Below, in pieces: positions 1-38,552 of a stretch of DNA of 38,552 nucleotides. Under the pieces are notes generated by a model, which saw nothing but the letters and a program-made list of their open reading frames with translations, did not search any database and was not told the DNA's origin. This DNA comes from Bacteroidota bacterium. Its GTDB lineage: Bacteria > Bacteroidota > Bacteroidia > Chitinophagales > JADIYW01. Numbering within the stretch: the first letter of the stretch is position 1; each line of letters begins with the position of its first letter. The stretch is from the NCBI GenBank assembly GCA_028288625.1, contig JAQBNI010000047.1:1-38552 (forward strand), written 5' to 3'. Position numbers and translations under genes: made by a program.

Positions 1-808
1 TTTTTTGGCTAATGCACATGCAAAAGAATGTCTAAATCGATGGAGATGGAATTTTATTCCCGTTAGTTTTTCAAGGCGCATAACCCAATATTTTAAGCCG
101 TGTTCGGTCAATGGCATATCTCGACGACCGTTTACCCACATTGTAGGACATTTAAATCCCTGCTTCTTTCTTTGATCGAAGTATTCTTTTATATGATATC
201 TCAATGTTGGATGCATAGGCAGGATGCGTGTTCTTCTGGATTTTGAAGTCTCCGACCGAACTGTCAACTCATTTTTTATTAAGTCTATATCGGAAACTTG
301 CAAATGAAGTAATTCATTTTTTCTCAACCCACAGTAAACTAAAGTATGAAACAATGCTACGTCTCTTTTAAACAAAAGAGCATTCTCAGGATGAAGGGTA
401 ATTGCCGCAAGGATTCTATGAAGTTTATCTTCATCTAAAGCTCGAGAATCTACATAGTCTACTTTAGGGGGTTTAAGAGTTGAGAGAGGGTTTAGTGCAA
501 TGATATTTTTACCTTGTAACCATTTAAAAAAACTTCTAAGTTTGCTCCAGTAAGTTCCTACGGTGGAATCTTTAACGCCAACTATTATTTTATCCTTTCC
601 CACCTTGCGCGGGCGGGTTTGAATTCTTCTAAAAAATTCAATCATGAGATCATCCAACAGGAATTTAGGGTCGGATATTTCGGGCATTAATTTTTGGAAT
701 GTACTAAACACCTCTCGATATCCACGGAGGGTTTCAGATCGCAATCTACGAGTAAACTCACATTCGCGAATGTAGTCTTGGAATAATGTGGGGAGGTCTT
801 TTTGCATA
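1..808 (-). CDS. Tyrosine recombinase/integrase, C-terminus cut by window edge
   Basis: Site-specific tyrosine recombinase that probably integrates or excises a mobile element. It reads from the ATG at 808 to the window edge, 269 residues, with no stop. Residues 1-110 look like the helical core-binding domain. The catalytic domain shows the first Arg in CGLRKNE (R162), a beta-hairpin Lys in TSKSRR (K189) and the H-x-x-R-H box (H256, R259, H260). The nucleophilic Tyr must lie beyond the edge. A TAA at about 870 closes the frame upstream, so the start is at 808 or a nearby GTG. The gene lies 75 bases past the 3' end of a tRNA-Arg gene, the usual position of an integrase next to its attachment site. 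This suggests that the element extends to the left, outside the window. Family certain; element type unknown. Confidence 0.92.
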
Positions 809-883
809 TACAAGGCATGGGGAATGTCCTTGTTGAGAGTATCATACACGTTGAGGTAAATTCCAGTATAAAGTTATTGCATG

Positions 884-955
884 TCTCCCTGGCAGGAATC
901 GAACTTGCATGAACGCCTTAGGACGGCGCTGCTCTGTCCATTGAGCTACAGGGAG
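884..955 (-). tRNA. tRNA-Arg (anticodon CCT)
   Basis: The minus strand folds as a full cloverleaf. The acceptor stem is CTCCCTG/CAGGGAG with discriminator A. TA follows at positions 8-9, then the D-arm GCTC...GAGC. The anticodon stem is GCGCC/GGCGT around loop GTCCTAA, giving anticodon CCT. The T-arm has loop TTCGATT and a single A-C mismatch in its stem. No CCA is encoded. Its 3' end faces the integrase 75 bases away, so it is the likely attachment site of that element. Confidence 0.93.
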
Positions 956-973
956 AAATTGACATTATATCAT

Positions 974-1143
974 AAAAGACATACTCGTGGTATGCCTTTT
1001 ATTTTAGTGTGGCCCGCACATTAATAACGTAATTAATAGTTATTATGAATAAGGAAGACATGATCAATCGACCAATATTTCATGCCTTCCAATTACAGTT
1101 TAACTGTGTCTTATAAATTAAGAAGTAGTAAGAAATTGCATGG
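974..1143 (-). ncRNA. Candidate structured RNA, copy A (diverged repeat of copy B)
   Basis: The intergenic stretch 956-1456 has no convincing gene. It carries two copies, about 300 bases apart, of one architecture. Copy A shows a terminator-like hairpin at 974-1000 (arms AAAAG.CATAC and GTATG.CTTTT). About 80 bases further, a weaker pairing joins CCA (1072-1074) with TGG (1141-1143) and ATTTC (1077-1081) with GAAAT (1132-1136). Inside it lies a small hairpin, ACAG/CTGT (1095-1098 and 1104-1107). The segment AATTAAGAAGTAGTAAGAAA (from 1117) closely matches the equivalent part of copy B. Strand is inferred because reading minus puts the hairpin plus T-rich tail last, like a terminator. It could instead be a mobile-element end or a decayed repeat. 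Confidence 0.4.
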
Positions 1144-1283
1144 GGTGCAATCGTGAAGGAAGTCGGAACGGAAATCCAGAAATATTGGAATTCTGAACCA
1201 CAAGGTATATCTATCTCGAATTAATAGATATTATAAGTAACAAAGAGTAGTGATGGAATCAGATTGGAAAAAACTTATAGAAT

Positions 1284-1441
1284 AAAGGCATACATTTAGT
1301 ATACCTTTTATCTTATGTGAGCGTGAATTATTAGAACAAACACTTCCATCAAGAGAGGTACGAATAACCGATCATATTCCTACCTCGAAAACGAGTTTAC
1401 CCTTATGACAAAAAATTAGGAAGCAGTAGGAATATGCACGG
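1284..1441 (-). ncRNA. Candidate structured RNA, copy B, with perfect 11-bp stem
   Basis: This is the better-preserved copy of the repeated structure. A perfect inverted repeat joins CATATTCCTAC (1373-1383) with GTAGGAATATG (1426-1436). It extends through a two-base internal loop to CCG/CGG (1368-1370, 1439-1441). Inside, directly stacked on it, is a hairpin CTCG-AAAA-CGAG (1384-1395). The corresponding hairpin in copy A is ACAG/CTGT, so both sides of the stem changed together. A terminator-like hairpin at 1284-1308 (AAAGG.ATAC / GTAT.CCTTT) ends the unit if it is read minus. It lies just downstream of the 1457-1942 gene, so it could be part of that operon's 3' end. No known RNA family was recognised. 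Confidence 0.42.
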
Positions 1442-1456
1442 ACGAGAAACAGAGAA

Positions 1457-1942
1457 TTACTGTTCGATAGTGATCGTCTTTGTTTCGCAATCATTCAAAA
1501 TAAAGTTTCCAGATTCAAAGCCGGTTAGCCCATCAAAAGAAGATTGAGGGTATTCATTAAACTTAGTATCATCATATAATTCATAACTCGCTTTCCATTT
1601 ATACTGACAATTCATTAGATCGTATCGTTGTCCCCATACGGTATATAGCCTATCTATCTGTTTGGGTGTATGGGCTTTTATTTTTGTATGAGTAAGAGTA
1701 CCGCCTGTATAATCACCGAAGCAATAAAAGTAAATATCTTGACTGGTGTTATTTTGAATTAAAACACTTGCAGTGCGAGTTGTCTTGCAGGGGTCCTGAC
1801 TATCTTCTGAATTTGCATATCGCCATGTGTAGTTATTAATATTTAATATAACCTTCTTCCCTGCAGAGGTAGTTGCAAATATTTCCTGAGCATAAGAAAA
1901 TCGAGCTACGACGATTAAACTTATTAATATTAAGTGTTTCAT
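1457..1942 (-). CDS. Secreted protein of unknown function (DUF3157-like start)
   Basis: A 161-residue exported protein. The frame is open further upstream, but the ATG at 1942 is preferred because it begins a clear signal peptide: Lys at 3, a hydrophobic stretch, then a signal-peptidase site near FSYAQ. The mature N-terminus (ATTSAGKKVILNINNYTWRY) has the shape seen in DUF3157-like secreted proteins, where a short strand ends in a T-W-x-Y motif. This is a weak resemblance. Mature cysteines could form disulfides. It is the last gene of the minus-strand cluster that starts with the RES protein, 55 bases after the preceding gene. Nothing shows whether it belongs functionally to the cluster or only follows it. 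Confidence 0.7.
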   Translation of the reverse strand: MKHLILISLIVVARFSYAQEIFATTSAGKKVILNINNYTWRYANSEDSQDPCKTTRTASVLIQNNTSQDIYFYCFGDYTGGTLTHTKIKAHTPKQIDRLYTVWGQRYDLMNCQYKWKASYELYDDTKFNEYPQSSFDGLTGFESGNFILNDCETKTITIEQ

Positions 1943-1997
1943 AGTTGGTGTTTTCTCTAAGATACTTATAAAACAATAGCAAATAAATTTAAGACCT

Positions 1998-2606
1998 CTA
2001 AAATGCATTTCCTGAATCGTTTGCTATCTTATCAATCGATTTAATTTCAATGTTATTGACCTTTACAGAGTTTAAGTCGGGATTTTTATAAATAAACTTT
2101 AATGTATCTAATAATTTGGCTTTAACTTCTGGTACTTTATTATCCAAATAATAAACAGTATTTACTAGGTTGGGATTGTTTTCATTATTTTCCTCAGATA
2201 TAACTTTATACAGCTCGTGCTTCTTTAGTTCTAATTCAATTTCTTTTATTTGATTGTCAAGATGAGTATTTTTAAAATCTTGGTACTTACTTGCTCCGCT
2301 AACTAATAAATAACAAATAGCAATAGGAATTCCCAGTTTCTTAGGAATGCCTATAACAATATCATTTTCGGCATCTGAAGTAACTTCAGGCATCCATCCT
2401 TCGGTTAATGCGAATTTTACGGAATTACCGGTATTAATGTTCACGATATCCAGAGATGGCTTAGCTTCATTACCATTACCAAATCGGTTATAAAAGTCTT
2501 CTGTTATTCGATCAGATATAAAGCTTAAGTTGTGAAGTAAAAGAGCTAAATCCTTTGCTTTTAATTTGTCATACGATATGTAAATTTCCAGATTCTCGCT
2601 ATTCAT
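1998..2606 (-). CDS. Hypothetical protein with one membrane segment
   Basis: This 202-residue protein was not recognised. The N-terminal 75 residues look like a small alpha/beta domain with a G-N-S-V-K-F strand near residues 60-65. A hydrophobic stretch around residues 90-106 (LGIPIAICYLLVSGA) could be a membrane helix or a buried helix. After it comes a charged helical region (about 110-140, rich in Glu and Lys) and a C-terminal alpha/beta tail. It starts 10 bases after the end of the small beta-rich gene upstream, so the two are almost certainly co-transcribed. The position inside a tight operon suggests a part in a multi-component, possibly membrane-associated complex. That is inference. 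Confidence 0.72.
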   Translation of the reverse strand: MNSENLEIYISYDKLKAKDLALLLHNLSFISDRITEDFYNRFGNGNEAKPSLDIVNINTGNSVKFALTEGWMPEVTSDAENDIVIGIPKKLGIPIAICYLLVSGASKYQDFKNTHLDNQIKEIELELKKHELYKVISEENNENNPNLVNTVYYLDNKVPEVKAKLLDTLKFIYKNPDLNSVKVNNIEIKSIDKIANDSGNAF

Positions 2607-2616
2607 AATTATCTTT

Positions 2617-2913
2617 TTATGGTTTCATCAAATCCCAAAGTTGATCTTGATCCTCAAACTGATTTTTAATTTTAAATGGTGTTATATTATATAATCCAGT
2701 TGGACTAGAAAGCTTCTGATTAATACACAACACTTCGATCTCTACCTTTATTATGCTTTTTGCAGGTATAGTAATCTTGTAATCCTTTAATGAAGCAACA
2801 TTTTGTTTTCCAGTTCCTATCGTTTTGTTTTCAAATATTTGCCCCTTAGGAATAGTTACTCGATATTCTTTATCGGTATTGTTTTTGAGTGATATTTCTG
2901 TTGTCCATGCCAT
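2617..2913 (-). CDS. Small beta-rich protein of unknown function
   Basis: A 98-residue protein, predicted mostly beta-strand. Its pattern is a strand of type SLKNNT, then IPKGQIFE, a second IPAKS turn, a strand ending in a cysteine (EIEVLCIN), and a C-terminal TPF motif. This looks like a compact beta-sandwich domain, and no signal peptide is visible. Its ATG overlaps the last base of the upstream stop codon (2913), which indicates translational coupling. A stand-alone domain this small in an overlapping operon is more likely a binding or adaptor subunit than an enzyme. No catalytic residues were identified. Confidence 0.7.
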   Translation of the reverse strand: MAWTTEISLKNNTDKEYRVTIPKGQIFENKTIGTGKQNVASLKDYKITIPAKSIIKVEIEVLCINQKLSSPTGLYNITPFKIKNQFEDQDQLWDLMKP

Positions 2914-3809
2914 TAGTCCATTATTTTTATACTTAAAATTGATATGTCATCTGTAAGAGCAACATTAATCAATGAATCATTTTCCTTAATCTCAGTAAAC
3001 TTAAGATCTTTAATTTGGCGCAGTTTTATTTTTGAATCATAAGTTTCTAATTTCCCAAACTCTAAATTGGTTTCAAATAACGCAATATAGCCTCCTATAT
3101 TTTTTTTTGAGTAATCTGGTATTGAATAAAATCGTTGGGCTTCAAACTCATAATCGTCAATGGTAGAATAGATATCTTTATTGCTATTCTCGTATGCGTC
3201 TAATTCGCCAAATTGATTTTGGGAATAATTTTCTCTGACCTTCTGCCTAATCTGAGGCAATCGAAGTGCTATAGGATCATCTATATTGTTTTCTTCTAAA
3301 ATTCTTTCTACTTCCAAATTTCTTTCATATAGTATTTTATACAAATAAAGTGGATTGCGTAAAGTTCTTTCAAAACTGTTTTGATCCTGGCTTAATTCAA
3401 ACAAAAGGTCAACAAGAGATTTTAATTTGTCTTGATTGACATAATAACTATACGAATGTCTATCGAATAAATAACCAATAATGTTTGTAATATTAATTAT
3501 AGCAAATCCCATCTCTCTTTTTATCTTCTTGCTTGTCAGCAAAAAGATGCCAATATCTATTAAGCATTGGGTATTAGTCAATGCCTGATCATCAAGTACG
3601 CTCTCATTGTTGATGCTGCTTGGATTTGAATAGTATAAAAAATCAAACGATAACTTACATTCTATTACTTCTTCTATTTGGTTTCTCATTCGAGAATTCT
3701 GAATGTCATTTGAGTTGTTAATAATAACTTCTAGTTCAGAACTATTTTCAATAATTCTTTCTAAAATGATCTTAGCCAATGCTACGTTATCTTTCTGCAT
3801 TTTATTCAT
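2913..3809 (-). CDS. Hypothetical protein, helical N-terminus and beta-rich C-terminus
   Basis: A 298-residue protein with no recognised family. The first roughly 200 residues look alpha-helical, with alternating charged and aliphatic residues, for example ALAKIILERIIENSSELEVI. The last 65 residues read like beta strands around a GGYIALFE stretch and end in DISILSIKIMD. No membrane helix or signal peptide is apparent. It overlaps the preceding HEPN-like gene by 8 bases and the following gene by 1 base, so the three are coupled. It could be a sensor or scaffold protein for the cluster, but there is no direct evidence for that. Confidence 0.7.
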   Translation of the reverse strand: MNKMQKDNVALAKIILERIIENSSELEVIINNSNDIQNSRMRNQIEEVIECKLSFDFLYYSNPSSINNESVLDDQALTNTQCLIDIGIFLLTSKKIKREMGFAIINITNIIGYLFDRHSYSYYVNQDKLKSLVDLLFELSQDQNSFERTLRNPLYLYKILYERNLEVERILEENNIDDPIALRLPQIRQKVRENYSQNQFGELDAYENSNKDIYSTIDDYEFEAQRFYSIPDYSKKNIGGYIALFETNLEFGKLETYDSKIKLRQIKDLKFTEIKENDSLINVALTDDISILSIKIMD

Positions 3810-4584
3810 TCCTTGAAACTGTTATTTCTAAATGCATCTTTTCAAAATCAATAATTAAATCTGCTAATACATTATTTAGAAACTCTTGAAACTCTAAATA
3901 ATTTTTCATTATTCCCAGAATAATCTTCATATAGATAGCACATTGTATCTCAACGGTATTTTCTCTCGTGTTGGATTCATTAATGAGTGTAATAAACTTT
4001 AGTCTTTCTTCTTTAGAAAGATTGTTTAAGAAGCCAAAGTCTAATTTCAATTCAAAGTCGTTAATATGAACTCCCTGATGGATAATATTGTTTCTTAAAT
4101 CATATACCCAATTAAATGCTGTAAAATAAAACCCAACGAAATCTTCTTTATATTTGTTATTTAGAATTCCTTCTTTGGTTAAGTATTTAAAGAATACTTT
4201 AGCTATCTCACGTATCTTAAAAAATTCTCCGAAAAAAGCTTGCAATAAAAACTCACTCCTAATTACAGGATTTCCACTTAGTGAATTTTTATCCTTACGA
4301 AGTTCTAATAGGTCACTTAATATTATATTGATCGCTTCTATTACTTTGTTTAAGTCCATTACCCATAAAAAGAAATTTGCTCTAATTTTACCCGGAAAAC
4401 TATTGTTGAATAATTCAACTAATTCTTCTTCGGAAAACTTTCTTTCAATAGCCTTGCTTTTTTGAGCAACTTCTTTCGCAAAATCCAAAAATCCAGACAA
4501 GAGCTGACTAGGAGGTTGTAATATTTGTATATGAGCTACAGTTTCCACGTCTTTAAATGTTGAATTTACTTCGGGCAATGACAC
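3802..4584 (-). CDS. HEPN-like protein with R-x4-H motif
   Basis: A 260-residue, predominantly helical protein. Residues 164-169 are RNNIIH, followed by Gln-Gly. This fits the R-x4-6-H signature of HEPN domains, many of which are ribonucleases in toxin-antitoxin and abortive-infection systems. The surrounding helices (about 105-135 and 145-165) fit the up-down bundle that precedes that motif in HEPN folds. The call rests on this motif and helical context only, and some HEPN-like proteins are non-catalytic. The gene starts inside the 3' end of the two-TM protein gene (19-base overlap) and overlaps the next gene by 8 bases, so it is central to the coupled cluster. If active, it would be a candidate RNA-cleaving effector alongside the RES protein. 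Confidence 0.62.
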   Translation of the reverse strand: MSLPEVNSTFKDVETVAHIQILQPPSQLLSGFLDFAKEVAQKSKAIERKFSEEELVELFNNSFPGKIRANFFLWVMDLNKVIEAINIILSDLLELRKDKNSLSGNPVIRSEFLLQAFFGEFFKIREIAKVFFKYLTKEGILNNKYKEDFVGFYFTAFNWVYDLRNNIIHQGVHINDFELKLDFGFLNNLSKEERLKFITLINESNTRENTVEIQCAIYMKIILGIMKNYLEFQEFLNNVLADLIIDFEKMHLEITVSRNE

Positions 4585-4862
4585 TTCTGCGAATGGTTAC
4601 TGTAAATATTATTTACATTCTGATTTACTATATTACCTCCTAGTTGAAATAGAAATCCTAAAACAATAAGAGTTAATGCTACATATGAAAGCCTATCATA
4701 CAGTTTTGCTTTCTTTGTCTCTTCAGGATCTGATTGCTCGAGTATTATACCAATACTTCCGTCTCTGCTGATTTGCTCTGGTAAGCCGAATTTAAACAGC
4801 ATTAATACGCCAACAATATCAAAACTTAGCCCTATGATGTTTAGTATTTGTGTTGCACCCAT
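4566..4862 (-). CDS. Small membrane protein with two transmembrane helices
   Basis: A 98-residue protein with hydrophobic segments at about 6-27 (ILNIIGLSFDIVGVLMLFKF) and 61-82 (LSYVALTLIVLGFLFQLG). A polar loop rich in Asp, Glu and Lys lies between them, and a short polar tail follows. Small two-TM proteins of the G-L-x-x-D-I-x-G type are common and usually uncharacterised. It lies 55 bases after the RES gene and overlaps the HEPN-like gene by 19 bases. In a defence setting it could be a membrane-acting or membrane-anchoring component. It could equally be an unrelated small membrane protein. Function unknown. Confidence 0.68.
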   Translation of the reverse strand: MGATQILNIIGLSFDIVGVLMLFKFGLPEQISRDGSIGIILEQSDPEETKKAKLYDRLSYVALTLIVLGFLFQLGGNIVNQNVNNIYSNHSQKCHCPK

Positions 4863-4917
4863 AAGTTTCCTATTTTCTTAGCACCAAACCTAAATTTAGT
4901 AAAAATTGATCGTGAAT

Positions 4918-5883
4918 CTATGTTTGCAGAACTTCTGGAACCTCATCTTGACTAATAAATGCAGCGAAATCTTCTTTAAAAGCTCGTGTGTAATCTCCTT
5001 CTTTTGCATTGCGCCACAAAATCGTGTTATTTTCTACATAACCATATTGACTTATTGAGATTTTAAATACTCCATTATTACTATCGTAATCTTTCAGGGT
5101 TACTATGTAGAATCTCAATACTTGCATACAATTATCAACGAAATTTGGCTTGATTGCCATATTAATAGTCTGCCTTTGAGATTGAGTGCTTGGGTACATG
5201 AGAATATCTGTTCCTAAGTTATGGTTTGCATAGAGTCTCCTGTGCGCTATACTTGCTGACAATGTGTAATTCTGATCATTAATGAATTCACTATCTACAT
5301 ACTTTAAGAACTCTATTAATGCTAACCTTTTATCTTCTGATAATTTGTTTTCAAACGGCTCTTGTATTCTTCCTTGTAGGGCTTGTGGTATAATTGCAAA
5401 ACTATTATTCGGATGCAATGAGCTGTTTAAAAAGCTTTCAAAAATTAGATCGTTATCAGAGTCTATTATCTTCCATACCGAAATACAGAACTGTTTGTCT
5501 CTCCAATTTGTTTCTCTTGCTACTTCAACGAGTGCAGTAATAGGATTATTCGAACAATAAAAAACAGGATGATGAGGGAAATTACAACGTCCAAATTTAG
5601 TGAGATAAGGCGGAGGGTATGAATGTTCAGTAAATAATTCTTTATTGCTTATCGTTCCTAACTCACGAACTCTAAATATTTTAAAGGGAAATTGATGAGG
5701 TTTCAGTATGTTTAAGAAGTTTGGGAAGATTCCAATCTCTGATGTAATCTGATCAGTTATTTTTTTTGCAAAATCTTCTATGTTTTCACTGCCGTCAAAA
5801 ACAGGCCAACCATTTGCTTTAAACTTTTTAATAGCAGTTTTAATTTCTAGTAAATCAGGATAATTCTGAAAATCAGTTGACAT
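4918..5883 (-). CDS. RES-domain protein (predicted NAD+-consuming)
   Basis: A 321-residue protein with a RES domain, named for conserved Arg, Glu and Ser. Visible family features are FRVRE (R71/R73), the run RCNFPHHPVFYCS (99-111) followed by the conserved Glu in ALVEVARE (E120), Ser residues in TLSASIAHRR (S209/S211), and ILMYPSTQSQ (227-236). Characterised RES toxins (RES-Xre and MbcTA-type systems) degrade or transfer ADP-ribose from NAD+. Here no Xre-type antitoxin lies next to it. Instead a two-TM gene follows, 55 bases downstream, and then the overlapping cluster. The protein is longer than typical RES toxins (about 150-230 residues), with about 60 extra N-terminal and about 70 extra C-terminal residues. 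Family call confident; role as an effector is inferred. Confidence 0.82.
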   Translation of the reverse strand: MSTDFQNYPDLLEIKTAIKKFKANGWPVFDGSENIEDFAKKITDQITSEIGIFPNFLNILKPHQFPFKIFRVRELGTISNKELFTEHSYPPPYLTKFGRCNFPHHPVFYCSNNPITALVEVARETNWRDKQFCISVWKIIDSDNDLIFESFLNSSLHPNNSFAIIPQALQGRIQEPFENKLSEDKRLALIEFLKYVDSEFINDQNYTLSASIAHRRLYANHNLGTDILMYPSTQSQRQTINMAIKPNFVDNCMQVLRFYIVTLKDYDSNNGVFKISISQYGYVENNTILWRNAKEGDYTRAFKEDFAAFISQDEVPEVLQT

Positions 5884-5908
5884 AATTTTAAGTTCTTGTC
5901 ATTTAAAT

Positions 5909-5937
5909 TAAAGATGTTTTATAGGAATATAATGCAA
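5909..5937 (-). promoter_or_regulatory. Weak candidate promoter for the RES cluster
   Basis: On the minus strand, CATCTTTA (5909-5916) resembles the Bacteroidota -7 box TAnnTTTG with two mismatches. TTG at 5935-5937 could be the -33 element, with an 18-base spacer. It lies about 25 bases upstream of the RES start codon. This supports the RES gene as first gene of its own transcript, but the match is imperfect. Confidence 0.33.
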
Positions 5938-5986
5938 GCTACTGCTTTTTGACTTTGTGTTTATAAAAACGATTAAAGATCATGGC

Positions 5987-7711
5987 TCATTTTAATTTTA
6001 ACTCTGTACTATAAGTTTTTAATATCGGAGGTAATTTCATTTTTCCGTCTTTACCAAAATAATCTTTTATAAAATACGAAAAAGGAATTGTCTTTGAGAA
6101 GAATATATTTTCATAAGCTTTTATGGAGAACTTATTATTATTAAGATATTTTTGAGTCTTCATTTTCCAATATAAGTCGATAAGAGTATGTAATGGAATA
6201 TCTTCACGTAACCCAACCTGATAATAAATCAGAGAATCAATATTGATGATAGTTATAGGTCTAATGTTATCCGTCAAAAACCCTTCATCTTTCAACTTTT
6301 TTAATTCCACCTGAAACCAGGAATTAATTAATTCATTAAAACCAGCAACATTATATTGATGGTCATGGACGAGAATAATTGGATAAATATTAATATTCCT
6401 ACTATTGTATTTTGTATCAAACTTAAATTCTTTCTTTAGAACTTTCTTGATCACATTTATTAATTGCAATACAGCTTTCGGCTTACCATCATCTTTTTTA
6501 TACAGTGTCTTGCCAAATGCTTTATTATAAACATTAAAATCATAAGTTATCTTATCTTCTTTTGGAATTATGAAATCCTTTGACTCAAACAATAAGAAAT
6601 CTTTTCCACTTCTCATATAGTAGTCTGCGGCACCGGAATTTCCTAAAAGAGTTGCATGCTTACCCGGCATATGAACACGCTTATTAGGGTAGATCTCACT
6701 AACTATTTTATACAAAAGTTCATGCTCTGAAAATTCCTCCCCGATATACGTTTTTAATTGCTTTATTTTTTTCCCTTCAGGTAAATCTCGGAAGGTAAAA
6801 TATATTCCTTTAAAAATTTTCTCTACAACGAATAGTCTAAAGATTAACTGATAAACCCCTTTGCTTATTTTATAAAATGGCATGGAACGCAACGAAAGAA
6901 AATCCTCTTTAATTAATTTCTCACCGTTTTTAAGTGTGAACTTTTCTATAAACTCGCAAGCCTTATCAAAATCCTCACCTTGTTCAATTTGGATATTCAT
7001 AAACCCATTCGGATTTTTTAAAGAATCCAAAGCAAATGGCAAATATCGTTTAAGGTATTCTTCCCATGTACTACAATTATAGTAATCTAGAAATTCTTTA
7101 AGGAGTGCCTTAAAACGGGAATCATTTTCAATAAACCTGAAAAAGTATACCGCCTTGTACATTTGGGAAATTAATATTTCTTTGATATCATAGTTTTCCT
7201 TATCATTAAAAGGATAGGTTGAACAAAATATCATCATAGGTGCCCTAATCGTATCATCTAAATGATCTGTGGATGTAAAAGCTACTTCTTGATTCCGGGT
7301 AAGTTCAGAATGGAGAGCTAAGAACGCTTTAAAAAAACTTATTTCAACTTGAGAATTGGTTTGCGTTTCTTTTTCTTCAGCCCATTCAAATACTATCTGG
7401 AAAAGCTCTAAACCGCTTTGTGCACTCGTAAATGTTACAGTTTTTTCTTCATTCTTCTCCATATTTTTGGCGACATCATATACATGCTGTGCTATAGCTT
7501 CATTTTCGGGTCCAAATACCATTTTAATAAAGTCTTCTGCCTTCCTTGACTTTCCAGTTGCATTAAACGAAAGAAATGAAGTTGCAATAGACAGTAAATC
7601 TTTTTTATTACTACCGCTTAAATATTCTAATGGTGATTTCATTGGTTCATTTGGAAATATCTTATTGAACTCAATTAATTGTTCTGCTGAATATTTTGTC
7701 TTGCGCTGCAT
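5987..7711 (-). CDS. PD-(D/E)XK-type nuclease candidate
   Basis: A 574-residue protein whose C-terminal half shows the restriction-endonuclease-like signature. Glu 331 lies in EHELLYKIV. Asp 363 lies in GAADYYMRSGKD and is followed by hydrophobic DFLLF and then E376-S-K378 in FESKD. The spacing D-x12-E-x-K is normal for PD-(D/E)XK nucleases. The N-terminal 300 residues are helical and unrecognised, and may sense or recognise a target. No methylase, helicase or ATPase motif was seen, so it is not a standard restriction enzyme. The gene follows the upstream HEPN-like gene by 53 bases and probably shares its promoter at about 8395. It lies 103 bases before the RES gene. A role in antiphage defence is inferred from nuclease motif plus neighbourhood. 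Confidence 0.66.
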   Translation of the reverse strand: MQRKTKYSAEQLIEFNKIFPNEPMKSPLEYLSGSNKKDLLSIATSFLSFNATGKSRKAEDFIKMVFGPENEAIAQHVYDVAKNMEKNEEKTVTFTSAQSGLELFQIVFEWAEEKETQTNSQVEISFFKAFLALHSELTRNQEVAFTSTDHLDDTIRAPMMIFCSTYPFNDKENYDIKEILISQMYKAVYFFRFIENDSRFKALLKEFLDYYNCSTWEEYLKRYLPFALDSLKNPNGFMNIQIEQGEDFDKACEFIEKFTLKNGEKLIKEDFLSLRSMPFYKISKGVYQLIFRLFVVEKIFKGIYFTFRDLPEGKKIKQLKTYIGEEFSEHELLYKIVSEIYPNKRVHMPGKHATLLGNSGAADYYMRSGKDFLLFESKDFIIPKEDKITYDFNVYNKAFGKTLYKKDDGKPKAVLQLINVIKKVLKKEFKFDTKYNSRNINIYPIILVHDHQYNVAGFNELINSWFQVELKKLKDEGFLTDNIRPITIINIDSLIYYQVGLREDIPLHTLIDLYWKMKTQKYLNNNKFSIKAYENIFFSKTIPFSYFIKDYFGKDGKMKLPPILKTYSTELKLK

Positions 7712-7764
7712 TAAATCTTTTTGATTTCTGTTAGTACATAATTTATTGTTTCATACGGTATGTA

Positions 7765-8373
7765 TTAATTCTGTTTATTTTCTAATCTTGGCAATTTGCC
7801 ATTTCTCCTAAACTTTTCTAAAAGATCATTAATTCTTATTACTTCAAATGCTATTGGCTTTATAAAAATCTGTTTGTCTAGTATCTTAAAAATCCAGTCA
7901 TTTATAAAATATGCCCTGAAATGCTTGTCTACTTCTTTTGATGAATTGATATTATACCCAACATACGTTGTGTATATATTGCCCGATATCGGCGCGTTCA
8001 AATAAGAATCCATTTTCTCATCAAAATGCTCTATGAAGTTTCTAATCATTTTTAATTCTTTTAATGCATTGTTTTCTTTGATATCAAAAGCATCCCGCAA
8101 TAGCTCTGCTCGCAGGCTATGGATTGGTTTGTTTGAAATAGACCAAAAGTATCGTGATAATGAAGCAGATCTAGTTATTATATTTTGTACACAATCTATA
8201 ATTACCGGTATATTGTTTGCGTTTAATGATGTCATTTCTTCAATATAATGTTTGAGTATAATCATGTCAGCTTTAACCGCGCGAGTTATAGTCAACATGC
8301 TTTCAATATAAAATACTTCGTAGGGGTACCATATTTTCCAATCATTAATGGTGTTGTTTGATTTATCATTCAT
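7765..8373 (-). CDS. HEPN-like helical protein with R-x4-H motif
   Basis: A 202-residue helical protein. Residues 111-116 are RNFIEH, followed by FDEKMD, in the context LKMIRNFIEHFDE. This R-x4-H arrangement after a long helix is typical of small HEPN-like proteins, although the E-H-F-D-E form is also found in family members with no known activity. Nothing resembles the second HEPN-like protein at 3802-4584 beyond that motif, so the two are not recent duplicates. It is the first gene of a two-gene unit with the PD-(D/E)XK candidate (53-base gap) and has a strong-looking promoter just upstream. It could be a toxin or regulator paired with the nuclease, but partner roles cannot be told from sequence. 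Confidence 0.6.
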   Translation of the reverse strand: MNDKSNNTINDWKIWYPYEVFYIESMLTITRAVKADMIILKHYIEEMTSLNANNIPVIIDCVQNIITRSASLSRYFWSISNKPIHSLRAELLRDAFDIKENNALKELKMIRNFIEHFDEKMDSYLNAPISGNIYTTYVGYNINSSKEVDKHFRAYFINDWIFKILDKQIFIKPIAFEVIRINDLLEKFRRNGKLPRLENKQN

Positions 8374-8390
8374 AAATTTTAATATTTATT

Positions 8391-8422
8391 CAAAGTTAGC
8401 TCTATATCAACATGCCTTTCAA
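8391..8422 (-). promoter_or_regulatory. Promoter for HEPN-like/nuclease unit
   Basis: The minus strand carries TAACTTTG at 8391-8398, an exact match to the Bacteroidota -7 consensus TAnnTTTG. A TTG -33 element lies at 8420-8422 with a 21-base spacer. It sits 17 bases upstream of the start codon at 8373, giving a short leader. Confidence 0.68.
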
Positions 8423-8578
8423 TTTTAATTCTTTATCGTCGCAGATACTGTCAAAGTCAATGCCTTTATTTTCTCGCTGTATTCTTACATGCTTCAGTAT
8501 GATCGGCGATTAAACGTTTATAAACTCGCGCTGAAATTGACTGCGTGTAAACTGATTCAATAATGACCTTTCTTCCAT
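8402..8578 (-). other. Possible decayed small ORF in a 290-base gap
   Basis: The gap 8374-8664 has no intact gene. On the minus strand a frame starts at the ATG at 8576-8578, reads 22 codons, meets TAA at 8510-8512, and continues in frame for another 35 codons to TAG at 8402-8404. The second half has protein-like composition (FDSICDDKELKLKG). This could be the remnant of a small gene or chance. The promoter of the 8373 gene overlaps its 3' end. Confidence 0.22.
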
Positions 8579-8643
8579 AAAATAATATTATTACCTAAAA
8601 ATACTTCCAAATTATAACATCTAAAAAATTCATTTAAGGATAA

Positions 8644-8666
8644 TTAAAAAAACCGCCGTAGCGGTT
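8644..8666 (-). terminator. Intrinsic terminator overlapping the RadC stop codon
   Basis: Read on the minus strand, AACCGC-TACG-GCGGTT (8651-8666) is a 6-bp GC-rich hairpin followed by a run of T. The TAA stop of the radC-type gene (8665-8667) lies in the 5' arm, so the hairpin begins inside the coding end. Confidence 0.75.
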
Positions 8667-9170
8667 ATAACAGGTTGTTGTCACGGTAAGAATAAAAGTT
8701 ATCGGCAGAGATAATCAGGTGGTCTATGAAATCTATTTCATGAAACCGCAACGCTTCGTAAAACTTCCGTGTGAGAAGATTGTCACTCTCACTTGGTTGT
8801 AGATTACCACTGGGATGATTATGGCTGAGGAATACACCACTAGCCAAAACACTAATGAGAAAATGAAGCATAATTCTTATATCAGCAACCGTCCCATGAA
8901 CGCCTCCTTCTGACATTTCATAATTCCCAACAGCCGTGAATTTCTATTCAATGCCATTATATAAAAGAACTCTTTAACCATAATCTGATCCAAATCATAT
9001 TTTGAAAGTAAACACTCATACGCTTGTTGTGTGGTAATAATCCTTTGCAAGTTTATTGGCTTAACTCCTGTGGATTTGCATACGATTTTGAAATCGAGAT
9101 ATCGCTCAATATGAATGACCTTTTCAGCCTTAATATTAATTGTTAGACTGCTTTCTTTTAACTGACCCAT
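8665..9170 (-). pseudogene. RadC-family JAB-domain protein, frameshifted
   Basis: A short RadC-type protein (JAB/MPN domain without the helix-hairpin-helix part), common on Bacteroidota mobile elements. The first segment (from 9170) reads well through ALNRNSRLLG and then leaves frame near 8931, reaching a stop at 8877. The second frame resumes with YEMSEGGVHGTVADI and contains the complete JAMM motif HNHPSGNLQPSESD (H-x-H, seven residues, S-x-x-D). One missing base between LLG and YEMSEGG explains the break. Ribosomal frameshifting or sequencing error are possible, but no clear slippery heptamer is present. The family's metal-site residues are all intact, which suggests a recent lesion. It is divergent from the ATPase gene at 9303. 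Confidence 0.85.
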
Positions 9171-9302
9171 AATTTTTTTATGATCATCATATCAATTCCT
9201 CTTATGAATAGAACTCCTAAGAAATTGCATCTAAACGAAATTATTGAAGTCATGCAATTATTGTTGGCTTGAACTTTTGAAATGTTTTGAGAGAATCAAG
9301 AG

Positions 9303-10460
9303 ATGAATAATCCCGATGTAACATATTTCGCCAAAACCAACTTCCGTAATGCCGGAGTAGCTTTTGGTATTAAGCAAGCAGATCGTTTATTGCATATGTA
9401 TTTTGTCGGACAAACTGGTGTAGGTAAAACCACAATGATGAAAACCATGATTCTACAAGACATTGCTGCTGGTCGCGGCGTATGTCTTATTGAACCACAC
9501 GGAGATTTGGTTCTATCACTGATTGATTCAATATCTGAAACAGATAAAAACAGGCTTATTTATTTTGATGCTACTAATTTCAATATCTCTTATGGGTATA
9601 ATCCGATTCGTAGGGTATCAATAGAAAAGCGCGCATTAGTTGCATCCGGAATTCTCGATATTCTTAAAAAGCTCTGGAATGACGCCTGGGGCGTTAAGCT
9701 CGAACATATACTGCGATATACGCTCTTGGCACTGTTAGATCAGCCTACTGCCCACTTTGGCAATATTTTGGATATGCTGTTAGACAAAACGTATCGAAAT
9801 AATGCAAAGCGATACATTGTAAGTGAAAGTGTAAAAGATTTTTGGGATAAAGAGTTTCCAAAATACATGCCCTATGATCTTATGCCGATCTATAACAAGG
9901 TCGGTGGGTTTTTAGCATATCCAATTGTCAGAAAGATTCTGATTGAAAATAATGAAACCATTTCGTTACGTGCCGCGATGGATAATGGACAGATATTATT
10001 GGTGAATGTTGCTAAAGGTCATATTGGTTCTGATGTGTCTCATATTCTTGGGGCATTATTAATTTCTTCTCTTACTTCTGCCGCTTTTTCCCGAGTAGAA
10101 ATTCATGAAGATGAACGCATACCATTTTTCATTTACTTGGATGAATTTCATAACTACACGACACTTTCATTGATTAATATGTTTTCTGAACTTCGTAAAT
10201 TTAAGATTGGGCTTATTGTAGCCCATCAGTATTTGCACCAATTAGATACTGAACTACAACACGCGATTATAGGAAATGTGGGAACGAAAATTGTTTTTAG
10301 AGTTGGCTATCACGATGCAGTATTATGGGCACGGGAAATGAAACCTACATTTATTGATATAGATTTTATGCATCTTCCTAACAGGTATATGTATCTTACC
10401 TTGATGATAGATGGTGCGCCAAGTATTCCCTTTAGCGCAGTTACATTGAATATGAATTAA
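9303..10460 (+). CDS. HerA/TraD-like DNA-translocating ATPase
   Basis: A 385-residue ATPase of the type IV coupling protein / HerA superfamily. Walker A is GQTGVGKTT (36-44), Walker B is FFIYLDEF (275-282, D280-E281), and the sensor-like segment GLIVAHQYL lies at 303-311. Further family signatures are IEPHGDLV (63-70), YNPI (99-102), LLVNVAKG (232-239) and GNVGTKIVFRVG (324-335). It starts directly with TYFAKTNFRN, which begins the ATPase module in longer relatives, and ends soon after MIDGAPSIPFSA. The larger N-terminal and C-terminal parts of full coupling proteins are therefore missing. There is no relaxase or other transfer gene nearby, so it is probably mobile-element cargo, a mobilisation remnant, or a HerA-like defence ATPase. 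Family certain, role not. Confidence 0.85.
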   Translation: MNNPDVTYFAKTNFRNAGVAFGIKQADRLLHMYFVGQTGVGKTTMMKTMILQDIAAGRGVCLIEPHGDLVLSLIDSISETDKNRLIYFDATNFNISYGYNPIRRVSIEKRALVASGILDILKKLWNDAWGVKLEHILRYTLLALLDQPTAHFGNILDMLLDKTYRNNAKRYIVSESVKDFWDKEFPKYMPYDLMPIYNKVGGFLAYPIVRKILIENNETISLRAAMDNGQILLVNVAKGHIGSDVSHILGALLISSLTSAAFSRVEIHEDERIPFFIYLDEFHNYTTLSLINMFSELRKFKIGLIVAHQYLHQLDTELQHAIIGNVGTKIVFRVGYHDAVLWAREMKPTFIDIDFMHLPNRYMYLTLMIDGAPSIPFSAVTLNMN

Positions 10461-10584
10461 CGGCTACAAACGTTAAGAATCTAAAACGTTTATTGATTCG
10501 ATTTGATGGCACAACGTGATCCTACTTCACTCTTGGGTAAGAATCAAGTATGGTTGTTTTAGAGTTTTTTATTAAGGAATTTAC

Positions 10585-10608
10585 TTGTACATTTTCACTA
10601 CAACTTTG
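10585..10608 (+). promoter_or_regulatory. Candidate promoter for the ArdC-type gene
   Basis: CAACTTTG (10601-10608) matches TAnnTTTG except for the first base. TTG at 10585-10587 is a possible -33 element, but the spacer (13 bases) is short. It lies 93 bases before the preferred start codon at 10701. The other bases of 10461-10600 show no gene. Confidence 0.35.
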
Positions 10609-10700
10609 AACGCTGACAAATAATGCAATTAGTTGTCACTTTCTTTCTTATTCCTTTGCAGCTATTCTTCCAACAATTAGTTCATTTAAAAACGAATTGT

Positions 10701-11636
10701 ATGGGAAAAAATAATTTAATTGAGGAGGTAACCTGCAAATTGTTGCTCCTGCTTGACAAAGTTACTAATGGCGATATTGAAACATGGTTGCCGCTCTCCG
10801 GACTTGCGTATAATCCTCATTCCGAACACGTTTACAGTAGCCTTAACCAGTTATTGCTCTCATTGGAATTGTACGAAAAGAATTATAGCTATAATAATTG
10901 GCTTACGTTCAAACAAATTAAAAAAGAAGGTGGATCGGTTGTAAAAGATGCAAGGTCGGTAATGGTGACGTTTACAGACACTGCCTATACCGATGCAGAT
11001 GGAAAATCTATGAGCGCGGAAGCGGCAAAATTAGCCCTGCTAGAGGCGAAAACCTCGGATTCAAGCATTTCCACTTATTTGGAAATTGGCATCCTTACAA
11101 GGCGATTTCTAAAGTTTTATCCTGTGTTCAATGTTGCACAGACAGAAGGCCTACCGGATGTACTCATCAAACCGCAAAGCCAAGGATTGACGGAAATTGA
11201 AAAACATAGTTTAGCTGATGAAATCATAAATGATACTGGTGCTAATATTGTGCATGTTGCAGGTAATTCAGCGCATTTTAATGGATTTCTCTATAAGATT
11301 CAAATGCCTATGCTGCAACAATTTTCTTGCAAGGAAAATTACTATGCGACACTGTTTCATGAGCTCATTCATTGGGCGGGTCATCCTAACCGTTTACATT
11401 GGGATTTCAAAGGAGATGCCGAAAACTTATATGCATTTGAAGAATTAGTTGCAGAACTCGGCAGTGCATTTCTTTGTGGAGAGGTTGGAATACGCACACC
11501 ACTGAAATCAAACGCAGCGTACATAAAGTCCTGGCTCAGGGCGTTACAAAATGATCACATGTATTTACTCAAAGCGGTATCGTACGCAGATCGTGCTACG
11601 CAATATATTCTTAAGCGTCAACGCATCACTGTTTAG
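10701..11636 (+). CDS. ArdC-type antirestriction protein with zincin domain
   Basis: A 311-residue protein of the ArdC family, which pairs an ssDNA-binding N-terminal domain with a metallopeptidase-like C-terminal domain and is carried by conjugative elements to protect incoming DNA. N-terminal signatures are NPHSEHVYSSLN (about 38-49) and WLTFKQIKKEGG (about 67-78). The C-terminal zinc site is HELIHWAG (220-227) followed by the distal Glu helix AFEELVAELG (245-254). The frame opens at 10623, but the extra 26 residues are unlike the family, so the ATG at 10701 is preferred. The transcript ends in a terminator that overlaps the stop. Lying after the HerA/TraD-like gene, it supports a mobile-element origin for this stretch. 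Confidence 0.88.
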   Translation: MGKNNLIEEVTCKLLLLLDKVTNGDIETWLPLSGLAYNPHSEHVYSSLNQLLLSLELYEKNYSYNNWLTFKQIKKEGGSVVKDARSVMVTFTDTAYTDADGKSMSAEAAKLALLEAKTSDSSISTYLEIGILTRRFLKFYPVFNVAQTEGLPDVLIKPQSQGLTEIEKHSLADEIINDTGANIVHVAGNSAHFNGFLYKIQMPMLQQFSCKENYYATLFHELIHWAGHPNRLHWDFKGDAENLYAFEELVAELGSAFLCGEVGIRTPLKSNAAYIKSWLRALQNDHMYLLKAVSYADRATQYILKRQRITV

Positions 11637-11646
11637 TGGTGCTTTT
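11623..11646 (+). terminator. Intrinsic terminator overlapping the ardC-type stop codon
   Basis: GCATCACT (11623-11630), loop GTTT, and AGTGGTGC (11635-11642) form an 8-bp stem with one G-T pair. TTTT follows. The TAG stop codon lies across the loop and 3' arm. Confidence 0.7.
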
Positions 11647-11674
11647 ATGTAAATAAAATGTTTTTATAGTAGTG

Positions 11675-12466
11675 TTATTTTAGCGATGCTACCATAATTA
11701 TGACAATACCTATTATAAGAATAATACATAATACAATAAATACCTTTGTAAATATTTCAAAACAACCTTGCGGTTTCAAGGCTTTTAATACTTTTTGAGC
11801 TTCTTCTCTAATAACATTATCACTATCTGTGGCTAATATTTCTATTGCAGATAAGGGGGTATTTTTATTTAAAATTACGTTATACCTTATAGAAGCGTCT
11901 ACATCATAAATTAATGACTGTAGTATAATAGAAGGTGTATTTATGTTATGAGCAATTCGAATTCTTACCTCTTTATCTGAATCTATGGATAACATCTTTA
12001 ATACATCTACTGGAGTACACAAATTACTAGCTATCAATTGTCTCACCTCACTAAATCCATTTTTAGATAATTTTACGAAACATTCATAAGGTAAATTGAC
12101 TTTCTGAGCTACTATCATTCTTACCTCCAAACTCATATCATTGGCAAGTAACAATAGCATCTCATTATTTAGATATGAATTTCTAGCTATATCTATTACA
12201 ATTGAATCTGTTATCCTCCAGGTTTCATTCAAATTTTTGAATCTGTTTTCATAGAGTTTACCTAGCACTAATTGATTATTACCCCTAGCTAAATATGACA
12301 TAGATTGTTTAGAATATTCCGCTAAAAATAGTTGTATATCTACTGGTAAAATGCTTAAATCAACAAACTTTAAGTCTATCTCGTAAGTACCAGTAACTAA
12401 ATCATCCTTATAATTATTAAAAATATTAATGCAGTCAGTAGTATTAATCGGCACAAGGATAGGCAT
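11675..12466 (-). CDS. Tail-anchored LRV/HEAT-like repeat protein
   Basis: A 263-residue protein of three parts. Residues 1-80 form an unrecognised N-terminal region. Residues about 100-228 hold about five repeats of 24 residues with the pattern D-x-x-x-x-V/I-R-x-x-I/V-A-x-N-x-x-T/L-P, for example DKEVRIRIAHNINTPSIIL and DNVIREEAQK. This is the leucine-rich-repeat-variant (LRV) type of helical solenoid, used for protein binding. Residues about 241-260 are a single hydrophobic helix with a three-residue tail (SLK), giving a C-terminal membrane anchor with the repeats in the cytoplasm. No signal peptide was seen. It stands alone, convergent with the ardC-type gene, and its partner is unknown. 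TATTTTTG at 12530-12537 (minus strand) is a possible -7 box. Confidence 0.78.
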   Translation of the reverse strand: MPILVPINTTDCINIFNNYKDDLVTGTYEIDLKFVDLSILPVDIQLFLAEYSKQSMSYLARGNNQLVLGKLYENRFKNLNETWRITDSIVIDIARNSYLNNEMLLLLANDMSLEVRMIVAQKVNLPYECFVKLSKNGFSEVRQLIASNLCTPVDVLKMLSIDSDKEVRIRIAHNINTPSIILQSLIYDVDASIRYNVILNKNTPLSAIEILATDSDNVIREEAQKVLKALKPQGCFEIFTKVFIVLCIILIIGIVIIMVASLK

Positions 12467-12616
12467 AACTGAATATAGGGAAAACTGATAAATTAAATTA
12501 ATTTTTAATGCAATTTTAGTATTCTATATCAAAAATATAAATGACCTATTGTTAATTAAATGTTCACCTTTTTAAATTTTATAGTATGAATTTCCTCGAA
12601 GATTTAGGTTTATAGT

Positions 12617-12643
12617 AGCGAACTCTTCGGGTTAGCTTTTTTT
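12617..12643 (+). terminator. Orphan terminator-like hairpin
   Basis: AGCGAAC (12617-12623) pairs with GTTAGCT (12631-12637) with one mismatch and a run of seven T follows. No plus-strand gene ends nearby (the last ends at 11636). Directly upstream is only a 9-codon frame (12586-12615). It may end a small RNA or be the remnant of a lost gene. Confidence 0.35.
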
Positions 12644-12687
12644 ACTCTTCTTTCACTATTAATACTTATTTGTGCAATATTTGTGCA

Positions 12688-12722
12688 ATAAAAAAAGCAG
12701 TTAAAGAAATCTCTCTAACTGC
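12688..12722 (-). terminator. Terminator of the tRNA-Asn transcript
   Basis: On the minus strand an 11-bp stem (12712-12722 with 12697-12707, one G-T pair, loop GATT) is followed by a run of T (12690-12696). It lies 13 bases after the 3' end of tRNA-Asn. Confidence 0.85.
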
Positions 12723-12734
12723 TTGCTTTTCAAG

Positions 12735-12808
12735 CGCTCCCTCCTGGGCTCGAACCAGGGACCTACTGATTAACAGTCAGTTGCTCTAACCTGCTGAGCT
12801 AAGGAAGC
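12735..12808 (-). tRNA. tRNA-Asn (anticodon GTT)
   Basis: The minus strand gives acceptor stem GCTTCCT/AGGGAGC with one G-T pair, TA at 8-9, D-arm GCTC...GAGC, anticodon arm ACTGA-CTGTTAA-TCAGT (anticodon GTT), T-arm CCTGG-TTCGAGC-CCAGG and discriminator G as expected for tRNA-Asn. CCA is not encoded. A promoter and a decayed tRNA copy lie upstream, and a terminator lies downstream. It marks the boundary between accessory DNA and ordinary chromosome. Confidence 0.95.
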
Positions 12809-12832
12809 TTATTGTTTTTCGTCTTTTAAAAA

Positions 12833-12876
12833 CGATCAGGTTATTGTTGATTAACAGTCAATTGTTTTAGCTAATG
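12833..12876 (-). pseudogene. Vestige of a second tRNA-Asn gene
   Basis: The minus strand carries CAATTGACTGTTAATCA (12848-12864), identical to the anticodon arm of the intact tRNA-Asn except for one base. It is flanked by TTAGCT and CCTGATCG pieces that match the 5' and T-arm parts. The D-loop is deleted and the acceptor stem is gone. It lies between the tRNA promoter and the intact gene, as expected for one copy of a former tandem pair. Confidence 0.6.
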
Positions 12877-12895
12877 ATTCTGTTAATTCGGAGTG

Positions 12896-12926
12896 CAAAT
12901 GTAGGCGAATAAAAATAATTTTGCAA
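12896..12926 (-). promoter_or_regulatory. Promoter of tRNA-Asn
   Basis: The minus strand carries TACATTTG (12896-12903), an exact TAnnTTTG match, and TTG at 12924-12926 as the -33 element with a 20-base spacer. Transcription should start near 12890 and run through the vestigial copy into the intact tRNA. Confidence 0.75.
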
Positions 12927-12994
12927 GACTACCTCTATTTTTGTTTCAATTTCACTATTCGTTCATATAATACCAATACAATTCAGAACAGTGG

Positions 12995-13822
12995 TTACAA
13001 ATCTTTTCCACTGTCTCTTTCCTTCACAGTTTCCTGAAACCCGATCTCCTCGCACCGGCTTTTAAATGCAACTCCTTCAGGTGTATGCCGCGCCATCCCA
13101 TCGAAAAACGTCGCCATCATCTGGGTGGTTTCCAATCCCATATTGTTGTAAGCTGAATTGATCGCCAGCTTCTGCATCATCAACTGGTTCTTCGGGATGC
13201 CCGCCATGCGCTGCGCCAGCCGCTCCACTTCTTCATCCAGTTGTGATGCCGGCACCGACTTATAGATCAATCCCATTCTTTCGGCTTCCCTGCCATCGAC
13301 AAGGTCGCCGGTCAGCAGCATGCGTTTGGCTTTTTCTGCACCTAAGCGGAACACCCACATCATCGTAGTCGGACAACCCCAAACCCTCGCAGGAGGATAG
13401 CCGATCTTGGCTTCTTCCGCCATCAGCACAATGTCAGCACACAGCGCAATATCGCTTCCCCCCGCAACAGCATACCCATGCACTTTACAAATGACAGGCT
13501 TATAGCTGCGCTATAAGCTCATGAAATGGTCAGTGCACGATCGCATAAACTTGTAATCGATCATAGGATCCCATGGCATATCCTGGCTGCCCAATACAGG
13601 ACGCGGTTTTTCTGCAAACTCTTTAAGGTCATAGCCGCTGCAAAACGCTTTCCCTGATCCTGACAACACAATTACATGTATCTCGTCATCATCATTTGCC
13701 ATCGCCACTTTCTCGCTCAATTGTTTCGGCAATTCTTCGCTGATGGCGTTCAACTGTTCCGGTCGGTTCAGGATAATGCGGGCTATGCGCCCTTCCTTTC
13801 TATAGAGAACAAGGTCTTCCAT
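12995..13822 (-). pseudogene. Enoyl-CoA hydratase/isomerase (crotonase), amber codon in frame
   Basis: A crotonase-family gene of 275 codons, acting on acyl-CoA esters in lipid or aromatic acid breakdown. From the ATG at 13822 it reads MEDLVLYRKEGRIARI, RPEQLNAISEEL and KAFCSGYDLKEF, the first oxyanion-hole region. A TAG at 13511-13513 interrupts it, then the same frame continues with RSYKPVICK, HGYAVAGGSDIALCAD (second oxyanion-hole segment) and a normal C-terminus. Only one codon is wrong; relatives have Trp (TGG) there, as in MSLWRSYKP. The lesion lies in a perfect palindrome, CTTATAGC-GCA-GCTATAAG. It may be a recent nonsense mutation, an assembly or sequencing error, or rarely suppressed. 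Substrate cannot be told. No operon partners. Confidence 0.88.
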
Positions 13823-13967
13823 GGTTAAAATTTATTGTTGTGAATTTCAAAAGATAGTTAGAATCGATTACTGTTGAATTATATAGTTACATATATAATG
13901 TCTCATTTCTCACATCTAAACTCTCATCTCTCATATCTAATCATTTACTAAAATCCAATAAAATTCT

Positions 13968-13975
13968 CATCTTTG
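13968..13975 (+). promoter_or_regulatory. Candidate -7 box for the PfkB kinase operon
   Basis: CATCTTTG matches TAnnTTTG except for the first base and lies 13 bases before the start codon at 13989. No clear -33 TTG is present. Confidence 0.45.
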
Positions 13976-13988
13976 CAAAAAATAAATT

Positions 13989-14918
13989 ATGAGCCTTTTA
14001 GTCGTCGGCACAGTAGCTTTTGATGCCATTGAAACCCCTTTCGGCAAAGTGGATAAGATCACTGGCGGTTCAGGCAATTATATTTGTCATTCTGCGGGTC
14101 ATTTTACCAACGAAATGCAGCTCGTAAGCGTAATCGGCGACGATTTCGATCAAAAAGAACTCGAATATCTTCAATCTATAGGAACGGATATAGAAGGTGT
14201 ACAAGTAAAAAAAGGTGAAAAGTCTTTTTTCTGGAGCGGGAAATACCATATGGATCTCAACCGCCGCGATACGCTCGTCACTGACCTGAATGTACTCGCT
14301 GATTTCAACCCCGTTTTACCCGAAAGTTATAAAAAAGCAGAATTTTTAATTGTAGGAAATATAGATCCGAATCTTCAGGCAAAGGTCATCAGTCAAATGC
14401 TGGAACGACCAAAATTAATTGCACTTGATACGATGAATTTCTGGATGGATATTGCGCAGGATGCTTTGGATATTGTACTAAAAATGGTAGATTTACTGAT
14501 CGTAAATGAGGAAGAAGCCCGCCAGTTAAGCAAGGAATATTCACTAGTAAAAGCTGCAGATGTTATTCGAAAAAAAGGACCGAAGTATCTCATCATAAAA
14601 AAGGGTGAACACGGAGCATTATTGTTCCATGAGAACAGGGTGTTTTTTGCACCTGCATTGCCATTGGAAGATGTATTTGATCCAACAGGCGCAGGCGATA
14701 CATTCGCGGGCGGATTTATGGGTTACCTCGCAAGCACGAGAGATCTTTCTTTTGAAAATATGAAACGCGCAGTGATCTACGGATCTGCAATGGCAAGTTT
14801 CTGCGTTGAAAAATTCGGCGCGCAACGTTTAAAGGAAGTTTCGCGACAAGAGATTGAAGATCGTGTGCAGGTTTTTATCGACCTCGTGGATTTCGACATC
14901 ATTTTACAACAAGCGTAA
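13989..14918 (+). CDS. PfkB-family sugar/nucleoside kinase
   Basis: A 309-residue cytoplasmic kinase that transfers phosphate from ATP to a sugar or nucleoside hydroxyl. The substrate-side glycine motif GGSGNY lies at 26-31. The family signature DPTGAGDTFAGGF lies at 231-243, with anion-hole glycines and catalytic base D237. NEEEA at 173-177 is the conserved N-x-x-E region. Length is normal for the family. The exact substrate cannot be assigned; ribokinase- and adenosine kinase-like members look alike at this level. It probably forms an operon with the vanadium-haloperoxidase-like lipoprotein that starts 11 bases downstream, though no shared pathway is obvious. Confidence 0.9.
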   Translation: MSLLVVGTVAFDAIETPFGKVDKITGGSGNYICHSAGHFTNEMQLVSVIGDDFDQKELEYLQSIGTDIEGVQVKKGEKSFFWSGKYHMDLNRRDTLVTDLNVLADFNPVLPESYKKAEFLIVGNIDPNLQAKVISQMLERPKLIALDTMNFWMDIAQDALDIVLKMVDLLIVNEEEARQLSKEYSLVKAADVIRKKGPKYLIIKKGEHGALLFHENRVFFAPALPLEDVFDPTGAGDTFAGGFMGYLASTRDLSFENMKRAVIYGSAMASFCVEKFGAQRLKEVSRQEIEDRVQVFIDLVDFDIILQQA

Positions 14919-14929
14919 AAAACAAAAGC

Positions 14930-16315
14930 ATGAATAAATTTTATCACAAATTAATTTTCTTCCTTCTTGCAAGCTTGATCTTTTTAAACGGATGTAAGAA
15001 AGAATCGTTTAATAATAACAATCCTGCTAATCCGGGCATGGCAGATGCAACAAAATATGATGCACAGATCGCCATCGAGTGGATGAACGAGTTTAGAAAT
15101 ATTGTGCAAACCAATCCACCAAACGGAACATCACCGGCAGGAATTAATCCGCCGCGTGGAGGAAGGATATATGCGTATGCAGGTATTGCATTGTATGAAA
15201 GTATAGTTGATGGAGTTGCAAATAATAAGTCGCTTCAAGGACAGTTGAACGGATTTGCACTTGGCTCGATCCCTGAAAATAAAGATTCACTGGATTACGG
15301 TATTGTCGTAAATGAAGCGTTATGCATGATTGCAAAATGCGATAGTATCGTTCCTTTTCTCACACAACAAAATGCAGATTCTGCTAACGCCATTCACGAC
15401 AGGTTTTTATTATCCAGATCAGGTATTGTTCCGGATTCTATTATTGCAAAATCAAGAGCACGCGGCATAGTGGTTGCAACCGCTGTAATGAAATATGCTT
15501 CCACGGATAATTTTTTAACTGTAAAAGCATTGCCTCTTTATGTTGTTCCGGCAAGAGATATGTCTCATCTATGGTATTGGGAGCCGACAGACCTTCAACA
15601 CACACATCCTGCAGAACCTTATTGGGGACAAATACGTCCCTTTGTTTTAACCACTGCAAACGAAGTCGAAATACCACAATCGGTTATATTTTCTGAGGAT
15701 ACTGCATCTGCATTCGGAAGGCAGGCACGTGAAGTATATAATACAGTAAACGGAAGAACACAGGATCAAAGTGATATCCGTTTGTGGTGGAGTGATGCTA
15801 CGGGAACACAAACACCGGCAGGACATTGGGTAGGAATTATTCAATACATCATTCATCAAAAAAATCTTAAGCTGGGTAAGGCGGCAGAGTTATATGCGCT
15901 CGTCGGAATTACGATGGCAGATGCATTTGTTTCCTGCTGGGATGCAAAATATAAATACAACCTGCTTCGCCCTGAAACTTATATTAGAGCATATATAAAC
16001 GCGGGATGGACAACAAGCCAGGGAGATATTACGCCGCCGTTTCCTGAGTATCCATCAGGACACAGTGTTTGTTCAGGATCTGCTGCAAAAGTGCTCACCA
16101 GCGCTTTAGGTACTGTTGCATTTACAGACAGCATTAATACAAATCTTGGTTCTTTATATCCTGCACGGTCTTATCCTTCTTTTGATTCTGCGGCGAATGA
16201 AGCGGGCTTGTCGCGTTTATATGGAGGAATACATTATCGTGACGCCATTGTAAGCGGATTAACGCAAGGAAGAAATCTCGGACAAAAAGTGATCGACAGA
16301 ATAAAATTCAGGTAA
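14930..16315 (+). CDS. Vanadium-dependent haloperoxidase-like / PAP2 lipoprotein
   Basis: A 461-residue lipoprotein (lipobox IFLNGC, C22) anchored in a membrane and facing the periplasm or outside. The C-terminal half holds the vanadate/phosphate-binding motifs of the PAP2 / vanadium haloperoxidase superfamily: KYKYNLLRPE (340-349, with Lys and R348), EYPSGHS (373-379, S-G-H) and SRLYGGIHYRD (428-438, R429 and H435). Length and the LRPxT arrangement fit the haloperoxidase-like group rather than small PAP2 phosphatases. Oxidation of halides or dephosphorylation cannot be separated by sequence alone. It follows the PfkB kinase gene by 11 bases and ends in a strong terminator. Confidence 0.88.
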   Translation: MNKFYHKLIFFLLASLIFLNGCKKESFNNNNPANPGMADATKYDAQIAIEWMNEFRNIVQTNPPNGTSPAGINPPRGGRIYAYAGIALYESIVDGVANNKSLQGQLNGFALGSIPENKDSLDYGIVVNEALCMIAKCDSIVPFLTQQNADSANAIHDRFLLSRSGIVPDSIIAKSRARGIVVATAVMKYASTDNFLTVKALPLYVVPARDMSHLWYWEPTDLQHTHPAEPYWGQIRPFVLTTANEVEIPQSVIFSEDTASAFGRQAREVYNTVNGRTQDQSDIRLWWSDATGTQTPAGHWVGIIQYIIHQKNLKLGKAAELYALVGITMADAFVSCWDAKYKYNLLRPETYIRAYINAGWTTSQGDITPPFPEYPSGHSVCSGSAAKVLTSALGTVAFTDSINTNLGSLYPARSYPSFDSAANEAGLSRLYGGIHYRDAIVSGLTQGRNLGQKVIDRIKFR

Positions 16316-16331
16316 GAAAAAGTTTAAAAAT

Positions 16332-16366
16332 AAAAAAGGCTGGAAATATTTTCCAGCCTTTTTTTT
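16332..16366. terminator. Bidirectional terminator between convergent genes
   Basis: GGCTGGAAA (16338-16346) and TTTCCAGCC (16350-16358) form a perfect stem with loop TAT. It is flanked by six A and eight T, so it works for the haloperoxidase gene on the plus strand and the peptidase gene on the minus strand. Confidence 0.88.
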
Positions 16367-16386
16367 GTTAGAGAAAAAGTTATTTC

Positions 16387-17172
16387 CTAAAGTTCCTCCA
16401 TGAATTTTTTCCAGCCAATCAATAATTCAGATTCAGTAATATTAAGCGAAGAAAGAATTTCTGTGTTCTTATTATATTTCAACAATTCCTTTAATTTATT
16501 TCTTCCGTATTTATGATCGATATACATTACTACAGAACCCGAGAGTCCGTATTTTAATTTACCTGTCCAGAATTTACCAAGATCCATCGGAACAATTTTA
16601 TCTGCGATTGCTTTTTTAATTTCGCGAATTCTTGAGGTGTCACATTGTCCTGATGCATATGTAGCTAAGCCTTCAACGAACCAGTCGATACCGGTTACAT
16701 CACTGAAATCAGGACTTACATTTAATTGACCGTGATAAACATGAAATAATTCATGTGTGATCAATCGCTGTGTTTTTATTTTATCAGTATAAATATGTTC
16801 GCAGGCTTCTTTATCCCATTTTTTCGGAGAGATCATGTCGAGTTTATCAGCAACACCGCTTGCTACCATCCAGCATTCCGATTTAAAATCCGGCATGTTC
16901 CATTCTTTTTGCCATGTGCTATCGAGAGAATGCCTGTTGGGATAAATGAAAACTGAAAATTCTTTTTTGTATGGTTCATGGAAAAATGACTTCACAGATT
17001 TTACTCCGTTTTTAATAAGTTTTTTGTAATTTTTTATGTTTGAATTATCAGTGGAGGTATATGAAACTCTAAATCCCTTATCAGTATGAACAATCCATTT
17101 TTGGGAAAAAGCATTTCCCGATAAGAAAATAAAGAATAAGAAATTTGAAAGTAAGAGATGCTTCGTGTTCAT
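16387..17172 (-). CDS. Secreted gluzincin metallopeptidase (peptidase MA-like)
   Basis: A 261-residue exported zinc peptidase. The ATG at 17172 is preferred over one six codons upstream because it directly starts the signal peptide (NTKHLLL, hydrophobic core, cleavage near AFSQ). The zinc motif is HELFH (140-144, with Glu 141 as catalytic base). The third ligand is Glu 167 in WFVEGLATY, the usual gluzincin spacing and sequence. The region before it (about 55-85) fits the N-terminal beta part of peptidase MA/M48-like proteins. No sorting domain is present, so it is probably periplasmic or surface-bound. Substrate unknown. The gene stands alone between two terminators. Confidence 0.83.
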   Translation of the reverse strand: MNTKHLLLSNFLFFIFLSGNAFSQKWIVHTDKGFRVSYTSTDNSNIKNYKKLIKNGVKSVKSFFHEPYKKEFSVFIYPNRHSLDSTWQKEWNMPDFKSECWMVASGVADKLDMISPKKWDKEACEHIYTDKIKTQRLITHELFHVYHGQLNVSPDFSDVTGIDWFVEGLATYASGQCDTSRIREIKKAIADKIVPMDLGKFWTGKLKYGLSGSVVMYIDHKYGRNKLKELLKYNKNTEILSSLNITESELLIGWKKFMEEL

Positions 17173-17304
17173 CAATGTAAATTGCAACAATTAGTTACCA
17201 AATTAAATAAATTCTTACAAAGTGTGGAAATACATCTTCCGATATTCCATCAGCTTGTGGACTAAAATAATAGCCATACGAGAGCCTTCAGTAATCGGAT
17301 AGCA

Positions 17305-17341
17305 ATAAAAAAAGGCTGAACTTAGTTCAGCCTTTGATTTT
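17305..17341. terminator. Terminator after the ice-binding-like gene
   Basis: AAAGGCTGAAC (17311-17321) and GTTCAGCCTTT (17325-17335) form a perfect 11-bp stem with loop TTA. A runs lie to the left and T-rich sequence to the right. It lies 38 bases past the stop of the 17373-18989 gene. Confidence 0.85.
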
Positions 17342-17372
17342 TTTTCTCAGCTTAAAGCAGAGCGTTCAATAT

Positions 17373-18989
17373 TTAATGCTGTGCTATCAGCCTTCCAGAT
17401 TGAATTATTTTTCCTTCACTCAACATGCTGTAGAAATAAATTCCTGATGGCAAATCGCCGGTTTGAAGTTGTGTTACTTCATCTGTGATAGAAATATTCA
17501 TCGCCGCTTCTCCTAAATTATTATACATCCTGAATCTGAGATCCCTGATCTGTAATGCATCTGTTTTTATATTGATCGCATTAGTAAAGGGATTTGGAAA
17601 GAAAGTGATTTCCCGTTTAGTATCCCTTGCTTTAAATTCAGTCAAACCCGTCAACAAGCATGAAGTTGATGCAGTGGCTGTAATTGCAGTTGATGTTAAC
17701 TGCCCAACTGTTGTCATTGCTCTGCCGTCGAGTGTAACCCCTGTCTTTAATGCTATTGCGCCGTTATTTCCAATTAATGTTCCGCGGAAAATAGAATTGT
17801 CGTTTATGCTTGTTGCACCGTCAACTTTCCAGTATACATTTTTAGATTGTGCACCGTTCTTTAAAATTACACGTGAAAAAGTGCTTGTTGTAAGCGCTCC
17901 GTTTATTTTAATTACAAATACTGCATTTGTATTTCCTAATGCATCCAGATAAAGCGTATCCGTAAAAACCGTAGCTGCATTCAGCAAATACGTATGAGGT
18001 GTTAACACAAGATTCCTTCCGAATTGTGCAGGATATAATAATTGAATATCGTGCGGCAATGTATTCAGGTAAGTGTAAACATTTGTCAGGTCGGATGCAC
18101 AACGCGATGTGGATGTATCAGGGATCTTATGGATAGTGCCAATCACTAATGTTGAATCGAAGCCGGTGGTTAAACCCGTGTTTGTTCCTACATCACCTGT
18201 AACATGTGTGATGCCGCTATTCGTTACCGGTCCGTTACCGGAGAACAATGCATAACAGGCAGTTGATGCAAGTGCAGGCGCGGCAGGGCCTGTAAGTACA
18301 GTGCTTCCGCACCCTGTGGGAATATATGCAAACATACCGTTCAGCGTTACTGCGCCTGTTGTAGAAAGCGCCCTGCCTTCAAGCGTATCAACTGCATTCA
18401 TGTTAATGGCTGCATTGTGTGCGATGATCGTACCGCGCATTGCAGTACGTGTTGCCATGCTTACTAATCCTTCTACTTTCCAGAACACATTACATGCAAG
18501 CGCTCCGTTGATCAACTTAATTTTTGAATTTGCACTTGTTGAAAATGCGCCTTGTATTTTAAAAATGAAAACAGCATTTGCGTTGCCTTTCGCGTTTAAG
18601 GTAAGCACTGAATTCAATGTTGCCGCACCCGTGATAGAATATACTCCGGCAATCAGCGTGTCACCATTTCCAAGTGAAGAGGACGGAAAGAATGTAGCAG
18701 TTGTGCTGTTTAATTGATTATAAGCCGCAAGGAGATCAGATGCACATCTTGCACTTGCACTGTCGCCATCATGCATTACACCATTCACATTGCCAAAGCC
18801 CGTACTTGATCCGCTGTTGGTTCCCACGTTTCCGGTGATCTGTGATATTCCGGAATTAGTAACAGCACCATTAGAGGAGAAGAGTACAAACTTAGACGCA
18901 GTACCCAGATCAAGTGCCTGTGAAAATGTTGTATGAAAAAGAAAGAATAGGGTAACGGTTGTTACCAATTTAATGGAAGAGATTTTCAT
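17373..18989 (-). CDS. Ice-binding-like protein with two DUF3494 domains and T9SS sorting domain
   Basis: A 538-residue secreted protein. A signal peptide covers residues 1 to about 24. Then come two DUF3494 (ice-binding-protein) domains, about 26-228 and 237-440. Each starts with LFS-N/G-NG-VTNSGI and a GNVGTN or GDVGTN motif, and each carries SARCASDL or SRCASDL, NAVF-IKI, VFWKVEG or VYWKVDG, and RGTIIAHNAAI or RGTLIGNNGAI. A linker precedes a type IX secretion C-terminal domain (about 455-538) with FFPNPFTNAI and SGIYFYSM. DUF3494 folds as a right-handed beta-helix, and known members bind ice, but many Bacteroidota members may instead serve as adhesins. The protein is expected to be exported and attached to the surface. 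Single gene with its own terminator. Confidence 0.92.
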   Translation of the reverse strand: MKISSIKLVTTVTLFFLFHTTFSQALDLGTASKFVLFSSNGAVTNSGISQITGNVGTNSGSSTGFGNVNGVMHDGDSASARCASDLLAAYNQLNSTTATFFPSSSLGNGDTLIAGVYSITGAATLNSVLTLNAKGNANAVFIFKIQGAFSTSANSKIKLINGALACNVFWKVEGLVSMATRTAMRGTIIAHNAAINMNAVDTLEGRALSTTGAVTLNGMFAYIPTGCGSTVLTGPAAPALASTACYALFSGNGPVTNSGITHVTGDVGTNTGLTTGFDSTLVIGTIHKIPDTSTSRCASDLTNVYTYLNTLPHDIQLLYPAQFGRNLVLTPHTYLLNAATVFTDTLYLDALGNTNAVFVIKINGALTTSTFSRVILKNGAQSKNVYWKVDGATSINDNSIFRGTLIGNNGAIALKTGVTLDGRAMTTVGQLTSTAITATASTSCLLTGLTEFKARDTKREITFFPNPFTNAINIKTDALQIRDLRFRMYNNLGEAAMNISITDEVTQLQTGDLPSGIYFYSMLSEGKIIQSGRLIAQH

Positions 18990-19161
18990 GTAAGAAATTT
19001 AGAATGTAAGGAATTATTATGCTGCAATGTATACTATAATATATCACTCAGGGTTACATCAGAAGTGAATAAAGTTGTATAATTACCATTTGGTTACATT
19101 AAAATATTTATTTTAAAATGATGCTATATTCCATATTCGAATTATATCGAATGTATAAATA

Positions 19162-19192
19162 GTAAAAGGTTGAACTAAGTTCAACCTTTTAT
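19162..19192. terminator. Terminator after the aspartate-semialdehyde dehydrogenase gene
   Basis: AAAAGGTTGAAC (19164-19175) and GTTCAACCTTTT (19179-19190) form a perfect 12-bp stem with loop TAA. It lies about 40 bases past the stop at 19229. It resembles the hairpin at 17311 with compensated G-C to A-T changes. Confidence 0.82.
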
Positions 19193-19228
19193 AAAATGAC
19201 TAATGACTTCCATCAAGAAAATGGCTCA

Positions 19229-20221
19229 TTAATTCAATAAACCATGTTTTAATAAATATTCTCCGATCTGTATGGCGTTTGTAGCAGCGCCCTTGCGTAA
19301 GTTATCCGCAACGATCCACATGTTTAATGTTTTCGGCTGTGTTTCATCGCGACGTAATCTTCCTACAAATACTTCATCCTTTCCATGAGCATCCATCGGC
19401 ATCGGATATTTTTGATTCGCAGTATCATCCACCACAATGATGCCTTCACTTTGTTCCAGTAAACTGCGTACTTCAGCAAGATCAAATTCATTTTCAAATT
19501 CTACGTTCACGCTTTCGCTATGTCCGCCCATTACAGGAATGCGAATAGTTGTTGCAGTAACTTTAATGGAATCATCGCGCATGATCTTGTTTGTTTCTTT
19601 CACCATTTTCATTTCTTCCTTCGTGTAACCGTTGTCCATAAACACATCGATCTGCGGAATAACATTCAAATCAATTTTATATTTATACGCCATTTCTCCA
19701 TCCACATTATTTCTTTCATTCATCAACTGGTCAACAGCTTTTTTCCCCGTACCGGTTACAGATTGATAAGTAGAAACCACTACGCGTTTGATCTTATATT
19801 TTTTGTGTAATGGGTTTAGTGCAACCACCATTTGGATAGTAGAGCAATTTGGATTTGCGATTATCTTATCTTCCTTCGTTAATGCATCCGCATTGATCTC
19901 CGGCACGATCAATTTTTTGGAAGGATCCATTCGCCACGCAGAAGAATTATCGATAACCGTAATACCAGCTTCTGCAAATTTCGGCGCCCATTCCAGCGAT
20001 GTAGAACCGCCCGCAGAAAATAAGGCGAGGTCCGGTTTCATTTCAATCGCCTTATCCGGCGTAACCACTGTATATTCTTTTCCCTTAAAAGAGATCTTCT
20101 TTCCCGCAGATCTTTCAGATGCTACCGGAATTAATTCTGTGACCGGAAAATTTCTCTCCGTTAATACTTTCAGCATTTCCCCGCCTACGAGACCGGTGGA
20201 TCCGACTACTGCTACCTTCAT
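19229..20221 (-). CDS. asd: Aspartate-semialdehyde dehydrogenase
   Basis: A 330-residue enzyme that reduces aspartyl-4-phosphate to aspartate-4-semialdehyde with NADPH, the branch point to lysine/diaminopimelate, threonine and methionine. The N-terminal nucleotide-binding motif is GSTGLVGG (7-14). The catalytic cysteine C126 lies in NPNCST. The SVTGTGK loop is at 154-160 and the catalytic-base histidine H234 lies in MGGHSESV. Length is normal. It stands alone, divergent from the L,D-transpeptidase lipoprotein, and ends in its own hairpin terminator. Its product feeds diaminopimelate synthesis and so peptidoglycan. That fits the L,D-transpeptidase neighbours loosely, but no shared control is visible. 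Confidence 0.96.
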   Translation of the reverse strand: MKVAVVGSTGLVGGEMLKVLTERNFPVTELIPVASERSAGKKISFKGKEYTVVTPDKAIEMKPDLALFSAGGSTSLEWAPKFAEAGITVIDNSSAWRMDPSKKLIVPEINADALTKEDKIIANPNCSTIQMVVALNPLHKKYKIKRVVVSTYQSVTGTGKKAVDQLMNERNNVDGEMAYKYKIDLNVIPQIDVFMDNGYTKEEMKMVKETNKIMRDDSIKVTATTIRIPVMGGHSESVNVEFENEFDLAEVRSLLEQSEGIIVVDDTANQKYPMPMDAHGKDEVFVGRLRRDETQPKTLNMWIVADNLRKGAATNAIQIGEYLLKHGLLN

Positions 20222-20325
20222 GTGAATGATTTTAAAAAGTGAAATGGAACTATATTGAGGTATCCATAATTATAAATACAAAAATAGAGAATTGTACCGG
20301 TATAATTTTTAACTTAATATTATCA

Positions 20326-20368
20326 AACCGGCAGTGCAAGCGTGATTCTTATCATAGCAAAGCCGGTT
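20326..20368 (+). promoter_or_regulatory. Inverted repeat upstream of L,D-transpeptidase gene
   Basis: AACCGGC (20326-20332) and GCCGGTT (20362-20368) are perfect inverted 7-mers separated by 29 bases, ending 30 bases before the start codon. It could be an operator or a leader structure. No -7 box of clear quality was seen here. Confidence 0.28.
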
Positions 20369-20398
20369 AAAAGAACAACTTCTAATTGAATAAACAGC

Positions 20399-22138
20399 AT
20401 GACAAATTATTTTTATAAATTGATCGTCCGTTCTTCAATTATTTTCCTGTTGTTTATTTTCCTGCTTGCATTATTATTTTCCTCGTGCAAAAATAACCGC
20501 GCACGTGCCGCAAAGATCGAAAGCAAAATTCATACTCCAAAAGATGATGCAGAATTTGAAAAAGAAATGTCCATTGTTTTAAAGCAAGACGTCTTCACAT
20601 TTCCGGCAGATGTTTCTGACAGCGCTAAATACATGAGCTGGCATGAGCTTGCAAGAGAGGTGTACAAGCAAAATGAATATCATCCGATATGGGTGAATAA
20701 AAATGTGCTATCATCCAAAGGAAAAGAAATGTTGTTTTTTTTAAGTACGGTTGAATTTCTTGGTTTGAATAAAGCTTTGTATCACTATGATGCCTTGCAG
20801 AAGATTGGGGATTCATTACAGCATCTTCATCCGAAAGTAGATTATAATTTATCAAAACAACTGGATGTCGGATTAACGCGTTCGTTCTTCCAGGTTGCGT
20901 TGCATGTAGATCGTGGAATGTTTGGAGATACTTTAAGAGGGATCAATACTAATTTCAAAAATTATAAAAAGAAATACACCGACCTCTTCAGCGAGCTAAA
21001 AACACGATCTGTTGAAAATATCATTTCCACCTTAGAGCCTGAGAATCCTATATATAACAGGTACATGGCTGCATTAAAATTATTTGTTTCAAAAAATAAT
21101 ATTTCATCTAACCCGATCAATATCCGTGATCCTAAAACTGATTCATCAGGTGCCGTGCAGGATGCACGAAAAGCATTGGTCTATCATCACTACCTCGTAG
21201 ATTCTTTAAAAAATAACGACGATGCATATTCATCCGCTCTTAAAAAATTTCAGAGAGACAATAATCTTAACGGTGATGGCGCGATAGGCAGGAATACAAT
21301 AAAAGCGCTGGAGCGAGACAACTCAAAGAAGTTCCAATTGCTCGCCATTAATGCAGACCGGTGGCGAAGAGAACATATTGTAAAATTGCCTTCACGCTAT
21401 GTTTGGGTGAACCTGCCGTCGTATAGAGTGAGGATTGTTGAAGACGATACAGTGCGATTAGAAAAAAGAATTGTCATTGGTAAGGTAACGCAAAAAGCAG
21501 CAACGCCGATATTAGAAAGCGCGATCAACCAGATCGTATTGTGGCCATCGTGGAATGTGCCGAAGGATATTGTAAAAAATGAAATGAAAAGCTTTAAGGG
21601 TTTTGATGTAATTGATGAGAACGGATGGATGAGAGTGATACAGCCGCCCGGATTGAACAACGCGCTGGGCACGGTAAAAATTCTTTTTCCGAATAAATAC
21701 TCGGTGTATATGCACGATACGCCGTCAAAGAGTTTGTTTAATTCGGACCTGAGAGCTGCAAGCCACGGTTGCGTAAGGTGCCAGGATGCATTAGAGATTG
21801 CAGCCAACCTGATGATGATGGATACCTTTCAGATCACGTATGATTCTTTAAAAGTTTTAAGAGACGCAGAAATACGCACAAAGGTTTTCACACTCCAACA
21901 TCCTGTTCCTGTTTACTTCAGGTATTTTACCGCAGAAGCAGATTTCACCGGCAATCTTAATTTTTATGCAGATGTGTACAAGAGAGATAAGGACATGATC
22001 GACTTTATTTTTAACGGGAGGAAGCCGCGCATTACTCCGGGAAGAGAAAAAGAATATGCAGATTCCATGGCTTTGATCAGGAAGAAGAAAAAGATGGATT
22101 CCCTGCTGATCGCTGCGAAGCCTAAAGAAAAAATATAA
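20399..22138 (+). CDS. L,D-transpeptidase lipoprotein, YcbB/LdtD-like
   Basis: A 579-residue enzyme that cross-links peptidoglycan between diaminopimelate residues (3-3 links) or attaches proteins. It has an uncleaved-looking N-terminal hydrophobic stretch ending in lipobox LLFSSC (C30). A scaffold region is followed by a peptidoglycan-binding motif (about 279-305, FQRDNNLNGDGAIG). The YkuD catalytic domain is at about 335-480 with YMHDTPSK and the active site SHGCVR (455-460, nucleophile C458, H456). The order scaffold, PG-binding, YkuD matches large YcbB-type enzymes. A charged Lys-rich C-terminal tail follows. It converges with a second, unrelated-type L,D-transpeptidase only 11 bases away. 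Confidence 0.92.
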   Translation: MTNYFYKLIVRSSIIFLLFIFLLALLFSSCKNNRARAAKIESKIHTPKDDAEFEKEMSIVLKQDVFTFPADVSDSAKYMSWHELAREVYKQNEYHPIWVNKNVLSSKGKEMLFFLSTVEFLGLNKALYHYDALQKIGDSLQHLHPKVDYNLSKQLDVGLTRSFFQVALHVDRGMFGDTLRGINTNFKNYKKKYTDLFSELKTRSVENIISTLEPENPIYNRYMAALKLFVSKNNISSNPINIRDPKTDSSGAVQDARKALVYHHYLVDSLKNNDDAYSSALKKFQRDNNLNGDGAIGRNTIKALERDNSKKFQLLAINADRWRREHIVKLPSRYVWVNLPSYRVRIVEDDTVRLEKRIVIGKVTQKAATPILESAINQIVLWPSWNVPKDIVKNEMKSFKGFDVIDENGWMRVIQPPGLNNALGTVKILFPNKYSVYMHDTPSKSLFNSDLRAASHGCVRCQDALEIAANLMMMDTFQITYDSLKVLRDAEIRTKVFTLQHPVPVYFRYFTAEADFTGNLNFYADVYKRDKDMIDFIFNGRKPRITPGREKEYADSMALIRKKKKMDSLLIAAKPKEKI

Positions 22139-22149
22139 TCGATAATTTG

Positions 22150-22956
22150 TTACCTGTTGATTGAAGCTACAACTTCTGCCAGTGCTGATTCGCTGCAGTG
22201 TTTTAGTAACTGTGAGTGTGCTCTGTAATTTTTATCAGGATGATAAATAAATAAGCAAGAGCCGCCCTTGATCATGCTGATCACTTTTTCATATTTATCG
22301 AGTGGTAATGCAGGACAGCCCTGGCTTCTACCGAGTCTTCCCTGCGCATTAATAAATGCATTGCTTACATATTCCGCTCCATGCATGACCACGCCACGGT
22401 CGCGCGCTTTATCGTTAATGCCATTCTCCTGTCCGTCTAGTTTTAAAGAATACCCGTGTGCTCCTGAATATGTTTCGCTCGTTAAATAAAAGCCAAGACT
22501 GCTTTCATAAGATTCTGCTGCGTTTGAGAATTTGTCTGCCCAGTTTTCACCACTGTTCCTTCCATGTGCACATAAGCTTTTTATCATCACTTTTTTATTC
22601 TTTAAATTGATCACAAACAAGCGCTCTTCTGTAGATGGCTTGCTGAAATCAACAATAGTTATGATATCTTTTTTTAAAACCTTTCCTTTTTCCATCAGTG
22701 CAGCATATCCTGCAAGCGCACATTTTACAGCGTCTTCAGATATTCCTGAAAAAGAATGCAGATAATCATTAATGTCTGTGTTTTGTGCTAATAAAGGGTC
22801 TTCCAACGGAGCATCAATATCAAATAGTGCAGAAGTAGGCACTACCGCTTGTATGTTTTTTGTCGCGTTGTTATTTACGTCGCCGCCGAAAGATGTGAGG
22901 TTATTTAAAGGGAAAAAAATAACCAACCATATCAAAAAGATAGATCTTTTTCTCAT
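22150..22956 (-). CDS. Secreted murein L,D-transpeptidase, YkuD_2 family
   Basis: A 268-residue exported protein of the murein L,D-transpeptidase catalytic domain family, distinct from classical YkuD. The signal peptide covers residues 1 to about 24. Signatures are FVINLKNKKV (114-123), HGRNSG (131-136), GVVMHGAEYVS (188-198, H192) and LGRSQGCPALP (208-218, nucleophile C214). The S-x-G-C arrangement replaces the S-H-G-C of YkuD. It should act in the periplasm on peptidoglycan. It is convergent with the YcbB-like gene with 11 bases between the stop codons and no terminator hairpin, so the transcripts probably overlap at the 3' ends. Confidence 0.9.
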   Translation of the reverse strand: MRKRSIFLIWLVIFFPLNNLTSFGGDVNNNATKNIQAVVPTSALFDIDAPLEDPLLAQNTDINDYLHSFSGISEDAVKCALAGYAALMEKGKVLKKDIITIVDFSKPSTEERLFVINLKNKKVMIKSLCAHGRNSGENWADKFSNAAESYESSLGFYLTSETYSGAHGYSLKLDGQENGINDKARDRGVVMHGAEYVSNAFINAQGRLGRSQGCPALPLDKYEKVISMIKGGSCLFIYHPDKNYRAHSQLLKHCSESALAEVVASINR

Positions 22957-23161
22957 AAATAAGAATTTAAAATTAACAGTTTGCTTTACGAAATGTAGAT
23001 ATGGGCTATAGTTGCAATTTGTAGTTCAAAAATACGGCTTATATTCATTTCTACCTACTTATAGGGAGAAGAAAAAACTTAAAAGGTTGTTAAATGAAAC
23101 GTTTTGAGGAGGTTTTTATTGGTTGATTATCAATAATTTGACAAATGTCAAGGCTCGATGG

Positions 23162-24070
23162 CTACATAAACAAACCTTCAAAATAGGATTTTTGCAACAG
23201 TATAAAGGTGGAGACATTCCGGTGATATTTTCCACTAAAAAGGAACCGCAAATTCAGGCGAAAGAAGAAGTAAATGATATTGATCCAACCCCAGAAATTC
23301 TTCTGTTTCCTGAGATAATACACGTGGTTGCGCGTGAACATATGGATGTAAAAATTATTGAACTTAAATGTTTTCGCGTTGCCTTCCTTCATGTTCGACA
23401 ACCCGCCTACCTTATGATAAAAATGTACAAACGGATAGTAATATAATTTGTGTTTCCCCTGCTTATATATCCGGTAAAAGAAATCGGTATCGTCATAGTA
23501 AGCAAAATATTTTTCATCCATTAAGCCGATATCTTCCACCACATCTTTCTTCATTAGGACACAGCAGGTTGGTGCATAATCCATTTGTTGAATTTTGTCG
23601 TATTGTCCCTTGTCTTCTTCCTGGATGCCGATGTGATTCGTCATACATCCATTGCGCTTGTTGAATTTAGTACCTGCCCACCAGATCAGTTTTGTTTCGG
23701 GGTAATACATCATTTTCGGAGCGATCAGACTGCAGTGCAATACTTCCATTTGCTTGCTGAGTTTTTCCAGCAAAGTATATTCGCATTCTATATCATTGTT
23801 GATGATCAGGATTTCATCACAGTTATCTTCGAGTGCTTTTTTTATGCCCTGGTTATTTCCTGCAGCAACGCCAACATTGAGTGCGTTATGTATAATCTGA
23901 ATTCTCGGATCTTTATATTTTTCCAGTATTGTTATTGTGTTGTCTGAAGAAATATTATCGATAATGTAAAGGATGAAATGTGAGTGTGTCTGATGCAGTA
24001 TGCATTCCATGAACGGCACAATTACATTAGCGCTATTGTAAGTAATGGTAACGATGCCGATTTTTTTCAT
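23162..24070 (-). CDS. GT2-family glycosyltransferase
   Basis: A 302-residue GT-A fold glycosyltransferase. The N-terminal domain has VTITYNSA (7-14), the donor-binding IDNISSDNT (37-45), the AGNNQGI motif (70-76) and NND (91-93) in the place of the metal-binding D-x-D. The central DYAPTCCVLMKK and the acceptor-side EKYFAYYDDTDF fit the rhamnosyl/WbbL-like group that builds surface polysaccharides. No clear membrane helices occur, though the C-terminal 70 residues are aromatic and basic, suggesting membrane association. It is a single gene with a -7 box immediately before the ATG. Sugar donor unknown. Confidence 0.9.
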   Translation of the reverse strand: MKKIGIVTITYNSANVIVPFMECILHQTHSHFILYIIDNISSDNTITILEKYKDPRIQIIHNALNVGVAAGNNQGIKKALEDNCDEILIINNDIECEYTLLEKLSKQMEVLHCSLIAPKMMYYPETKLIWWAGTKFNKRNGCMTNHIGIQEEDKGQYDKIQQMDYAPTCCVLMKKDVVEDIGLMDEKYFAYYDDTDFFYRIYKQGKHKLYYYPFVHFYHKVGGLSNMKEGNAKTFKFNNFYIHMFTRNHVYYLRKQKNFWGWINIIYFFFRLNLRFLFSGKYHRNVSTFILLQKSYFEGLFM

Positions 24071-24077
24071 ACAACGA

Positions 24078-24085
24078 CAAAGTTA
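24078..24085 (-). promoter_or_regulatory. -7 promoter box giving a near-leaderless transcript
   Basis: The minus strand carries TAACTTTG, an exact TAnnTTTG match, ending only 7 bases before the ATG at 24070. Transcription starting 5-8 bases past the box would begin at or next to the start codon. No clear TTG -33 element is visible. Confidence 0.6.
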
Positions 24086-24098
24086 CACTTTTGAATTT

Positions 24099-24995
24099 TT
24101 AGTAGATAATCGTATCTTTTAGAATGGTAAGAAAATTACTACCAGAAGAAGAGGTATAGCTGTGATCTGTACAACCGGAGATCCGGTTGAGACTGTCAGC
24201 AGTATAGCTAAAGTCATCCACTATAGTCCTTGAATAAGGTATAGAAGTATTGGTAAATTTTGAAGGCAGAAACCGTTGCTGTTTTCCAAAATTAAAAGGA
24301 ATATCTCCGGTTTGAAAAATAAAAAGCAATGTCTGATAAGGAACGATCTTGTTGCTATAAATAAAAGGTCTGCCAATTGAGAAAGTAGAATGTGCCTTTC
24401 CGGGAAATGTAAGTGCAGTTTGCTCTATAGATATATCAGCGCTAATTACCCATACGCTATCGTATACGGAATATGTATGCTCTACTATTTTATTTATATT
24501 ATCAGAACCATCATAAAAGAAATAGGCGTATAAAGTAGTGTCGCTTGAATTCTGTACTCGTGATTTTACAATATTATATAGATACCCGTTATTGTTGTAA
24601 TTAAATTGATAAACAGCACCAAATAAACTGTCAACAAGTCGTGTAACCCTGTTGTTTGCGTCCGTATAGTAACTTACTATATAATCAAGTCCATATGAAT
24701 AATGATTTTTTAATTGAAAAACATGACCCGGCAATGTAATGTAATTCATAGTGAAAGGCGGATAACTCCCAAATGGGTTTGCAAACATCCGTTGAAGTTT
24801 ATTTCTTGCCGGATCATAGTTTAATAAATATTCTAAAGAATCAATACGACCCGAATTCGAAATATAAGTAATTATGGCAGCAGGATTCGAAGAGTTCGAA
24901 GATCCGGTGGGTGGCGCATTCCGATTGTTCTTTTTGCAACCGGCTGCCAGGATAATTAAACAACACACAAAAAATCCAAAGCCTGTCCTTTTCAT
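24099..24995 (-). CDS. Lipoprotein of unknown function, RHS-like/DUF4595-like repeats
   Basis: A 298-residue lipoprotein (LAAGC, C20, followed by Lys-Lys), so probably at the cell surface or periplasmic side. The mature part has regular Tyr- and Asn-rich beta motifs such as YYTDANNRVTRLVDS, FNYNNNGYLYNI and FFYDGSDNINKI, with a final FSYTADSLNRISGC. This is the pattern of YD-like beta repeats found in DUF4595-type Bacteroidota lipoproteins. No catalytic motif was seen. It lies 82 bases after the epimerase gene on the same strand and might be co-transcribed, but nothing links it to polysaccharide synthesis. Confidence 0.78.
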   Translation of the reverse strand: MKRTGFGFFVCCLIILAAGCKKNNRNAPPTGSSNSSNPAAIITYISNSGRIDSLEYLLNYDPARNKLQRMFANPFGSYPPFTMNYITLPGHVFQLKNHYSYGLDYIVSYYTDANNRVTRLVDSLFGAVYQFNYNNNGYLYNIVKSRVQNSSDTTLYAYFFYDGSDNINKIVEHTYSVYDSVWVISADISIEQTALTFPGKAHSTFSIGRPFIYSNKIVPYQTLLFIFQTGDIPFNFGKQQRFLPSKFTNTSIPYSRTIVDDFSYTADSLNRISGCTDHSYTSSSGSNFLTILKDTIIY

Positions 24996-25077
24996 AATTT
25001 TAGTTTTTCATATAACGCATAGTTTTATCATTTATTTTAGTATAAATAATTTGAAATGTATTAAGAAAGAGAAAGGA

Positions 25078-26220
25078 TTATTTCATTAAGCCGCGACGCT
25101 TCATTTCTTTTAATGAATGTTCATACGTATCGCCCTTAATTTCCTGGCTGTTTACCCAATTGCAGAATTTCGCGATCCCGGTTTCAAAATCAATTTCTGC
25201 TTCGAAGGCTAATCTTTTTTTTATTAAGGAGAGGTCTGCAAAATTATGACGGATGTCACCCTTGCGATATTGCCCGGTAATTTCCAGGAGGATTTCTATA
25301 CCATAATTTTTCATCAAGGTTTGTGCAACAGATAAAACTGTTGTCGCTATTCCTGTGCCTACGTTAAAGGATTGAAAATTTGCTGCATCTTTTTCAATTC
25401 CCGCGATCGTTGCATTTAAGACATCATCAATAAAAACAAAATCACGGCTTTCTTTTCCGTCTTCAAAAATATTTATTGATTTTTTCTGCTTGATGCGTGT
25501 AGAAAAAATAGATAAGATTCCTGTGTAAGGATTTGAAAGGGATTGTCCCGGTCCGTAAACATTCTGGTAACGAAATGCCACACATGGAATATTCAGCGAC
25601 TTGCAACAGATCATCAGCGCTTGCTCCTGGTGATATTTTGTTAATCCATAAATGGAGTTTGGTTGAATTCTACTCGCTTCATCTGTAGCGCAAACTTCCA
25701 GCATTTCATTTTGATCAAGCGGGTTTCGCAAATCAAAAATGCCGTTTTCTAAATCACTTTCATTTCTTTCCGTTGGATAAAAGTATTGATTTAGTTTTGG
25801 CGAAAAATATTTTCCTTCACCATAGATTGCTCTTGAACTTGCAACGATAACTTTCTCTATGGAATGTTTTTCATTCGCCAGGTAATCGAGAAATATGGAG
25901 GTGCCCGTTACATTTACATTTGTGTAGCGTTGAATTTCGTACATGCTTTGCCCCGTGCCGGTTTCAGCTGCAAGATGTATAACTATTTGCTGATCTTTTA
26001 ACGCCTTCTTCCAGTCCATAGGATTGATCACATCTCCTTTTATAAAATTCACTTTATCTTTTATTGATTGATATAGCGGAGAAGTTGTTTCCGGATCTTC
26101 ACCGTGGATCTGTGGATGCAGGCAATCTAAAATTGTAATATTATAACCCTTCTTTAGTAATTGTAAAGAAAGATTAGAACCGATAAATCCTGCGCCGCCT
26201 GTAATTAATATATTTTTCAA
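25078..26220 (-). CDS. Extended SDR epimerase, dTDP-L-rhamnose 4-epimerase-like
   Basis: A 380-residue NAD-dependent epimerase/dehydratase. The Rossmann motif TGGAGFIGS lies at 7-15. LDCLHPQIHG (31-40) is a variant of the L-D-P-x-H-G loop typical of the dTDP-L-rhamnose 4-epimerase group. HLAAETGTGQSM lies at 82-93, Ser residues lie at 128-129 (ASSR) and the catalytic Tyr-Lys pair is YGLTK (191-195). The substrate-binding AFRYQNVYGPGQ and SRDFVFIDD segments are conserved. It should make a nucleotide-activated deoxyhexose for surface polysaccharide, consistent with the neighbouring GT2 and sulfotransferase genes. The assignment to 6-deoxy-L-talose synthesis is tentative; a UDP-glucose epimerase-like role is the alternative. 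Confidence 0.85.
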   Translation of the reverse strand: MKNILITGGAGFIGSNLSLQLLKKGYNITILDCLHPQIHGEDPETTSPLYQSIKDKVNFIKGDVINPMDWKKALKDQQIVIHLAAETGTGQSMYEIQRYTNVNVTGTSIFLDYLANEKHSIEKVIVASSRAIYGEGKYFSPKLNQYFYPTERNESDLENGIFDLRNPLDQNEMLEVCATDEASRIQPNSIYGLTKYHQEQALMICCKSLNIPCVAFRYQNVYGPGQSLSNPYTGILSIFSTRIKQKKSINIFEDGKESRDFVFIDDVLNATIAGIEKDAANFQSFNVGTGIATTVLSVAQTLMKNYGIEILLEITGQYRKGDIRHNFADLSLIKKRLAFEAEIDFETGIAKFCNWVNSQEIKGDTYEHSLKEMKRRGLMK

Positions 26221-26328
26221 ATGCTTACGGTTGAATAAGGTACAAAATAAGGGAAAAAATCTAAATGATCGATTAGAGATTTGTTAAGGTTAATCTGCTT
26301 ATAAAGTAAATGTCACTCCTGGTTGTCT

Positions 26329-26427
26329 GTCATCCTCGCGTAAGCGGGGATCTCATTCATGTTAGCAGTTCTTTTTTTTGTTATGGAATGCAAGATTCGT
26401 GAGATCCCCGATCAGGTCGGGGATGAC
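26329..26427. repeat. Head-to-head REP-like palindromic repeat pair
   Basis: Two short palindromic units face each other. The left (26329-26355) begins GTCATCC and ends GGGGATCTCA. The right (26400-26427) begins TGAGATCCCCG and ends GGGGATGAC. Each has an internal stem, CC(T/C)CGC...GCGGGG on the left and CCCCGA-TCAGG-TCGGGG on the right, and they pair with each other across a 44-base spacer. This is the layout of REP or BIME elements scattered in genomes by RAYT transposases. Its GC-rich sequence differs from the AT-rich surroundings. It lies between the epimerase and GT2 genes and may also act in transcript ending. Confidence 0.78.
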
Positions 26428-26435
26428 GATGTCCT

Positions 26436-27377
26436 TTATGCCCTCAGGATCATTTTAATAGTGTGCAGCAATGAAGTACGAAAAAATTTATTTGTGAGTA
26501 ATATTCTTTTACGGCTAAAACCCTGTGTGCTTTCTAACCGGATAAAATTTTTTAATGTTCCTGCATTTTTTTTCTCAATGCAATTGGATGTGCGATCCTG
26601 TAGTGCTCTTGCCTGGCTTACACGGATCTTAATAAAATATTCGTATTCTTTTTTAGAAAAAAAATTGGTTGCGAAGCGTTTCAGTTTATCTGAAATGGTA
26701 GTTTGCTTGCGCGTAACATTTTGCGCATGATTTCGAAGCAAAACAGTTTGCGATAAAATATGATCCCATTTCCCGCAGCTTGCAGCTAATAATGCGATCC
26801 AGTGATCGTGTAAAATAGCTTCCGATGGAACAGGTAAAGCGATATCGCGCATAGATCTGTTGATGACCATGGTGCAGCCGTGCGGAATATTTTGAATGAG
26901 CAGCCGGTTGAGTGTGAAGTAATCGGGATGCAAATGCAATTCATTCCAAAGTGATTCACTGATCAGCGTACCATTTTCATTTATCAGTTTCATATCAGAA
27001 AAAACAACGCATGGAATATTATTTTCATTGTTTTCTAAAGCAAAGATCTTATTCAACGAAATTTCTATTTTATTTTCCATCCAGATATCATCCTGATCGC
27101 AAAGAAATATATAATCGGCGTTGGAATGCGATAATAAAATTCCAAAGTTCTGCGCCGCGCCTACATTTTTATTTTCGTCTTTAAGAATATTGATCTTACC
27201 GGGGAAAGCTGTTTGATATTCAGTAATAATTTGTAAGGTATTATCTGTAGATCCATCATCTCTGACCAAAAGAAAAAAATCTGTATAAGTTTGGTTAAAT
27301 AAGCTATCAAGTTGCTGACGCAAAAATCTTTCTCCGTTGTAGGTTGCAAGTAATATATGAACGACAGGGTTTTTCAT
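26436..27377 (-). CDS. GT2-family glycosyltransferase (rhamnosyltransferase-like)
   Basis: A 313-residue GT-A glycosyltransferase. LLATYNGERFL (9-19), the donor loop VRDDGSTDNT (38-47), GAAQNFGILL (73-82) and the metal-binding CDQDDIW (93-99) place it with the rhamnosyl/RfbF-like group. LHDHWIALLAASCG, about 70 residues past the mid-point, is the conserved acceptor-side D-x-W motif. Its ATG overlaps the last base of the sulfotransferase gene (27377), so the two are translationally coupled. Pairing a sugar transferase with a sulfotransferase suggests a sulfated or modified surface glycan. Sugar specificity is inference. Confidence 0.9.
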   Translation of the reverse strand: MKNPVVHILLATYNGERFLRQQLDSLFNQTYTDFFLLVRDDGSTDNTLQIITEYQTAFPGKINILKDENKNVGAAQNFGILLSHSNADYIFLCDQDDIWMENKIEISLNKIFALENNENNIPCVVFSDMKLINENGTLISESLWNELHLHPDYFTLNRLLIQNIPHGCTMVINRSMRDIALPVPSEAILHDHWIALLAASCGKWDHILSQTVLLRNHAQNVTRKQTTISDKLKRFATNFFSKKEYEYFIKIRVSQARALQDRTSNCIEKKNAGTLKNFIRLESTQGFSRKRILLTNKFFRTSLLHTIKMILRA

Positions 27378-28222
27378 TACAAATTATTATAGCCCAATTG
27401 CTGCATTAGCGGCTTTGTTTTAAGTTCCTCATAAATCCGGTAATATTCTTTGTTTGGTAAGAACGCATACGCCCTTTCCCGTTTAATATTTTCAACCTGG
27501 TTACGCAATTCTTCTTCTGAAGGATTGAGCCCTGCGAACATAGCCAGGCTCCGAAGATGTTCAACAGGCTTTGTAAGAAAATCTTCGTATTTCACTTCCA
27601 TATAATTAAAATTATTTTTAAGCGAAAGTGCTTTTGAAACATATTCTTCCCAGAGATCATAACCGGCTTCAATAGTTGTTATCCGAAAATTCTCATGAAA
27701 GTTTTTGCTGACCAGGAAATCGCGTTTTAATTTCTTTTTCCAGTTCCATTCAAATTTATTTTTTAATTCAAGATCGCGCTCTATATAACTCGAAACAGAA
27801 TCAATTGGATTACGATAAATATGAATGATTTTCGGGTCAGAAAAAATTTCTTTCCAGAACTCAATGGTGAAAGTGTTCTTCGGATCCTTCCATCCATAGG
27901 GGAATCCAACATCTTTTATATTTTTAAAATCACTTGCAAACTTTCCTAAATACTGGGTTCTTTTTTTCGACTTCACAAAATATTCAAGCGATTCTATGAT
28001 TGTTTTCCTGCAAGACGGGTTTGTGTATCGAAGGTTATACGGTTTTTCAGCAGTGGCGGTATGAAGTTCAAAGATCCAGTTATTGATCTCCCAGAAAAAT
28101 AATGCTTCGTTATTGATTTCTTTTTCTGCACCCGCAAACAAGCCTAAATTTTCAAGCATTTTAGTGACCATCGTAGTGCCGCTGCGATGCATGCCTACTA
28201 TAATAACGGGCGGTTGATACAT
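27377..28222 (-). CDS. PAPS-dependent sulfotransferase family protein
   Basis: A 281-residue cytoplasmic sulfotransferase. The 5'-phosphosulfate loop GMHRSGTT lies at 10-17, and the 3'-phosphate-binding motif IYRNPIDSVSSY lies at 135-146 with R137 and S142. These are the two signatures of enzymes that use 3'-phosphoadenylyl sulfate. The remaining sequence is helical and ends with NKEYYRIYEEL. The acceptor is unknown; the coupled GT2 gene suggests a sugar. It starts divergently from an RluA-type gene, 43 bases apart. No PAPS-synthesis genes are in the window. Confidence 0.87.
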   Translation of the reverse strand: MYQPPVIIVGMHRSGTTMVTKMLENLGLFAGAEKEINNEALFFWEINNWIFELHTATAEKPYNLRYTNPSCRKTIIESLEYFVKSKKRTQYLGKFASDFKNIKDVGFPYGWKDPKNTFTIEFWKEIFSDPKIIHIYRNPIDSVSSYIERDLELKNKFEWNWKKKLKRDFLVSKNFHENFRITTIEAGYDLWEEYVSKALSLKNNFNYMEVKYEDFLTKPVEHLRSLAMFAGLNPSEEELRNQVENIKRERAYAFLPNKEYYRIYEELKTKPLMQQLGYNNL

Positions 28223-28245
28223 TATACGAATTTACTGTAACTTTG
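28214..28245 (+). promoter_or_regulatory. Promoter of the RluA-type gene
   Basis: TTG (28214-28216), a 21-base spacer and TAACTTTG (28238-28245), an exact TAnnTTTG match. It lies 20 bases before the start codon at 28266 and its upstream part overlaps the start of the divergent sulfotransferase gene. Confidence 0.7.
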
Positions 28246-28265
28246 CAAAAGTTTTTAATTTTCTG

Positions 28266-28958
28266 ATGAATAACCTTGAAATCCTTTACGAAGACAACCA
28301 TATTATAGCGGTAAATAAACATTCCGGCGATATTGTACAAAGCGATATCACGGGAGATAAACCCTTAGGCGATTTTGTAAAGGAATACATTAAAGAAAAA
28401 TACCAAAAGCCCGGCGATGTATTTTTAGGTGTGGCGCATCGTATTGACCGACCTGTAAGCGGCGTGGTTTTGTTTGCACGTACCAGCAAGGGATTGGTGC
28501 GATTAAACGAATTATTTAAAACTAAAGAAATTACCAAAACGTATTGGGCGGTTGTAAAAAATAAACCTGTTCCTGAACAAGGAACTTTAACACACTTTCA
28601 TATTAAGGATGAAAAATTAAGAAAAGCAAAACTATTTCCGAAGGAGATCACGGGTTCTAAAAAAGCGGTGCTGCATTATAAATTGCTGGCGAGTTCTGAT
28701 AATTATCATTTGCTGGAAGTGCAACTCGAAACAGGAAGGTTTCACCAGATACGGGCACAGCTTGCAAAGATGGGATCGCCGGTAAAGGGCGATATAAAAT
28801 ATGGCTTTGAACGGCAGAATGAAAACTCAAGAAGTATTCATTTACACGCACGAGAAATACAGTTCATCCATCCTGTAAAAAAAGAAACCATTACGATCAC
28901 CGCTCCTGTTCCGGATGATGTGATCTGGAAATATTTTGAAGAAACTCTGAATCAATAA
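28266..28958 (+). CDS. RluA-family RNA pseudouridine synthase
   Basis: A 230-residue enzyme that isomerises uridine to pseudouridine in rRNA or tRNA. The catalytic motif is HRIDRPVSGVVLFA (58-71) with Asp 61. RFHQIRAQLA near 158-167 is the other family motif. It starts directly with the catalytic-type domain (EILYEDNHIIAVNK) and lacks the N-terminal S4 domain present in RluC/RluD, so it is a short RluA-type enzyme. Target uridine unknown. It stands alone with its own promoter. Confidence 0.92.
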   Translation: MNNLEILYEDNHIIAVNKHSGDIVQSDITGDKPLGDFVKEYIKEKYQKPGDVFLGVAHRIDRPVSGVVLFARTSKGLVRLNELFKTKEITKTYWAVVKNKPVPEQGTLTHFHIKDEKLRKAKLFPKEITGSKKAVLHYKLLASSDNYHLLEVQLETGRFHQIRAQLAKMGSPVKGDIKYGFERQNENSRSIHLHAREIQFIHPVKKETITITAPVPDDVIWKYFEETLNQ

Positions 28959-29118
28959 CGATTTATCGAGTTCGTAGGGATAACACAAATGAATGGACGT
29001 TGTAAAGACAACTTTGCATCTACTTATTCTGCGACAAAACTATAATTTTCTTTGCACGGTTAAATAGATTATAGTATTTTGTGTTTTACATTAGAAGTCA
29101 ATACTTAAAAACAGGACA

Positions 29119-29496
29119 ATGAAAAAAATACTATATTCTATTGCAATGATCACCCTGGCAATGGCATGCAAAAAAACGGATAACAAGGATGCGATTAAGG
29201 GTTACTGGACAGGCACGGGATTGCCCAGCGGAACCACTGTTGCAGATTTTTTAGGTTTTCTCTATGATGGCAATGGCAATGTAAGAGCATATTCTTCCAA
29301 TTCAGATACGAATGCTGCTGTTAAAGCAAACGGAACATATTCAATAGGTACAGATTCTGTAAGAACATCTATTATTTCAGGATCTGCAATAACTCAATAT
29401 TCTGCAAGTCTCAACAGCGCGTCTACGCAAATGACCGGTACATTCAGAAGGACGACAATAAATTATCACGGCACTTATACGGTTACTAAGCAATAG
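29119..29496 (+). CDS. Small lipoprotein, lipocalin-like
   Basis: A 125-residue lipoprotein (LAMAC, C17, followed by Lys-Lys). The mature part begins AIKGYWTGTG and continues as regular strands, ending TGTFRRTTINYHGTYTVTK. This recalls the small lipocalin-like beta-barrels that start G-x-W. No catalytic residues were recognised. Its 3' end overlaps the convergent methyltransferase gene by 11 bases. Only AT-rich sequence lies upstream, with CTTTG-type boxes but no firm promoter. Function unknown. Confidence 0.75.
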   Translation: MKKILYSIAMITLAMACKKTDNKDAIKGYWTGTGLPSGTTVADFLGFLYDGNGNVRAYSSNSDTNAAVKANGTYSIGTDSVRTSIISGSAITQYSASLNSASTQMTGTFRRTTINYHGTYTVTKQ

Positions 29497-30274
29497 GCTT
29501 TTGGCGCTGACGCAAGGCTTCAAATAAAATGATAGCGGCAGTGTTGGATACGTTTAAAGAATCGTTTTTTCCCAGCATCGGGATGATAATATTTGCTGAA
29601 GAATTATTTTCCCAAAATTCATCTACGCCTGTGGATTCGGTACCTAAGACAATTGCAACCGGTTTTTTAAAATCACATTCGAGATAATTTTTTGCGCCTT
29701 TAAGTGAAGTAGTTAAAATGGAGATCCTATTTTCTTCCAAGAATTCCACGCATTCTTCCTTGGTACTTATAGCTATGTCAACAGTAAACAGGCATCCGAC
29801 GCTGCTGCGAACAACATTCGGATTATACATATCAGTTTGTATATCACAACAAACCACGCCATCAATTCCAGCAGCATCCGCAGTGCGCAATATTGCACCC
29901 AGATTTCCCGGCTTTTCAATACGGTCTAAAATAAGTAGGATCGGATTTTTTGATAATGCGAGAGAAGAGAGCTTCAGTTCTTTTTGTTTTGCGATGGCTA
30001 TCACACCCGATGTATTTCCACGATAAGAGATCTTATCAAAAACATCTTCAGAAACATCTATAATTTCTGCTGAAGATAAAAGGTCTGCAGGAAACTCAAA
30101 CCCTTTTCGGTACAAAATAGTTTCTATCTCATATCCGCTGTCCATCGCCATCTTCGTTTCCTTCCAGCCATCGATCACGAAAACATTTTCCTGTTTTCGC
30201 TCCCGCGATTTTTCCTGGAGATGGATAATTCTTTTTATAACCGGATTCTGAAACGACGATATGATCTTCATCAT
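29486..30274 (-). CDS. TrmH/SpoU-family RNA 2'-O-methyltransferase
   Basis: A 262-residue SPOUT enzyme that methylates a ribose 2'-OH in rRNA or tRNA using S-adenosylmethionine. The N-terminal substrate-binding part (VIDGWKETKMAM, about 33-44) is followed by the three SPOUT motifs. These are IEKPGNLGAILRTADA (about 118-133, motif 1), VLGTESTG (about 209-216, motif 2) and PMLGKNDSLNVSNTAAI (about 233-249, motif 3, knot). The exact RNA target cannot be told. Convergent overlap of 11 bases with the small lipoprotein gene. Confidence 0.93.
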   Translation of the reverse strand: MMKIISSFQNPVIKRIIHLQEKSRERKQENVFVIDGWKETKMAMDSGYEIETILYRKGFEFPADLLSSAEIIDVSEDVFDKISYRGNTSGVIAIAKQKELKLSSLALSKNPILLILDRIEKPGNLGAILRTADAAGIDGVVCCDIQTDMYNPNVVRSSVGCLFTVDIAISTKEECVEFLEENRISILTTSLKGAKNYLECDFKKPVAIVLGTESTGVDEFWENNSSANIIIPMLGKNDSLNVSNTAAIILFEALRQRQKPIA

Positions 30275-30330
30275 TACAAAAATGAGTAAATAATTTAGAA
30301 TATGCTACACCTCAATATAGAGGAAGAATC

Positions 30331-30499
30331 TTAACCACATAGAGACATAGTTATTTCCCTTAAAAAGATTTTTCTAAATAAGAAATCTATAGGAACACAA
30401 AGTAATTTATCGGAGATAAATTCTATGTTTAGCTACTTCTATCCGAATATAATAGGCTTTACCAATTAGCTTTTAATTTCTATGTTTCTATGTGGTTAA
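30331..30499. repeat. Foldback (MITE-like) palindromic element, 169 bases
   Basis: The outer ends TTAACCACATAGAGACATAG (30331-30350) and CTATGTTTCTATGTGGTTAA (30480-30499) are inverted repeats with one mismatch in 20. At the centre lies a perfect hairpin, AATTTATC-GGA-GATAAATT (30404-30422), so base and tip are both paired and nearly concentric. The arms between are poorly paired. It codes for nothing and lies just upstream of the tag gene. The shape is that of a short non-autonomous transposable element or a dispersed intergenic palindrome. Its copy number cannot be judged from this window. Confidence 0.72.
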
Positions 30500-30535
30500 T
30501 TATTATTGATGTAATTTGTTTTATAAATTTATTGC

Positions 30536-31114
30536 ATGGGTAATGTAAAAGAAGTGTGCCGTTGCAGTTGGTGCGTTGGCAAACCGCTGTATGAAAAATA
30601 CCACGACGAAGAATGGGGCGTGCCAGTCTGGGATGACCGCAAACAATTTGAATTCCTGGTGCTTGAAAGTGCACAGGCAGGATTAAGCTGGTGGACGGTA
30701 TTGCAAAAGCGAGAAAATTACCGCAAGCATTTTGCACAATTCGATCCGGCAAAAGTGGCAAAGTATAGTGAGAAGCATATTCAGAAAATGCTTGGCGATG
30801 CGGGATTAATAAGGAACCGGGCTAAGCTGGAATCTGCGGTTCATAATGCAAAATTATTTCTCGAGCTGCAGGCAAAACACGGAACATTCTGCAATTATAT
30901 CTGGAGTTTCGTTGATGGGAAACCTGTGGTAAATAAATGGAAAGAAATGAAACAGGTGCCCGCTACAACTGCGGTTTCCGAGAGCCTGGCGAAAGATATG
31001 AAACTGAAAGGATTTAAGTTTTTAGGTTCAACGGTGTTGTATGCGCATATGCAGGCAACAGGTCTGGTGAATGACCATGTACAAGGTTGTTTCAGGTATT
31101 CACAATGCAAGTGA
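30536..31114 (+). CDS. tag: DNA-3-methyladenine glycosylase I
   Basis: A 192-residue base-excision repair enzyme that removes 3-methyladenine from alkylated DNA. Signatures are CRCSWC (8-13, zinc ligand region), YHDEEWGVPV (22-31), FEFLVLESAQAGLSWWTVL (38-56, with the conserved E44) and the C-terminal LVNDHVQGCFR (about 175-185), which provides the last zinc ligands. Length is normal for Tag. The start codon follows the foldback element by 36 bases, so the promoter may lie inside that repeat. It ends back to back with the GNAT gene; the stop codons touch. Confidence 0.95.
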   Translation: MGNVKEVCRCSWCVGKPLYEKYHDEEWGVPVWDDRKQFEFLVLESAQAGLSWWTVLQKRENYRKHFAQFDPAKVAKYSEKHIQKMLGDAGLIRNRAKLESAVHNAKLFLELQAKHGTFCNYIWSFVDGKPVVNKWKEMKQVPATTAVSESLAKDMKLKGFKFLGSTVLYAHMQATGLVNDHVQGCFRYSQCK

Positions 31115-31690
31115 TCATTTTGTTTTTCTGGTATAGTCTTCCTTAGAAATTCCGTAGCGATATGTATCTACGATCTTGTTGTCGTAGGTCGTATAGTCTT
31201 TGTAAAATGCGCCCTCATATTTTAAACCTGCTTTCTCTACCACTTTAACGCTCGCGATATTCGTAGTTACAATTCTTGCAGAAACATGCCTGAGTTTCAG
31301 TTCTTCAAAACATATCTTTAATACGCGGTTCAAAGCTTCGGTGATCAAACCTTGTTTTTTAAAATCCTCATCAATAAAATAAGCTAATTCGCACTGTAAT
31401 AATTTCCAGTCGATATCTTTTACATTTAAATGACCAATGAGCTGATGGTTTTCTTTATTAAAGAGCAACAGGGCAAATGCTTTGTTTTTGTTCCAGTCAA
31501 ATATTTTTTGCTGCACGAAATCTTTGGTGGCATCCCTGTTTTCTGTAGCATACAATAATTTTGGAAAGCTATGTAAGAGACCCGGTTTATTTTTATGTAT
31601 AAGGTGAAATAAAGTGTCTGCATGCTTTAGTGCATAGGGTTGCAAATACATTCTTTCGGTTTCTATAATTCTCCTGTGAAGCTTTATCAT
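31115..31690 (-). CDS. GNAT acetyltransferase, RimJ/RimL-like
   Basis: A 191-residue N-acetyltransferase using acetyl-CoA. It starts with the RimJ/RimL-type ETERMYLQPY, has the strand HLIGHLNVKD pattern, and shows the CoA-binding motif A region around FKKQGLITEALNRVL (about 110-124, Q-G-x-x-T/x-E-A). The distal TTNIASVKVVEKAGLKYEG (about 142-160) is the conserved N-x-x-S-x-x-x-x-E-K-x-G-F/L signature. The substrate could be a ribosomal protein or a small molecule. Convergent with tag, no intergenic space. Confidence 0.88.
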   Translation of the reverse strand: MIKLHRRIIETERMYLQPYALKHADTLFHLIHKNKPGLLHSFPKLLYATENRDATKDFVQQKIFDWNKNKAFALLLFNKENHQLIGHLNVKDIDWKLLQCELAYFIDEDFKKQGLITEALNRVLKICFEELKLRHVSARIVTTNIASVKVVEKAGLKYEGAFYKDYTTYDNKIVDTYRYGISKEDYTRKTK

Positions 31691-31805
31691 CAGTTACAAT
31701 ATCGATTGCTATAATATCGTTGGGAAAAATGCTATATTTAAAAAGAGCATTTACGCAACAAGATAATAAATTCTGTTTGCTGACGGTCGATAAAAGATAT
31801 GTAAA

Positions 31806-32846
31806 ATGAATTTAAATTATTTTTCGGAGGATACTAAATTGCCGCTGGTGATCACTCCTTCTAACGGAGACGTCAGTAAGCAATCCCTGGTAGAATGGAT
31901 CGCTTCCAATAAAGAGATGCTCAATGAAAAATTAAGAGAAGCCGGGGCTGTTTTATTCCGCGGTTTTCAAATAGACAGCGCACAGGATTTCGAAGATGTT
32001 TCGAAGGCGATGGATAATGATTTGAAGGATGATTATCTCGGTACATCTCCCCGCGATAAAAAAAGCGGGTTTGTTTTTTCTGCAAGCGAGCTTCCGCCAC
32101 ATTACCCGATCATGCAGCATTGCGAAATGAGTTTTCTGCCATCTGCTCCGCGAAAATTATTTTTTTACTGCCACGTTGAACCCATATATGGAGGAGAAAC
32201 GCCTATCTGTGATTTCAGAAAAGTTTATGAAGAACTTGATCCAACAATAAGGGATGAATTTGAATTTAAAGGCGTGAAACACATCCGCAATTATTCAGCT
32301 CCCGATGATACAAGTAAGAATGCATTTCAGCTAAAAAAATGGAATGAGATGTTCCTGACGACGGATAAATCTATTATAGAAAAAAAATGCGCGGATAATG
32401 ACATTGTCTGCGAATGGAAAGAAAATAACGGCTTGCGGCTGATCAATAAGAATGCTGCAACAAAAATTCATCCGCAAACGGGGAGAAAAGCATGGTTTAA
32501 TCATGCGCAAGTGTTCCATGTTTCTGCTGCTGCTGAGGAGTATCATAAAATATTCAAGCGGCAAAAAAGATGGGAGACTTTAAAAACAAGTGTGTTGCTT
32601 GATGTGCTGACGTTTTATAAGAAACTGACCAAAAATCCGAACGACCAAAGTATGCATGTAACCTTTGGTGATGATTCACAGATCCCCGATTATTATATAG
32701 AGCATATACAAGATGTCATCTGGCGAAATATGGTGATACAGCCATGGAAGAAAGGCGATGTTATTTGCCTGGATAATTTTTCTATATCCCATGGAAGATT
32801 GCCTTACTATGGTCCGAGAGAAATTATGGTATGCTGGACCTCCTGA
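31806..32846 (+). CDS. TauD/TfdA-type 2-oxoglutarate dioxygenase
   Basis: A 346-residue Fe(II)/2-oxoglutarate oxygenase. The iron-binding facial triad reads H105-C-E107 (MQHCEMSF), an H-x-E variant of the usual H-x-D, and distal H329 in ISHGRLPYYG. R338 in PREIM should bind 2-oxoglutarate. AVLFRGF (48-54) and the YGGETPICDFR segment (128-138) are typical of the SyrP/clavaminate-synthase-like part of the family. H-x-E is the form seen in that part. Substrate unknown, possibly an amino acid or a side chain. It lies 11 bases upstream of a transporter gene and is probably co-transcribed with it. Confidence 0.88.
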   Translation: MNLNYFSEDTKLPLVITPSNGDVSKQSLVEWIASNKEMLNEKLREAGAVLFRGFQIDSAQDFEDVSKAMDNDLKDDYLGTSPRDKKSGFVFSASELPPHYPIMQHCEMSFLPSAPRKLFFYCHVEPIYGGETPICDFRKVYEELDPTIRDEFEFKGVKHIRNYSAPDDTSKNAFQLKKWNEMFLTTDKSIIEKKCADNDIVCEWKENNGLRLINKNAATKIHPQTGRKAWFNHAQVFHVSAAAEEYHKIFKRQKRWETLKTSVLLDVLTFYKKLTKNPNDQSMHVTFGDDSQIPDYYIEHIQDVIWRNMVIQPWKKGDVICLDNFSISHGRLPYYGPREIMVCWTS

Positions 32847-32857
32847 TCCTCTTAAAC

Positions 32858-33787
32858 ATGAACTCATCCATTGATGCTATACATATACACTTCAACAAGG
32901 AAAGTCTTCTGTTACTGAATATTTGTTTAGGTTATTTGATGTTCGGCGTAGCGCTCGAATTAAATAAGCGTGATTTTTTACAGTTGCTTCGTCATCCGCG
33001 CAAAGCATTCGCGGGCGTTTTATCGCAATACCTCGTATTTCCATCGATCACATTTTTATTAATAAAGATATTGCACCCACACCCCAGTGTTGCTTTGGGA
33101 ATGATACTGGTTTCTGCTTGCCCGAGTGGAAATATTTCAAATTTTATTACACATACGGCAAAAGGAAACACGGCACTGTCCGTTAGCTTAACTGCATTAT
33201 CAACTATTCTGTCGCCCGTTTTTACTCCGCTGATCTTTTCCATATTAGGAAACCTGGATAAAGGAATCGGAGACCTGATGCGCGCAATTCATATCTCGTT
33301 CTACGATATACTGACGTCGTTATTCATATTACTGCTGTTGCCTTTGTTACTTGGCATTCTCATCAATTATTATTTTCCAAAGTTCACAGAGAGCAGTAAA
33401 AAGTTTTTTAAAATATCTTCGCTGCTTATCTTCTTCTTATTTATTTTAGGGGCTTTGATCAAGAACAGGGATATATTCAGCAATTACATTTACCTGGTGA
33501 TCGGAATTGTTTTTATACAAGATCTTCTCGGTTTCAGCAGCGGTTATTTATTAGCTAAATTATTTCGTTTGGAAGAAAGAGATTGCAGGAGCATTTCTAT
33601 TGAAACCGGTATTCATAATTCAGGGTTAGGATTAATTCTCGCTTTTACTTTTTTTAAAGGATTAGGCGGAATGGTGTTGATACTTGCCTGGTGGGGGATA
33701 TGGCATTTGATCGCCGGAATTTCACTCGCATATTACTGGAATAAAAAATCTCCACAAAATATTATGCATGCGCCAATGCAGTATTAA
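32858..33787 (+). CDS. Bile acid:sodium symporter family (BASS/SBF) transporter
   Basis: A 309-residue polytopic inner-membrane carrier with about nine to ten hydrophobic helices. The family's sodium-site signatures are visible: SACPSGNISNFITHTAKGN (mid-first half) and ETGIHNSGLGLIL (second half, E-x-G-x-x-N-x-G). BASS proteins couple sodium entry to uptake of organic anions such as 2-oxo acids or pantothenate; the substrate here is unknown. The ATG at 32858 is preferred over the one at 32831, which would overlap the oxygenase gene and add a hydrophobic tail of nine residues. Its 3' end overlaps the convergent 470-residue membrane protein gene by 26 bases. Confidence 0.88.
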   Translation: MNSSIDAIHIHFNKESLLLLNICLGYLMFGVALELNKRDFLQLLRHPRKAFAGVLSQYLVFPSITFLLIKILHPHPSVALGMILVSACPSGNISNFITHTAKGNTALSVSLTALSTILSPVFTPLIFSILGNLDKGIGDLMRAIHISFYDILTSLFILLLLPLLLGILINYYFPKFTESSKKFFKISSLLIFFLFILGALIKNRDIFSNYIYLVIGIVFIQDLLGFSSGYLLAKLFRLEERDCRSISIETGIHNSGLGLILAFTFFKGLGGMVLILAWWGIWHLIAGISLAYYWNKKSPQNIMHAPMQY

Positions 33788-35174
33788 TGGCAACAGGCTT
33801 TGCAGGAAGAACAACAGGCTTTATTTCCATTTCTTTTTCTTTATCTGCCAGGATAATTAAAGCGATAAAATAAAAGGGCATAAATGGGATTTTATATCGC
33901 ACCAGCGAGCCAAAGTTATAACTGGTAAAGCCTACAGAAAAAGCAAACAGCAAGGAAAAGATTAGGCAGAACTGGACTTCAGGATTAGTAATAATCAGCT
34001 TCAAAAACCGAATAAATCCCGCTTTATATAATAACCGGATCGTAAAAAATAAAGAAACAAGTCCTTCAAGCGCGGCAGGTATTAGTATTGGTTTTTTCGC
34101 TTCCCATAAATAGGGTCTGAAGATGGCAACATTTACTGCCTTTGGAAAAACCTTTAACATGCCAAGCGGTGTGAAATCAACATTACCCAATGAATACCCC
34201 GAACCGCGGGAATTTTGTGAAGATAAAAATAGCCAGTTCTGTGTGTCCTTTGCAGTCCGCACAAGATTATCAAACGCATATCTTTCTGACACTGCCGCTA
34301 TTTTAATAAATATCATTACACCTACAAGCATGGATATCACAAATAATACCGGGTTCATAAATGATTTGACGAGTGTATTTTGTATATTATTTTTGTACCG
34401 GAATATTATCCAGATAGAATAAGCAGGCATAAAGGAGAGTATGATGTATACTTTTACAATGATCAAAACTGAAAAGCATATTCCGATCAATATCAGTCTT
34501 GAAATAATTTTTGTTTGTTGAAAAAAAAGTTTGTAGATGTGATAGGTCAGCGCACCTAAAGCACCAAGGCAAATAGGATCTTTTAAAATGCCAGTGCCCC
34601 AGAAGCATACGGAAGGAAGAAAGAGGCAAGCTATTGCAAGTTGTTTTTCGAGTTGCGGATATATTTCAGAAAACAATAAAAATATTTTCCAGCAACCGTA
34701 AAAACAAATGATCGTAAAAACAAAAGAAATGAGGATATAAGTGTTGAGCAAGGGATAACTCAGGTAAAGTGCAAGCTTAATAACAATACTTGCACTATGG
34801 TTTAAATAAAATTCTGCACCGCTTCCGAGATACCTTATTGCATAGAAGGTATTGTGGTGCTGCTTAAATGCAAGATCAAGGAAGGCGGAAATATCTTCAT
34901 GGAAAACGCCCCGGATTCTCTGAACATATGTAAAATAGGTATGCGAGTCACCGCCTCCGTCATAATAATATTGATATACAAGCGCCATGACGATAGCAGA
35001 TGCAAAACGTACCATCAATGCCATAACAAAATACTTTTTATACACAGGGTTCTTTTTACCCTCGGCATATTTTTTCGCAATAAAGTAAGCAGCTAAAATG
35101 AAAAGCGGTGCCAGCAACAAATCATTGAGGAATAAAAACCGGGTTTGATCAGCATGTGTGAACCAACTTTCCAT
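33762..35174 (-). CDS. Polytopic membrane protein, GT-C/Wzy-like, duplicate 1
   Basis: A 470-residue integral membrane protein with about ten to eleven hydrophobic helices. The first extracytoplasmic loop contains YYYDGGGDSHTYF (69-81), an acidic motif in the position where GT-C glycosyltransferases and some polymerases hold catalytic Asp. FWGTGILKDP (about 187-196) and GFTSYNFGSLVRYKIPFMPF near the C-terminus resemble membrane polysaccharide enzymes. A GT-C or oligosaccharide-polymerase role is inference. More than 80 percent of residues match the neighbouring 470-residue copy without gaps; only the last 25 residues (PVVLPAKPVAIN) differ strongly. It overlaps the transporter gene by 26 bases at the 3' end. 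Confidence 0.8.
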   Translation of the reverse strand: MESWFTHADQTRFLFLNDLLLAPLFILAAYFIAKKYAEGKKNPVYKKYFVMALMVRFASAIVMALVYQYYYDGGGDSHTYFTYVQRIRGVFHEDISAFLDLAFKQHHNTFYAIRYLGSGAEFYLNHSASIVIKLALYLSYPLLNTYILISFVFTIICFYGCWKIFLLFSEIYPQLEKQLAIACLFLPSVCFWGTGILKDPICLGALGALTYHIYKLFFQQTKIISRLILIGICFSVLIIVKVYIILSFMPAYSIWIIFRYKNNIQNTLVKSFMNPVLFVISMLVGVMIFIKIAAVSERYAFDNLVRTAKDTQNWLFLSSQNSRGSGYSLGNVDFTPLGMLKVFPKAVNVAIFRPYLWEAKKPILIPAALEGLVSLFFTIRLLYKAGFIRFLKLIITNPEVQFCLIFSLLFAFSVGFTSYNFGSLVRYKIPFMPFYFIALIILADKEKEMEIKPVVLPAKPVAINTALAHA

Positions 35175-35295
35175 TAAATAAAGAAATTGAGATAATGAAG
35201 ATAATCATTATCGCTCGCTTTTTTGTTTAAAACAAGGGAATTCACATCGTTGATATAATAGAAAAAATGATTTTAATACAAAAGGTGGTGTATCA

Positions 35296-36708
35296 TTATG
35301 CAGGCACTGGCACCTTGGACATATCTCTTGGCAGCACAGGCTGAACTGCAGGCTTTAATTCAGTTTGTTTTTCTTTATCTGCGAGAATAAAAAGAGCGAT
35401 GTAATAAAAAGGCATGAATGGAATTTTATATCGCACCAGCGAACCAAAATTATAACTGGTGAATCCAATAGAGAAAGCAAATAATAATGAAAAGATCAGG
35501 CAAAATTGTACTTCGGGATTCGTAAGGATCAGTTTTGTAAATCGTATAAATCCTGCTTTATACAATAAACGGATCGTGAAAAATAATGACGCCAGTCCTT
35601 CCAATGCGGCAGGAATTAATATAGGCTTTTTCGCTTCCCATAAATATGGTCTGAATAACGCAACATTTACAGCTTTGGGAAAAATTTTGAGCAAGCCGAG
35701 CGGCGAATAATCAATATCACCTAGTGAATAGGAAGATCCTCCGGATTTTTTTGAAGAGAGGAATAACCAGTTCTGCGTGTCCTTCGCGGTCCTTACAAGA
35801 TTATCAAATGCATATCTTTCTGAAACCTGTGCTATCTTAATAAAAACCAATACACCTACAAGTAACGACACCACAAATAATATCGGGTTCATTAAAGTTT
35901 TTATCAAACTGTTTTGGATATTATTTTTATAGCGGAAAATTATCCAGAAAGAATATGCCGGCATAAAGGAAAGGATGATATATACTTTTACAACTACCAG
36001 GACCGACATACATATAGAGATCACGATGAGCCGCGATATGATCTTTGTCCGGAAAAAAAATAATTTATAAATATGATAAGTAAGTGCGCCTAGTGCGCCA
36101 AGGCAAATCGGATCCTTTAAAATTCCGGTTCCCCAAAAACATACTGAAGGAAGAAACAGGCAGGCAAGCGCGAACTGCTTTTCAAGATGCGGATATATTT
36201 CATAAAACAATAAAAATATTTTCCAGCATCCATAAAAACAAATGATTGTAAACACAAACGAAATCAGCATATAAGTATTCAGTAGCGGGTAGCTCAGGTA
36301 AAGTGCAAGCTTAATAATAATACTTGCGCTCTGGTTAAAATAAAATTCTGCTCCGCTCCCCAGGTACCTGACTGTGGTAAAAGTATTGTGATGTTGTTTA
36401 AACGCAAGGTCTAAGAATGCAGAAGTATCTTCAAAAAAAACACCGCGGATTCTCTGTACATAAGTAAAATAAGTGTGTGAATCTCCGCCGCCGTCATAAT
36501 AATATTGATATACCAATGCCATTATAATAGCCGAAGCAAAGCGAAGCATCAGCGCCATAATAAAATACTTTTTATACACCGGGTTTTTTTTGCCGCGGAT
36601 ATATTTTTTTGCAAGAAAGTAAGCTAATAAAATAAAAAGCGGCGCCAGCAACAAATCGTTGAGGAAAAGAAATTGACTTTCATCGTAATGCGTAAACCAC
36701 GTGACCAT
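35296..36708 (-). CDS. Polytopic membrane protein, GT-C/Wzy-like, duplicate 2
   Basis: The second copy of the tandem pair, also 470 residues, in the same direction with 121 bases between. The acidic loop YYYDGGGDSHTYF, FWGTGILKDP and the SYNFGSLVRYKIP region are identical to copy 1. Differences are mostly conservative (Ile/Val/Leu) and spread through the helices, with a diverged Pro-rich tail. The equal length and gap-free match show a fairly recent duplication with both copies kept under selection. The copies may act on different acceptors or simply raise dosage. An 8-bp inverted repeat GATAATGA/TCATTATC (35192-35213) lies between them. It is divergent from the 528-residue membrane protein, 40 bases apart. 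Confidence 0.82.
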   Translation of the reverse strand: MVTWFTHYDESQFLFLNDLLLAPLFILLAYFLAKKYIRGKKNPVYKKYFIMALMLRFASAIIMALVYQYYYDGGGDSHTYFTYVQRIRGVFFEDTSAFLDLAFKQHHNTFTTVRYLGSGAEFYFNQSASIIIKLALYLSYPLLNTYMLISFVFTIICFYGCWKIFLLFYEIYPHLEKQFALACLFLPSVCFWGTGILKDPICLGALGALTYHIYKLFFFRTKIISRLIVISICMSVLVVVKVYIILSFMPAYSFWIIFRYKNNIQNSLIKTLMNPILFVVSLLVGVLVFIKIAQVSERYAFDNLVRTAKDTQNWLFLSSKKSGGSSYSLGDIDYSPLGLLKIFPKAVNVALFRPYLWEAKKPILIPAALEGLASLFFTIRLLYKAGFIRFTKLILTNPEVQFCLIFSLLFAFSIGFTSYNFGSLVRYKIPFMPFYYIALFILADKEKQTELKPAVQPVLPRDMSKVPVPA

Positions 36709-36748
36709 TAGATAAAATTGTTATATTTATGCGAAAAGAGCCTTTTTC

Positions 36749-38335
36749 ATGTATAAATATAAGAATTTACTTTTATTTCTGGGTTTCGCTGTCATACTTC
36801 TTTTATTGATTTTTTTTCCGATTTCCTTCGATAATAATGACGATCATTCCATGTATTTTATCAGCTCGGGTTTCCTGAGCGGGAAGCTGCTGCCAAATAT
36901 TTTGCTGACCAATGTTATCGTAGGCAAATTCTTAAACGGCTTGTTTTCTTTTCACTTTATGATTAATTGGTATACGATGTACCTGCAGCTTGCTTTAATG
37001 GCAAGTATATTGACCATTTGTTTTGTTTTTACAGATTATAACAAGCTCTCTTTTAAGGAAGCCCTCCTTATTATTTTAATAGTATTAATGGGATTTGCGG
37101 CGTTATGCATTGTCAAGTTACAATTTACGACGGTTTCTTTATTCTGCGCATTCGCGGCTTTATTCTGTTTTCAATCTGATTTCAGGTCATTAAAAAAACT
37201 TTCCCTGGTGTTTTTTTTGATAATGATATCTATCCTTATCCGCCGCGAGAGTTTTTATGTATTTATATTATTTAGTATTCCTGTTCTCGCAACAAAATTT
37301 TCTGAAAAGAAAATGTTGAGCAGGTATTTGTCAGTTATAGCGTTGTCACTTATCTTTTTTATTGCTACCAATTATATAAACAACCATGACGCATCTTACA
37401 AGCAATATAATTCGTACGCGTATTTGAACGCATTGGATATCGTGGCTGCCAAGCCAATAAAATATGACGCTTCCATGCTGCAGAAAAATAATTTTACAGA
37501 AGATGATGTACGGATTCTGCAATCATGGTTCGCGGGCGACAAAGCGTATACTTCCGGAAATGATATTCTAACGCTTACCTCTGCAATGAGATCGCATAGA
37601 AGCTTTCATGAATTTCTTTTTGAATTAAAAAAGTTTGTGATGGATGAGCGATATGTGTTATTGATGTATGTCCTTACAATTTTTATTTTGCTCCTATGGG
37701 CGAAAAAAAGCAAACCGGCAGTATTCTTAAACCTCGTCATCGCCTTATTATTGTTTACCTATTTGTGTGAATTCTCCCGGCTTCCACACAGGGCAACTTT
37801 TCCAATCCTAACTTACCTTATCCTGCTGAATATATATATGTTCGCAGGTAACCAGGAAAATATACGGATAAGGAACAGCGTATTTTATGGGCTGCTGGTG
37901 ATCAGCATTTTAAAATTTTATTGTGTAAGCCGGTTGTTTAATATCAATAAACACAATCATGAAATATTTGATCAATGCCAGCGGGAGATCAACGACCATC
38001 CCAATGATCTGTTTATTGGTATTTATGACGGCTTGCCATTGCAGTATATGAATGCGTGGAAGACAAAGGATGATGGTTTTCCTCATAGTAATATATTACT
38101 CACCGGTTGGCCTGCGTATTGCCCGCCCTATAATGAATTATTACAGCAGCATCAGCTAAGCGATCTGACAGTTGGCTTGCAGCATAAAAAAAATGTGTTG
38201 TTCCTGACAGATTCAAAAATATTTCTTGATTCGTATGTTCGCGTAATGAAACAGCGCTATCAACTGAATTGCCATTTTGAAAAAGTGGAGGATGGTTTCA
38301 AAGAGCTGCATCCTAAGGCTTTGATCTTCGACTAA
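36749..38335 (+). CDS. Polytopic membrane protein, possibly GT-C-like
   Basis: A 528-residue protein with about ten hydrophobic helices in residues 1-400 and a soluble C-terminal region of about 130 residues. After the first helix comes SFDNNDDHSMYF (27-38), an acidic motif resembling the catalytic loop of GT-C glycosyltransferases, then SSGFLSGKLLPNILLTN. The C-terminal domain is rich in Asp, His and Trp and was not recognised. Function is inferred only by shape and by neighbours: the duplicated membrane proteins and a GT4-type gene. It starts 40 bases from the divergent 36708 start, and its stop overlaps the stop of the convergent gene at 38332. Confidence 0.75.
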   Translation: MYKYKNLLLFLGFAVILLLLIFFPISFDNNDDHSMYFISSGFLSGKLLPNILLTNVIVGKFLNGLFSFHFMINWYTMYLQLALMASILTICFVFTDYNKLSFKEALLIILIVLMGFAALCIVKLQFTTVSLFCAFAALFCFQSDFRSLKKLSLVFFLIMISILIRRESFYVFILFSIPVLATKFSEKKMLSRYLSVIALSLIFFIATNYINNHDASYKQYNSYAYLNALDIVAAKPIKYDASMLQKNNFTEDDVRILQSWFAGDKAYTSGNDILTLTSAMRSHRSFHEFLFELKKFVMDERYVLLMYVLTIFILLLWAKKSKPAVFLNLVIALLLFTYLCEFSRLPHRATFPILTYLILLNIYMFAGNQENIRIRNSVFYGLLVISILKFYCVSRLFNINKHNHEIFDQCQREINDHPNDLFIGIYDGLPLQYMNAWKTKDDGFPHSNILLTGWPAYCPPYNELLQQHQLSDLTVGLQHKKNVLFLTDSKIFLDSYVRVMKQRYQLNCHFEKVEDGFKELHPKALIFD

Positions 38336-38552
38336 GCAAATACCGACCAGTATACTTCTGCGTATTTTTCTACCCCGTTTTCTAAAGAAAAATAATCTTT
38401 TGCGCCTGATACAATTTGCTGTTCATCAAAACCGGCAGACATTTTTTCAATAGCTTCGCTGTAAGCATTTACGGTAAATTCTTTCAGTAATATTCCGCTA
38501 TGATAATCCTGAACGATCTTATCTGTGTCTCCGACATGCGTATTGCAAACAA
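38332..38552 (-). CDS. GT4-type glycosyltransferase, C-terminus only
   Basis: A partial minus-strand frame of 72 codons running in from the window edge and ending in TAG at 38332-38334. It reads CNTHVGDTDKIVQDYHSGIL, then LLKEF and A-Y-S-E-A, ending VEKYAEVYWSVFA. The V-G-D-x-x-x-x-V-x-x-x-x-x-G-x-L pattern is the nucleotide-sugar-binding C-terminal part of group 1 (GT4) glycosyltransferases, where a Val/Thr-Gly-Asp loop and later Tyr-rich helix are conserved. Its catalytic and N-terminal domains lie outside the window. The stop codon overlaps that of the convergent membrane protein gene. Confidence 0.75.
   Translation of the reverse strand, partial: VCNTHVGDTDKIVQDYHSGILLKEFTVNAYSEAIEKMSAGFDEQQIVSGAKDYFSLENGVEKYAEVYWSVFA

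Follow-up and report, generated by a model that had tools for sequence, protein, structure and literature searches.

A probable decayed mobile-element cargo beside tRNA-Asn in a Bacteroidota bacterium includes an enlarged RES-fold protein

In this study, we have analyzed a run of minus-strand genes (g1 to g7, positions 1457 to 5883) in a 38,552-nucleotide stretch of DNA from a Bacteroidota bacterium, the whole of which is here called the window. We conclude, with a probability of roughly 60%, that the run is decayed mobile-element cargo beside tRNA-Asn, made up of separately acquired, mostly conflict-type genes and not of one seven-gene system, and that its active part is g7. The genes of this AT-rich cargo would have been acquired separately and brought together on a mobile element that has since decayed. 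The recognizable active part, g7, would be a RES-fold effector whose NAD+-consuming chemistry is predicted from its homologues. The release of g7, for example during phage infection, would most likely lead to the splitting of NAD+ and a stop in growth, and g7 may in this way have an abortive-infection role. A defense role of the stretch is putative.

Gene run and mobile-element setting

The preliminary description had claimed seven same-direction minus-strand genes, and open reading frames (ORFs) were found at all of these positions. The four junctions that it gave were correct when recounted: g5/g6, g4/g5 and g3/g4 overlap by 19, 8 and 1 bases, respectively, and g2/g3 are 10 bases apart. In addition, g6/g7 are 55 bases apart and g1/g2 overlap by 11 bases; the latter overlap is probably not real, since a signal-peptide-like sequence at codon 23 (base 1942) probably marks the start of g1, leaving 55 bases. 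The region contains eight long ORFs (at least 98 aa, both strands), namely, the seven genes and one on the opposite strand, whereas 200 dinucleotide shuffles gave 0.12 on average and never more than 1; therefore, its long ORFs are not due to chance. Promoter- and terminator-like sites showed no excess over shuffled sequence. The run stands as described, but it is doubtful that it begins with the RES gene, g7, since g8 and g9 lie upstream of g7 in the same orientation (103 bases separate g7 from g8, and 53 bases separate g8 from g9); the same-strand run may therefore comprise nine genes.

The overlapping or nearly abutting arrangement of g6 to g2 is more compact than accretion requires, a point that counts against the cargo reading. 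The single strand and tight overlaps would suit a young, lineage-restricted multi-gene defense system, in which g5 (as a HEPN RNase) and g7 would be the effectors, g6 and g2 the membrane parts, and g4 and g3 the sensor or adaptor; we regard such a system as unlikely.

The GC contents of g1 to g9 range from 0.29 to 0.35, versus 0.379 for positions 12800 to 38552. A tyrosine recombinase (1 to 849, minus strand; PF00589) that runs off the contig has relatives elsewhere in its own genome. Upstream of g9 are a RadC-like fragment (8665 to 8916, minus strand; PF04002, 79.1 bits), a TraG/TrwB-like coupling protein (9303 to 10460, plus strand; PF10412 and PF12696) and an ArdC-like antirestriction protein (10623 to 11636, plus strand; PF08401 and PF18818). 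An RNA search and comparison with congeners placed a tRNA-Asn (12734 to 12808, minus strand) beside the island; two tRNAs were the only RNA families at gathering score in the window. In seven of seven congeners, tRNA-Asn lies within 46 to 465 bp of a PfkB gene, and none of the tRNA-Asn/PfkB neighborhoods read (6/6) yielded homologues of g1 to g9 at E values up to 0.01. In one congener (G346), there is a weak match to enlarged RES at another place. The secreted-like g1 and the hydrophobic segments of g2 and g6 would fit an ordinary operon of the chromosome, with metabolic or surface genes; however, the absence of the genes from the matching congener place, their low GC content and the presence of genes for a RES enzyme, a nuclease-like protein and R-x4-H proteins next to conjugation-type genes make this explanation very improbable. 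Copies of the 3' end of tRNA-Asn or tRNA-Arg were considered as element ends; there was no convincing second copy in the window, and the ends of the element were thus not located.

Defense islands on mobile elements at tRNA genes are a general notion. The stretch has in common with them a tRNA border, a recombinase, conjugation- and antirestriction-type genes and toxin-type cargo; unlike them, it has no recognized defense system in g1 to g9, for which the sole PADLOC match at E values up to 0.001 was a weak one between residues 143 to 244 of g5 and RTas1299 (E = 2.6e-4). These data support a RES-fold enzyme that sits among mobile, conflict-type genes but do not support the earlier joining of seven genes into one system.

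The enlarged RES-fold enzyme

The identification of g7 (4918 to 5883, minus strand; 321 aa) as an enlarged RES-domain protein was borne out by its PF08808 score (34.2 bits versus the Pfam cutoff of 23.2). The best structural matches to its model (pLDDT 81.6) were MbcT (Z = 10.9), NatT (10.8) and ParT (10.1), and the search returned eight RES entries at Z scores of 9.3 to 10.9, with the next entry at 5.8. In an alignment of 30 enlarged RES proteins, which were collected for their similarity to g7, there is no variation at R71, R99 or E120, and S232 is at least 90% conserved; PF08808 was matched by all 30 (E values up to 0.1). The score of g7 against the NCBIfam RES-ParT toxin family was far below the cutoff (15.6 versus 110 bits). 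Our conclusion is that g7 is a genuine RES-fold enzyme and a member of the ADP-ribosyltransferase superfamily. On the basis of its homology to MbcT and NatT, the latter with NAD+ chemistry described in the available sections of PMC11535050, it most likely splits NAD+ by phosphorolysis to ADP-ribose-1''-phosphate.

The RES-Xre modules MbcTA, NatRT and ParTS share the RES fold and the conserved R, E and S residues with g7. Unlike the RES proteins of these modules, g7 is about twice the usual size (some 160 aa, according to an excerpt of PMC2701414), has extra N-terminal and central helices in its model and has neither an HTH-type neighbor nor an adjacent Xre antitoxin. The lack of an Xre-type antitoxin had been noted before, and it held up in that g6 and g8, which flank g7, gave no HTH profile match. 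Furthermore, the HEPN/RES-NTD1 RES proteins, as presented in part of PMC3710099, resemble g7 in combining RES with extra, mostly helical sequence; however, their N-terminal domain (PF18870) had no match in g7 at E values up to 0.1 and was matched by one of the 30 relatives (L087). A plasmid search did not find g7, nor did a scan of viral contigs, which, like the genome scans, used a few short peptide patterns and finds close relatives only.

Companion genes and their recurrence

Two hydrophobic peaks in g6 (4566 to 4862, minus strand; 98 aa) are consistent with the two-TM protein claimed earlier. It belongs to a scattered family of small membrane proteins; its relatives are encoded on plasmids as well as in other genomes, where neither RES nor g5 accompanies them. 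As neighbors, g7 and g6 might work as a pair, with the small membrane protein as the partner of an NAD+-consuming toxin; however, there was no RES profile match at any of the nine loci fetched for g6 relatives (g6 was redetected as an ORF at five of them), and g6 was found at 0 of 32 other enlarged-RES loci, so that this pairing is highly improbable.

The R-x4-H motif reported for g5 (3802 to 4584, minus strand; 260 aa, GTG start) is present (RNNIIH, residue 164), but its HEPN fold is not confirmed: there was no HEPN profile match (Pfam), and the single-sequence model, which is helical, is of such low confidence (pLDDT 47.6) that it made a poor query for the fold search, in which no match was obtained at E values up to 0.001. 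A second candidate, g9 (7765 to 8373, minus strand; 202 aa), contains RNFIEH and scored 16.1 bits against PF18730, under the cutoff of 27.1. HEPN RNases such as the Cthe_2314-like proteins (PMC3710099, in part) have an R-x4-H motif with N after R, as do g5 and g9, but both of the latter fall under the Pfam cutoffs. By their motifs, g5 and g9 are candidate HEPN RNases, and they may act on RNA.

The pattern R[NDH]xxxH is present in g5 and g9 and in 0 of the 25 other listed ORFs of the window (8625 aa). This distribution, the mobile, conflict-type surroundings and a HEPN-domain gene 9 bases after RES at another locus (L081) favor the multi-gene defense system. Against it, the plain R-x4-H motif, which lacks the polar residue, occurs often (nine in the same 25 ORFs), relatives of RES and g6 exist without the other genes, the gene order is absent at every other locus read, and g5 and g4 were found in their own genome only, among 247 and among 158 genomes searched.

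No relatives were found for g4 (2913 to 3809, minus strand; 298 aa) outside its own genome or for g3 (2617 to 2913, minus strand; 98 aa). The latter was sought in the genomes by a concatenated query only, with at most four first-look candidates scored per genome; for g5, g4 and g3, this test is therefore weak. In g2 (1998 to 2606, minus strand; 202 aa), one hydrophobic peak near residue 83 agrees with the single membrane segment proposed earlier, and no credible relatives were found; matches in two other genomes (E = 4e-6 and 3e-5) were treated as chance because they lie in iron-sulfur proteins of 1074 and 1069 aa (Fer4 domains). The small, secreted-like g1 (1457 to 2008, minus strand; 183 aa as an ORF) has a hydrophobic peak at residue 26 and no family profile match above the cutoff; the genome searches for relatives covered g2 to g8.

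Upstream of g7, g8 (5987 to 7711, minus strand; 574 aa) has a PD-(D/E)xK-like pattern, D363...E376-x-K378, whose three named residues are invariant in 5/5 aligned sequences, and it had no match among PDB sequences at E values up to 1. It is nuclease-like and a candidate PD-(D/E)xK protein, as judged from this pattern. Its relatives at four of four other loci read occur without the remaining window genes.

At the 32 other enlarged-RES loci read, one of which (L026) has a truncated copy of 119 aa, no homologues of the other window genes were found. One of the relatives searches gave 24 rows from outside the genome itself, from which 18 places were fetched; six rows were dropped as weak or fragmentary (G762, G796, and G906 and G656 twice each). 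The gene set thus recurred at 0/32 RES loci, 0/9 g6 loci and 0/4 g8 loci. The proposal of an undescribed seven-gene defense system, which the preliminary description had itself made dependent on recurrence of the gene order, is not supported by this comparison: the order is absent at the RES, g6 and g8 loci, and each of these genes is found elsewhere without the others. As a conserved unit, the seven-gene system was rejected from the RES, g6 and g8 loci, the testable ones; linkage among g1 to g5 falls outside the comparison because no relatives were detected. Other points that count against the cargo reading are g1 to g5 being without relatives, the element ends not being located, the weak RES match in G346 and the low NCBIfam score of g7.

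Enlarged RES genes at other loci

Elsewhere, enlarged RES genes directly adjoin a run of type III R-M and pAgo genes, share bases with the gene of a type IIG enzyme and stand last in an AAA/subtilase run. A defense scan of 30 RES loci compared 116 proteins at most two genes away with 129 proteins at least four genes away, and the numbers of PADLOC families matched at E values up to 1e-10 were 131 and 73, respectively. No enrichment of defense genes nearest RES is claimed, because families were counted, not distinct proteins, and the far set also matches strongly (DpdF, IetS, PDC-S02 and a type I nuclease, among the matches listed). These off-window neighbors hint at a reusable RES effector. 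A broader proposal, which we think quite unlikely, is that enlarged, Xre-less RES is a reusable NAD+-consuming effector that Bacteroidota have joined to varied sensors (pAgo together with type III R-M, a type IIG enzyme, a trypsin-like protease, and an AAA-ATPase together with subtilase); here, the overlapping and undescribed g6-g2 set would serve as the sensor.

According to the consulted portion of PMC11535050, immunity had not been linked to any RES toxin-antitoxin system. RES is counted among the domains deployed by prokaryotic immune systems in an excerpt of PMC9503650, so that the general idea is already in print. The term "RES domain" is absent from the main text of two pAgo papers (PMC10620215 and PMC6299218), and the partial texts of the literature on RES with Argonaute, R-M and antiphage defense yielded no description of RES acting as an effector for pAgo or R-M.

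What the window itself contributes is a further RES protein located in a mobile region, an immune role going beyond the evidence that it offers. If enlarged RES proteins are immune effectors, RES chemistry would be, like TIR and SIR2, a means by which bacterial immunity depletes NAD+.

The enlarged RES protein and its gene run

The identity of g7 (4918-5883; 321 aa) as an enlarged RES protein was confirmed by a Pfam RES profile match above cut-off. An AlphaFold2 model built from 8 sequences (pLDDT, 81.6; pTM, 0.83) had NatT, VPA0770, ParT, and RES-Xre structures as its top Foldseek matches (best E, 7e-5). In VIA-align 2, the model matched MbcT (Z, 10.9), NatT (10.8), ParT (10.1), and the remaining RES chains (at least 9.3); the best non-RES entry was diphtheria toxin (Z, 5.8). 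Over 30 enlarged RES proteins, R71, R99, Y109, E120, Y230, and N241 were invariant and S232 was nearly so. This pattern fits the domain name, which, in the available part of PMC2701414, refers to arginine, glutamate, and serine. By homology to NatT and MbcT, g7 is a predicted NAD+-consuming enzyme. The model places extra helices at residues 11 to 50 and 161 to 218. HEPN/RES-NTD1 is a published helical extension of RES proteins (PMC3710099, available sections); that domain was unmatched in g7 and was matched by 1 of 30 relatives. That relative, a 387-aa RES protein (L087, 3930-5093; PF18870), has Cys residues ahead of the domain and is perhaps the zinc-ribbon form mentioned in the same sections of PMC3710099.

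The seven minus-strand ORFs claimed in the preliminary description (1457-5883) are present, with overlaps as it described. On both strands, there were 8 ORFs of at least 98 aa, whereas 200 shuffles averaged 0.12; therefore, their number is beyond chance. The 11-base overlap between g1 (1457-2008) and g2 (1998-2606) probably vanishes, should g1 start instead at a signal-peptide-like methionine. The run may comprise nine genes, since g8 (5987-7711) and g9 (7765-8373) lie upstream on the same strand, 103 bases before the RES gene and 53 bases before g8, respectively. Just before g9, a RadC fragment ends in a terminator-like hairpin at base 8666, a type of hairpin that showed no excess over shuffles.

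The g8 product belongs to a family of ~570-aa proteins, with four relatives found; all 5 sequences share D363, E376, and K378 (D...E-x-K), a PD-(D/E)xK-like pattern. For this family, nothing in Pfam or NCBIfam scored above cut-off, and PADLOC and the PDB sequences gave no matches. The R-x4-H motifs of g5 (3802-4584; RNNIIH) and g9 (RNFIEH) fit the HEPN motif with N after R that is described in PMC3710099 (available sections). The tighter form, R[NDH]xxxH, was absent from 25 other listed window ORFs, and plain R-x4-H occurred nine times in the same set. Profile support was weak, and the predicted model of g5 was too poor to use; RNase activity of these candidate HEPN proteins is plausible.

Recurrence of the gene set

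The proposal that the seven genes form an undescribed defence system was unsupported wherever linkage could be checked, namely, at the RES, g6, and g8 loci. Among other genomes, g7 had relatives in 11 of 395 from the order and 20 of 344 from the class; relatives were also present in five named genome contig records, two of which were the same contigs as earlier matches. At the 32 distinct RES loci read (11, 3 [L031, L032, and L035], and 18), there were no homologues of g1 to g6, g8, or g9 at E limits of 1, 10, and 0.1.

Six of 256 other class genomes had relatives of the two-TM protein g6 (4566-4862). Weak matches in 12 plasmid records reached a best E of 3e-5, and all spanned less than 80% of the query; one adjoins a terminase gene. 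At nine fetched g6-relative loci, g6 was redetected as an ORF in five, and none had a RES profile match or any other window protein. Likewise, the g8 relatives (4 of 148 other order genomes) had no other window proteins at their loci. Beyond the source genome, no relatives were found for g5 (247 genomes), g4 (2913-3809; 158 genomes), or g9 (109 genomes), and the g2 search (248 genomes) added two genomes with a match inside an iron-sulphur protein. Plasmid searches with g1 to g5, phage searches with g5 and g4, and viral-contig scans with g1 to g6 were negative.

Genomic setting

In all seven other genomes of the genus, tRNA-Asn and the PfkB gene are 46 to 465 bp apart, closer together than in the window, where a frameshifted or split enoyl-CoA hydratase-like gene (two ORFs; 12995-13822) intervenes. 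Across tRNA-Asn from PfkB are HEAT/LRV-repeat, ArdC-like, TraG-like, and RadC-like genes, followed by the low-GC block; six congener neighbourhoods, read across ~3 to 12 kb towards the island position, had no g1 to g9 homologues. Further recombinases of the same family occur elsewhere in the source genome, with a TraG-like gene close to one of them. Source contig C94 bears related recombinases and also, around 5931-6172 (L135), a second, partial copy (84% over 109 bases) of the tRNA-Asn 3' region. The natural reading is that the island is an integrated, decayed element, the ends of which were not found. Elsewhere in the window (33762-36708, minus strand), two tandem 470-aa membrane-type proteins are 85% identical over 460 residues.

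Enlarged RES genes beside defence-type genes

At several RES loci, the enlarged RES gene directly adjoins defence-type genes. In L034 (3588-10981), a type III methylase and nuclease, the RES gene (gap, 0), and a Piwi-domain pAgo gene (gap, 5 bases) run head to tail, a possible pAgo-RES pair; L035 is collinear with L034 along its full length of 3838 bases (94.5% identity) and is therefore a close relative, not an independent case. In L032, RES shares 4 bases with the gene of a type IIG enzyme, and L031 retains a 51-codon remnant that matches the end of this enzyme over 29 residues (55% identity). An AAA-ATPase, a subtilase, a 542-aa protein without an assigned family, and RES (11-base overlap) form a tight run in L073 (1288-7251), and an AAA/subtilase pair lies near RES on the opposite strand in L080. 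In L081 (6205-8515), a trypsin-like protease gene lies 4 bases upstream of RES and a HEPN-domain gene 9 bases downstream, all on the same strand; in L023, HipA and Fic genes lie upstream. Several of the 32 loci, judged by eye, have housekeeping-looking neighbours, and genes at least four away from RES also give strong PADLOC matches; both observations count against this pattern. The enlarged RES protein as a reusable effector is a lead rather than a result.
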